Source of the DNA: Bolinopsis microptera
Lineage: Eukaryota; Ctenophora; Tentaculata; Lobata; Bolinopsidae
Assembly: GCF_026151205.1 (NCBI RefSeq)
Contig: NC_087080.1
Coordinates: forward strand, 15,447,337-15,511,336
Direction of reading: 5' to 3'
Length of the DNA: 64,000 bases
In this document: positions 1 to 64,000 of the stretch, piece after piece
Layout: each line of letters begins with the position of its first letter
How positions within the stretch are numbered: position 1 is the first letter of the stretch
Translations under genes and position numbers: made by a program
The notes under the pieces: model-generated
What the model saw: the letters and a program-made list of their open reading frames with translations, nothing else
What the model was told of the DNA's origin: nothing
Databases searched by the model: none

Positions 1-991
1 CCCTAGTACGAATAGCAGTCAGATTTGTCTCAGTATTTTCACCAGTATTTTCACCAGTAGTAATATTATTTCTTGTTCTTAGCAGTAAGTTAGATAGTGC
101 AGTTAAAGTGGTTATAGTATTAAAGTAGTTACGGAATCTGTAGTAGCATAGTAGTCATGGTAGCATAGTAGTCATGGTAGCATTTTAGTAGTTGAATATT
201 TTTCTGATCCTAGCAAGTAGCAGTTGACTTCAAATCCCAAATGGAAATTAGCTAAATGTCATATAGTCATATTTAAAATCCAATGACATGAGCGTTCTAG
301 AAAATTGCATTTGTCTGTAATAGATATTAAAGTCGCCACTTGTCATGTCAACCTTCACTATAGTTATCATCAGCTGTAGCACTAGTAGTGGTACTTACAA
401 TATTGGCTGCTCTCAAGGATTTATAACTTTTGACTGCCCTTTAGCTTTGGCCAGATTGACGTAAGAATGACGTAAAATTGTGAACTATTATTAAAAACAT
501 CAGATTTTCTTTCGTTATAAATTCTGAAATACCGACAACTAGTAGACCACCCAGCTAGTCAGTAGACCACCCACAAAGTTATAAATCTTTATTGCGCAGC
601 TGCTAAACTACCGGTAGTCAGAGTAGTTTATTACTAATAGTTAAATAGTAGTAGTAGTAGCTGTAGAAGTAGGAGATATCATAACGCACATGCAACCAAC
701 AAGTATTTGTAATATCATACCACACCAGCTACCAGCTCTTAAGTGCAATAGAATTACATTAAAAGGTCGATATAATCTGGAAGTATAGATCAGAATTCAG
801 AATGTAGTTTAATAGGTAGACCATGGGACCTGAATGCAGTAAATGTTTATAAAATTGGGAAACTTTTACTTAAAAGAACAATTACAGAAAACAATTCGTA
901 TATTTATCACTCCTAACAAAGCTTTATAAGTTACATCCGCACAATTTCACGAATATTTCTTATATTTGTTACTAAATCAACATTCCTGCAG
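1..991. other. no gene recognised; upstream or intronic DNA of the RasGEF gene
   Basis: AT-rich sequence with simple repeats of the kind gtagtagtag near 640-660 and a short direct repeat of catagtagtcatggtag near 145-180. No long open frame or recognisable exon was found. The first exon of the RasGEF gene at 992 begins directly after a splice acceptor, so this stretch is probably an intron of that gene, with earlier exons outside the window or unrecognised here. Confidence 0.5.
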
Positions 992-2321
992 GAGCACAAA
1001 TGTGACGTCATGTACAGTCCAGCAACCTCCATATCCTCCGAACACCTGAACTGGACCTTCTTTCTTAAGGTCAAACCTAGAGACATCGCCCATCAGATGA
1101 CACAGATAGACTTTGACAAGTTCTCCAAAATCAAAGTAAGCTTAGTTTGTGATCTATCATTTTTGGTGGGATATATCAAAGTGCAACTGATCTTGAAAAA
1201 AGTTTACAACCATCTAAAATGAATCTAATAATTTAGCACAGAAATTAAGAATTGACAGTTAAATTAAAATGTAAACCCTTCCTCTCTTTCAGTTGTGTGA
1301 AATATTGAAATACGTCAAGGCTCCCTCCGAGACCACCTCCCCAAATATGTGCTCCTTCGTAAACCATTTCAACTCCGTCAGTTTCTGGGCTTCTTCTCTT
1401 GTGCTCCGCAGAGAAACCAAGGTTTGTTTATTTCTGTATTTATACTCCTGCCCCTCATTTAAACAGCTACTAAGACTAGAAAAATCCACTCTACAACTAA
1501 ATATTTCAACTAAAAAATATTCAAAATTCGATGTAAATTGACCAATATACCCCCAGGATGAGAGACAGCGAGTTTACAGACGTCTCCTCTCCGTGATGGA
1601 GCACCTGATAAAACTAAATAACTTCTCCTCTGCCTTTGCGCTGTTTGCAGCTCTCTGCAAAACTGCTGTTCGACGAGTAGTCAACTTATCCAGCAAGCAA
1701 GAAAAAGTAAGTAGAGGAAATTTGTGTGTTTCAAATCTCATACATTTACACTTCAGATTTACCATGCTTCAAGCGGGCATATTGCGCATATATTTTCAAT
1801 TATATAATAGATCAGTTGACTAATAATCCCTCCCGCAGATCCTCGATAACTCTCAAACACTGATGGATAGTTCAGAGTCATACAAGAACCTGAGAAGTGC
1901 TCTGAAGTCAGCCACTCCTCCTCTTATTGCTTATCTGGGGCTCTGCATGGCAGATCTTACTTTCCTAATTCATGGTACTTATTTCTCTTCTTACTTTCAA
2001 CTTTTAATACAACATTTGGACTGATCAACAGTAATACTATAAACACTCGTTTAATCAACAATGTTGTAAGGATTATTTTGAGTCTAACCCAGTTTGCTTG
2101 CAGGAAACCCAGACAAACTGGAGAGCGGTCACGTCAACTTCACAAAGCGTCACCTGACCTACACGTTCATGAACGTCGTACGAACAAGCCAGGCAGTGCC
2201 GTACAACATCACACCACGTGACGACATTATAACCTTCTTCAACAACTTCTCCGATTACATGGAGGAGGAGGAGATGTGGACGAGAAGCGAGCAGATCAAA
2301 CCTAGGAAGAAGAGAAGCTAG
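992..2321 (+). CDS. RasGEF (CDC25-homology) domain protein, C-terminal exons, 5' partial
   Basis: Five exons join in phase: 992-1135, 1293-1421, 1557-1706, 1839-1974 and 2104-2321 (TAG). They give about 258 residues, close to one full RasGEF catalytic domain. Landmarks in order are VKPRDIAHQMTQIDFDKFSKIK-like entry (domain start), SFVNHFNSVSFWASSLVL, RRLLSVMEHLIKLNNFSSAF, the conserved helical region ending ALKSATPPLIAYLG, and the closing NFTKRH segment. These match the family pattern in which F-N-x-x-S-x-W-V and helical hairpin residues catalyse nucleotide exchange on Ras-like GTPases in the cytoplasm or at membranes. The first exon follows an acceptor, so the N terminus, where RasGEFs carry REM, PH, RA or cNMP domains, lies upstream. 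An AATAAA follows the stop near 2346. The subfamily (RapGEF, RasGRF, SOS, RalGDS) is not resolved from this piece. Confidence 0.87.
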
Positions 2322-2329
2322 AGTTGGCG

Positions 2330-3100
2330 ATGAGAGAGATCTTAAAATAAACTTGCTCGCCATGTTGTCACGTGCCCATGTTGTCACCTGCTTACAAGGT
2401 CTGGTGACCTGTTTGACCCGAAGTTGAGCGTATCTCGGATCGGACAAATCGACTAAATCTAAAGACAGTGAAAATCCCACAACCTTTTCGATTTCTTAAA
2501 GCTGTACAATTGACTCTGAGTTTCAATTCTTGATGAATTTATTTTCGTATTGCTGAATTTTATATTGAAAATTATAGATTATAATAGTTTTACATGTAAT
2601 TGTAAGTGTGTCCATAAGTTTAAACATAAGTCTTCAAGGTTGATAGTTAGCCTCAAGTTCCTACTGACAGAGCAATATAGTTGTATGTTGAAGTCTTTGC
2701 TGGAGTGGGTCAGGAATTGTTTTTAATCGAGGTTTTATTATAGCGAACAAAAAGCTTAAACTTGTATTAAATTTAAATATATCTGATAGTTTTAGATAAT
2801 AGCATATACTCGAAAACGGTTATTTATTTGCTTTAAGTTTATAGACGAAATTGTTTTACAATTTGTTCAATAGAAAATTCGTGTTTATTTTCGATCCATT
2901 CCCGACGAATAATTTGTGGACAAAATTAAGTCTGCATTTAAATTAAATTAAGTTGTAAATTGACATCAGTAAAACCTTAACAGGTGACACTCTTTAAATG
3001 TTTTTTTCAAATTATTTCAACTCAGCGCGCGTCTTGGTAGGTTATATAATAATAAACCTACAACATACAAGTAAAACCGAACTATACAAGGTGTGGGGTG
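2330..3100. other. 3' flank of the RasGEF gene, no gene seen
   Basis: AT-rich DNA with an AATAAA near 2346 that could serve the RasGEF transcript. Open frames here on either strand overlap the last RasGEF exon or are short and lack splice context or recognisable protein features. Nothing else is supported. Confidence 0.5.
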
Positions 3101-3101
3101 T

Positions 3102-3190
3102 CCCTTTACTGGGCGGCTCTCAGCCTGTCATTCCGCCGCGCCATTTCTTATTAACACAAAAGCCTGAGGTCCTCATGTCAGTAAGGTATA
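3102..3190. repeat. dispersed palindromic repeat, copy 1
   Basis: Contains the family core GCCTGTCATTCCGCC preceded by GGGCGGCTCTCA and followed by a short AT-rich spacer and GCCTGAGGTCC. The same modules, in either orientation, recur at about 4099-4175, 4350-4445, 4455-4490, 4768-4805, 4945-5025, 20392-20410 and 20733-20798. This looks like a short non-coding mobile element whose ends are GCCCAGTA-like and GGACCCCAGGCTATTAT-like. Confidence 0.6.
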
Positions 3191-3195
3191 TAGTC

Positions 3196-3492
3196 TGAGG
3201 TGAGGTGAGGTGAGGTGAGGTGAGGTGAGGTGAGGTGAGGTGAGGTGAGGTGAGGTGAGGTGAGGTGAGGTGAGGTGAGGTGAGGTGAGGTGAGGTGAGG
3301 TGAGGTGAGGTGAGGTGAGGTGAGGTGCAGAGGTGAGGTGCAGAGGTGAGGTGAGGTGAGGTGAGGTGAGGTGAGGTGAGGTGAGGTGAGGTGAGGTGAG
3401 GTGAGGTGAGGTGAGGTGAGGTGAGGTGAGGTGAGGTGAGGTGAGGTGAGGTGAGGTGAGGTGAGGTGAGGTGAGGTGAGGTGAGGTGAGGG
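3196..3492. repeat. (TGAGG)n pentanucleotide microsatellite, about 58 copies
   Basis: Nearly pure 5-bp repeat of GAGGT on the plus strand, interrupted once around 3325-3345 by two GCAGA-containing variant units. The array starts immediately beside a copy of the dispersed palindromic repeat, whose GCCTGAGGTCC terminus could have seeded it. No coding meaning is supported. Confidence 0.95.
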
Positions 3493-4098
3493 GTTACCTA
3501 CCCTTTAGTCGAGGTCCTCCTTACCCCGACGGTCTCAGGATTATATCCCATTGCTTTGCTACCAGGAGTAGTTGTTACTACTACCTCCGCCGCGCTGTTA
3601 CTCCGTGTGACGCTGTTCCGCTTATCCTGAAAGATTTAACTTTAAGTGGTAACCACCTGACACTTTCTAAATGATACATTATGTTTTAAGAAATGATCTA
3701 ATTACGTATACAGTAAAACTACTCTGTGACAAAAGAATAAAAGAAATTTGACAACTATCCATAAAATGCGTTACAAAAAATAAAGGAGAATTAATTAAAA
3801 GCATTAAATTTACGGCGAGTAAAATTTAACATCAAACATACAGTAAATCGAAAGTAGAAAAAGTTAATACAATTGCATTTTGTATTAACTTAACCATAAC
3901 TTGATTCACGATGCCAATCCTTCACAGATCGGCGAGGCCCAGTGCAGTGCATTTTGCGCCGATCTACGGTTGCGAGTAGAAATATTGTGCGCGGCGCGGC
4001 CCAGTAGTGCATCGCAATACAATACATAACAGTGTGACTGCAGACTAATATGCAGTAAGCGGAGTAAAACTAAAACTACAACATATTTATATTTACCT

Positions 4099-5025
4099 AA
4101 GGACCCCAGGCTATTATTTTTATGAAAATTTGGCGGAATGACAGGCTGAGCTGAGCTGTGAGCGCCGCCCAGTATTCAGTAAACCTATATAAAAAAGACT
4201 TACACATTGACATTACAGTTACCGGGGGTGGCGTTTCTAAAAATCCGGACGTGTGGAAATTGTGGCAGAATTAACGAAAAAGTCCCATTTATTTCAAATA
4301 TTTGAATTTTATTTAAACTCTTTGAATTTTATTGTATCTTACTGCATACTGGCCCGCACTCAGCCTGTCATTCCGCCGAAATGCCGAATCTCTATTGTTT
4401 ATAAACATGATAGCCTGAGGTCCCCAGGTAAACCTGGGGACTCCAGGTAAACCTGGGGACCCCAGGTTATTATGTTCATAAACATAGCCTGGCGTATTTG
4501 AACCCTTTAAAACGCGCAAATAGCCGCGTTTATGCGATTTTACAATCAATTAATCAAATTTTACAGTCTAACTCAGCGCGCGGCTCTTGTAGCGCGTACG
4601 TCACTTCTTTTTTATTGGTAGTTGGCGTGCACGTGATCTTTTGCGCAACTGTAATTAGTTCTGAACTATCACATAAATGCTAGTCATGTGCGCTCTAACA
4701 TCCAATAAGAATTCGCACTTTTTTCAGGGCGATGGAGGTCGTAATTCACTCAGCCCGAATAAAAATTCGGCGGAATGACAGGCTGAGTGCCGCCCAGTAA
4801 GCTCTATCCAGAGCCCTTGCTGCTTGCGCTTGCAGTGGCTTACTGGGCCGCTTGTATCACGTTGCGACCCCCACGGTCGTTTCACTGACGATACAGGGGG
4901 AGCCGCGCACTTCGTGCGCGGCGGGTCATACAACGTATGACAACTGGGCCGCGCTCAGCCTGTCATTCCGCCAAATCTTTATTCTATATGTTAATGAACA
5001 TAATAGCCTGGGGTCCTCAGGTAAC
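4099..5025. repeat. cluster of five dispersed palindromic repeat copies
   Basis: Copies lie at about 4099-4175 (GGACCCCAGGCTATTAT to GGCGGAATGACAGGCTGAG to GCCGCCCAGTA), 4350-4445 (reverse order), 4455-4490 (partial), 4768-4805 and 4945-5025. Opposed copies can pair and form hairpins. Between them is GC-richer DNA, including a palindrome near 4905-4925 (GCGCACTTCGTGCGC). Open frames over these copies are read-through of repeat DNA and are not called as genes. Confidence 0.6.
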
Positions 5026-5279
5026 AAGGATTCCTACTCCTACTTGGCTTGTAACTGTTTTACAGTATGTCAATCAATTTTTACTGTTTTAGTTTAAAGT
5101 CTTGATGCCGTTACTTTTAATATTAGGGAAGTATGAATAGGGTTATTTTTTGGGGATGCTTTTTGAACTTGTTTGAAATTGTTTGATAAAGTTGTAATTA
5201 ATAATTTATTAATTTTGGTGGTAAGATATTTATGTTTTGTGTACCATGCTGTAAACTATGTTTTGTGTTAAGTGACATA

Positions 5280-5527
5280 GGGGTCGTTCTCATATTACGT
5301 AATCATCTTGATTGACGATGTCAACCTAACGATCTACGAAGGTGCGATCTACTTCAAAGCAAGAATGATAGATTCCTTTCGGAATCTATTATCACCCCCC
5401 CCTCGTAATCATTCGGAAACCCCCTCAGCTCCCACTCGGCTGATTACCTAACTTATCTATTGATTATATCTCTGCTACAATTATCTTTAAAAATTGGCCA
5501 AAAACTGATTAATATGTGAATGACCCC
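5280..5527. mobile_element. MITE with GGGGTCGTTC terminal inverted repeats, copy 1
   Basis: Begins GGGGTCGTTCTCATATTACG and ends with the inverted form ATATGTGAATGACCCC. The interior is noncoding. A shorter, better preserved copy at 20868-21026 has the same ends and TTA on both sides, and a solo end is present near 29846-29872. A 3-bp TTA duplication suggests a PIF/Harbinger-type element, which is an inference. Confidence 0.65.
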
Positions 5528-5798
5528 TTATTGGTTGGTAACAATGAACGTCCAATCAAAATCCACTGTTTTTATTTATTATAATGACACCATTGACATA
5601 TATTTTTGTGGTTTCATCCTAACTTTCCATTTCATTAACGTACATTATCCTCATATCAGGATTACAACTACTGTGTATCCAATGAATTATTTGTATATAT
5701 TTTGCATCCTGGTATCCTAGAATCATGTATTACTGTATCCTGTTTATACCAAAAAATTGTTTTACTCCCTGAACATTCTTAAGTAATACACAGAATTC

Positions 5799-8700
5799 AT
5801 GGCCAAGATAGTGACTATAAGAGAAGTGAGAAGATTTATCATACAATCATTGAGAGCAGCCGGTGGAAGAGATGCACAATGTGAAGACCTGGCAGACGTT
5901 CTAGTTGCAGCTGATGTACGTGGACATTACAGCCATGGCTTGAATAGACTTGGTAAGAAGTAAGAGAATTAGATTGTTTCATTGTAATTTTGGTTGGATC
6001 AATTATTAAAGATTATTCTGGATGATGAAATGACAATATGAAGAGGCTGATGGACAATGATTACCAAAAATATCAGTGGAACTGATTTCATCGGATTTCA
6101 TATGACCACTGCCGAATGATATCCCAAATGGTCATAATCAATCTTGCTCAATATTAATACGCTCTGAAACCAAGAGATAAGAAATTTTTACACAGCCTTG
6201 GAATCATCATATTCCTCCAAAAATTGCATCCTCCAATAGTCATGATTTATTTTACAGAAATGTATTGTGAAGATTATCAGAGAGGTACATCTGACAAAGA
6301 TGCTTCACCAGTAACAGAAAAAGAGACTGCAGCAACAGGTATATAATGTAGTTTAGTGCATGTTAGAAAGACGATATGTTGTTCACTTAATTTACAATTC
6401 AAAAAATTATTTATCAGTTATAAATCCTTGGTATTGTGAATTAAATGTTCTGATTTTGGTTCTGAATTGAACATAGACATTTAAATACAACATTTTCAGC
6501 ACTAGTGAATGGAAATAATTGTCTAGGAGCAACAGTTGGCAAGTATTGTATGAATCTTGCAATTCAGAAATCCAAAGAAATTGGTGTGGGTGTTGTAACT
6601 GCTAAAGGTGAGGAACAAGAGAAGAAGGTTATTGTTTATATGATGCAAGCACTACCTTGACACTATAACCTTTAAATTTCAGAGAAGAAAAATTATATTA
6701 TCGATGTTAGTATACGAAATTTCAGTTTTCATATTTGTGAAATGTATTATCTCCTGACCTTTGTGATTACACTCTTTTTCGGCCACATGTGTACTAGATG
6801 ATTTAATTCCAGATATCACTGCTGTAACCATATTTAACGAATGAATACATAACGAACTACGTGTAAATGTTCATTTTAACATTTCGCCCATTGAAAAGGC
6901 ATATGAACATATTATATTCAGTATACACAAATGAAAATGCTCTTCAAAACCTAATTTAAAACCTAATTCAAAACCTTTCAATACTCTGGCTCCCAAATGT
7001 TTCTAATGTAATTCAGTTCAGCAAGAATTTAAGGAACTCCAGCCATGGTATACAGACACAAAATATTGAGATCTGCATTAGAGTTGCCAGTCTGGTGTGC
7101 ACAACCCACACTCACAGGACTGTTGTTACTGAAGAACTTTGACTTGGAGGAGCAGTAATGGCGCGCAGCTAGACGTGCACTATACTTTCTTATCGTCATC
7201 CTGAGTCCCAATATATGGCCGGACTGCATACCGCTCCTCCCCACGTAGCGTGCTGCAGTTTGTGCTAGAGATTCAGCCCAAGGGACATCATAGTCTTCCT
7301 GATGACAGCTCTTTAGGTTGTAGTCGATGTAGGAGATGTTTGGTAGTATTCCTGATACTGGGGCTTCTGCGTCCTTTAAATCATCATCTGAGACTTCTGC
7401 AATCGGTTTAGAGGATATCTTCATTAGAGTGAACCCAAGAAGGATAGCTATTCGGATGAGTGCTGTTGTCGTGGTCATCTGTAAGGTGTTAGGGAATGTC
7501 AAATATTATCTGAATTTACTAATCAGGATGAGAATTTAACCTAAGTTTATTCCTTTTCATTATAGTTAAGATGAGTAGAGTGAAACGTCGAAGTTCAGGC
7601 AATGCTAACCATATGTTGACCAAACTGCAGCCGACCATGGCAAATTATTTCAAATAATTAAAAACTATTAAATGAAAGCATGACTAGTGAATGCTATGCA
7701 GCCTTAAAGTTTGTTGAATGCTAACTATCCGATGCTTAGAATTTAGTAGATAATTATTCAGTAAATAAACTGGTCCGGAGATTAAAGTTTTGCTGTATTG
7801 TCAATATAACATAACAGTCCCAACAACAACAACAAAACTTGATAATGTCAACAATACAAAACATTTTAATGCGGTCTGTTGTACTGTGCCTGCTAAAATA
7901 AGGTTTAAAGGTTTATGGCAGAGAAAAAAATTGTCTGGTTTAATTTTAACAGCGTTGGCAACATCATAACGAAGTTAATTGTTGAGATTTGTTACGGAAG
8001 AAAAGGTGGGTGTCTAAGATAGGACGCCCACAAAGTCAGAGTTAATAAAAATCCAAAGCTTGGTCCCAAACTAAGATCAGAATAATCTTGGCCAGCAATG
8101 AGCCCCCTATTTATTGCCATGGCCAAGAATCATCATGCAGCATGCAGGTGTTAATGGTGATCTTATCATCGAATATCAATTAAAGAGGGTCGGTCCAAGG
8201 TCTAATTAAAGCAATTAAAAGCCAATTAATGAAATATCAGCTTTTGAAACAAAACACCGCCACTACTAAGTGAAATTTACTTCGAGTCAGCTGGGAATCG
8301 TTAGCTGTTTATTGAATATTTCACCAGGCTGGAGCAGTCAAGTGGAGCAAATTGGTGCTTGGAAAGTAATTAAAAGGGCTAAAGGTTGATATTACTTAAG
8401 ATACAAATTAGAAGATTGCACAACTAGTGCTCTAGTGAGCTGAGAAAATAACCATGACCCTGACTTTAAACTGATCTCTTGATATCAATGAACAAATATT
8501 ATCGGGTTGCGATATTTATCTCCGTTTCTATTTCGGATCATGATTTTACGAGGAAAATTGTGGTACAAAATTCATTGATTTGATTAATTCTAGATTTGCT
8601 GCATTTGATCAGCTCTCTGAAACTCAGCCATCTGGAACTTAAGATTAGGACACATTGATCATCATACAGGCTGCAGATGGTTAGGTATTCGCAGATAACA

Positions 8701-11700
8701 TATCTTAAGCGGAACCTTTGATCAATTTGTTTTACTTTTAAGGATACAATTTACGTTGATCTGATTAAAAGTCAGATAATATTTACTTAATTAATATTTA
8801 CTGGGTAAATCACGTTGTTGATAATATGACAAATTGAAACAACTCTCTTTTTCAACAGTAAAAAATATCAATCCACAAATATTGGTCCTAATTGCTAATA
8901 TAAGCGAAATATAACCCCCTCCTAAGCTCCTAAACTGTGTCCCTCCACTACTTCTTGTCGTATGCGTACCTGCAGTAAACGTACCACTTTCCGTTGTGGT
9001 ACCGTGAAGAACATGCTGAAGGAGCGCTGTAGGGGTGTTCATTCTTTATAAGAGAAGCAAACTTGGCAAAGAAATCCTCGCATACCTGCGGGAAATGTGT
9101 TTTAGACAATTTGAAAATGAAGTCAGATTTTCAACATACATTTCAACCAATATACAATGTACATTATATATAGGGTGTTTATAACGTCGTAGGTATAACG
9201 TCGAGATTGTTAGGTAAACCAAAGATATGATCTTATCAAAAACTAGCTGAAAATTCCTCATCAACAAAACAGTCACATCTTGAAAAACGATCCCCAAATA
9301 CTCAAATAGTATACCTCATATTCGCTAGCTCCATAATTTCCCACAAAGCAATATCCCCCGAATTTAGGGAACTTGTTGTATCCCGGACAGTGTCCGAGCC
9401 TCCTGTCCTGACTCAACCAGCTGTCTGTTGTCTTCTTGATCTCCTCGTTCCAGGGTACATGTCCCAGGTTGAAGTTGTTGTTCGTGTTCTAAACAATGCT
9501 GGTTAAATGCATGCACTGTTAGATTAGTTGAACTTACCAGGGATAGTCAAGAAAAGCATAGAAATCCTTGGTTTAAGAAGAAACTCAGCAATCTTGTACC
9601 TGAATTTAAAACAAAAAGCGAGTAATTCATAACATTTACTGATTTACAAGGTTGGACCTACTTTAGACAACTATCCAGAATGTCTGCACTCTGTCTTGAT
9701 ACCAAGGTAGCAGTCAAGCCACAGGATATGAAACACAGGATCGAGAGAAGAGCGAAGAGGGAAATAGTTGACATGGTTATATCTGGCTGTTAATGAAATT
9801 AAATAGTTAACATTAGAATTTGTTCTGAATGATATATAATAATGATATGGGGAATCAATTCGACTGTGTTGAAATGGCTCCAGGGTCGTATGTGGTTATG
9901 CAATATGCATATTGCACAAACCTGTAAACCAGTGTTATGTTTCACCGTATGTAGAACTTAATTAACTTTATCAAGGGACGTGAGTGGAAATGTAAAAATG
10001 GAAAACATATTCTAATATTGACCGCAGTAGAATGTATTCATTATAAAATATTGTTACACATACCCAAGCTACCATGTGATTACAATTGTGTACCTTTTCA
10101 GGTTCAAACCACTTTGGGATTGCTGGGTTTTACGGTCTAATGGCTAAAGAAGCTGGTCTTGTTGGGATCTCCTTAACCAACACCTCTCCTCTTCAGGTAC
10201 TCAATTCAGGGCTAATACCATGGTTACTAAAGTTACCGTAGTTACTAAAGTTACCATGGTTACTAAAGTTACCATATATGGATATCATGGTTTCCTTAGT
10301 TAACATGGTATATATAATATTTTTCCACCGTGAAGAAAAACGCTCAAATTAGGTTTTTTTTTATGTGACTATCGACGTACTCATAACATAAGGCGGCTTC
10401 GTCGGCGAGAGCAATATACAACAGATGCGGACTGTTCTTTGAGCACAAATAATCGAACTAAGAGCTTGAATTGATGAACTCATTTCTTAAGAAGTAAAGA
10501 AGTAAAGAAACCGACTCCCTATTGTATAACTTATCCGCCATAAACAAAACAATAGATAAGTTTGGGTTTATCGGTTGAGCTCCGAAGGTCCTTATCATCA
10601 AAGCGAATGAGATCATCGTATACTTTATTTAATCTCGCCGCACTTAGTAGACCAGATGGTCGATCCCCTGAGAGAAGACTCAGAGATTCAATAAAAGATT
10701 TGTAAATAGTATGTTATAATGACTAGCAAACACGTGCAAACTGTCGAGGGCGTGATTACTTTTCACACGTGATTACTTTTCGCACCTACAAATGGTGTTT
10801 CTGGAATTATGTTCTAGAAGAAACCCTCAACATTCCTAAACCTTAATTATGAGAACTCTCAATTCTCTTCAGACTGACACTTCAAGTCCTAGGTACCAAC
10901 CAGGGGTAAAGTTTGTACATTGGGGACAAATCCTATCAGTGTAATCGCCCCAGCCCTGGGGGATGACTATTTCGCTCTGGACATGGCAACTTCAGCTGTT
11001 GCCATAGGAAAGGTGGGTAACCGTAGAGATTTAATGTTTTATGTATCCTAGATACCAACACGAGGGAACTAATCCTGTATGAGTATCGGTTTTTGCTCCA
11101 GCAACAGATGATAATTATTTTGCTTTGGATATGGCAACGACAACTGAACTTGCACTTGGTAAGGTGAGATGAAAGTATTTGAGGGAAGGTTGTGGCTCAC
11201 CTCCCCGCAAATATTTGCCCACACATTATATTTTGCTTACGGGGGTCACCTTAAAATTCTTTGTGGGTATTTAGAGAAGTGTAACTGCATTGCCCCAAAC
11301 TTCAAGCTTGTATAAGGATCAAAAGCCATATTTCGATACATGCAAATGAAGTAAGTTGAACTTTCACAAACAGCAACAAATGAAAACATTCGAGAACCTA
11401 TAAAAGGTATCACAAAACCCAGGTAACCAATACAGTGACTTGGTCAGTGAAGCTATACATGCAGACCACCTGGTTATACTTTAAAAGAGCCCAAACTATA
11501 AAAACTTTATCGAAGCTCCCAATTCGGGGTTTTATCAGAGTGACACTATCGACACCATATGGTCACTTAAATATTGAAATGTTATTATATCACTACCAGA
11601 TGCGCATCTAATCATGCTAAAAAAGTAAGTTCGTAGTACTCCCATAATCTGCTAAAACCCTTATGATAGGGCTCACAGCTCACACCTGTGCATGAACCAA

Positions 11701-13565
11701 CTATTGGCATTATTCTGAATACGTTAAAAGGGTTATCATGCGTTTAATTCTAGGTGAAACTAATTAATTTAACGTTGCATAATGTTTCGTTTCAATAATG
11801 CCATCAAAAATATTACATTGTAAATGGTTGCAACTTGCAGGGATATATTTTCTCATAATCGAGCCCTAAATGATTATACTGTGCTACGTAAAGCTAAGGG
11901 AACTGACTCAAAGCTGTCGCCACAAGGTGCCACAAGATGCCACAAGATGCCACCAGATGCGCGGCAGAAGAATCGACAAGTTTATACTTAATAATGTCAA
12001 ACTGCGTCCTGGACTCCATTTCACCTCGTGGTGACAACATCTGCTTAATCAGATCTACAATCTAATAATCTCCCGGCCCAGGAATTTAAGATGCTTTGTG
12101 TGGAGGGAACCTTGACGCTATTGTGTTACAGTTAGATGTTGTGCATTCTGGTGTAACGTCAGAAAAGATCAACTGTGAAATGTTGTGTCATCTTATCAGA
12201 CCCCACCCTTTTAAAGGAATTTGTATTATTTAATACAAATTCCTTTAAAAGGGTGGGGTCTGATTTATTTATAGATTTGGAAAGGATAATGTGTCGATAA
12301 TTCTATAATTTATTATTAAACCGAAAATTAAATCAGAGAGACGAATTAATATAAAGAATACTTCGAGGTCTGGGAAACTCGACACATGTTTTGATCAATG
12401 ATCAGTCCCCGTGCAACTATTATATACATGAATGTTAAAATTCTCGTCAACCTACAAATTTTGAAAGTGCTCGAGACTTCTGCTCTTTACACAGTCATGC
12501 TGAATGTTTATGAGGAATTAAAGTTTAAACGTTATTACCACCCTCCAGGTAGAAGTACAGCGGAGGAAAGGAGAGGAGCTACCCGCGGGGTGGGGGTGCG
12601 ATGTTAACGGTATTGAGGCTAAAGATGCTACAGATGTTATTGTAGATGGTGGTTTGTTTCCTCTCGGTGGACCTGAGATATCTGGTTAGTTGAGTGGAAT
12701 TGGGGGGGGGGGGGGGGGGGGGGACCATCAAATGCTCTCTTTGACTGAAGTTGAATACTCACCTAGTGACCATCACCGTTACAATTTTAAACATTATTAT
12801 TATTCAACTTAACTAAATAACTTATAAACTTAATAAGTTCACCAGGTGGTTACAAAGGGTACGGTCTAGCTCTCATGGTTGAAATGTTCTGTGGGCATCC
12901 TCTCTGGAGCGCACTGGGGACCTCACATAAGGAAATGGCAAGCGCCCAACGAGACAAGAACTGCTGATCTGGGTCAGTTCTTCATGGCACTGAACCCGGC
13001 AGTGTTTGGGGAGGGGTTCAGTGAGAGGTTACAGTTGTTAATGGACTATCACAGGGCTCTAGAACCGGTAAGTGTTGAAATGTTTCGTTGAGTTCTGTTA
13101 TCGGGCTGATTTTTGGTATTTAATTGTGGCTCCAGCAAAATCGCTGACAATGAGTGTGTACTATATCGGAATTTTTTTAGCATTTTCAGCATTTTTTAGC
13201 ATTTTTAGCATTTTTAATATATTTAACATTTTAAACATGTTTATTGTTTAATGCATTCCCGTAAGATTGCTGGTGTAGACAGTGTCTTGGTTCCTGGAGA
13301 CCCTGAGCGGTCACACGAGACACTGTGTCGCGATTCTGGCGGGATTCCTTATCATGAGGCTTTGATTCGAGACATGGTAATGTTAAGTTATATTATGTTA
13401 AGTCATATAGTAAGATCTTCAATAGTTTTTTGGAGGACGTTTTGTTAACTCATGTATTTCCATACCTGTACTTTGCAATAAAGTGTACATCGTACTACAA
13501 TTTGCATATTTCAGGGTATTTTTGCTGAGAAGATAAAAGTAGACCCCATGGAAACTCTGGACTGA
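5799..13565 (+). CDS. Ldh_2 family malate/L-lactate dehydrogenase-like oxidoreductase
   Basis: Nine exons: 5799-5952, 6258-6338, 6500-6607, 10102-10196, 10893-11012, 12549-12684, 12846-13067, 13266-13376 and 13515-13565 (TGA). They give about 358 residues, usual for this NAD(P)-dependent family that interconverts 2-hydroxy and 2-oxo acids such as malate and oxaloacetate. Family landmarks are ADVRGHYSHGLNRL near residue 45, GSNHFGIAGFYG with the conserved His of exon 4, VPTRG followed by LGTNPIS in exon 5, ALDMATS, GGYKGYGLALMVEMF and GAHWGP. All junctions are GT/AG and join in phase. One base is surplus in exon 7 near 12888 (TGTGGGCATCC where TGTGGCATCC would restore the frame), so the gene is either frameshifted or misassembled at a G run. 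No targeting peptide is obvious. Intron 3 hosts two minus-strand genes. Confidence 0.88.
7029..7478 (-). CDS. small secreted protein, nested in Ldh_2 intron 3 (unrecognised family, member A)
   Basis: A single open exon of about 149 residues starts at the ATG at 7478. A good acceptor (CCTTACAG) abuts that ATG, so a 5' untranslated intron is likely; the frame also stays open to an ATG at 7502. The N terminus TTTTALIRIAILLGFTLMK is a typical signal peptide, and about four cysteines follow. The segment DVPWAESLAQTAARY, then R-x-G-M-x-S-G-H-x-x-G, resembles HVPWNEEIKKTTDSW then RRLGHCPGY in the neighbouring minus-strand gene, so the two are probably paralogs. A cystine-knot cytokine was considered because of SPVSVGC, but the cysteine spacing does not support it. 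Function unknown. Confidence 0.6.
   Translation of the reverse strand: MTTTTALIRIAILLGFTLMKISSKPIAEVSDDDLKDAEAPVSGILPNISYIDYNLKSCHQEDYDVPWAESLAQTAARYVGRSGMQSGHILGLRMTIRKYSARLAARHYCSSKSKFFSNNSPVSVGCAHQTGNSNADLNILCLYTMAGVP
8948..9774 (-). CDS. small secreted cysteine-containing protein, nested in Ldh_2 intron 3 (member B)
   Basis: Signal-peptide exon 9774-9662 (STISLFALLSILCFISCGL), a 58-codon exon 9488-9315 (NLGHVPWNEEIKKT, LGHCPGYNKF, GGYCFVGNYG) and a terminal exon 9085-8948 (VCEDFFAKFASLIK, YHNGKWYVYCRYAYDKK, TAG). The last two exons join exactly in phase. The signal exon ends in a different phase, so a further exon or an indel is needed between them. An open piece at 9599-9538 has splice signals on both sides but does not restore the phase by itself. 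The VPW motif and R-x-G-H-x-x-G motif are shared with the gene at 7029-7478. Probable secreted protein, function unknown. Confidence 0.55.
11049..11164 (+). pseudogene. dead duplicate of Ldh_2 exon 5
   Basis: About 35 bp downstream of exon 5 (10893-11012) a second, diverged copy begins after an acceptor-like CCTAG. It retains IPTR, then the equivalents of FAPATDDNYFALDMATTTE and a final LGK before a GTGAG donor. It lacks about 20 bp covering KVCTLG, and its best frame has a TGA just after GTNPV. It therefore cannot replace exon 5 as written. This looks like a tandem exon duplication, possibly once a mutually exclusive alternative exon, that has decayed. Confidence 0.75.
12195..12264. repeat. 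70-bp near-perfect palindrome
   Basis: Two arms of about 33 bp, ATCAGACCCCACCCTTTTAA... and its reverse complement, meet at TTAATA-like DNA with almost no loop. It lies in Ldh_2 intron 5. It could be a small foldback element or a rearrangement scar. Confidence 0.8.
12703..12722. repeat. poly-G tract of about 20 bp
   Basis: Homopolymer G run in the Ldh_2 intron just after the donor at 12685. Exact length is likely unreliable in any assembly. Confidence 0.9.
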
Positions 13566-14193
13566 GTTACAAAATTAGACCTTTTATTTTTAGTAATAAT
13601 CTTTAGTAATAATTTTTGTTGAAAAATGTTGATTATTTTAGCACTTCAGTTTTTTAAAGAATGGTATATTCAATTTTTGGATTTATATGAATGATTGATT
13701 TTAGAGTGGAAAATTCTATTTTTGAATTTATTAAGATGTTTGATAAAATTTTTATATTATCTGAAGTTATTTTGATTTTTTAATTCTGATTCTGGAATAT
13801 CGCTTCTCACTGAATAACTCCTCCACATACTATATGCATTTCTCTAAATAAAAATATTGATATAACAAGAGAAACGCAACTGGCAACTCTTGGACGCTAG
13901 GAAGATTAGGACTCCTCGGATTATATTAAATACATTTCTTCAGTCAGTATCATTAGAGGTGTTTAGCATCATACCTAATAATGCCAACCAAATTAAACAG
14001 GAAAAATGTCAGATCATGGCGAATTGTATAAAATTCATTAGAATTGTTCTACTTTGATAGCTAATTATTTTAGGCATGAATAATGCACAATTTTCATAAA
14101 GTCGATAGTTTCGTTCATGATAAAATAACAGTTAAAATAAGATAAAATATGTTTGAAATGCTAATAAATTGAGGTAAACTAATCTTACTAGAT
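13566..14193. other. intergenic, convergent 3' ends
   Basis: AT-rich DNA between the stop of the plus-strand Ldh_2 gene (13565) and the stop of the minus-strand secreted-protein gene (14194). It holds AATAAA-type signals near 13847 for the plus-strand gene. No other gene is seen. Confidence 0.6.
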
Positions 14194-17100
14194 TTATGTG
14201 TTGATATCTTGGTTAAACTGAGCTGGTAAAGGGGGGAGAGGGAGGGGGGAGAGGGAGGGAGGGGGGGGGGGGGCCTGGGGGGATGTTTTTATCCTTCAAA
14301 CATTGGCCAATCAAATCATACATGTCTTTAAAAAGATATAAAAAGTAATGATGCTGGTACTGAATGAAACATACCTATCTGTGGCACGAAGAAAAGTACT
14401 GCTCCCTCCAGAGCGACAGAAGAGTGAAACCTCATCTTGTAAACATCTCTTGTCTGATGAAAACAGGGTTCAGACCACTCCATACTTCTCACATGTGGGT
14501 AGTAGTCTTCAAGCATTGGATGTTTACCTGGGGAAGCATTGGATGTTTACCTGAGGAAGCATTAGATGTTTACCTGGGGAAGCATTGGATGTTTACCTGA
14601 GGAAGCATTAGATGTTTACCTGGGGAAGCATTGGATGTTTACCTGGGGAAGCATTGGATGTTTACCTGGGGAAGCATTAGATGTTTACCTGGGGAAGCAT
14701 TGGATGTTTACCTGAGGAAGCATTAGATGTTTACCTGGGGAAGCATTGGATGTTTACCTGGAGAAGCATTGGATGTTTACCTGAGGAAGCATTAGATGTT
14801 TACCTGGAGAAGCATTGGATGTTTACCTGGAGAAGCATTGGATGTTTACCTGGGGAAGCATTGGATGTTTACCTGGAGAAGCATTGGATGTTACCCTGGA
14901 GAAGCATTGGATGTTTACCTGAGGAAGCATTGGATGTTTACCTGGAGAAGCATTGGATGTTTACCTGGAGAAGCATTGGATGTTTACCTGGGGAAGCATT
15001 GGATGTTTACCTGGAGAAGCATTGGATGTTTACCTGAGGAAGCATTAGATGTTTACCTGGGGAAGCATTGGATGTTTACCTGGGGAAGCATTGGATGTTT
15101 ACCTGGGGAAGCATTGGATGTTTACCTGAGGAAGCATTAGATGTTTACCTGGGGAAGCATTAGATGTTTACCTGGGGAAGCATTGGATGTTTACCTGGGG
15201 AAGCATTAGATGTTTACCTGGGGAAGCATTGGATGTTTACCTGGGGAAGCATTGGATGTTTACCTTGGAGAAGCATTGGATGTTTACCTGGGGAAGCATT
15301 GGATGTTTACCTGGGGAAGCATTGGATGTTTACCTGGAGAAGCATTGGATGTTTACCTGGAGAAGCATTGGATGTTTACCTGGGGAAGCATTGGATGTTT
15401 ACCTGGAGAAGCATTGGATGTTTACCTGGAGAAGCATTGGATGTTTACCTGGAGAAGCATTGGATGTTTACCTGGAGAAGCATTGGATGTTTACCTGGGG
15501 AAGCATTGGATGTTTACCTGGAGAAGCATTGGATGTTTACCTGGAGAAGCATTGGATGTTTACCTGGGGAAGCATTGGATGTTTACCTGGAGAAGCATTG
15601 GATGTTTACCTGGAGAAGCATTGGATGTTTACCTGGGGAAGCATTGGATGTTTACCTGGAGAAGCATTGGATGTTTACCTGAGGAAGCATTAGATGTTTA
15701 CCTGGGGAAGCATTGGATGTTTACCTGGGGAAGCATTGGATGTTTACCTGGGGAAGCATTGGATGTTTACCTGAGGAAGCATTAGATGTCTACCTGGGGA
15801 AGCATTAGATGTTTACCTGGGGAAGCATTGGATGTTTACCTGGGGAAGCATTAGATGTTTACCTGGGGAAGCATTGGATGTTTACCTGGGGAAGCATTGG
15901 ATGTTTACCTTGGAGAAGCATTGGATGTTTACCTGGGGAAGCATTGGATGTTTACCTGGGGAAGCATTGGATGTTTACCTGGGGAAGCATTGGATGTTTA
16001 CCTGGAGAAGCATTGGATGTTTACCTGGGGAAGCATTTACCTGGAGAAGCATTGGATGTTTACCTGGGGAAGCATTGGATGTTTACCTGGAGAAGCATTG
16101 GATGTTTACCTGGGGAAGCATTGGATGTTTACCTGGAGAAGCATTTACCTGGAGAAGCATTGGATGTTTACCTGGGGAAGCATTGGATGTTTACCTGGAG
16201 AAGCATTGGATGTTTACCTGGGGAAGCATTGGATGTTTACCTGGAGAAGCATTGGATGTTTACCTGGAGAAGCATTGGATGTTTACCTGGGGAAGCATTG
16301 GATGTTTACCTGGAGAAGCATTGGATGTTTACCTGGAGAAGCATTGGATGTTTACCTGGAGAAGCATTGGATGTTTACCTGGAGAAGCATTGGATGTTTA
16401 CCTGGGGAAGTATTGGATGTTTACCTGGAGAAGCATTGGATGTTTACCTGGAGAAGCATCGGATGTTTACCTGGGGAAGCATTGGATGTTTACCTGGAGA
16501 AGCATTGGATGTTTACCTGGAGAAGCATTGGATGTTTACCTGGGGAAGCATTGGATGTTTACCTGGAGAAGCATTGGATGTTTACCTGAGGAAGCATTAG
16601 ATGTTTACCTGGGGAAGCATTGGATGTTTACCTGGGGAAGCATTGGATGTTTACCTGGGAAGCATTGGATGTTTACCTGAGGAAGCATTAGATGTTTACC
16701 TGGGGAAGCATTAGATGTTTACCTGGGGAAGCATTGGATGTTTACCTGGGGAAGCATTAGATGTTTACCTGGGGAAGCATTGGATGTTTACCTGGGGAAG
16801 CATTGGATGTTTACCTTGGAGAAGCATTGGATGTTTACCTGGGGAAGCATTGGATGTTTACCTGGGGAAGCATTAGATGTTTACCTGGGGAAGCATTGGA
16901 TGTTTACCTGGGGAAGCATTGGATGTTTACCTTGGAGAAGCATTGGATGTTTACCTGGGGAAGCATTGGATGTTTACCTGGAGAAGCATTGGATGTTTAC
17001 CTGAGGAAGCATTAGATGTTTACCTGGGGAAGCATTGGATGTTTACCTGAGGAAGCATTAGATGTTTACCTGGGGAAGCATTGGATGTTTACCCTGGAGA

Positions 17101-18361
17101 AGCATCTTGCATTACTGGTCATTAATCCGGAGAGAATTAACTTAATAATAATCGGTTTCTTATTTTACATTCTACAGAACAGAAAAATTGTCAATATTTC
17201 ATCCCGAATGGTAGTCTTACCATTGATAGTCAGCCATAGGAATTGATCCGAAACGTCTATTACGACGTGCGCTGTATCTCCAGTCACTATACTCTCCGTT
17301 AGTATATTTCGTGTCATGAAGCAGTTAGTGAAGTCGTGACCAAATCTTATTTGTTGGCTAGGATAGTCATAAAATATGAAAAAATCCTCCAGAGTTCCTG
17401 TAAAATTAATATGGTGATATGTGAACGTTTTTGTTGCTGAAACATCTGCTTATTCGTAGACGAAAATAATACCACACTTTAACTCTATAATAAAGATAAT
17501 TGTAAGATAAATAGCTCCTATATGATAAGTCTAATAAAAATCTAACCCAAATCATTTAAAAAAGAGATCGTCTGAACTGATGTTGGGCCGGGATTCCTCT
17601 TATATTTAATCTCGATACGTCCCTTATTGAATCGAAGTTCTCTAAGATCGGTTTCACATTCTTCAGCTTCACAGTTGATAAATTGGTTCCCTGTATAATT
17701 TTGTAAGTATAGAATATTATTTATTAGTATAGAAAATGCTATGTAAAAAATAAACTCTCCCAAGTAAGTCGGTAAGTAACCATTAGTAAGTAACCATTAG
17801 TTAGTAACCAGTAAGTAAGTAACCATTAGTAAGTAACCTGTAAGTAACCAGTAAGTAAGTAACCAGTAAGTAAGTAACCAGTAAGTAAAGAAGTAAGTAA
17901 CCATTAGTAAGTAACCATTAGTAAGTAACCAGTAAGTAAATAACCAGTAAGTAAGTAACCAGTAAGTAAAGAAGTAAGTAACCATTAGTAAGTAACCATT
18001 AGTAAGTAACCAGTAAGTAAGTAACCAGTAAGTAAGTAACCAGTAAGTAAAGAAGTAAGTAACCATTAGTAAGTAACCATTAGTAAGTAACCAGTAAGTA
18101 AGTAACCAGTAAGTAAGTAACCAGTAAGTAAGTAACCAGTAAGTAAGTAACCAGTAAGTAAGTAACCAGTAAGTAAGTAACCGCTAAGTAAGTAACCAGT
18201 AAGTAAGTAACCGCTAAGTAAGTAACCAGTAAGTAACCATATAGTACAGAGTATGCTCTACCAGCTCGGTACAATATAAGATCACAAGTTTACTTACATG
18301 ATCTTGTTGACGTTGAGGTGACTATTAGCCCTCCTAGCAGTAACAACGCTGTAAATACCAT
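14194..18361 (-). CDS. secreted protein of unknown family, paralog 1 (188 aa), with massively expanded intron
   Basis: Five exons in transcript order: 18361-18298, 17690-17547, 17397-17221, 14527-14375 and 14222-14194. Their phases all join and give 188 residues. Exon 1 is a signal peptide (MVFTALLLLGGLIVTSTSTR). The mature part contains FINCEAEECETDLREL, a strand-rich stretch TAHVVIDVSDQFLWLTING that resembles beta-sandwich carbohydrate-binding folds, and EGAVLFFVPQ near the end. The terminal exon (QFNQDINT) follows a long C-rich polypyrimidine tract. The copy at 21933-23674 has the same exon boundaries. Intron 3 is filled by about 112 copies of a 23-bp unit that spans its own 3' splice site, and intron 1 by GTAAGTAACC-type repeats. 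Secretion is well supported. The fold is a guess and no function is claimed. Confidence 0.78.
14223..14280. repeat. G-rich (antisense C-rich) tract before the terminal exon
   Basis: On the minus strand this reads as a long C/T run ending CTTTACCAG directly before the last exon of paralog 1, so it is the polypyrimidine tract of that acceptor. A matching, purer G run lies at 21837-21860 before the equivalent site of paralog 2. Length is expected to vary. Confidence 0.75.
14514..17105. repeat. 23-bp minisatellite, about 112 copies, each containing a splice-site sequence
   Basis: Plus-strand unit TTACCTGGGGAAGCATTGGA plus TGT, with G/A variants (GAGAAG, GAGGAAG, TTAGATG) and a few short units, for example near 16036 and 16144. 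On the minus strand the unit reads CTTCCCCAG followed by GTAAACATCCAATG. This is both the 3' acceptor and the first codons of exon 4 of the secreted-protein gene. All three plus-strand frames are open because 23 is not divisible by three, which produces long spurious ORFs. Paralog 2 at 22075-22100 has only one unit, so the array is a lineage-specific expansion. Confidence 0.95.
17765..18236. repeat. GTAAGTAACC-type tandem repeats in intron 1 of paralog 1
   Basis: Units of AGTAAGTAACC and ATTAGTAAGTAACC alternate in a loose higher-order pattern of roughly 94-108 bp, with GTAAAGAAGTAAGT at the period ends. Paralog 2 has only a few such units near 23552-23590, so the array grew after duplication. 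Open frames across it (YWLLTYWLLT and the like) are repeat artefacts. Confidence 0.92.
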
Positions 18362-18369
18362 CTCCTGGC

Positions 18370-18850
18370 ACACAGAGAGTTAGAGATATTATTTCTAGAA
18401 ACTGTGAGTTTAAATGCAAATAATCATGAAGGCTGGCAAAAGCTATTTATGATTAAATGATGTCCGAAGAGTATTTGTATGCCTTTTGAATCGTAAAAAG
18501 CCCATTTCTTTTGTTTTAAATAGCTTTATCCATGATACCAATACATGTCAATTTCCTAAAGTCTGTATATTATAATGCTTAGTTGTTATAAACGGTTGAG
18601 TTCGGAATAAAAAAATGTTTTTAACCACTTAAATAAAAACGATCGACAGTCAACCTGTTTTGCTTCTTGTTGAACGCTATCCAATTGAATACACTCATAC
18701 ATGAAGCAGTCGGCAGAAACAAGTTGGAGTAATATTAATAAGATTATGCCTTGCTCAACTTGATCGTAGAGTGTGTTCTAGAAATAAAACCAAAGACCAC
18801 AAAGCAGGACCACAAATCAGGAACCCTCTGCTTGCAATTAATAAAAAATT
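18370..18850. other. upstream region of paralog 1, no gene seen
   Basis: AT-rich 5' flank of the minus-strand secreted-protein gene. Any promoter would lie here, but no distinctive element is recognisable. Confidence 0.4.
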
Positions 18851-18853
18851 ATA

Positions 18854-19621
18854 CAGGGTGGGCCAAAAGTCAGTGTGCAAACGTTGGCCTTAATAGCTCA
18901 GTCACTGAGTGCCCAATTGAAATACTTCCTTCTGGTATGACTTAGTACCACCACTGGTTCGAGGAATTTGTCAACTTGACAAAATATTCGCGTTCATTTT
19001 TTTCAAATGGAGGTTCATTTTCACATTTTGTTGATAGTTTGGATAATCGGATCAAGCTAAATGTTATTGAATTGTGTTTGGCCATTCGAATTACGTTTGC
19101 CCTGAAAGAATGAGAGTTCTAGCTTCTCAGATGACTGAGATATGAAGCATAACAAGCTTGTTCATTACGTGTGATCAGGTGATTGGTTTACCTAATCACG
19201 TGATAAGGTGACCCCGTTAACTACCCCGTTAAACATTATGGGAATTGTTAAGGGTGCCCAATTAAGGTGTCGTGTCACATGTGTCACATAGTCACCCAGT
19301 CAATTTGTTAACGAGATACACAAAATGCTTGTTAACTTCGTCATTTCTAATCCGTTTTGCCTCATTTTTTCAGATCATATGCAACATTTGATAATCTACC
19401 GTCTCTAAAAAAATTAGGCGTTCAGGATTTTCAGAGAAAACAATATAGGTGTTTTAATATTGAATGGGCGTGGTCTAAAATATTCGAATTTTCAAATTTT
19501 GACGACGGAATCCTCGAACCAGTAAGTACAGTATGCCATCTGCAAAGCAACAGCTCTCAAATATAAAACTCAGCGGAGGTATAAGACCCAACGTTTGCAC
19601 ACTGACTTTTGGCCCACCCTG
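18854..19621. mobile_element. mariner-like MITE, 768 bp, TA target duplication
   Basis: Inverted ends of about 34 bp start CAGGGTGGGCCAAAAGTCAG and continue TGTGCAAACGTTGG; the right end is the exact reverse complement. TA flanks both sides (18852-18853 and 19622-19623). The end sequence and TA duplication are typical of IS630/Tc1/mariner elements. No transposase frame is present, so it is non-autonomous. Confidence 0.88.
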
Positions 19622-20400
19622 TATATAATATAATTTTTATTATATATATATACACGATATAAATAAGCCCAAATGATAGAAGTTTAAACGAAATGGGTAT
19701 GCGTCAATGCGTGCTGCAGTCCGACACGTACTAAAGTTCGACACGTACTAAAGTTCGACACGTACCGAAGTTCGACACGTACCGAAGTTCGACACGTACC
19801 GAAGTTCGACAAGAGAACATCAACTGTGTAGATTGTAGAACGGGATATTCATAGGGATAAATGTTGTATATTAGATTAACTTTAAATTAATTGAGTTTTT
19901 TCATTGACCAATCTGGAGTCACTTTGATAATTTGATAATTGTTAGTAGTTTGTGAATCGCATGATATGTGTCATCACGATTCACAAATCACTGAGCACCA
20001 GAGTGATTGCTTAAGATAAGGAGATGATGGATCTAAGAATAAAATAACTGTCAAACCTTGACCGTTTATAAACGGTAGAGTGAATTTGAATTTATATAAC
20101 TGTCTCCAAGATGCAGTTAACTGTCACCTAGATGCAGTTAGGCCTAACGCCTAATTTAGGCCTATAAATTTAGGCCTAACGCCAAAGTTAGGCCTACGAC
20201 GAACGTTTAACATTTAAATAATTGCTACATATAAATGCAAATTCATAAATTCAAATTCCACATGTTTTTTATGAAATGGAAATGTGACGGTTGCTAGTTT
20301 TATGATAAATATATGTATGTTCAGCTAAAGGGTGGTCCTTGTTACGTTGCACATAATTTATGATAATTGATAAATCAGAGGATAAATTAACTGGGGACCC
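19622..20400. other. noncoding, with a 17-bp tandem repeat
   Basis: About six copies of TTCGACACGTACYRAAG lie at 19719-19812. One copy of a roughly 90-bp dispersed repeat (GAGTGATTGC, AAGATAAGGA, GATCTAAGAATAA) is at 19990-20070. Short TAGGCCTAACGCC repeats are near 20140-20200. No gene is supported. Confidence 0.6.
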
Positions 20401-20800
20401 CAGGCTATTATATCCACCAGCGGGCTATATTTGCACCAGCAGGCCCTCGCAGCCCGCGAGTTAGAAGACCTGATATATCCCGGCCCGCTGTTACAGCCCG
20501 CTGATATAGCAGGAGCCCGCTATACCATCGGGCGATATATATATATATATCGCCGCGAGGGCGCGGGCGATATAAATATCCGCCCGCTAGGCTGTGTGGA
20601 TATATATATTGTAGTTACTTTAATGATATAATTTCTCAGAATTGATGTAAATAAACGATGCAAAGACTTTCGAAGATCTAATCACAACCGCTTTCTTTTA
20701 TTGTGTAGAAGTCCAGCCATGAAATATATATATATATATATTTATGTTCATAATCATAGAGATTCGGTGGAATGACAGGCTGAGCGCCGCCCAGTAAAAG
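20392..20800. repeat. GC-rich palindromic patch and further copies of the dispersed repeat
   Basis: GGGACCCCAGGCTATTATA at 20394-20411 and the GGTGGAATGACAGGCTGAG to GCCGCCCAGTA module at 20765-20798 belong to the family seen at 3.1-5.0 kb. They enclose a patch at 20415-20600 of short GCCCGC/GCGGGC palindromes around ATATAT runs. Together they may form one larger copy of the element with an expanded interior. Confidence 0.5.
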
Positions 20801-20867
20801 ATAAAAAGAGACCCGATGGTTCATTTCGACGTACGATGCAACTAGGTCATCCGTATCCTTGACTTTA

Positions 20868-21026
20868 GGGGTCGTTCACATTTTACGTAATCATGTTTTG
20901 GAACAGTTTTACACCCCCCTCTCCGTAATCAGTTTTACACATAGCTATTGTGTCAAAATTACACTAGCGTAATCATTCGGAAACCCCCCCCCCCCTCAGC
21001 TGATTACGTAATATGTGAACGACCCC
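20868..21026. mobile_element. MITE with GGGGTCGTTC terminal inverted repeats, copy 2
   Basis: The ends GGGGTCGTTCACATTTTACG and ACGTAATATGTGAACGACCCC are inverted, with TTA directly flanking both sides (20865-20867 and 21027-21029). It is 159 bp and noncoding. This is the best preserved copy of the family also seen at 5280-5527. Confidence 0.75.
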
Positions 21027-21780
21027 TTATGCTCCATGCCACGTACCTTTAAAAGCACCATATCATTACATTCAGCAGACCTATGTTAAACTTAATGGAT
21101 GTTGTTGCTTGCGGCGGTGGCTGTCGTTCTTGGTTCCTAAGGGATTGCGAGAAATAACTTGGATTCAAGAGGTCTGGATTGCGCCAGGATCATTGATATT
21201 CTTATAAAATATAACTACATATACCCATAATATTCCTTATATACGCTATTTATAAATACTCCTTCAATAAGAGTGACAGTCTATCATTAGTCACTCATAC
21301 GTTAGCAACCTAGAGCTTAGCTGGACGCCTTTATGACAAGGCTACTAACTTAACAAAGCCTTAAATATCGTGGGTGGTATCAAATCGGGTTTTCTATATT
21401 CTCGCCATGACAAAAATAACGAAATATATGTCATTCTTGTCATAATACCGATAATGGTCTTTGTCGGTGTTTTAAATTCACAATTTTCAGTCACTCATTC
21501 AATTTTTATGAGACAGAAGATCATGTTAGTTGTCGTTCACATATTACTGAATAATAAAATCCATCCGCGATAAACACTCTATAAACACTCTATAAACACT
21601 CTATAAACACTCTATAAACACTCTATAAACACTCTATAAACACTCTATAAACACTCTATAAACACTCTATAAACACTCTATAAACACTCTAACCATACAA
21701 TCCATAGTTAATATTTGATTAAAGAGGAAGTATCTGTTATTAGATAGGTAAATTTACAAAATATATCCATAACGAGATTT
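21027..21780. other. noncoding, with an 11-bp tandem repeat
   Basis: About eleven copies of ATAAACACTCT run from 21570 to 21690. The rest is AT-rich and shows no gene. Confidence 0.7.
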
Positions 21781-21836
21781 AGTTGTTGATAATTGATATC
21801 TTGGTTAAACTGAGCTGGTAAAGTGGAAGGCGATGG

Positions 21837-21860
21837 GGGGGGGGGGGGGGGGGGGGGGGG
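21837..21860. repeat. poly-G tract of about 24 bp
   Basis: On the minus strand this is a C run just upstream of CTTTACCAG, the relic last acceptor of paralog 2. It matches the C-rich tract at 14223-14280. Confidence 0.85.
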
Positions 21861-21932
21861 TATTTATCGTTCAAACATTGGCCAATCATGTTTTAAAAAT
21901 GATATTGGTACTGAATTAAACATACCTATCTG

Positions 21933-23674
21933 TTAAACGAGGAAGAGTACTGCTCCCTCCAGAGCGACAGAAGAGTAAAACTTCATCTTGTAAACGTCTT
22001 TTGTCTTATGAAAACAGTGGTCATACTGCGCCATATCTCTCACATACGGATTACGCATAGGATACTCATCAGTTCTTGGATCTTTACCTTAGGGAAGCAT
22101 CTTGCTTTACTGATCATTAAATTGAGGAAAGAAAAATAGCATATTAATCGTTTTCTTATTTTACATTTTACAGAACAGAAAAATTATTAATATTTTATCA
22201 CTAATGGAAAAAAGCGGTTCAAAGTCTTACCATTGATAGTCAGCCAAATGAATTGATCCGAAAGGTCTATTATGACGTGCGCTGTATCTCCAGTGACTTT
22301 ACTCTCTGCTGGCATGTCTTCTGTCACTAAGCACCCTGAGTAGGCGTGCCCAATTCTTGTTCTCTGGCTAGGATAGTCAAAAAATGAGACAAATTCCTCC
22401 AGAGTTCCTGTAAAATTAGTATGGTGTTATGTGAAAGTGTTTGTTGCTGGAACATTTGTTCATTCGTAGACGAAATTGATTACGGGGGTTGAAATTTCGG
22501 ACAAACGGGGGGCAGTATCGAGATAGCCCGACCACTGGTCCGCGGACCACTGTCCGCGGACCACTGTCTGCGGACCACTGTCTGCGGACCACTGTCTACC
22601 AGATCATATTACTGTATATTAACAGTATCCCCTGAATCAAGCAGGGTTCACATCATCCCCTGAATCAAGCAGGGTTCACATCATCGCACGCGAATTCCAA
22701 TCAGCGGTGGTGTCAAGGAAGGAAGTCTCGAGCATTCTCTAGGGAGGCGGTGGGTCCATTAATTTCGTCCATTAGACAGAAGAGTACCATGTCAGGAATT
22801 GGAATAGTTGTTGTTGTTGATGATGGCAACTGATAATACTTCACCAAAAACGAACGACTTATATACCACATTTTAATCGTAATCATTTATTTCATTGAGC
22901 AATCAATATTATTCGTAACTAATTATATCCGAGAGACCACATTTGAATCGTAATCAATAGTTTGATCCAGTAATTTACTACGCTACAATTAATTATGCTA
23001 GTCGTAACTAATTGCATCCAAGATACCATACATACCATTCATATGATCTGGTAACCAATCAACTATTCACAAACACCTGTTGCTTGATTCAGGGGATACT
23101 GTTATTATACAGTAATATGATCTGGTAGACAGGTGTCCGCGGACAGTGGTCCGCGGACCAGTGGTCGGGCTATCTCGATACTGCCAAACGGGGTGATATG
23201 AAAATCCGAGATTTAGGCGGACGTCCTAATTAGATGGCCCCCTGAGTAAATAAAACCTAACAAGAAATATATGTATGATAAGTCTAATCAAAATCTAACC
23301 CAAATCTAACCCAAATCTAACCCAAATCTAACCCAAATCATTGAAGAAAGAGATCGTCTGAGTTGATTCTGATCCGGGATTTCTCTTATATTTAAACTCG
23401 ATACGTCTCTTATTGAATCGAAATTCTCTAAGATCGGTTTCACATTCTTCAGCTTCACAGTTGATAAATTGGTTCCCTGTATAATTTTGTTAGTATAGAA
23501 TATTATTTATTAGTATTGAAAATACTATGTAAAAAATGAACTCTCCTAATTCAGTAAGTAACCAGTAAGTACTAACCAGTAAGTAAGTGGTTAACCCTAA
23601 CCACAAGTTTACTTACATGATCTTGTTGACGTTGAGGTGACTATTAGCGCTCCTAACAACGCTGTACATATCAT
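21933..23674 (-). CDS. secreted protein of unknown family, paralog 2 (177 aa)
   Basis: Four coding exons in transcript order: 23674-23617 (signal peptide ICTALLGALIVTSTSTR), 23476-23333, 22407-22231 and 22087-21933 (TAA). All phases join. It parallels paralog 1 exon for exon; exons 2 and 3 have identical lengths. Shared blocks are FINCEAEECETDLRE, TAHVIIDLSDQFIWLTING and SSVALEGAVLF. A TAA replaces the codon for Pro in FVPQ of paralog 1, so the protein ends before the last splice. The former donor and the downstream exon sequence (QFNQDIN at 21790-21820) are still visible. An in-frame ATG 12 bases further upstream (23686) is absent from paralog 1, so the shared ATG was chosen. Intron 2 carries a 675-bp transposon. 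Confidence 0.75.
22511..23185. mobile_element. non-autonomous DNA transposon, 675 bp, 8-bp target duplication
   Basis: Terminal inverted repeats exceed 100 bp and begin GGCAGTATCGAGATAGCCCG. The exact 8-bp duplication AAACGGGG lies at 22503-22510 and 23186-23193. Near each end are repeated GACCACTGTCCGCGG-type motifs, four on the left and two on the right. No transposase frame is present. An 8-bp duplication is typical of hAT and P superfamilies, but the ends are not diagnostic. It sits in intron 2 of paralog 2, and paralog 1 lacks it. Confidence 0.9.
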
Positions 23675-23874
23675 CTCCTGGCACATGATAGTAACTAATT
23701 AGAGATGAGATATTAAATGAGTTTAAATGTAATTAAACGTGAAGTCTGACACGAGCCCTTTAATATGATGTTGCACTATTCTATTTATAATATTTTCCGG
23801 AAATTATTTCACCGAAAAGTCGTGGACACTGGTAACTGATAATTTCCCGCAAGGGTTACCAGAGTATTATGAAG

Positions 23875-24164
23875 ACTGATATCTGGATATTATCCGGTTG
23901 GAAGAGACAAGGACAAGTGAAACAAGGAAGTTAGGAGTAAGGGCAAATTTTCGGCGTCAACGCCATCTTCAGGCTCAAATTATTTGTTATATAGTAGTGT
24001 TGAAAGTATTAAAAATTTTAATACTTTTAATACTTTCAACACTACTATATTACAAATAATTTGAGCCTGAAGATGGCGTTGACGCCGAAAATTTGCCCTT
24101 ACTCCTAACTTCCTTGTTTCACTTGTCCTTGTCTCTTCCAACCGGGTAATATCCAGATATCAGT
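23875..24164. repeat. 290-bp foldback (long inverted repeat)
   Basis: Arms of about 135 bp begin ACTGATATCTGGATATTATC and end with the reverse complement. They are almost perfect and are separated only by a few A/T bases near 24010-24030. Motifs inside include CTGAAGATGGCGTTGACGCC. This would extrude as a hairpin and looks like a foldback-type element lying 5' of paralog 2. Confidence 0.9.
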
Positions 24165-24369
24165 ATTTCAATCATGAGACTAATAAACAGCGAACTACTC
24201 CGTTATTTGATATTATGAAGACAGACTGCGAGTCACCTCAAATAATTTTCATAAAGTTTTGGATTCAGAATATATTTTATGTAATGAATACAAGTAATTC
24301 CGGACATGTTTATCGTGTTTGGGTGCCCATCATATTATACTGCTAGGGCCCTTTTCTCTAGCAGAATAT

Positions 24370-24655
24370 CACTGATCACTGATTGCCGGAGTGATTGCCT
24401 ATTAAGATAAGGAAACGCTGAATCTAAGAATAATATAAATGTTAAATGTTCATCGTTTATGCAAATTCCACCGGTGTCTTAGGGAAATGTGATAGCTTTA
24501 TGATAAATATGTATGTTAAGTTGAAGAATGTCTAGAAAAACGATCACGGACCACTGATCGCCGGAGTGATTGCCTATTAAGATAAGGAAACGCTTGATCT
24601 AAGAATAATATAAATGTTAAACGTTCATCGTTTATGCAAATTCCGCCTGTAAATA
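24370..24655. repeat. two direct copies of a roughly 100-bp dispersed repeat
   Basis: The copies at about 24376-24470 and 24548-24648 share GCCGGAGTGATTGCCTATTA, AGATAAGGAAACGCT and GTTCATCGTTTATGCAAATTC. A third, more diverged copy is at 19990-20070. Nothing coding is present. Confidence 0.75.
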
Positions 24656-25259
24656 TTCAACCAAAATTATGAACATAATAGCTTTTACAACGGGGTTCTA
24701 GATGTTCTTTAAATGTCCTTCGATAGAAAAGCAACAATCTGTTTAACATATTATCTGCACCATGGTCAGTCAGAAATCAGCTACATGCGGACGGCTAGTG
24801 GCTACCTGTGGCCTACAGGCTGTGGGTGGCTACCCCTTTAAATCAAGCTTATATGTTCAATCAAGACAAAACAATACTTCCAAAGCTGATGAGATTAATC
24901 TAGTTCAGAATTCTTCTCCCACCACCGTTATTCCTCCACTGTACTTACTACATACCTAACATAACTCCACCAATCCACAACTACTTTAATGCGGTACGTT
25001 TAACTGTGAGAATTGTGGAGAGTTTGGAACTGCAACAGGATGATATATATATATTCACAACAAGCGCTCCCAGTTTCAAATTATCTCTAAATCCACTGTA
25101 AAAAACTCTGCAGGATTCAAGGCATTGTGTCAGAGAGAAAAAATGTCAGTACAGAAACAATGAAAATTCCACGGAATTGATTTTTTAACGCCTCACAGTA
25201 ACCACTTACAGTAAAGGTCATGGTTAAGGTTTTACTGTTAGATATCGAAGGGTTTAAGA

Positions 25260-25646
25260 ATATCTGTTGAAGACACGCCAGTGCAGCAAGTTAGTGACTT
25301 TACGTACTTAGGTACAATTATTTCCAGCGACGGTACTATCGACCGTGAGCTGTCAGCTAGGATTCAGAAAGCTTCCGGAGCCTTCAATCAACTGAGTAAT
25401 ATATGGAAAAACCGCAACATCCAGTCTTATACAAAGATCAGGATTTATAAGGCAGCAGTTTTGACAATATTGTTATATGGTAGTGAGGTTTGGAACACAA
25501 CCAAAAAGCAGCTACATCGCTTTGAGGTGTTCCATCAGCGTTGCTTGAGGAGAATACTTAGGATAAGATGGCTCGATCGGGTTAGAAACACTGAAGTGCT
25601 GGAGCGTTCATTGGTGCAGGCCACTCGAATGATTGAGGAGACCTAA
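25260..25646 (+). pseudogene. non-LTR retrotransposon reverse transcriptase, C-terminal fragment
   Basis: About 128 codons read VQQVSDFTYLGTIISSDG, then RIQKASGAFNQLSNIW, then IYKAAVLTILLYGSEVWNTT, then FHQRCLRRILRIRWLDRVRN, ending in TAA. This is the thumb/C-terminal part of reverse transcriptases of RTE-like non-LTR elements, where F-x-YLG and LYGxE-x-W are conserved. No polymerase core or endonuclease precedes it, so it is a 5'-truncated dead copy. Confidence 0.85.
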
Positions 25647-25649
25647 TCA

Positions 25650-26734
25650 AGTAAGTTAAGAATATAATTGTCTATAATAACAGTCTGGAGTAAAGGCGTT
25701 AATACAAATTACATTGCCATGGTTATAATACTTTGCCTGCAGATATATAAAGTACATACTATTTATAGATTCAAGCTAATCACATCTAATTTTATTGTCC
25801 TCTTCGACGACTCCCGAAGCATATATTTCCTCCTTGAGGAGCCTCGAGCACAGACTTAGTGAGCTAAATTTTAATGGTACAGAATTCTCTCCACCTAGAG
25901 GATTCCTTGTCTACTATGGAATTTTCTTCTGCTATTTATTTTGTTATTTCAACAAAACAAATTAAAGTATAAAACCACGGGGTCATATTACAGAATAACT
26001 GATGATATTGCAGAACATATGCATGGGCAGGCTATTAGTTTATTTATTGCTTTTCACTATTCTAGAGAAGCTTCACAAATAAAGAATGTAGATTCCTAAT
26101 TCTGTACGGATCCATAAGTTTCCACATATTTCCTCGAATTAGACAAAAATATTACTTGAATGTTCTCGTGCATGATTAACTCTCTAATGGATTTTTTAAA
26201 ATTGGGGGGGCAAATGGAATCCCAAAAGAGATGTACCTATACCAGTCCCTTTTAGCGGACTGCGGAGATAATATGTACGTATATAGTACTGATATTGATG
26301 AAGCCAGTACTAGTACTGATATTGATGAAGCCACCAAGTGACCGTCCAATCTAATCGAATTCCCTATTGCGCGAAAACCGAATGACATTTAACTGGAAAA
26401 AGCAAACTGACCGATCGTAATGTTGTACCATGCAGTATGTATGCGCGCGCGCTATACACATTATTACTTTTATTTCAAATCGTGTTCTGGTTAATCTATC
26501 GTTTTTAAATGATTTAATTTACCAGTTAAATCGCCTATGATATCAGCTACCACACATGTATAGTTTAGTGGCTGACCATGCTTTAGTGCTCCTTCATAAT
26601 GATGAAATTGCTAGGTAACAGCTTGATCCGTACGAATAGACCACGTTGCACGTGCATGATTGCTTTGTGCATTGTCCATCTAGAAAAAGTTACAGAAATT
26701 TTTCTCCTGACCTAAAAAATCTACCTATCTAAAG
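25650..26734. other. noncoding
   Basis: AT-rich, with a short GATATTGATGAAGCCAGTACTA duplication near 26290-26335 and an alternating GCGCGC stretch near 26440. No gene is supported. Confidence 0.5.
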
Positions 26735-27361
26735 ATGATTCTTTCATTGTTAGACAGACGATCTCGATACGAGATAACCCAAGTGGAGGAAATCAGGATA
26801 GAACCTGATTTCATGAGAAGAGCTCCATCGCTGGACTCTAATTGTTCCGATGAAGTTGATAACCTGCCCGTCAATTTTGACACACACAAGATCGCTGACA
26901 ACGGTCGAGGTGTGTTTTGGATTGAAGAAATCAACGAGGTTGAAGGCTTAACTTCATTTATTCTTCCTGGGAGTATCGAGGATGACCCGAATGAGATCGA
27001 TTGGAGTGATTCCTTCAATTACACCGAAGAGACCAAAGTTGAACAGCCCTTCAACTTACTTCCTAACGGGAAGCGAAAGAAAAGTGTTCGGACTAAAGTA
27101 AAGAATATGTTTAGGAACAAATCTTACCGTCGACGAGCAGCGTATGCATTCGACAGTAAATCGACATCACTCGGTGATGAGCTTGCTGCATCCTTGGATA
27201 AATTGAAGATGTTCATGAAGAACTCTATTGAACGTCTCCGACGATCAGAACCATCGTGGCGTCGTGGACCCTGGACCAACTTTGACGACGTGTTCAGTCA
27301 TGGAGGCCGAGGGAACAACTTTATTCCTTTCATGAATCTAACTCCTGCCACTCGATGGTAA
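26735..27361 (+). CDS. hypothetical protein, 208 aa, intronless
   Basis: A complete ATG-to-TAA frame with an AATAAA 15 bases downstream (near 27375). The protein is acidic in its first half (EEINEVEG, EDDPNEIDWSD) and basic in the second (KRKKSVRTKVKNMF, KSYRRRAAYAF), with an amphipathic helix-like stretch near residues 150-170. No signal peptide, membrane segment or known domain is visible. Base composition is less AT-rich than the flanks, which supports coding. It could be a lineage-specific gene or a retrocopy. Function unknown. Confidence 0.6.
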   Translation: MILSLLDRRSRYEITQVEEIRIEPDFMRRAPSLDSNCSDEVDNLPVNFDTHKIADNGRGVFWIEEINEVEGLTSFILPGSIEDDPNEIDWSDSFNYTEETKVEQPFNLLPNGKRKKSVRTKVKNMFRNKSYRRRAAYAFDSKSTSLGDELAASLDKLKMFMKNSIERLRRSEPSWRRGPWTNFDDVFSHGGRGNNFIPFMNLTPATRW

Positions 27362-30300
27362 AGAAGATAACGAGGAATAAAAGATAAGGACTAAAGATCA
27401 CGGAAATGGACTGAAATGAAAACGGAACCTGAAACCACTACAAATGTGATTTTATAACCACATACCGGATTTTACTACTACAATACCGATTTTACAACTA
27501 CAAATCGGATTTAAAAAAAAACTTTTCAAAGACTTAAGCAAACACAGTATAGATGTCTAAGTCATTTTATTTTAGTCGGCCTTATGCCACAGTGGGGGGA
27601 GCAAAATAAAAAATTACTTGCTCTTCGTGCCAGCCTCGTAGCTTTGCTAGATCGTGTCGTGTGACAGGGTCTATCAGAACTAGAGGTCCCACTGCCGCGG
27701 ATCTGATCTGGCTGATGATCCTGGAGAGCGGTCATCTCCATTAATTGTCTTTTTAATTAACCAATGACATAATATTAGTATGTCAACCAGTCGCCATTTC
27801 ATTTCAAAGTATGTTATACTTCAAATCTTATAGAGCAAAAATTCTGATTCAAAAGAATCTTGTTAAATCTCGTCTCCATTAATCATGTAACAGGTTTAGA
27901 TTTAAAATCTAAATTTTCCTTACCTATTATACTATATATATGCAATGCTGTTAACTGCGCGTGTGCGCGTGACTCATTGAATTTAATGTATTCTGAAGTT
28001 AGTTAATATATTATTTGCAATTTGATTATGAAACGATCATTGAGGGTTTATAACGTGATCTCCGAATAAAAATTCTTTAAGAATTCAATGAAACAGCTAT
28101 TCCTTATTGGCATTCGACCAAGTTGGCTAGAAATGTCCACGGCATTGTTATTTTATCATCTTAAACAATTTTTCAATTACCTTAGTTCGTTTAATTATGG
28201 CGGGTTATAAATGTGGCGGTTTTTTTTTTCACAAATTCCGCCATATTTTAACCCGTCATTGTTTTTACCCGCCATAATAAAACCCTCCGAGTCAACTTTT
28301 GGAGTTCTGACAGGGTATATCATGGCATAATAATTTTATCGGTCCTTTATTTGTTATTACATTGATACAATTACAATTACAAGTGTCGTGAACTCACTAT
28401 TGTGTATTCATACTTACTTCCTATTCATATCAACAAAGATATTATTATATACTTTGAAACTGCAAACAAAAACGCAGTCTGGAAGGAAAATTGAATAGAA
28501 TTTTGCAATATGGCAGGTAAATTCAGTGGATTTTCAAATTTTGTTCTGAAAATAATATTGTAGGTATAAATAAGTGGCGGGTTAAATTTGGCGGATTTTG
28601 GGAAAATCTGCCATATTTTTACCCGCCATTATTTTTACTCGCCACAATATTATCCGCCATATAAGTACACGAACTAAGGTATATGTCATAATAATAATAT
28701 TTACAGGTAAGTAGATCACCCCCGCGCATCAGCGAGGACCTTGCTAGGGTTACACTTACATCTTGGTGACAGTTACTACTACAATTAATACTACGTCGGA
28801 TATTCAATGACCCCAACGACTCAAGGATGGGTAACAGGTAATGAAACCGTGTCAGTGTAACATAGGGCTCGTCTATAAAAGTAAGTCAGTGTAAGTAATC
28901 CGGTGTGTATATATTTACATTTAATTTAGGCCAAAATTACTTTTGGCATTAATTATAAAACAGAAAAGTTTGAATTTTGACTCGTGAGCCGAGACTCAGG
29001 GTAAAATTTGACTCATATTTTTAGCTCACTGACTCAGATAACTGGTGTTGTGAAAACTAAGTCTCAATTTGGCGGATTTAAGTTTTGACTACACTGGAAT
29101 ACAGTGGCTCATGCTCAAATCATACGTATTCATAAAGCGAGTATGTAGTCAGATCAAGTGAGTCTGCGGTGTGCCCACTCTTTCTATGGATTACATATTG
29201 AATTACATATCTTCAACCGAAATTTTCGCTCTATTTTGACATCACAAAGGAGTAAATCGATGAAATCATTGCGATCATAAGACTGATGTTGGCCACCGCC
29301 ATTATGATTATACAAAGAAAAGCAAATTGGACGGCTGCCAGCATCAATAAAACATTGCATTTGCCAAATTTCACCTTAAGTGAACTTATGTACATTAGTT
29401 AGAAAAGAGCAGTGCTGGTAGGGTTCGTTTTAAGAAGGGTTCGTTTTTATCAGATAATTCGCGATTTACGCCCATCGAGACTAAATGGCTGGATAAATTA
29501 GTAACAATTGATTATATTAAAAGTTGAAGTCACTTGCAGTTGCAGTATGACTATGAGTATGGAATTAATAGAATAATTCTATTGCGAAAACTTTCGCTAT
29601 TATTATATCGATGATATTTATATTTATATTTTTCATCAGAATTAATGCTACTCATTGTCAATTGTCGGGAATTTAACATGTAGCTTGCATCGCGTGACCT
29701 AGGAATAGGACATGTAAACGCGGTTTACAGCCATCTCAATTTGGGCGGACATAGAGAAAACTATTAAATTATGTAACTAAAGAAAGCTCGGACAAACCCT
29801 AAAAAGGAACCTCCAGCCCTGCGATGTAACCTAAGTTCTAAAAGTGGTTACGTATTATGTGAACGACCCCCATGAGAGTAAGCATTGCTTTTTATAATAT
29901 CTGTGAGCTGCGTGAGGGTCGCCTAACGACTATTACTAAAATGGAGGCTGCGAAAAGATAGGCATAACAGGACAATAGTATTAGAAGGCCGTTAGCATTA
30001 AAGCAGAGATCATTATAATATTATGTTTGAGCAAGGGTTGCTTGTTCTCATTAATACATACCAATGAGCATTGAGCATAAGCACGTAAAAAGTCTTTGTT
30101 GAGACGCTTGCTTTCAAAAAACTCAAAGGATTATCTGACCGAGTGACAGCGTCAACATCACGTCATTGGCGCACGGTGTGTCTCCTTATCCAAGACAAAA
30201 ATAGATTCTGCTCAATACCTAAGTGTAACCTAGCAACCAGAACTGTAACCTAGCAACTGTAACCTAAGTCTCCAAGATGTTTCATCTCCGCTTTATTAGT

Positions 30301-30489
30301 CGCTGTTGGAATAACAAAAAGAATGACATCTTGTGAGTGTCATGTGATTCGGCCGTATTGACCACTCGTTTTTAGGTTGAGCCACACATTCCTAATTTGT
30401 CTTCCACCGTAGTAGTGTCTGGTCCCGGGCTAAACTGTTTCTGAAAATTTGTGAAACATTTGAAATGACTGAAAAAATTTTCAGAAACA
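27362..30489. other. noncoding, with two small related palindromic repeats
   Basis: Two patches at 28195-28290 and 28573-28660 are built from inverted TGGCGGGTTA/TAACCCGCCA-like and GGCGGATTT/CCGCCATATT motifs. They look like copies of one short foldback element. A solo end of the GGGGTCGTTC MITE lies near 29846-29872. A G/C-richer patch at 27590-27745 may be 3' untranslated sequence. No gene or RNA gene could be supported. Confidence 0.5.
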
Positions 30490-30493
30490 GTTC

Positions 30494-30690
30494 GAAAGTA
30501 TATTAAAGTATATTAAAGGATATTAAAGTATATTAAAATATATTAAAGTATATTAAAGTATATTGAAGTATATTGAAGTATATTAAAGTATATTAAAGTA
30601 TATTAAAGTATATTAAAGTATATTAAAGTATATTAAAGTATATTAAAGTATATTTAAGTATATTAAAGTATGTTAAAGTATATCACAATG
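30494..30690. repeat. (TATTAAAGTA)n 10-bp repeat, left array
   Basis: About 19 copies of AGTATATTAA with minor variants. A second array of the same unit lies at 32452-32625, so the pair brackets a 1.8-kb segment. Confidence 0.93.
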
Positions 30691-32122
30691 CTGGCAAGCA
30701 TTACCGTCGCCCTTATATTCACAATACTATTTACCCCCTATACTATTATATCCCCTTTATTGATTTCCAGGCATTAAGACTCATCGAAAGTAGATCAGCA
30801 GGCACATTTAAGTTCAAAACATTCTAATTCAATGTTAAAGATGACAGGAATAAGAAATAGTTATATGGAGGTTTTTAAGAAATTTGCGCAAAATACGCGC
30901 CAGCATGTTATACGAAATTAGGTAAAAAACCCAAAATCGCCATATTCAGGTGCCTTAAAAACCATGTTAAAATTGAGTTAGGGATCTGAAACTTTGCAGG
31001 GCGTCTAGACCTTGTCCAAATCGACTGTAAAAAAAATTTCATGTTTCAGGAGTATCGTGAAGTGGGTTTTCTGGAACCCCTGTTTTACAACAGATTGTCG
31101 TGAAGATATATAATATATAATATAGACGCTTTTTGCAGTCAATTGTAGCCTACATTTAAGTGTCCGTAGATTCAAAAGTATAAACGATACAGTCATCTCG
31201 AACCACAGGTTTTAAAGATAATCGTTTAAGCTTTAGTTTACATTGTATTGAAAAATGATTTAACGTCATCATCATCACTTGATGACGTCATCAAATTAAG
31301 TGTTTTAAAAACTTGATTTTTGACAAAGTAACAACTTTTCAATCGATTTTACGCTATTAAGGAGTAATTTTATTCAAAATCTGAGGGCATTTTTATCTTA
31401 GATAATTGTTCAAGCATTCCGAAAATCTACCGGAATAGTTTCCTACCTTGCTCCTTCATAAAGATATTTGCTATTGAAGTTAGTGCTTTTTTGAAGAATA
31501 ATTTTATAAAAACACAAAAGTTGTGAATTAGTATTCTCTGGTGTTGGGTCATCCCTTGGGTTGTGGAGCTCAATTTTGCTTCTTAAAGGTGTAAATTGTG
31601 TTATAGGCTAGTTTTAAAGTTAAAAATCGAAAAGTTGCACACGTGGGGACACGCCCAAATTTATTTAAAATAGCTAAAATCACTAAAAATTTTGATTTTC
31701 ACGATTTTTATCAACTTTGGAGTCCCGTTGTGATCCAAGTTCTTTTTGAAATCTTCTGAAACTTTGCATGCTTATCAAACTATATATTAAATACCACTAT
31801 GCAAAAGTTTACGGTGATTCAATATTGTATGCGCACGCAACGTCCGCTCAAAGTTTGCACGTGCGAAAGGTGAGAATTTTGCTCATTCGTGATTTCGAAT
31901 ATATTCTGCTTTCCACGATATTTAAATGGCATTATATATGTATTTAATGCCAACTTGAATGAGTAAAAAGTGCCATATTCAGTCGGTTATCGACAGATAT
32001 ACCTAACTAAACACAAGGAAACGTTTTCAAAGGCAGAATTTCGAAATCGTCGGAATTACCTCCTTGTTAATGAAGTTTCGATTGTGTAAATTATCCTGAC
32101 ATTATAATCAAAAAGAGATGAT
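30691..32122. other. noncoding DNA between the two 10-bp arrays
   Basis: AT-rich with no open frame of interest. The pairing of identical flanking arrays suggests that this segment and the inverted repeat next to it form one mobile or rearranged unit. Confidence 0.4.
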
Positions 32123-32451
32123 ATTTGACCAAAACCCATAATCATGGGTAGAGTGTACCGCTGCCAGTGTCTCTCTTTTCCAAACAAAAGGAAATGATAT
32201 TAATTTGAGGAACCGTCCGCTAATGCAAATTGATACCGAGAATGAAATCGGTCGCTCGCTTTTCCCATTTAATAAGCTTTATTACAATTCGTAAGCCGTG
32301 AATGAATGGGAAAAGCGAGCGACCGATTTCATTCTCGGTATCAATTTGCATTAGCGGACGGTTCCTCAAATTAATATCATTTCCTTTTGTTTGGAAAAGA
32401 GAGACACTGGCAGCGGTACACTCTACCCATGATTATGGGTTTTGGTCAAAT
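32123..32451. repeat. perfect 147-bp inverted repeat with 35-bp spacer
   Basis: The left arm 32123-32269 and right arm 32305-32451 appear to be exact reverse complements. The left arm starts ATTTGACCAAAACCCATAAT and reaches GCGAGCGACCGA-type sequence in reverse near the spacer. Identity this high implies a recent origin or ongoing gene conversion. The right arm runs straight into the 10-bp array at 32452. Confidence 0.93.
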
Positions 32452-32625
32452 TATAGTATATTAAAGTATATTAAAGTATATTAAAGTATATTAAAGTATA
32501 TTAAAGCATATTAAAGTACATTAAAGTATATTAAAGTACATTAAAGTATATTAAAGTTTATAAAAGTATATTAAAGTATATTAAAGTACATTAAAGTATA
32601 TTTAAGTATATTAAAGTCGGAAAAA
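32452..32625. repeat. (TATTAAAGTA)n 10-bp repeat, right array
   Basis: About 17 copies of the unit seen at 30494-30690, with substitutions such as TACATTAAAG. It is followed near 32630 by the inverted motif TTTTAATATACTTTAATAT. Confidence 0.93.
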
Positions 32626-32639
32626 ACCTACATTTTAAT

Positions 32640-34245
32640 ATACTTTAATATGGTCAGCCGCCCCCCCCCCAATTAAAGACGATTATAGGGCTTATTTAAG
32701 TGTTTCTACACAAAGTAGTACACCTTCAACTTAAATCCTTAAGTCTTGTGAAATGAATTCACAAGATCTTTTGCTATCAAGTATCAACCACTTACACGTA
32801 CAGTACTGTTTTTTTTTTCGGGAAGATAAAAGCGTTCGAACTTCGATGATTCGATGAGCTTATATTAGGAATATTAGCACATCTCATTACATTGTCCATT
32901 GTTGTTAACGGACTGACCCGGCACGCGCTACTTCGTAGCACTTGCCCCAGCCAATATACTTATTCGAAGAAATTTAGACGAGTATCATCCGTAAATTCAT
33001 TACAATAACCGTACAAATAGATTCCTGCAGATCCCGGAAAGTTCTAATCGGACTGCAAGTATTACTATCGGACCATCGGACTTAATACTTTAATACAATA
33101 TTACGTAATACTAATGTTATGTGATTGTACATATTACGTTATTCGTCGAAATTAATTGTCGAACCTTGATCATTTATTTATTTCCGGAACATCTTCGATT
33201 CTCTCAGAGCTCAATTAGTTTAAAAAGAAGGAATCAAATCTTAAACTGTTGTTATTATATCGTTGAGAATGGTTTTGGGAGTCTAAAAACCAGAGAGTTA
33301 AGTTACTTAACATTAGATAAATTACTTGACTATCTGCAATATTTCCGAGTAGATCAGGTGAAGGTATGACTATGATAACAGTGGTAAACGGTAACGAGTT
33401 GCTGGTTGGTGGCTTATCTTCATCCGGGTATGATTTCACTATAAAAATCGAATTCGGGGGAAATCATAATGTAATATAACGCTATATCATTTCAATCATT
33501 CGTCCTTAGCGCGGGGCACAACGACAAACTGAACCAGTCTAGCGTCTTTAACTTGCTTAGAAACTATTGGTCTCGTGATAAAAATCCCGACTAGATTGAA
33601 ATTTTTATTATTATGATATAATGTGACCTACATCAAAAATTAATAATGTTTAAAATCAAATTACAGTTTTCTGTTCCACAATAACGAAGGTTTGTTGAGT
33701 AGCAGACTCAGTGATAGTAGAGTTATAATATTCTACCGGTTAACAAATTATATATTTCTTGACATATCGACAGAGTGCCTAATCCAGTTTTGTTCGGTGT
33801 CCAGGTGTGACGTTGGTTATTCTAGGTAGCTACACGAGTTCCGAATTATTTTTCTGTTTTAAAGAGGTGGCTTTTAAGTTGTTTCAGCAGTTCGTGAGAA
33901 ACGTTTGGCCGGCCGAGGACTGAAACAGCAAATTTAAGCTGCAGTATAACTATAAGTAGCGGTACCAGGATTTTGTATACTGGATCTGAATTGTCTAAAT
34001 CTTAGGTTTAAGAGTTAAGGAGTGCACTGTCCTTGTCCGTGGTTTGCACACCCAACTTGAGGGAATCGCAGGTTTTCTACACTCCTTATATGGGCATCAC
34101 GTGTGGTATACACTCATTCAAGTAATAATCTTCGGGTACGTGGTTGTAATTTCAGTTTCACGTCTAGTTCTTATACCCAAATTATATTATGGGTATCGTG
34201 CTGCGATTGTTAAGCGCCCTCGTATCGTTGCAGGCTCCAAATTTT
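32640..34245. other. noncoding
   Basis: AT-rich DNA with a short poly-C run near 32661. Open frames here (for example 33121-33369 and 34044-34280) lack start context, splice partners and recognisable motifs, so none is called. Confidence 0.45.
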
Positions 34246-34249
34246 ATAT

Positions 34250-35072
34250 CGGCTTGCAGGATGTGGGTTTTATAATCTAGGCAGGATGTGGGTTCTATAA
34301 TCTAGGCAGGATGTGGGTTATATAATCTAGGCAGGATGCGGGTTTTATAATCTAGGCAGGATGTGGGTTTTATAATCTAGGCAGGATGTGGGTTCTATAA
34401 TCTAGGCAGGATGTGGGTTCTATAATCTAGGCAGGATGTGGGTTTTATAATCTAGGCAGGATGCGGGTTTTATAATCTAGGCAGGATGTGGGTTCTATAA
34501 TCTAGGCAGGATGTGGGTTTCATAATCTAGGCAGGATGCGGGTTTTATAATCTAGGCAGGATGTGGGTTCTATAATCTAGGCAGGATGCGGGTTTTATAA
34601 TCTAGGCAGGATGTGGGTTTATAATCTAGGCAGGATGTGGGTTCTATAATCTAGGCAGGATGTGGGTTCTATAATCTAGGCAGGATGTGGGTTTTATAAT
34701 CTAGGCAGGATGCGGGTTTTATAATCTAGGCAGGATGTGGGTTCTATAATCTAGGCAGGATGTGGGTTTCATAATCTAGGCAGGATGTGGGTTTTATAAT
34801 CTAAGCAGGATGTGGGTTTTATAATCTAGGCAGGATGCGGGTTCTATAATCTAGGCAGGATGTGGGTTTTATAATCTAGGCAGGATGTGGGTTTTATAAT
34901 CTAGGCAGGATGCGGGTTCTATAATCTAGGCAGGATGTGGGTTTTATAATCTAGGCAGGATGCGGGTTTTATAATCTAGGCAGGATGTGGGTTTTATAAT
35001 CTAGGCAGGATGTGGGTTTTATAATCTAGGCAGGATGTGGGTTTTATAATCTAGGCAGGATGCGGGTTTTAT
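34250..35072. repeat. 25-bp minisatellite, about 33 copies
   Basis: Unit TATAATCTAGGCAGGATGTG plus GGTTT. Most changes are at two sites: GATGT versus GATGC, and GGGTTT versus GGGTTC, so units fall into four main types. One unit lacks a T near 34620. It is in noncoding DNA. Confidence 0.95.
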
Positions 35073-35079
35073 AATCTAA

Positions 35080-38000
35080 GCGGCTATGTGTCCACAAAAG
35101 GTATCCCGCCCGTTAAAAGATAAAGTTTATAGAGCTCATCTCAAGTTTCGTTTCAAGGGTGTACCCATGCCTCTTTATCTACTTGCTTGATATGACCTGA
35201 ATATTTTGTTTCACGTTACCGTATCTTCATGTCCGAAATGTAACCGATAATTAACTTCCTGCAGCCTTGATCCGATAATATATTCCGGTCTCAGTCCATT
35301 GGAGTTAATTTGATTTGGTTAGATGTCCCTGAAGGGGTTCACTTTGCCAATCATGGCTCCTTTCTGGCTGCCGTTGGTCTGTTTCAAATTGCACTAATTT
35401 CTTCCTTTTAATTTTTTAAACAAATTAAATGTTTTTACACGTATATGCTGTGCACACACGTTGCCGGTATACTGCCCGCCTTGCAAGTTTGGTGAGTGAG
35501 TCGTACTGTTTCCGTATTGTGTCATTCGTTGAGAGAGAAAGAGAGTTGAACTGGTGTAATACTTGCGTCACTCGCTGCTTCTTTGTTTACCTCGACTTTT
35601 TATTACTTTAGATAAAATATTTGCTTAATTTTACAGTGGGTTGAAATAACAATCCCCCTTCCATCCCCCTATTTAGATCATCCTTTCGGCCAGGTTTATT
35701 GTCTTAAGTTCCCGGGTTGTGAGCCTAATGGCTCATATTGGGATATATTACAGTTGCAGCTGAACTGAGGTGGCAGCGGCGGTTGCCACGGCGGCGGTTG
35801 CAGCGGCGGTTGCATGTTTGTTTATATAAATCATCTTCCGTGCACACTGCTGGATGTTGATTGCTCTAAATTGTCGGTGTTTGCTTGTTTTGAGACGACT
35901 GTCTGCTTCTCTGCTAAAATGGGGGTGTTTATTCGTTCAGTTTGGCCTTCTTATTAAATGTTGAGGCTTTAAATAAACCGTCTACACAGAAGCTGATCTT
36001 AATGTACCGATCATGATTTTATTAATAATTATACCATAATCCCTTTACAGAACGAAACAAACTCCTTCATTATTCGGCCCCCAATACCCTAATTCCGGTG
36101 TACACACTTCACTGTCACATTTACTTCCTCTTTCCCTGCTCCTTGTTCTCTTGTCCCGTAACTTTATACGTTTAGTTGGTGCTCGGATCATGAGTTGTGT
36201 GTTCGTGACCGGATAGACGACATCTTTTACTCAGATTCTGCTTTTTTGTTGTATGTTTGCTGTTATTTCTATTCGATTTTTAATATTTGCTGCTTATTCT
36301 AGCCCAGTCTACCAAAAGGGTAAAATTGTACCCTGACGACTAAAACTAGCCGTTAAAGTAGATTTACCATCGTCCTAATTCAAACATAATATGACCAAAT
36401 ACTAAACTATACCCTCTAATCGAAACTGTGATAAAATATTTAAAACTATGGGGCTTAGAATAAAATGTTGTGGAGTTATTTTTTGGGAGATTTCTGGAGC
36501 CTTTATAGAGAGATTTCCTGAAAGACTTCTGGAACAGTCTTCTTGAGCCTTTCATAAACTGTAATCAACTTATCCCGCGAATAAACCCCTCCTCAGGCTT
36601 AAGTTGAAAGTTTAGTGTTCTGTTATTACCGCGTAACTTAGCCTTCTAGCTCGAGGTGAATTTAGGATTGTTTCTTAACGAGGGCTAGGTAAATTTAGGA
36701 TTGTTTCATAATAAGGGCGACATTGTAATCAATTGAACATGTTGCGTTAAGTCGATCAGCCTAATATTCACACTTTCAAGTCTGATGCTGTACAGATTTG
36801 ATAAAATATTCGAGGACTGAATTATATTAAAAATCCCGATTAGTTTAGATTGAATAACGATAAAATTAACTACAAAATGACAGTTTACACTCTCCGTACT
36901 GCAATCCAGCCTTTAATCTACACAGCATTGGCTACCGATTCCTCATTCCAATTTGTTATTTAGTTCTAGATTCTTTTGAAATCAGCCAATAATAGTTGGG
37001 TCATGGACATTGGACTTGTTAGCCAATAATACAGCCATAATTCGACAGTGGCGTCCAAAATGTCCCCAAGAATATGTTTTCAGGACGCTTTCACAATTTT
37101 TTCCGTTCACACTCTTTTGTAAAAAGACAATAGTGAAAGGTTACGAATGGACGTTTTTGCAGAAAAACGTGGATTTTGGAGAACGAGATAGGTGGGTTTA
37201 AATATGTCGTCCGTCCTTTCGTTAGTTACCATGACAACTAGCGCGCAGTGCAGCGCGCGAGTATTGCTTGCGGAGATATGATGTATATAGCTAGCATGTC
37301 AATAAATGCGCGGCGTGAGTGTATTAATTAATGTATAGTATTAGGTAATGAGCCCAATTTGTACGTGGCATGCGTACTCGTAGTATAGTGTACTATGTGT
37401 ATATTATTATTATGCAGTGAGCTGATTAGAGCTTATATTTATAAATATAGTGAACGGAAATCTAGCGTCCGCCAAAACGAAACAACGGGCGCAATTCTTG
37501 TTGAAAAGGCATCCGACACAACAAGGTTTTGAATAACACCTGAGTAACTAAGAGGACTATAGGAACTAAGTAAACTACCTCTGCAAAGGTAGTGGAACGT
37601 GTCTTTACGAAAGTAGGAGCTTTTGGATGACCGGAAAATCAATCAATGGTGACATGTTGATTTGAAGTTTGAACTAGATGCCGTGTCAGAGGTAAAAGTA
37701 TGGGTTAAAGATAAGATTTGTATAGACTGTGGTCATTCCTCAGCTCTTTTGATCGGGTATCAACCTTTTCTATGGAAGTAATCGTCTAAAATAGGGTTAA
37801 GTTATATTAGGAAGCCAACATAGTGACCAGATATGGGTATTGATGTCATTGCTTTAATTCATCGATTCAAATTCGTTTCACTGCATATGCTGTAGGATAC
37901 GTAGCGTTTCTTGAAAACGTACCTTTCAAGAAAATTTCTGATTTTTTCTGATTAGCTTTCGTGATGTCAGTTTCTGACGAAATTAAATAGTTAAATCGAC

Positions 38001-39669
38001 TTTTCTACGTCATACTCATATTCTGAAATTGTGTTGATTAATTTACAACTATCAAGATTCACATCTGGTCAGACATTACCATTGTAATTTGACTTTTGAA
38101 TCGTTTAATCCGTTTAATCATTAAAAATTTGACGCCGAATTTTATTTCAAACAAAATATATAACCGTAAAATAGGTTTTAACGAAATTGGAGAAAATATG
38201 AATATAAAACTGATTCAATGTGTCGAATATGAAAACTTAATCGCAGTTCTATTTAATCTAAACTTCAGATCTATTTCTAATTTTGTTGCGTTAGTTTTTG
38301 ATGGAATATGTCTGCGGGAATACACTTTAAGCGTATTACAAAATTTAATTTAGAAAAATTATTTCGCGTATTTCCTTAAAAAAAGTTGTACGAGGTTTCG
38401 AGAGAAGATGATCTAACCCTTCGAATGTTTCTATTTACAGTCTTGATCACAATCGTATCTTCTACAATCTTTATCATCCGTATTTACGTTATCGCGGACT
38501 TCAAGTTTCAATCCGCACATCATGATCAAATTAAATCCTCCCTTGCATAAATTTTGCAATTGCATAAAATCATACCTGCAGGATTCTTATTTTACACATC
38601 AGGCCAGGATCAGGGCGTTATTGCATTACAAATATTATGGGAGTTAGGGAAGCTTAAATGAAGCTTGTGGATGTAATGATTTAATCACGATATATTTTTG
38701 GAGTTAACTGAATTATGTACAGTTCGATTCTACTCAAGACAGCGAGACTATGCCCGCTTGTACATTTGCGGATACATTTTTGTTGTGGTGTGGGTAAAAT
38801 AATTTTGAGAAACGTACCATTTCAGGCGAATAATTTAATTTGAATTTATCAAAATACTTCAGTCGGGGTCTTATTAAGATTGAAACTTGATTCTCACAGA
38901 CCCGTAACTTCGTTCAAGATTTAGCAGAGTAATTCGATAATAAAGTCCAATAATTAAATTAACACAGCAGAATTTCTATACCCTGCAATGACACGAACTG
39001 AACTGTTTTTTAGTGTTAGTTACCCAAACACTTAAACTTGCGCAAATGAGGCTTAGCGCCTAGGTCTAGATTAAATCCGTCATTTTATTTCTTTATCAAG
39101 CCCTGCGATGGAATATTAACGTGTCCCCCCCCTCAAACAAGTCCTGTTTGATCTCGCATATTCTTCGTGTATTTCTGTAGGACATAGAGATGTAGCTAAA
39201 TTACTTTCCATCGTTGCCTGCGAGTCGCGACATGATTTCTCCTATCAACTTTACGTTATGACATTCCTAAAGTTGGTCCAAAAAGTATTACATGTCCTTA
39301 TCCGATGCTGTAATCGCTAAATTGGTATTCCTTCGGATCCAGTAAGCCTGATTAGAATTCAGTGACATCAAAACGTTTCGAACTTTATGGTGTGATGTAT
39401 TGACTGACTCTATTCGTAGCTGTCCACATCATCATTCAACATTCATAATTTGTTCTTTGATTTTCAAATAACTTAAGGCGGTAAATTTCTTCGAAACTTA
39501 CTGTTTCAGTCGCAGCTGTAGAGACATGCTTTTTTGTAGCTTGTTGAACTTTTTTTGTTGTTGGTCGGAATACTACAATTAGCCGATATTGATCTTTAAT
39601 CTTCTTCACTCTTCTTCACTCTGCAGTTGTTCAACCACTAAAACCTTGATTTGTTTCAGCGATGCCAAT
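35080..39669. other. long noncoding region upstream of the mosaic gene
   Basis: AT-rich. It contains GC-rich (GGCGGTTGC)n-like repeats near 35770-35812. No frame with recognisable protein features was found on either strand. The 3' end presumably holds the promoter of the gene starting at 39670. Confidence 0.45.
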
Positions 39670-42600
39670 ATGCTTTCGGTAGTTTTATTGACGCTCTTCC
39701 TCGCTCAGTCTGCTGCCCAGCAGCAGGTCAGCAGAGATACCGAATTTAAAGGTTTGTTTTTCCGAATATTAGTACTCCTAATACATATATATAACTATAT
39801 ATACTGATATATAACTATACATTAGTATATATATAACTATATGTATAACTATATATTAGTATATATATATAACTATATATTAGTTACTCTTTTCTTAATT
39901 TATTATTCATTGTTAAACCACAAATGAACTCAATCACTCAGATGAACCTTACCTAAAACATTTTAAATTTTGCCTTAATTTTATCAGCTGAACTTTAATT
40001 ATGATTTACTGTTGTACTTGTACAACGTTTCAGATGATTAATATTGTGTTTTTTTCTAGAAATAATTGGTGTTGATAAGAATGGAGAAACGCACACGTAC
40101 AATGGTCTGATAACCAAACATTGGGTCAGAACCCAACGGGATGAAATAAAGATTAGCAAGGTTTGTCCTCTACTGATCAATGTGCAGCCACTAACCTGGT
40201 TAATGAGTCACCATTTTATGAGAAAATCGACGTTTTATGCTTTTATTTGCCTTAAATGTTATGAATAACTTAAAAATAATATCATTTAGTTTTAAACTAA
40301 TTACAACACTACAAATCTATTACATTTATTGAGAAAATTATGTAATGTAACGTGATGGAGGTTCTTTAAGCGGGAAATTCCAGTCCAAACCCTGGAAACA
40401 TGACATAAAGGATTTGTTTTACTTGTTGCATGAAAAGCACTAATACATTGTTTCCAAACGTTATGTTGGCCGTACTTCAGGCAGATGTGAATCCAGAAGA
40501 TGGGGCGATTTACGCCGTGGAACTGGGGTCGGCTGTAGTTTACAAGAAAAGTAGCCTCAGTCAGCCGTTCACATACGTCGACTGCTGCGCGACGGCTTTC
40601 ACCTTTGTTGGTGAGTACATTATTTGATACATGGTTTCAGAAAATTGCTTTTCTAATCCGATCTTTGGATTGTAGTGAAACAGCTAAGCTAATTAAAAAA
40701 CCTCGTGTCCGAATTTAAAGTTTTCTATAAAAGATTATGTTTCAGATTCCCCAATCGAAGGACTGCCGACAAATATCAAACTGCTTGTGGTAGATGGGCT
40801 CAGTTTATTCGCCCTGCGCTACTTTAACGACCAGCCCCTAATCAGTTTTGAAATCAACGTGAATATCGTGGACATTGCCTCTGTTAATGGAGTGGTGGCT
40901 GCTGTCAGTGACAGTGGGCGACTCTATGAGCTAAGCTTGGCCAAAGGATTCGTTCATTTCAAGGATATCACCAACACCTTCTCTCCTAAGTTTGCTAAGA
41001 TGAAGTCTATCAGCGCGTGGAGAAGCAAAGGTAGGTGTCTCGTTGTCAAGAACAGAGAGAGAGAGAGAGAGAGTCTCGTTGTCAAGTGTGTCTCGTTGTC
41101 AAGGTGTCTCGTTGTCAAGGTGTCTCGTTGTCAAGTGTGTCTCGTTGTAAAGTGTGTTTAATATTATTGAGTGAAGCTAAATTGTTGGTTCATATTCAAG
41201 CTATTGTTACTTCACACAGTGCACCTATATTATGTAACTGTAACTGTGTTTGTAACCACGCAATTGCAAAGTTTGGATAATTAATTCGATTAGTTCTAAT
41301 TAAAAGTCGACAACTCTTGAATTGAAGCCCTTCAAGCACAACTACCGGCTTACGCCTGCAAGACCTGAGCAGTTTGTAAATTGTATACATTATCTGTAAT
41401 GGAAGCCATTAATGATTATGGTTTTAAAACTTTCAGGAAAGTTCCTGGCCACAAGTGATAAGGATGATGTATGGATGAGTCCTGTCAACCTCAGGAACTG
41501 GGAGAACTTCGGAAATGGCAGATCCTGCTGCGCAATTTCTGTGTTCGAGGTTCCCAACATTGGTATGTTACATTGTAATTCATGGAGGCTTATCGTTTCT
41601 TAGTAGATGAGCACAATTAACTATATAATTAATCACCGTTGAACGACAGACTTGAGCCATCTGCAACATACCAGATATACATTATACATTATACATTATA
41701 CATTATACATTATACAAGGATGTCTGAAGTCTGATAGATTAACAATATATTGTGTTCAATGATTGATAAGATAATGCTTGAGATAATTAAACATAATATT
41801 ATTATTATGCAGAGAGTTTTGCTGAGCAATCGTTCCCCTACTGCACACAAGTGAACCTGCAGGGAGTAACTCTGACTGGTAACGGAAATTGCAAGGTTCA
41901 AAAACAAGCTTTGGGAGTAAAGCAGTACGAGGTCATCGAGTAAGTAGAATAATACAGAATTAAAACTAAAACTTTATATTATATTATGGTATATTATACA
42001 GTATACCAAAACTATGGCCAATCATTTCTATGTTTAAATTCTAACTTGGCGATTAATACCAACAAAAAATTACCATTTAGTCTAGAATCACCCTGCGTCG
42101 ACGTTATGGACTCTGATGCAATTTACCCCACCGCTCAAGACCTGATGAGTGACTACAAAATCGTCATCAAGGCTACCTACGAATACCCTGCTTCCAAGAT
42201 TGGAGTTGCTTTCAACTACCAGGATGCCAATCGATTCGACTACATCTATATTGAGTGAGTATTAAGAAATAAATTAAAAATAGCGTTGAACAGACCCTGA
42301 GTATAATCCCATCAACTTCCGTTTCATCTGCTATAAAAGATCTTCAGTAATTAACCTAGCTACTTTCAGTCCAGCAAACCGAAAAGAGTGTTGGGGAATG
42401 GGATACATGACGGCGTTTGGTCCAGTTGATCGAGCTAACTTGAACACTGGATGTCCTGGTGGACCGCCTTTATCGGGGGTTCCCTTCACCCTGGAGGTAG
42501 ATAGTTTAGTATTCGGTGTTTTTATGTAGGTGTGGTATTTGCCGTAAAGTGAAACTAAAGAGTCATTGAGAAGGTCCGGAAAATTCGGACATATTAGGTG

Positions 42601-45600
42601 GATATGTTTATTATATAATTTATATTTTTAAACACCCATCAGATCCAAACGATTGAGAGACAAGTGATCGCCAAATTGGACGGCTACACTATTTTCTCCC
42701 GATATCCTAACTACGAGAATATGGCGGCTGGAGGTCTCATCATCTGGTCTCAATTTAATAACGCTGCTCCAGTTTTGTCGCAAGGTAAACATCTCTAATC
42801 ATTTTGGCTCCCTGATACCATAGGAATCACCAAAAGCTTCAGATTATACTGACAGACAATCTAAAACTTACTATGTAACACGTAGATACTGCATTACTAT
42901 CATATTCAACTTGCGTTGATTTGTATTTTTACTATTTACACTATTTCTTCGTAATGATTTTGAGGATTATCAATTTGCAGGTATCGGAGTATGCTACGTT
43001 CCCGATGAAAATGCAGAGGCAGAACCACTAGCGGAGTCCCGACAGCTGGTTACTTCTGACTACGATGAGGACGTTGTCTCCAGAGACTTCATGGTCTTCA
43101 CCAATGACTACAGCACTGAAAATGGAGCTGATGTCACCGAAAGTACTTTGAAACAACGGAGTACTACCTCTGTCACCACTTCCGCTCCAGTCTTCACTGA
43201 GCCACCAGAGGATCAGGGAAACAACGTGAGTCCTGATTTAACCGAGTTAATATTGCCAAAACCCACAACAATCTTTTAAACAGTCGCAAATTCAACAGTG
43301 CATTATAATGATACAAAATCCAACAGTTCGAGAATGAAGTGGATCAGGACCCAGCCGAATCTGCTGACGGTTCAATTGTTCTGATTAGTGACGGAATCAG
43401 ACACGACTACTACTTGTATAAGGAGGCAAAAGGGTTCACCTCTGCTAACAGAGCGTAAGTTACTATTTATTTCTACATTTAAACTTCAGCCACTTCTTGA
43501 ATTTTGTTTTCATGATCATCTGCGTGTGGGTGGTCATTCGGAAAAAATTGTCACGAATTATGAATACAAAATAGCACCCCATTCCTTTAAAAGTGGGTAC
43601 TCCACGTATTGTTTTCCCAAACTTGGCTGGACGCATGTTCTAAATATGGATTTTGTATGCGTTTTAATGTCTGTAGTGTCTACATTATGGAATTACTAAA
43701 ATGGCCGTTACGCAACTCGTTCGTGCTCGAAGCTGAGAATTGTTTTTCCTTTGTCGGCTATAAACGAAGTGCTCACGTTGAAATTAAAAACCTACTCGCT
43801 GTTTCAAAAGTCCCGTAGCGTTAAAACATCTACTCTACAATTGCATTGTTTTCAGTATCCTATTTTAAATATTGTCAAATTGTACGATTATCATTTCAGG
43901 TGTGAAAAGTTGGGCATGACTCTGTTGCTGATTGAAGACGAGGTTCAGAACGCAAGGATTGCAATGCTCCTACTCCAGGAGGAAGTTGACCGGGTAAGCT
44001 GCTTTAAGAATGATTTAATATTTATAAAAATAAAATGTCATACTGCTCCGTGTTAATTATCCGTGATTGTAATGTAAAAGTTGAGAAAAAACAATTAGGA
44101 TTTTCAAATTTCTGCCTTCAGGTCTGGCTGGGAAAGTTCTGGCTGGAGGATTGGGTAATCACCCTTCACGACGGAACTAGATTAGATTTCAGGAACTTTG
44201 AAGATGATCCCGGACGAACAAGTGCCCCGATATTCGCTACAATCAGAGCTGATGGCTTCTGGGACGCAGTAAACGGCCGGGACAGGTAAAAAACGAATTA
44301 ACATTTTAATAAGACAATATTTTTAGCTGTTGGAAGTGTTATTATATAAACTTTTATTAACAACGACACTGCAAATAAAGTCAGTTTTCAGGATAGTTAA
44401 GAGTGTTCAAGAAATACTACACAATTATAATTGTTATTTTATATTTGCTCAGATATTTCTTCGTGTGTCAACGATCAGTGGACGTTGAGATTGATCGGGA
44501 CAGTAATGAAGTAGATATTAGAAAGTTAGATATAAAAGACGATGATGGGGATATCCGAGGGTCCATTGAAGAATCCTACGATCATCCACCCACGATTGTT
44601 AAGGTTTGGATTTTTGATCTTGTTATCGAATTTTTACAAACACATTGAAGATGTTTCAGGCTTCAGTGTAAAAACGTGTTCGCTGTTTTACTTTTTATCT
44701 TAAATTGGCACAGTAAAACTCGACATTCTTGCCATCCCAAAAATGACTTTTTAAAAACTGATCGTTTTTATAAAATTCACAATTAATGATATCAGGGACC
44801 AGTCAACGTGACTGCTCAAGTCGGAGACACAGTTACCTTCAAATGTACTGCATCATCCAAGCCTCCTTCCACAGTCATCATTGTCAAAATTGGTAAGTTT
44901 GCTATGAGAATGAATTTTTGTTAAGAAGCAAAGTTGAACGTATGTTTTTGGAGTTGTGGTTCGATTGGTCCTGTAACATCCCCACAATTACACCGGTAGC
45001 AGATATGAAGTCATATTTTCGTTACCTTAAAATTAAGAATTGTATCTTTCAGATGACGAAAACCAGGAATTGCCTTCAATCGGAGATGCAACCCAACTGA
45101 ATGATGAATCACAGCGAGTAACAACAATCATTGAGCTTGAATCCGTGACACGTGATGATGCTGGAAAGTACAGCTGTATCGCCCAGAACGAGCTAGGAGA
45201 AGCCAGTGCCCCTGCTTGGCTTATCATTGAAGGTAAGGCTACTGTCAGAATCTGAATCTGTTATCTGGTGATGAATCTAAACTTCAGATTGATCACCATG
45301 TTCCATTTTTAGGTACAACCTGATCCCACAATATGTTTCACAATTTTGTTTGTAGTATGAATTATTTTAATTTTTGGCTACAAACCTGCAAACCAGCAAA
45401 AATTAAGATCGCGGGATAATTTATGATTCCAATTTAATATGGACATGAAAGATTTTTTAAAACTAAAAGTTAGTGCGAGGAGACGAGCGATCTAACTTGG
45501 CACATTCCCAGATTTGGACTCCTTGGCACTAGAAAGACCTACCTGTATGTTCTGGGGTGACCCTCATATTACCACGTACGATGACAGGATGTACAACTTC

Positions 45601-48600
45601 CCCGGAGTCTGCACATATATCCTCTCTATGGACTGTACTTCCAGGTTAGATATTCACATAGCCATGTGTCTACGCGTACTGCGTGACGCGCTTGTTTCGC
45701 GCGCTACTGCAAGCGAGAGGGCTCTGGTTAGAGCAAGGTTAGATACAGCCTCACCAGCTAATAGTCGCTATTTAATGTTTTGTCTGAAATATGTTTTGAT
45801 GATAAATAATATAATCCATGGTAATAAATATTTTAAACATTATGCTTTTTAGCAACTTCTGGATCTACGGTTTGATGAAGGAATGTGGAGGAGGAAACAA
45901 CGCAGGACCAAGCCTCAGCGCTCTGGATTCTGTTACTATCTACGCACGGTGGGTACATCCACTGTTTACAGTGGAAATATTTAAACTTTTCCCCTGGGAT
46001 AATTCACTCAGACCATAAGTCATATTTCAGCCCATCAGAAGGTACCGTCTGTACCGAAATATTGGCTATTTTTGTTACTTTGTTATTGTTTCATTTGTCA
46101 TTAGTTCCTTTAGTCGCAGTGTCATTGGTGTACAGAAAATTCGAGAGAATTTGAAATCAACAACGTCGGTACATCCACTAGAATTTTATGCTGACGGAAA
46201 ATGAAATTAATCCTATTTATTTTGATGTTGAACACGTTACACGAGCCAAAATACGGTTTATAATTTATGTTTAAGGTCCAACTCCTTAGTGTATCAGGTA
46301 CATGTATAATTTATATATTATGTGGGATACAACCAGTTGACATATAAAGTCATAAGCCTTGGAGGATGTCCAGATATTGTTGAACGGAAATACTCACAGG
46401 GTTGAAAACGTTATCTTTATTGATTATTCAAACACATCATGCTATAAGCAGACAGGCAGACAGGCAGACAGCATATTATTAAGTTCTTACACGAAAAGCA
46501 AAGAGAGCCGACTCAAGATAAAAATGGTGCATATATTTTTATTTGCATAAATATGTGATTTCTCGAAGGCATTAAAATTCACAATATCTTTGTTGCTCCA
46601 GTTTAAAGGGGACAAATGGTGTAGTATTCGGACCTGATTACTGCTTAGTTTTTGTCTAATAATTACTGTACTCTTATTACTAAATGTTTTCAGAAAATTA
46701 CCGTTTTTCAGAAAAAGCCAAATATTTGTAAATGTAAAGGTCAGCTAGAGTGAGTTATTATTTCCGTGATGAATTAAATCGCAAATAACGCACGGTAACT
46801 TAACTATCTCATTTCATTCGCTAATTTAGAGATCTAACTGGACCTGATGTCATTCTTCAGGTTTAGTTGAAAAGGAGCACAGCTTGAATTCGCCTGATGT
46901 TTATTTTATGTTAAGGAAACCAAAGAGCAAATATTTTGCCCTCGTTGTAATGAATCTTTTAAGGGGTGCAGACTTACAGTAAGGAAAATCAGACGTTTAT
47001 ATTTGGATTATAATTTTAACGATCAAATAAATCTCATACTCATTACTCCTCTAGAATGACTTTCGATTCAAGATTAAAGGTAATTTGGCAGAAGTATAAT
47101 GAATATAATACTGTAAAGAACTTTAAACGTACTATGAACGTACTATAAACGTACTATAAATGTACTATAAATGTACTATGAATGTACTTTAAATGTACTA
47201 TAAATGTCCTATGAACGTACAATGAACGTACTATGAACGTACCCATCTTTTAACAGAACTCTCCTCCAGAGTATCCGACGGGAACCAGACTGGAGTAGAG
47301 CTGCAAAGAGGATGGGTTGTGAACATCGGTGGAGCTAAGTTGCGTATCAGCGAGGGAATGTCTGCTAGACACGGAAATCTCATCATCAGAAGAACTTCTG
47401 AGCACGTCTTCGTCACCCTGCCCAATATGGTATGTACTGCACACCCTTATTTAATTATCTAGACTGACGTTTTATGCTTTGAATCTTCAACAATATCTTG
47501 TCGGTGAGTGGTTGATTACCACATGACTAAACTGCCCTGTTTCAGATAACCGTACAATGGGATGGCCTACAGATGGCTGTCATCAGACTACCAGCTGAGT
47601 TCGGTCATGACAGGACCTGTGGTCTGTGCGGCAGATACAACAACGATCCTTCAGATGATTTCTATATGAGATACGGACACACCGATCAAACTTCAAATGC
47701 TAACGTCTTCGGAAACTCATGGTAGGCTGATAAAAAATGTAAAAAGGTTTTTTATCCCAATAGAATAGTTTACAATAAAAAAAACATGTGTTGTGACGCG
47801 ATGAATTCTACAATATCATTCATGCTAACTTACTAACTCCTTACAGGGCCTTCCCAACTCATTTCCGACCTTGTGAGATGGTTCCAGATGAGGAGATCAA
47901 TCCATGCCACGAGCATCCAGACCGGGACTCCCCGGGAGCCATCCTGTGTCATGAGCACTTATACACCGTGCCCTTCACCCAGTGCCATAACAATGTGGAT
48001 CCTCAGCCTTACTATGACAACTGCAGACGTGACTTCTGCGGGTAAGGATTGACAAAATATGCACTGACTATTTGGTCAATTTTAGCATTTTGATACTTAA
48101 AATTGCAACCATAAGTAGCCCTAAATATCGACCCTTTTATTTTGTCAGCTCTGAATGGAGGAGGGACCAGAACCTACCTCTGTGTAACGCTCTCTCAGCC
48201 TACGCTACAGCTTGTGAGATCGGTGGCCGACCCATATCATCTTGGAGGAGCGAAGATCTTTGCCGTGAGTATTTTCATTTGAGTTTTTGTCGAATGGTAT
48301 TAATGTCAACCAGTTTTTTGTCAGATTCGTTAATAACCACTATGTTGTAATCACGAGGATTTTGGCAATCCTAAAAGTTTAAAGGTCACAGATCACAGAA
48401 TCAACCTTTCAAATCTTTGGATCACTATGAGTATGAGTTTGAAAACAATTGGCGCCCCTTCCAAATACGAACCAAGTAACACGGTTTTACTAAACGAATT
48501 ATTTTTGCAGCTATTGATGAGATAAAAGAGATCACAAAGGAGGAGGGGTGTCCTTGGGATGAGCTCGAATTCGATTTCGAGGATGGAGATGGGGAGAGGG

Positions 48601-48620
48601 ATGTTATCGACAGTAATTAG
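39670..48620 (+). CDS. secreted mosaic protein: propeller-like, ConA-like, C-type lectin, Ig, VWD and C8 domains
   Basis: Twenty-three exons join in phase to 1112 residues: 39670-39751, 40060-40160, 40481-40610, 40746-41030, 41437-41562, 41813-41939, 42081-42254, 42370-42496, 42643-42784, 42981-43225, 43327-43454, 43900-43993, 44122-44285, 44453-44603, 44796-44892, 45053-45232, 45512-45644, 45853-45948, 47270-47429, 47546-47721, 47847-48041, 48149-48264, 48511-48620. Residues 1-18 are a signal peptide. Residues 28-241 have blade-like strands. 242-513 resemble a ConA-like module (IGVAFNYQDANRFDYIYID) plus a Thr/Ser linker. 530-640 are a C-type lectin domain (WLGKFWL, FWDAVNG, FFVCQ) without a clear EPN/QPD calcium motif. 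693-784 are an Ig domain (DDAGKYSCIAQNELG). 785-973 are VWD (CMFWGDPHITTYD, CGLCGRYNNDPSDDF). 974-1076 are C8-like. Likely an extracellular matrix, mucus or immune protein. The gene name is not recognised. Confidence 0.85.
40296..40437. repeat. dispersed repeat, inverted copy of 54838-54996
   Basis: This intron 2 segment of the mosaic gene (TTTATTGAGAAAATTATGTA, then CCAGTCCAAACCCTGGA, then TGCATGAAAAGCA) matches the reverse complement of 54838-54996 inside the nested pogo-like element. It shows that this sequence is a mobile repeat rather than part of the host gene. Confidence 0.75.
41036..41155. repeat. GA microsatellite and TCTCGTTGTCAAG repeats in intron 4
   Basis: (GA)n at 41053-41074, then five to six degenerate copies of GTCTCGTTGTCAAGTGT. 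The donor of exon 4 (41031) lies just upstream, so open frames running through are read-through only. Confidence 0.8.
41671..41717. repeat. (ACATTATA)n short tandem repeat
   Basis: Five to six copies of the 8-bp unit in intron 5 of the mosaic gene. Confidence 0.9.
47117..47243. repeat. (ACGTACTATAA)n 11-bp repeat
   Basis: About eleven degenerate copies of ACGTACTATRA in intron 18 of the mosaic gene, directly before the acceptor of exon 19 (47270). Confidence 0.85.
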
Positions 48621-50008
48621 GCATGATGGGATTCTGTCTAAATTAAGAGTTTTCGCACGAAGAACCAATTGATATAGACTGGTAGCGATCGATTAGATAT
48701 TCGGGGAAGTTAAAATTACGATTTTTAACAGAGCGGGCAAAATATTGACTAAGAAGGCGACCTTCACATAAATCATCAAGTTAATGATCGAGCTGATAAT
48801 GATAAATAATATTGTTTAGATATTTTCCTACGCGCTTATATTATTAGTCATGATATATTGATTTGGTTGAACCAAAATCTCCTATTATTGACTTGTTGAC
48901 AAAACTACAAATCAATCTTGAAACTGATCGAAACCGGGGTGATTCCAATTGATAAAATTCTACATGATTTATTCAACTGCTACGTAATTAAATTTCATAT
49001 ATATTATTATCTAACTTAACAAAATGAAATCTTATTTTAAGATGCAGAATGACTTATTTATGAACTTAACATTAAAATAGGGCAGCTTGAATTTTCTACT
49101 GTTAAAGATTTGGTTCTCATTTCTTATGTATGCTTCTCATATCAACTCTTTGTACATTTTGTTTTTACTTTATTCACATTTTATCATAAACAATGATAAC
49201 TTTGTATTTGATTTGTCAATTTCCTAACTCCCTCAAAAAAGATATCCAACTTGGTTAAAAATTTATTTTCTTATCGCAATAAAAGCAACCTTACAGATCA
49301 GCGAAACTCTTTTTGTTTATTATTGGTTGATGAAGCCATGAAGGGCAATTATATTAGAAACTGAAATTTCCTCTGAAAGTATTTTTGTCAATCATCTTCT
49401 TCTAAAAACATTTTTTATTTTCTAGAAGTCGAAAATAGAATTACGAAAGTAATAAACAATTTTTGTAAACAACCCCCCTTTTACCATCAGCCACTTTCAT
49501 AGCGAAATCCAAAACTTGTGTCTCCTTCCCACTCGAGTGGATGTGATTTATAGAAGGCTTTTTATTAGCCGCCTCAACAGCTCAGTAAGGAATAAAGATC
49601 CAGGTCCTCGGTGCAATGCACAATGTGTACATGTGTATCAGGTACAGTAAATAGTAAATACATTTCACAACTACGAATAAACTCTTTTATTGAGTAAACC
49701 TATGTTGAGTAAACCTAGATGTTTGTACTGAAATGGTAATGTTTTGACCTGGCTCATTCAGTTTCATTTTCAACCGCATCTGCAAATTTTGATTATTGGC
49801 ACTGCATGCTATTCACGGTGTAAAGTTACATAGATAAGAAATAAATAGGGAAAAATTGTCACGTTTTTTACATAAAAATGCTTGGATTGTGTCCGTACAC
49901 GTTCACATTACATGTTACACTTACAGTTTGTCGTTGTCCTCAGTTATAATTTTTAAATAATTTAAACCGGTGTTATTACTGTTAGTCCCGTAATTTTAAA
50001 TTTTCAGG
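48621..50008. other. intergenic; probable 5' intron of the NERD-helicase gene at its right end
   Basis: AT-rich. AATAAA signals near 49278 and 49450 could serve the upstream mosaic gene. The bases just before the ATG at 50009 read TTTTAAATTTTCAG|G, a good 3' splice acceptor. At least one upstream exon of the next gene is therefore likely to lie here, but it could not be identified. Confidence 0.5.
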
Positions 50009-52432
50009 ATGACGTTGATAGAGAAGTTGCTCGAAATTGGCCAAAATATTTTGCAAAATTATTATTCAAGTCGGAAAGAGTTTGGAGGACCCATTATGAT
50101 ACCCCCGATACCAGATTCGAAGTTTATCGAAAAACTTCCTGACAATAACAGCTCCTCGAAAATGGATATAAGCAAAAGAGGGCACCAGCATGGATATGAG
50201 GCAGAAGTCCAACTGTATCGTGGTTTTGAGCAATTGGGGATATTAGGGAAACATATGTTGGTAATTCATCAGTTGGAATACACTCATAGACAGTACTCGG
50301 CATTTTTACCGAAACATCCTTGTGACAGCAAGAGTTGTAGTAAAGCTAAAGGAGATAGCACGAATAATTCTGAGCATAATTGTCACAACCATTCTAATAA
50401 TATAGAGGGAGAGTGTGATTTTCTTGTGGTTGGTCATGCTTTTGTGGCAGTTTTCGAAGTTAAAGCTACAATTCTGACAAATATGGAAGACCAAGATATA
50501 AGAGGCAAAATTGACCGGTTTGACGTTTGTTATAGTGCTGCATTGAGACAAAGAAAGAGAATGATTAACCTAGTAAAATACTTTTCTGATGATAATGGTT
50601 CTCCAGTCGAGACCATCGGTTTTACAGTCTTCAGTAACATTTCCAGGGACGAATTCGATCATATCATTTTGAAAAACTCAAAGAAGGAGCTGTCTAGTTA
50701 TGGTTTGTTGTTTAGTGATGATTTAAGGAATTTCAAAAGATGGTTTGTTGAAAACCTGGCATCACAATTTCCTAATTCTACAAGGACAATGTATTCGAGT
50801 GATGAAGACCTCCTGGAAAAGATAAAATGCTGTTTGCTTGGGTTGTGGTGCATGGATAATACAAACCATTGGGATGGAACAAAATGCAGTCTAGCTAGAT
50901 GCGTCAAAGATGTCGATGAAAAACTTAGAATGGGAATTTTTACAGAGTATGAGGCCAAGTCGATTATGAAAGACCCATTGGCATTGGGAGTATTAAACAC
51001 AATAAGAAAACGTGAGCGTTATACAACTAGCAGTACGTGTTCTGAAAGTGGAAGTGATATGGCTACCGTTATCAGCGATACTAGTGAGTGGTCCAGTTTG
51101 GTGGTTGGCACAGATAGGCCAAGTCCCGTATCCATTATTATTGATGTGATCGATGATTCGACGGATATTTTCAAAAAATATCTCAACATACGCTGTTTGT
51201 CTGAGGGGCAGAGAGCAGTATTCGACAGTAATGAAAGGTTTCTTTGGGTTAATGGTCCGGCAGGCTCCGGCAAAACTTTAGTAATACTTGGTAAGATACT
51301 TCAAATCGTGAGAACCCCATACTCGGGTAAAAAGATCATTTTAATGTGTCCTGATTTGATCAACTGCACCGCTGTAAGACGTCATCAAACATTTTTGGAT
51401 GAAATAGAAGACATTCCGTATGAAATAATGTCATTGGTTGACACTGACTTCGATGGATTTGAATCAAAAATAGCGGAGTCCGATTCCAAGGTGATTTTGT
51501 TGAAATCAAGATGTTCAAAAGATGGATCTTTCATCATGCTGCTTCAGACTCTTATTCAGCTCCAGCAGGGAAGGTACCATATTATTGTGGACGACTTTCA
51601 GCTTGACAAGTTTTGGACTGATTCAACTTCAAGTGAGGATCCAGAAGTCATCACGGGATTCATCACAGCCATGGATGAGGTCAAAAGACGACCCAACGAT
51701 GAAATATCTGTTTGGGTTTTCTGTGATTTGGTCCAGCAGATTCTTTATGAGACACTATATAGCGCTAGCCATATAAAAAAACTCAGTAAAGATCACAGAA
51801 AGAAACTGAAAGCAAACTTTGTGATAAAATCTTTAGAGGCAAATTTGAGGAATACATGTGATATAGCAACACTACTTGATTTGCTAAGAAAAAGATTCAC
51901 AGAAATGGTGAAACCATCGATCGCACAACAAGAGATCGGACATTTTCTTCGGGGAACAAAGCCACTTTTCTACTTAATCGAAGATGCAAGTGATGATTTT
52001 TCCGACATCCTAAGGAAAGAAATAAAGAAGCTAGATGGTCTTGGTAACAATGATATTGGCGTGCTATACAGTGGTCGCACAAAATTCGACCACAAATTTC
52101 TCGGACATCCGCAAAGTGAACATCAAAAAGATATTGGAAAAATAATTGAAACAGTGAGTGAAGTGATAGGAAAAGCAAAAGTTATTATCGATGTTGAGCG
52201 CATTGAGGACAGTTGGTCAGCTGAGTGGCCAGCAGTAATCGCTATTATCCACGGATCAGTTCGGTGGACAGAACTTTACCTTGCAGTATCCAGAGCTAGA
52301 GTATACTCTTCTGTTATTATATTGGGTTCGGGGAATGAATCAGAAGCTGGCGCTTTCTTAAAATATTTTGAGCTATGTAACGACGTTTGTAAGGTTATAA
52401 CTATTAATAAATCAAAATGTCCACTCAAGTGA
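50009..52432 (+). CDS. NERD-type nuclease domain fused to UvrD-like superfamily 1 helicase, 807 aa
   Basis: One uninterrupted exon. Residues 60-210 resemble the NERD/PDDEXK fold: HGYEAEVQLYRGFEQL with Glu66, GECDFLVVGHAFVAVFEVK with Asp137, Glu150 and Lys152. A Cys/His-rich insert (DSKSCSKAKG, EHNCHNHSNN, residues 106-130) separates the first Glu from the Asp. From about residue 396 come SF1 helicase motifs: LSEGQRAVF (Q motif), NGPAGSGKT (Walker A, 415-423), IIVDDFQ (motif II, 525-531), VFCDLVQQIL (motif III), NLRNTCDIATLL (motif IV), EWPAVIAII (motif V) and LYLAVSRAR (motif VI). The known role of the fold is ATP-driven nucleic-acid unwinding coupled to cleavage. NERD helicases are mainly bacterial, and a role in defence or repair here is inference. 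A splice acceptor abuts the ATG, so more N-terminal sequence is possible. The lack of introns contrasts with its neighbours and fits retroposition or transfer. Confidence 0.82.
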   Translation: MTLIEKLLEIGQNILQNYYSSRKEFGGPIMIPPIPDSKFIEKLPDNNSSSKMDISKRGHQHGYEAEVQLYRGFEQLGILGKHMLVIHQLEYTHRQYSAFLPKHPCDSKSCSKAKGDSTNNSEHNCHNHSNNIEGECDFLVVGHAFVAVFEVKATILTNMEDQDIRGKIDRFDVCYSAALRQRKRMINLVKYFSDDNGSPVETIGFTVFSNISRDEFDHIILKNSKKELSSYGLLFSDDLRNFKRWFVENLASQFPNSTRTMYSSDEDLLEKIKCCLLGLWCMDNTNHWDGTKCSLARCVKDVDEKLRMGIFTEYEAKSIMKDPLALGVLNTIRKRERYTTSSTCSESGSDMATVISDTSEWSSLVVGTDRPSPVSIIIDVIDDSTDIFKKYLNIRCLSEGQRAVFDSNERFLWVNGPAGSGKTLVILGKILQIVRTPYSGKKIILMCPDLINCTAVRRHQTFLDEIEDIPYEIMSLVDTDFDGFESKIAESDSKVILLKSRCSKDGSFIMLLQTLIQLQQGRYHIIVDDFQLDKFWTDSTSSEDPEVITGFITAMDEVKRRPNDEISVWVFCDLVQQILYETLYSASHIKKLSKDHRKKLKANFVIKSLEANLRNTCDIATLLDLLRKRFTEMVKPSIAQQEIGHFLRGTKPLFYLIEDASDDFSDILRKEIKKLDGLGNNDIGVLYSGRTKFDHKFLGHPQSEHQKDIGKIIETVSEVIGKAKVIIDVERIEDSWSAEWPAVIAIIHGSVRWTELYLAVSRARVYSSVIILGSGNESEAGAFLKYFELCNDVCKVITINKSKCPLK

Positions 52433-53594
52433 AAATGATGATTGAAAATGTTTACTTGCTTTTTACTTACTTCATGCAGTATCATATGGAGCCAAAAATC
52501 GTCTCGAATATTTGAAATTATATCTTTATGTCACAAGTTGTTTCTTATTTTTTGCGATTTTAATTTACCTTACTCGGGATTATTACGACGGGTTTATTAA
52601 CGACCGGTTAAAATATGGTTCGGGAAAAATATGGCGAAATTGCTCAAAACCCACCACATTTTCCCGGTCGCCATTTTACCGGTGTCCAACCTTTCAATTT
52701 TAGATTCAAAAATTTTGTCTCAGATGTAAATTTCCTTATTAGAGATAAGCAAGTTTAGAAATTTTCGCATTGCTAAAACTTGTGAAACAAGTCGAATTAT
52801 CAATAATTGTTGAAAGTAGACAGAAATAATGACTCGTGGTTAATCAAACTAGATGGAAAATAATTTTTAACATTTGAAGCGTAACAACCAGATCGATATT
52901 AAGATAAAGGGAGAGCTGTTTAGTCTTCCAATAAGTTGTAATCATCTTCGTTATCTTCATCTGGATCATCCCTTTCATCAGTTTTAATTAATTCAAGTTT
53001 TAATTTAACTGTTACTTTTACTTTGAGTCCTATTTCATTATGTACAATGTAGAGATAGTCAATACCTAAGAAATTAAAAATTGGCCTATTTAAATCGAAT
53101 TTGACAATAAGGATATATGACAAGAATTGGGCAAAAAGGTGAATTTTTTGCAATTTTAGCCAAATGAAGTCGAAAACTCTACAACAAGTGTCCCAATAGT
53201 CTTCTTTAGTGAATATAAGACAACGATTAAAATATGAGCACCCATACCCCTTGGGAACCCTAAAAGCTGAGTAGGCGGGTTTATTAACGACCGGTGAAAA
53301 TGTGGTTCGGGAAAAATATGGCGAAATTACCCTAAACCCACCACTTTATCCCGGTCATAATAATCCCGAGTAAGGTATTCGTACTGTTCATTGTTGCTGA
53401 TTATCATTCGATTTAAGTAATTCACCATAGAATGGTGATTATATTCTAAGATTTATTTTTTTCCAGCGTATATTGTCATGAAATTGTTGACAATCTTCCT
53501 TTTATTAAAAACGACTATTTTCCTTTGTTGTATCTACGACCTACGTAATTACCACAAATTTCGAATGTAGTTTCTTACAGGCTATATTAATATA
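52433..53594. other. noncoding, with two copies of a foldback-like repeat
   Basis: Segments at 52572-52690 and 53275-53380 share CGGGTTTATTAACGACCGGT, GGTTCGGGAAAAATATGGCG and CCACC-TTTCCCGGTC. The first is preceded by, and the second followed by, inverted TTACTCGGGATTATTA-type ends. Together they could be the two ends of one element of about 0.8 kb (52570-53375). A minus-strand frame at 52920-53153 lies between them and has no recognisable features. Confidence 0.5.
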
Positions 53595-53892
53595 CCTTAT
53601 CGGACCTTATTTGGATGGACATTACATGAACAGACATAATGGAAACCTTTTTTTTATCAAACTACCCCGGTCCTGAATTTTAGTGTTACCTTTTACAAGC
53701 CATTCGGCGTGAAGTGGTTTTTATCTTAGACAACTTAAGGTTAACCTTAACATCACGTGGAGCTTTCCTAGCACTGTTTCATTACCGCCCCCGAGTAATA
53801 TGAACTATAACAACTTCGGACAATGTCCTTGGCAACACGATTTACCGTAATATCTAGAGGCTGGAACAAGTTTGTCATGTTGGCGGGGACTA

Positions 53893-55606
53893 CCTTATCG
53901 GACCTTATTTGGACGGACATTATGATTAATTGAATTGGAGGCATTAACGTTCATCTTAATGTCCGTTCAAATAAAGTCCGTTCATTTAAGGTCCATCCAA
54001 GTTAAAGTCCGTTGAATTTTTTTCAAAAATTCGAACTTTTTGTCCAGAATATGACAACTATGAGAACTTTATTGTGCCGTAAGTTAACGACGGAAAGGTT
54101 CTACTTGGTCTGCCGGAGGCACAGAAAACTCTACTAGTATATGATGTTTTCAAGGGGCACTTTGCAGAAAAAGTCAACGAAATTATGGAACTCAACAACA
54201 TAGTTCATGAGCTAGTCCCCGCCAACATTACAAACTTGTTCCAGCCTCTACATATATTACGGTAAATCGTGTTGCCAAGGACATTGTCTATTTATAAACG
54301 AGACTAAAGAGTTTCTCCAATATAAAATTGATTTATAGATTGCAACAGCCATTAAGCGCTTGGTACATCGACTTTAATTCTATTTTAAGTCTATATAATT
54401 ATCTGCACCCAGGAATTGAAAACTGCAAAATCTTGCAGCTTCGGGAAATTAAATTACCACAATGATATCAGAGTTCAGACTATGCAATATGTAAGTCAAC
54501 GAAAATAAATCCCATGGAAAAAGCGCTCTTGATGAATCGCTAATGAGAGCGGGAACTGGAAAAAGGACGATCAAGCAAAACCCTTGCAAATCTGATCGAC
54601 GATATTCCCTCTAAGAGTTACTCCCAAGCTCCCACACTGTAAAACACTAAATTATGTCGAGTCCTAAATAATGGTGATCAGTGCAGACCAAACAGCAAAG
54701 CCAAAAAAAATAAAAGGGGGGACCCCCAACCCATGTAGGCGTAGCTGAGACACCTCACAGCAAGTAGACCAAAGTGGCTCTTGCTTGTGAAAGGTGTATC
54801 AACTCAGCTAGGCCTGATGGAGTTCTCTTCCAATTATTCAATTAGACAGTTATATATTAATGCTTTTCATGCAAACAAGTGAAAACGAATCTTTTATGTC
54901 ATGTATCCAGGGTTTGGACTGGAATTGCCCGCTTAATGAACTTCCATCGCGTTACATTACATAATTTTCTCAATAAATGTATTTAATTGTAGTTGTGAAA
55001 ATAGTATAGCCTTCTGAAGCAGCCCACAAGTAAGCCAGAAAGGAGGTTAACTTATTTTATTCCAGCTGTTGTGAGCCTAATGATCATTATGAAAGTCTGG
55101 AAATAGAGATCAACTTTCTAGCTGACTCATTGAAACTGAAAAGACGTTCAGACTGGGATAAAAAACATTACACGAACGCCCAAAAAGATGAACCAATTGA
55201 TATGAGCAACGTTTAAAATTGAACAGCGTTTTAACGTTGTATTTAATTTTAGATTGTGAATGAAAAGTTCTTAAACGTTTTGTAGGCCAACGTTGGTTAA
55301 TTTTAAAGGTTAATTTTTTAACGTTGAACTATTTCATGCACGAAAACCCATTTGATGAAGATGATATGCGATATTAAACACTGATCATGTACACATCTTT
55401 TAACATTTTTACTGCTTAACGACTGCTTTTCTTACTTACTGTATAAAAAATGGATTCAAAAATCATTTTCTGAAATAAAAAAAGGTTAAAAAAATGAAAA
55501 AAATTCGGATTTTCGATGGTTTTGAGTGCCTTCTAGCGTTCATATTAATGTCCGTTCATAATTATGTCCGTTCATTTAATGTTCGTCCAAATAAGGTCCG
55601 ATAAGG
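53893..55606. mobile_element. second pogo-like element inserted into the first
   Basis: Same CCTTATCGGACCTTATTTGG ends and TA on both sides (53891-53892, 55607-55608). It splits the minus-strand transposase relic of the outer element exactly between the codons for HEL and VPA. Inside it on the plus strand is its own transposase fragment (54090-54300): LLVYDVFKGHFAEKVNEI, then HELVPANITNLFQPL, then a 1-nt frameshift, then TVNRVAKDIV. The rest is noncoding and includes the 54838-54996 dispersed repeat. Subterminal AATGTCCGTTCA/TGAACGGACATT motifs recur near both ends. Confidence 0.75.
54095..54300 (+). pseudogene. DDE_1 transposase fragment (pogo/Tigger-like), frameshifted
   Basis: Carries the second catalytic Asp region (YDVFKGH) and the conserved PANITNLFQPL block. 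TAA at about 54262 and a one-base shift separate it from the TVNRVAK block. The N-terminal DNA-binding domain is missing. Family assignment rests on this strongly conserved block. Confidence 0.8.
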
Positions 55607-55936
55607 TACCTAGTTCATGAACTATGTTGTTGAGTGCCATAATCGTTGACTTTTTTCCGCCAAGTGACCCTTGAAAACATCATATACTAGTAGAGTTTTC
55701 TGTGCCTCCGGCAGACCAAGTAGAACCTTTCCGTCGTTAACTTACGGCACAATAAAGTTCTCATAGTTGTCATATTCTGGACAAAAAGTTCGAAATGGAA
55801 AAAGTTTTGAACAAATTTCAACGGACTTTAACTTGGACGGACATTAATTGAACGGACTTTATTTGAACGGACATTAAGATGAACGCTAGGGCCTCCAGCG
55901 TTCAAGTAATGTCCGTCCAAATAAGGTCCGATAAGG

Positions 55937-56938
55937 TATTCAGAGCCAGTTTGCAGTTTAGTCAAGCTATGTAACTGTAAGCAGAGGTCAGAGTCAGTTT
56001 AGTCAGGGCCAGTTTAGTCAAGCTATGTAAGCAGAGGTCAGAGTTAGTTTACCTTGGGGTGGATAACTCCTCCAGCCTAATCAATAAAGTTGAGTTGTTG
56101 AGGATATACCGTTGAATTGTAAAAACTATTTTAATCTCGATAAATTCCCGGAAACTAAATAAGCTGTAGATGAAGAAAAAAATGTTCATAAATTTTGAAA
56201 TTTGAAGCACTTTTCACGGCAAGGTAAGCGTAGCATGACAGAGTGAAGACAAATTAGTGAAGACAAATTAGACAGTCTCAGTAATAACCACAGTTTGAAC
56301 TCCTCTTCAGAGCTTTCCCTTTCTGTCCGACTCCACTACAAAGTGTCCTCGGCCTCGGATCTAAAAATCAAAATCCGTAATTTTACCTATCAAATTGTAG
56401 GGGGCTCGTGGTGTTAATCTTGGTAATGTCTCGGTGTTTGAAAATTCCACTAAGTCACTGATACGGTCGGTTTAGCAAATTCTTAAAATTTGAAATTCTA
56501 ATGTAGTAATTTTGAGATGATACATGAAATTAGTGCTTCTCAGTTCTCTGCATAATAAAATGTGTTTGAAAAGAGTTGGATTCTATAATGATTGGCTAAC
56601 TTATTAAGGTGTTAGACTCGTAATGCTTTAAATGAGGATCATCTATTTTCGGTTAAAAACCCCCACGAATCATTTACTTTTACCACTACATCACGTGATC
56701 ACCTGAGACACGTGATCTCAGTACCCAGTGCGGACTGTTCTATTTGTGTCTACATGGTGATCTATCATAAGCCAGTCCTAGCTGCTTAGCTTACAAGTAA
56801 TACTCTGTAATTTATCTGAGATCACTTCCTGACTGTTATCCATACTGAGAAGTTAATATTTCTTTAATTTAAGCCTTGATATTTAGGTTGAGTTTTACTT
56901 TTTGAATCTATTACTGAAAGCGTAGCCACCCAGCTGAA
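55937..56938. other. intergenic, upstream of the repeat-protein gene
   Basis: Contains short GTCAGAGTCAGTTTAGTCAG-like duplications near 55955-56050. The 56.3-56.9 kb part is the likely promoter of the gene at 56.94 kb. It has a palindromic CACGTGATCACCTGAGACACGTGATC stretch at 56693-56718 with two CACGTGATC motifs, possible bHLH E-box sites by sequence only. Confidence 0.4.
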
Positions 56939-59900
56939 ATGGGTCGAAGAAGCAAATCGAAGAAGATCCACTCGTCGGAGGTTGTTTATGACGCTAGTGA
57001 ACACTACAGAACTTGATCAGATGGTCACGATCCAGGAAGCCAGCATGGAGAACTGCGGAGGGTTTGGCAACGTCGGACTTTTCTCCAGCTCTGGAGTGTA
57101 CACTGTCACTCTGGGAGACGGACAGTGTGTAGAGATCAGGGAGAGTGATCTGAAACAGAGCAGTCGCAGGGCTGATAAATTCACTTGCATGTTCAACGGA
57201 ATGAAACATAAGCTGAAACTAGCCCAGATCCAGCCTAGTGCTGCCTTCTCCCAGTCTGTTGAAGTGTCCGGAGATGTCTCTGGTGATATACTGAGAGTTA
57301 GGTCTGCTACTCCCGGTCATGGGGCTGCTTTGGTGGATTCCAATATCGATCAATTCCAGTCGATGTCAATTTCCACTCGACCGTCACCTGTCACTTTCTA
57401 TCCTTACTACAAGATCAAGATTGGTGATTCCGTCAAGGTACTACCATTCCACATCGTGTCTGCTGGCAAAGCATCTCGAAGATTCTTCAGGTTTAGGTAT
57501 GACGGTAAAACTATAACCATCAGAAAATCCCACATTCGTCCCGTTACCAAACAGTACAAGGTAATCTTGGACGGAAGGGTAACCGACATTGGATGTAATA
57601 ACATTCAGCCATATGGAGATAATGCTTATCTCATTACCCATAATGGTGTTGAGAGAATCGTTGGTTCGGCCTCCGTGCACTCTGGTGTCCAGGATGGTGC
57701 TGAACTCATTACTGACGATGAGGATGGAATCCATAAGAAGCCTCTGTTCCCAAGTAAGAATCTGAATCGTGGATCCGCTGCAGAAGAGGACGATGCTACA
57801 GGACGCAGATTCGGGCTGATTAAAAGATATACCAAAACAAAGCGAGGCAAACGTGTAAGAAAGGTTCCAAGACGTAAGAAGAGTGGACGAAAAGACTTAA
57901 AGATTTATGATGTTAGCTTCTGTCTGTGCTACCAAATCATCCTTAATGGTGCCCACATCGTGATCCCTCAACACAGGATCAAACAGTCCAAGAGGCACAG
58001 TGGATATCTTAGATTCCGTTATAATAAGATGGTCTACTACATCACCCCCCAAACCATCACACAAGCTTTCTATGCTCCTGTGGTAGGATACTACAGTATT
58101 GTCATTGACGAGAAGGTTGTGGTTGTAAGTGGAAGAGAAATGGAGAAGCACTCTGAGAAAGAAGACACTTACATCATCAGATACAACAATGATACGTTTG
58201 AAGTTAGCTCCACAGCTATCAGCTTCTTGGGAGAATATGTGTTGGAGCCAGACAGAGAAACGCTAACTGACGAAGGTGAATCCACTCCGGTGTCTTCAGA
58301 AGAATCTGACACCTCTGACTCTGATGCATCTGTATCTGGCAGAGATGAGATTGTTGAGGATGCCAACATTTACACCACCAGGACCTTCATTATCAGGAGG
58401 AAAACCATAGCTACATGTTACAGGATCAGACTGAATGGTTCTGAGTTAGTCGTTCCGGTCAGTCAGGTCAGCAACTGCAAGACCAGACCTGGAATGCTCA
58501 GAATAACATACTACAACAAAACTTACTTCATCTCACAGGATGACATTGAGTTGCAATACGAGACTGAAGTCACTGGATTCTACTCGGTCACAGTCAACGG
58601 AAACCCGTTATTCTTACTGGAGATGATATTGAAGATAGCCCATCTGACGGCACATACATCTGCTACTACAAAAACTCCAAGTACGTCTTGGCTCAGACCC
58701 AAATCATGTACCTGGGAGATTATCCCGTTATCCAAGCTCCTAACTACGCGGAAACAGAGGTGGAGAGCTCCGAGGAGTCTGATGGACAGACTGGTCACGG
58801 TGATGACGATGTCTCCGAGGAAGAACCTCAGATGTGCATCTTTGTGAACGAGAAGCCCAACATGGACATGACTCTTCCAGAACCAACCCAAGGATCTGTG
58901 ATGGGATGGAAGGTGTACATTGACGGAAGGTTCTATACAGTACCTGCTAACCGCTTGAAGCAGCTAAGGAACGCTCCTGGCTTCATGGAAATTATCGTCA
59001 ACCGTAAGCTGTACCATGTCTCTATTGAGAACATCCAACCCATTATGTTGCCTACCGTGTACTTCATCACTATCCAGAACAGACCCATCTTGGTTCCTGC
59101 TAAGGATGTTCGAAGACACCCAACTGAAGAAGGATTTGTCATCGTTAAGTACCGTGGACAGGATTACGTTATAGCTGTCGGGGAACTGAAGCTGGCTGAT
59201 GGAAGCTCTGTTAACTATGAAGATATCCCCATGGACCAGGAATACATCATAACAAGAACTACCAAAACAACAAAGCGAACAAGAAGAAAGAAGAGATCAG
59301 GCGACTTTGGAAGGTCATGCTCACCTCTCTGCGGCAAAGTCAATCTAGCATCTGGATCTGATACTGAAAGCCACGGAATTAACCCAGCTGGATTCTCCGC
59401 CATGGCCCAAATTGCTAACGGTATGGCACCTCAGGTGGCATTCTCTCACGGTGCAACCCATGTGGTCGCTCCTGGTGGCATTGTCATGGGACAAGGTGGA
59501 TTCGGACATGCCATAGGTGGTCGTCCCGGTTCACCTGCTGGTCTGGCACATGTTGGATTGTCTCTAGACCAAGGATATGTTCATTCTGGAGGCTATGGAG
59601 GTTCGGGTGGACATGGTACTGGTATGTCAGGAGGTGGACATGGTGGTTCTGGTGTCACATTCGCCCCAGCCGGAGGGCATGGTACCATGGTTGGACTAAC
59701 CCATGCTCAATCCGTAGGAGGATCTGGCCAAGCTCAAGCCGGAGGGCATGGTACCATGGTTGGACTAACCCATGCTCAATCCATAGGAGGGTCTGGCCAA
59801 GCTCAAGCCGGAGGAAATGGTACCATGGTTGGACTAACCCATGCTCAATCCATAGGAGGATCTGGCCAAGTGATAGCAGGCGGACAAGGCCTCATGATGG

Positions 59901-60076
59901 GTGGTCAGCACACAATACATGGCGGACAGCAAACAATGGTCGGAGGACAGCAAACTATTGTGGGTGGACAGCAGGGCATGATGCTCGGAGGTCACCAGAC
60001 CATACATGGAGGATCCTCTAAGAAGAGTAAACATCATAGAAGCCATTCTTCCTCTTCTAGCAGTAGCAGCAACTAA
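56939..60076 (+). CDS. nine-repeat beta-rich protein with Gly/His/Gln-rich tail; two apparent frameshifts
   Basis: Three consecutive frames make one gene of about 1045 codons without introns. An ATG at 56939 opens a short basic frame (GRRSKSKKIHSSE) that stops near 57016. The main frame runs to 58847 (first in-frame ATG 56988) and the last from about 58601 to 60076. Restoring one A in GGAAACCC at 58599-58606 joins the last two cleanly. The body is nine repeats of 45-50 residues, each a likely small beta unit of the form YxIxLxG-xx-VPxxxI-x8-GxLRxxYxxKxYxIS. Repeats alternate in two types. Between repeats 3 and 4 is a very basic segment (KRGKRVRKVPRRKKSGRK), and a second lies after repeat 9 (TKRTRRKKRSG). 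The tail has GGHGTMVGLTHAQS repeats, GGQQT repeats and a final Ser run. There is no signal peptide. AATAAA lies near 60129. Family not recognised; possibly structural or nuclear. Confidence 0.72.
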
Positions 60077-61536
60077 CTGACGATATGACAGATCAGAAGC
60101 TCATGATAAGGATTGTGATGACAAATTATAATAAAGACATTGAGATAAGCCAATTATTAACCAAATGAAGATGGGGATTTCGTTTGTAGAAAGTTGATAT
60201 GAAAGAGCGATGTTTGATAATATATATGGGCTAGATTTTGATAGGTTAGAATGAGTAAGTGCTATAAAATAAAGATAATCAATTCGCACAGTTAATTTGA
60301 TTTAGATGACAGTTTAAATAAACATTATCCGTGCTATGGTACGAATGAGATTAACAGAATGATGTGAATTTTTATTTAGTGTTGAACATCTACGATTGAT
60401 CGTCTTACTTTCCTTCACGTCCCTCATAACCATGCTGCAAGCACTCCCATCTTGCCATATTCATTTATTAATAAAGCTCAAGACCACCGAGTGGGTAGTG
60501 GCCAGTGAACAATCTTCATTAGCTAACCAGATTGTTGGTATGCAGATCCATCTGAACAGTCAGCAGGGGTCTGCTTGACAACACCAGCTTACCAGATAGT
60601 CGCTAAGAAACGATCCAAGAGTTAGTTGCTAAGATACTGTCCGGTGTAATGCTGGACTAATAATGTCAGTTTATGAAGTCATATGATGAATGGTTGTAAT
60701 GAAAGGTTTACCTAAAGGCAGAAATATCATGACGAGGATCTTATAGTCTTGTCATCTTATAATTACTAAAGCTTATAAGAAAACGATTTCTTGTAGCTTA
60801 AAAGTGAACTCACGTAAGAAAAGAAGAGATCAAATTATTATATTTGCAAGAAATTAATTAATTAGAGTTATCATATAATTAAAGTTTATTAAATAGACAC
60901 AAATAATTCCAACAAATAACAAATATTAAACAAATAACGTGGAAAATTGTCCACCCGACAACAATGGGGTCAGATAAACAAAACAGCAAATATTTAACTG
61001 AAAGAACAGCTGGTGGTGACCTCCAGGCCGTCACATCTAACCCAGGAGGTCTGGACGCTATTGAGAAGTGTCAGTTGGTACTATCTGAGGAGGTCCCTAG
61101 CTTATACCAACTAACTCAGTCAGATACTTCTGCAGCAGAGGTGCTCCTTGGGGAGGTCTCCAGAGGTGCTCCTTGCAGCTGTATGTCTCGTTAGGGGAGG
61201 TCCAGCGCTTCAAGTGACCAACTCACTGAAACAGTCCTTCTCCGGGAAGATCTGTCAGCCAGGGGGTCCGGGCTCGAGTCGGGAGGTCTAGATGGAGGTC
61301 GGATAGCTTGAAGGTCTGGGTTTACATCTTAAGATCAGTCTTCTGATCTCACACTCTCATTGGTTTGGTCACAGTTAGATCAGAGGTCATCAATCTTTCC
61401 ACTTGTAGGCTTCACTAGCAACTTGTTGGTTCATCCAATTCTGTTTGTTCACAACTTCTGGTATTTACACTTTTTGCAAGTCTAAGATGGAGTTGGTAGT
61501 GGTGTTGAAACAAAATGTTTCGATATGTTATAAAGA
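60077..61536. other. convergent intergenic region with 3' untranslated sequences
   Basis: Contains the AATAAA of the repeat-protein gene near 60129. The GGAGGTC/GGTGCTCC-type short repeats at 61080-61310 probably belong to the 3' untranslated region of the minus-strand zinc-finger gene. Short open frames (60396-60578, 60964-61194) have no supporting features. Confidence 0.45.
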
Positions 61537-62938
61537 TCAAACTGCAGTTTGAACTGAGTTGACATGGTCTGAGTAAGGTTCTTCTCCCTCCAGTAAAGCA
61601 CATAGCGATCTTGAAGGATCTATCAGCCCTCCAACGTCAAAATGGGTTATCTGCCGAGAATATTATTGTAAGCAATTGAGTACATATTGACCATAGATTT
61701 AACTTGAGTGAGTTATTTAACAAGCTTCGCTGAATCCTTTATAGTATTTTAATTTCTGAAGCATTTAGAAAGGCTTTGAGAAGACCATAATTCATTTCAA
61801 AGCATCACGTACATTATACAATTTAAATTTATGCTATATATCTTATCGTTTGGCATGAGTATTTAACGACTTTACCTTTTCAAAAGACGGAGGGTTCATT
61901 GTGTTCATGAATTGGGAGCTGTACATGTAACTAGACTCGTACATTCCCCCAAGTGATGCCATGTTTGGATAACCGGTGTCAAAGTAGAACGGACCTGTAA
62001 AATAAGATATTGTTAGAAATCTGTCGTGGTAAATTATTCAGGGTAAAGGCTAATAGGGACAAAAGAAGTTTTTTGAGTTTTGATCCAGTTGTTTCTCATA
62101 CCAAGTGCAGCGTGGATTGTTAAACTAAACTGTGCGACTTACTTGAATCTGTTTTGAAGGGTCTCGTTTCGAAAGGAACTAGTGGTTGTTGGTTGTCTGT
62201 CATCCAACATTGGCTATCATCCCGTTTCTCAACTGTCGCTACCTATCAACAAACTTCGGTTACTGACAAAGTTTGGATTTTTATTCTACAATTAGCGATA
62301 TTTTCTTTTTTCCATTGTGGTAGTCAAGTAATCAAAGTCAGAATTCAAAGATTTTAAAGTAGTAAAACCTACTTTCTTGCTTACAGAGCACTCTTTCGTA
62401 GAATGGGCTTTGGAATGTTTTCTCAATGAAGATGGATCAGTGTAGCGCTTCAAACATCCAGGAACTTGACATGCGTACGGTTTCTGAAGCGGAATTAAAT
62501 AAACTTAACTGCGACAATCATGGAATACGCAACCAAGTAGTTTGCTGAAACATTACAAGTGCTCATTAGTTTTCTTTTTACCATCGAAACGTCTTAACCA
62601 TCAAACTACTTAAAGTTTTAATGGAAAGTCTCCAAATTATACATCAAGGATCTATCCACTCTACACATTCCATCTAACCCAGCCCAACTCACCAGAGGTA
62701 GGCAGAATATCTCAATTTTATCCTCTCGTGGGCTATCTTGGCCAACCCTCTAAAAAAAGAAAAAATCCCAACTCACCGTATCCTGATGAGTACGGAGATG
62801 TTTTGCTCTGTCGGAAGAGTTACTGAAGCTCTTTAAGCAGCCAGGTTGAGTACACAGATACGGACGCTCTCCCGTGTGGGACCTCAAGTGGATTTTCAGG
62901 TTCTCTAATCGGCTGAACGCTTTGGGGCACCCCATGTA
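61537..62938 (-). CDS. GLIS-like Kruppel zinc-finger transcription factor, 3' exons (5' partial)
   Basis: Five exons in transcript order: 62938-62777, 62483-62385, 62242-62143, 61994-61876 and 61650-61537 (TGA), all in phase. The first codes for most of finger 3 ([21 protein letters not shown]) and finger 4 ([19 protein letters not shown]). The second codes for finger 5 ([19 protein letters not shown]). This arrangement is characteristic of GLI/ZIC/GLIS proteins, and IHLRSHTGE plus [13 protein letters not shown] is closest to GLIS. These nuclear factors bind G-rich GLI-type sites. Fingers 1-2 and the first Cys of finger 3 must lie upstream, outside the window or unrecognised. The last three exons were built from splice sites and phase only; they encode a Tyr/Met-rich tail ([13 protein letters not shown]) and end 105 residues after finger 5, much shorter than vertebrate GLIS tails. 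Confidence 0.8.
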
Positions 62939-64000
62939 CTGAAACATTGTTACATTTAGAGATCTTGTTGGAATCTCTGCTGTATTTTAATCTGAAAGGA
63001 GGATAGTCATAAAGGTATTTCAAGCCATTGTGGGTTTAAGCAACCTAACATAACGTGATAAAATTCCTTGTTCTAATGTGAGATAATACGATAAATGACT
63101 TAATCGACTGGCCCTCATACCACCAGCGAGATTATCAATGCTTTCGGCTACTTTTTTACTACTTTTACTAATTGTCATCATCACGGATCACAAGCATTGT
63201 CCTGCGTCCAGGGACAACAGAGTTCCGATTATTTTCACACCCCGACTGATCATCAAGCTATTAATTACCTCGTAAAATGGTTGATGACGTGGTGACGGAG
63301 GTGAAGGGTGGTGCTTGATTGCATAATGGAGGTTTAATGGTCTACACGAGCCTCTGTTTAGCACGTCTTTAGGCGGATACTTAACGAAACAATTGGAGCT
63401 GGCCATCACGTGGTCTTTGCGACACAATGTTGTAAGGAGCACTCCTTTGGTTTGTGATTCTTGAAAAAGGGTTGGAATTGGAGAAAAAGGATATTGGCCT
63501 ACTGTTTCTGAACCTAGGCCCAAACCTAGACCCAAACCTAGGCCCGTGATACAATTAAGACATGGTAAATATTTGGTATTCGCAGCTTCTCTCGCGATTC
63601 AGAGATTCAGGATATTCTGAGCATGCCATGCATACTAGAAATACCAAGGAATACCATACAACACTGTACAATGTTCAGTCTATATTTGCAGTCAGTAATT
63701 TTACATTAATTTAAGAATGTCTTGGTTTAATCAAATTCATTAAGGCGAGGTGTCTGTACAATCATATTAGATACCAATTAAACTCCTGAGATTTGTCGCC
63801 GACAGCAATCGCTTGAAAGACTTTTCAAATTCAATAAGATCCTGTAGGCTACAAAGTATGTGCTTATTTCTTTCACAAATGGGCTTAAAATGGATTTGAA
63901 AATGAAGTCTCGTCTACATTGCGTTTATATCAGGCATAAGCCATGATTTGTGCAAAACGCCAAAGCTTTTCCGTCAATCCTAGTGGCTAGCCTCAGTTGG
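62939..64000. other. probable intron and 5' region of the GLIS-like gene
   Basis: No C2H2 finger is encoded here on the minus strand, so fingers 1-2 are not in this stretch. A minus-strand frame at 63535-63188 reads plausible protein up to a donor-like site (HQPFYE|GTAATT near 63271) and could be an exon, but its phase partner is unknown. A CCTAGGCCCAAACCTAGACC repeat lies near 63510-63545. Confidence 0.4.

Follow-up and report, generated by a model that had tools for sequence, protein, structure and literature searches.

The window analysed here, 64,000 nucleotides of the Bolinopsis microptera genome (contig NC_087080.1), harbours a predicted minus-strand gene of four exons, whose third intron is nearly filled by a 23-bp minisatellite, and a paralogue of this gene, paralogue 2. 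The four exons of the host gene gave, when joined, an open frame of 179 codons with all three introns in phase 1. The features are as follows.

18298 to 18361, minus strand: exon 1; start codon and hydrophobic N-terminus judged by eye
17547 to 17690, minus strand: exon 2 of the gene model
17221 to 17397, minus strand: exon 3 of the gene model
14528 to 17220, minus strand: intron 3 of the gene model; 2693 bp, nearly all array
14511 to 17105, minus strand: 23-bp minisatellite (TRF and unit decomposition); commonest unit on the gene strand GTAAACATCCAATGCTTCCCCAG, 113 AG(G)|GTA junctions
14375 to 14527, minus strand: exon 4; length 153 nt, with phase 1 at either end, first base directly after the last array junction
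23674 to 23617, 23476 to 23333, 22407 to 22231 and 22087 to 21926, minus strand: exons of paralogue 2
22088 to 22230, minus strand: intron 3 of paralogue 2; 143 bp, without array
21926 to 22087, minus strand: exon 4 of paralogue 2; one diverged unit at the acceptor, in-frame stop near the end

The host protein matched no Pfam family at E 0.1, and its two matches among PDB sequences, at E about 0.6, were at chance level. The dN/dS between the host gene and paralogue 2 was 0.88 over exons 2 and 3, a value from which purifying selection on the host gene cannot be demonstrated, and the gene could be decaying.

The array was called by TRF with 113.3 copies, 93% matches and a score of 4480, and a cut at every AG(G)|GTA of the minus strand, the strand of the gene, gave 113 junctions with 112 complete units between them. 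The first-pass annotation had described a 3′ splice site amplified into about 112 tandem copies at 14375 to 17220; the amplification is real, and this range coincides precisely with intron 3 and exon 4 taken together. Unit length was 23 bp in 103 cases, with five units of 24 bp, two of 22 bp and two of 16 bp. The sequence GTAAACATCCAATGCTTCCCCAG accounted for 47 units, and 33 differed from it by CTTCTCCAG. CATCT was found in two unit types (n = 11 and n = 8), the former also carrying CCTCAG; four units were 24-mers with a CCAAG end, and nine unit types were present in single copy. A seven-unit block of unit types was repeated at unit positions 10, 50 and 78, a recurrence compatible with unequal exchange. 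Searched against the whole genome with up to two mismatches, the array unit matched 105 times, without exception on the reverse strand, and among the approximately 100 matches listed one was outside the array, a two-mismatch match on contig C3.

Tandem arrays misassemble easily, and the copy number might on that ground be an artefact of the assembly. At 2.6 kb the array is, however, well below long-read length, and the varied unit types and repeated blocks favour a real structure; we regard an artefact as very unlikely. Long open frames on the plus strand of the array (up to 301 aa, the longest at 15775 to 16680) could be taken to encode protein, but a stop-free 23-bp unit must, as a matter of arithmetic, stay open over long stretches whichever frame is read, and the probability of a coding array is close to nil.

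At the junctions, AG|GT was exact in 111 of 113, the other two, among them the first junction, having one extra G. The start GTAAAC was found in 109, so that nearly all units carry an AG acceptor together with a donor-like start, as had been claimed for them. CAG|GTAAA was present in 106 junctions, a seven-base match to the 5′ end of U1. The pyrimidine tract of the unit is short. Conservation of AG/GT as a sign of selection on the array was considered and dropped, as approximately six independent substitutions are too few. With CAG|GTAAA at so many junctions, the array might serve as a decoy for splicing factors, its more than one hundred CAG|GUAAA and pyrimidine-AG sites titrating U1 or U2AF or shielding the intron from early polyadenylation. 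A decoy seems exceedingly unlikely, given that paralogue 2 and a distant copy of the gene on contig C4 are without an array and that no second such array occurred among the genome matches listed.

The reading frame was kept by a single one of the 113 unit acceptors, the last (14527), and broken by the other 112, which agrees with the earlier statement that the frame would shift unless the last unit is chosen. When AGs were tested across intron 3 and exon 4, 10 of 134 left the frame open, namely 14527 and nine within exon 4. Because of these nine, frame alone is insufficient to fix the start of exon 4, which is fixed by its homology to the corresponding exons of paralogue 2 and C4.

The boundary of paralogue 2 holds one diverged unit, ATGCTTCCCTAAG|GTAAAGATCCA (in a longer exon reading ATGCTTCCCTAAG|GTAAAGATCC), and its intron 3 measures 143 bp versus 2693 bp in the array gene. 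The distant paralogue on contig C4, serving as the outgroup, also has a single copy, GACGCTTCCCCAG|GTAAAGACCCAATG (longer exon reading GACGCTTCCCCAG|GTAAAGACCC). The C4 relatives resemble a second tandem pair, exon 4 being matched in one member, and in the C4 copy the frame is apparently lost where exon 3 ends, as read by eye. Since each of the two paralogues has one copy of the boundary, it was a genuine intron/exon boundary that was amplified, and the acceptor is old while the array is new in the host-gene copy. The identification of the unit with the exon 4 acceptor was accordingly borne out, both by the last junction at 14527 and by the single copies in the two paralogues. Paralogue 2 had also been offered as the earlier half of a before/after pair; it does retain a single unit, although diverged, but its exon 4 contains an in-frame stop towards the 3′ end, and it is no clean 'before' gene. 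Exon 4 begins with GTAAA in the array gene and in both paralogues, so the donor-like start of the units was inherited from the exon.

Splice-junction arrays are a recurrent class in this genome, at both donors and acceptors. The flanks were read for 28 other arrays of splice motifs, comprising 8 of the 9 listed for CAGGTAAGT, 14 of 20 for TTTCAGGT and 6 of 13 for TTTCAGGA; an array of CAGGTAAG on contig C1 was left out. A plausible coding exon, judged by eye from an open frame and splice sites, adjoined 15 of the 28, the remaining 13 being ambiguous or without one. These 15 are distributed as follows.

Donor side of a plausible exon: L028, L029, L030, L032
Acceptor side of a plausible exon: L027, L037, L039, L040, L043, L044, L046, L050, L051, L053, L054

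Some database homology was obtained for the exons at 6 of the 15 arrays. Translations from 10 of them were searched in Pfam, where two matched at E ≤0.01 and eight did not. The joined homeodomain scored above the Pfam cut-off (E 4.4e-23), and a WD40 stretch matched the MABP1/WDR62 model (1.2e-5) and WD40 (0.0015), both below the Pfam cut-offs. Comparison of four of the eight Pfam-negative translations with PDB sequences gave a match for each: glutathione reductase (3.2e-13), P4-ATPase (8.1e-11), FIG4 (8.8e-10) and, weakly, GMP synthase (0.0053). The exon call is by open frame alone at L030, L032, L039 and L050, which had no Pfam match, and at L027, L044, L046, L051 and L053; at L030 a stop is avoided only from the first of 8 donors. 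By our own reading, open units with a length that is a multiple of three occur in the glutathione reductase-like gene (33 bp), at L046 (42 bp) and at L051 (24 bp, with 48 bp downstream). These three may hold in-frame protein repeats, which would run counter to a fully silent reading.

Two conserved genes permit the copies to be told apart. When the upstream exon of the FIG4-like gene was joined to each of its nine tandem acceptors and translated, the conserved RTNCVDCLDRTN was obtained only from the last, and the alignment of the joined protein to FIG4 spans the junction (E 1.7e-15). In the homeobox gene WFQNRR was obtained only from the first of 20 CAG|GTAAGT donors. Judged by frame and homology, acceptor arrays would require the last copy and donor arrays the first.

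These genes bear on the idea of an isoform or poison-exon device, according to which upstream units would be used at a real rate, frame-shifted transcripts would go to nonsense-mediated decay and copy number would tune the output. The 112 frame-breaking acceptors fit such a device. Minisatellites are also not always silent: PMC4039745 describes a C. elegans minisatellite over-represented near multiple alternative splicing, and PMC4526556 reports that downstream units of the IFI6 minisatellite are used as donors. On the other hand, the comparable amphioxus repeats known as mirages are reported to be silent in PMC3087553. In the related conserved genes, furthermore, the conserved protein comes from the exon-attached copy only, one of nine copies in the FIG4-like gene and one of 20 in the homeobox gene, and a like architecture in conserved genes would there presumably make such loss costly. 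Isoform generation is unsupported, and a poison-exon role for the array is improbable.

The abundance of these arrays has to be seen against the background of the genome. A sample of 16 hand-picked 10-kb stretches (one of them, L013, all N) together with the window yielded 122 deduplicated arrays, of which 75 were used, the main array included; these were of 9-100 bp and at least 2.5 copies, in approximately 214 kb of readable sample plus window. In a genome this rich in tandem repeats, chance alone should place many arrays at junctions. Donor hexamers showed no enrichment in the sampled units, at low power (seen versus expected: AGGTAA 2 versus 0.86, GGTAAG 0 versus 0.46, GTAAGT 1 versus 0.97). 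Genome-wide, CAGGTAAG x3 gave 828 matches, those listed all coming from one array on C1, versus 26 for its reversal, and CAGGTAAGT x3 gave 377 matches, with at least 9 distinct arrays among about 100 listed. Three controls were resolved to arrays, 5 for GACAGTGAT (58 matches), 1 for AGTCAGATG (12 matches) and 1 for GGTACATGA (4 matches), and two reversed control words had no matches. Against an enrichment, the reversed controls TAGTGACAG and GTAGACTGA had 336 and 24 matches, these being match counts and not arrays, and CAGGTAAGT as a single word was itself twofold commoner than its reversal (2463 versus 1212, array copies counted). For TTTCAGGT, at least 20 arrays were found among about 100 of 233 matches listed, versus 8 for TGGACTTT in all of its 23 matches; as single sites in 221 kb the two words occurred 16 and 7 times. 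TTTCAGGA gave 439 matches, with at least 13 arrays among those listed, and its reversal 65 matches, again not array counts. An enrichment of splice words in arrays is unproven; it is few-fold at most and perhaps nil.

An array of AG|GT units might also work as a ratchet. Once exon 3 is joined to a GTAAAC unit, the new junction is itself a donor, CAATG|GTAAAC. This would hold for nearly any unit, and resplicing onward to the last unit would let errors heal themselves. The near-uniform AG|GT and GTAAAC of the junctions speak for this idea, as does the GTAAA start shared with both paralogues. Arrays that could not ratchet nevertheless adjoin exons: the nine junctions of the FIG4-like gene are AG|GA (n = 6) or AG|GG (n = 3) and none is AG|GT, so that recursive splicing is unnecessary for tolerance and resplicing is not the cause there. 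AG|GT was also not clearly favoured, with 17 arrays of TTTCAGGT versus 13 of TTTCAGGA among the matches listed between the beginning of C1 and C7:0.81 Mb. The view that tolerance requires AG|GT was rejected, the TTTCAGGA arrays being nearly as many and some of them adjoining exons. The short pyrimidine tract counts against a ratchet as well, and steps of 23 nt probably fall below the length that can be spliced out independently. Ratcheting at AG|GT is unsupported, and we consider it unlikely. The wider proposal, that the spliceosome chooses the exon-attached copy among up to 113 near-identical sites in a recurrent class of donor and acceptor arrays and that AG|GT arrays, as ratchet sites in tandem, amount to a ladder that heals itself, has in our view only a slight chance of being correct.

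The reading we prefer, and hold with good though not full confidence, is that the array represents a mirage-type minisatellite at a splice junction, whose surplus units leave with intron 3 while exon 4 starts at 14527. The history may be depicted as follows: a 23-bp stretch running from the last bases of intron 3 into the beginning of exon 4 would have been duplicated in tandem and, as the repeated unit blocks suggest, unequal exchange or slippage would have expanded it to about 113 copies. The surplus copies, situated upstream of the one attached to the exon, would be removed together with intron 3, and exon 4 would start at the last copy, presumably because that copy alone is continuous with the exon, with its enhancers and with the downstream donor. 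With the surplus units spliced out in the intron, the array would have little or no effect on the protein. This reading draws on the single acceptor of paralogue 2 and C4, the one frame-keeping acceptor of 113, the recurring seven-unit block, the exons at 15 of 28 other arrays, the FIG4-like and homeobox genes and the amphioxus precedent. Probably only the exon-attached copy is used, the use of the last unit being deduced from frame and homology. Tandem splice sites that are near-identical offer a clean natural test of splice-site choice: site strength is almost equal at every copy, and position and exon context must therefore decide. The value of this array is that of one of many such natural tests.

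Recursive splice sites are zero-length exons in which AG and GT are juxtaposed, and the 111 AG|GT junctions resemble them. The array differs from them in its short pyrimidine tract, its 23-nt steps and the shortness of the intron. The IFI6 (6-16) donor minisatellite, reportedly described by Turri et al. in 1995, is said to have units that provide splice sites; there the units are donors and downstream ones are used, whereas here the array is of acceptors. Intron gain by tandem duplication of an AGGT segment (Rogers 1989), in which splice-like copies are removed as an intron, is outlined in PMC4974935, and tandem splice-site-bearing repeats removed likewise in fission yeast in PMC3629103; the fission yeast proto-splice site is AGGC according to PMC3629103 and is cited as AGGT by PMC4974935. 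Such gain places a new intron within an exon, but here both paralogues have intron 3 at the corresponding position. Among the papers listed on tandem repeats with recursive splicing, on acceptor-site minisatellites and on repeats at splice junctions or intron length, no closer case was found. Mirages by name gave matches in the lancelet literature and one in pines, in a search outside of which most subscription literature lies.

The closest likeness is to the amphioxus mirages. In PMC3087553 and PMC3902484 these are minisatellite-like tandem duplications of an intron/exon boundary, 5′ or 3′, many with AG/GT in their units, which are said not to disturb regular splicing; they are named there for Adh3, the globins BflGb6 and BflGb9 and troponin C, with similar repeats in PGBD5. 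The B. microptera array shares with them the tandem minisatellite-like repeat (23 bp x 113.3 by TRF) and a unit spanning the intron/exon boundary of its own gene, the last junction being the exon 4 acceptor. The genome of amphioxus is about twice the size of this one. In the amphioxus reports, the Adh3 mirage units measure 10-72 bp, a range that includes the 23 bp found here, the copies number 3 and 6 in two BflGb6 haplotypes versus about 113 here, and RT-PCR and length polymorphism are reported, whereas the present array is known from the sequence of one assembly. Mirage turnover homogenises units within a cluster and leaves out edge units; here inner blocks recur at three unit positions, as would fit the homogenisation, and frame and homology agree with undisturbed regular splicing. 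The array is real and striking, most likely silent, and is assigned to the mirage kind, which suggests that mirages occur in another animal besides lancelets.

Besides the array of intron 3, the host gene, a small predicted gene on the minus strand, carries another one in intron 1 (17772-18236), which reads (GGTTACTTACTTACT)n in the direction of the gene. The donor of exon 1, GTAAGTAA, is present within this array as its reverse complement, and a short version of the array is found in paralogue 2, the second gene copy in the window.

Several other repeats were detected in the window. A short 19-bp repeat (4414-4467) has a CCCCAGGTAAAC-like sequence in common with the main 23-bp array of intron 3, a similarity likely due to chance; no exon adjoining this repeat was seen by eye. 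A further large minisatellite (25 bp x 33) occupies 34256-35078, and a perfect inverted repeat with two arms of 147 nt separated by 35 nt (32123-32451) is possibly a transposon or fold-back element. The 69-bp repeat at 59668-59870 comprises 23 codons within a long open frame and is therefore perhaps a protein repeat. The open frame of 810 aa at 50000-52432 gave weak NERD and helicase matches, below the Pfam cut-offs.

Elsewhere in the genome, arrays apparently flank one exon on both borders at L051 (C1:25355260-25355850):

Upstream array: 24-bp units, acceptor.
Downstream array: 48-bp unit that includes a donor-like GTATGT, nine such sites at a spacing of 48 bp; the reading frame of the unit is also open.

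On contig C5, two similar acceptor arrays lie 7 kb apart, of which the one at C5:22867141 adjoins a P4-ATPase-like exon and the other, at C5:22874032, may be a duplicate. Finally, in the 37-bp array L027 (C8:7268823-7269127) each unit spans GTAAGT to TTATTTCAG and resembles a complete tiny intron.
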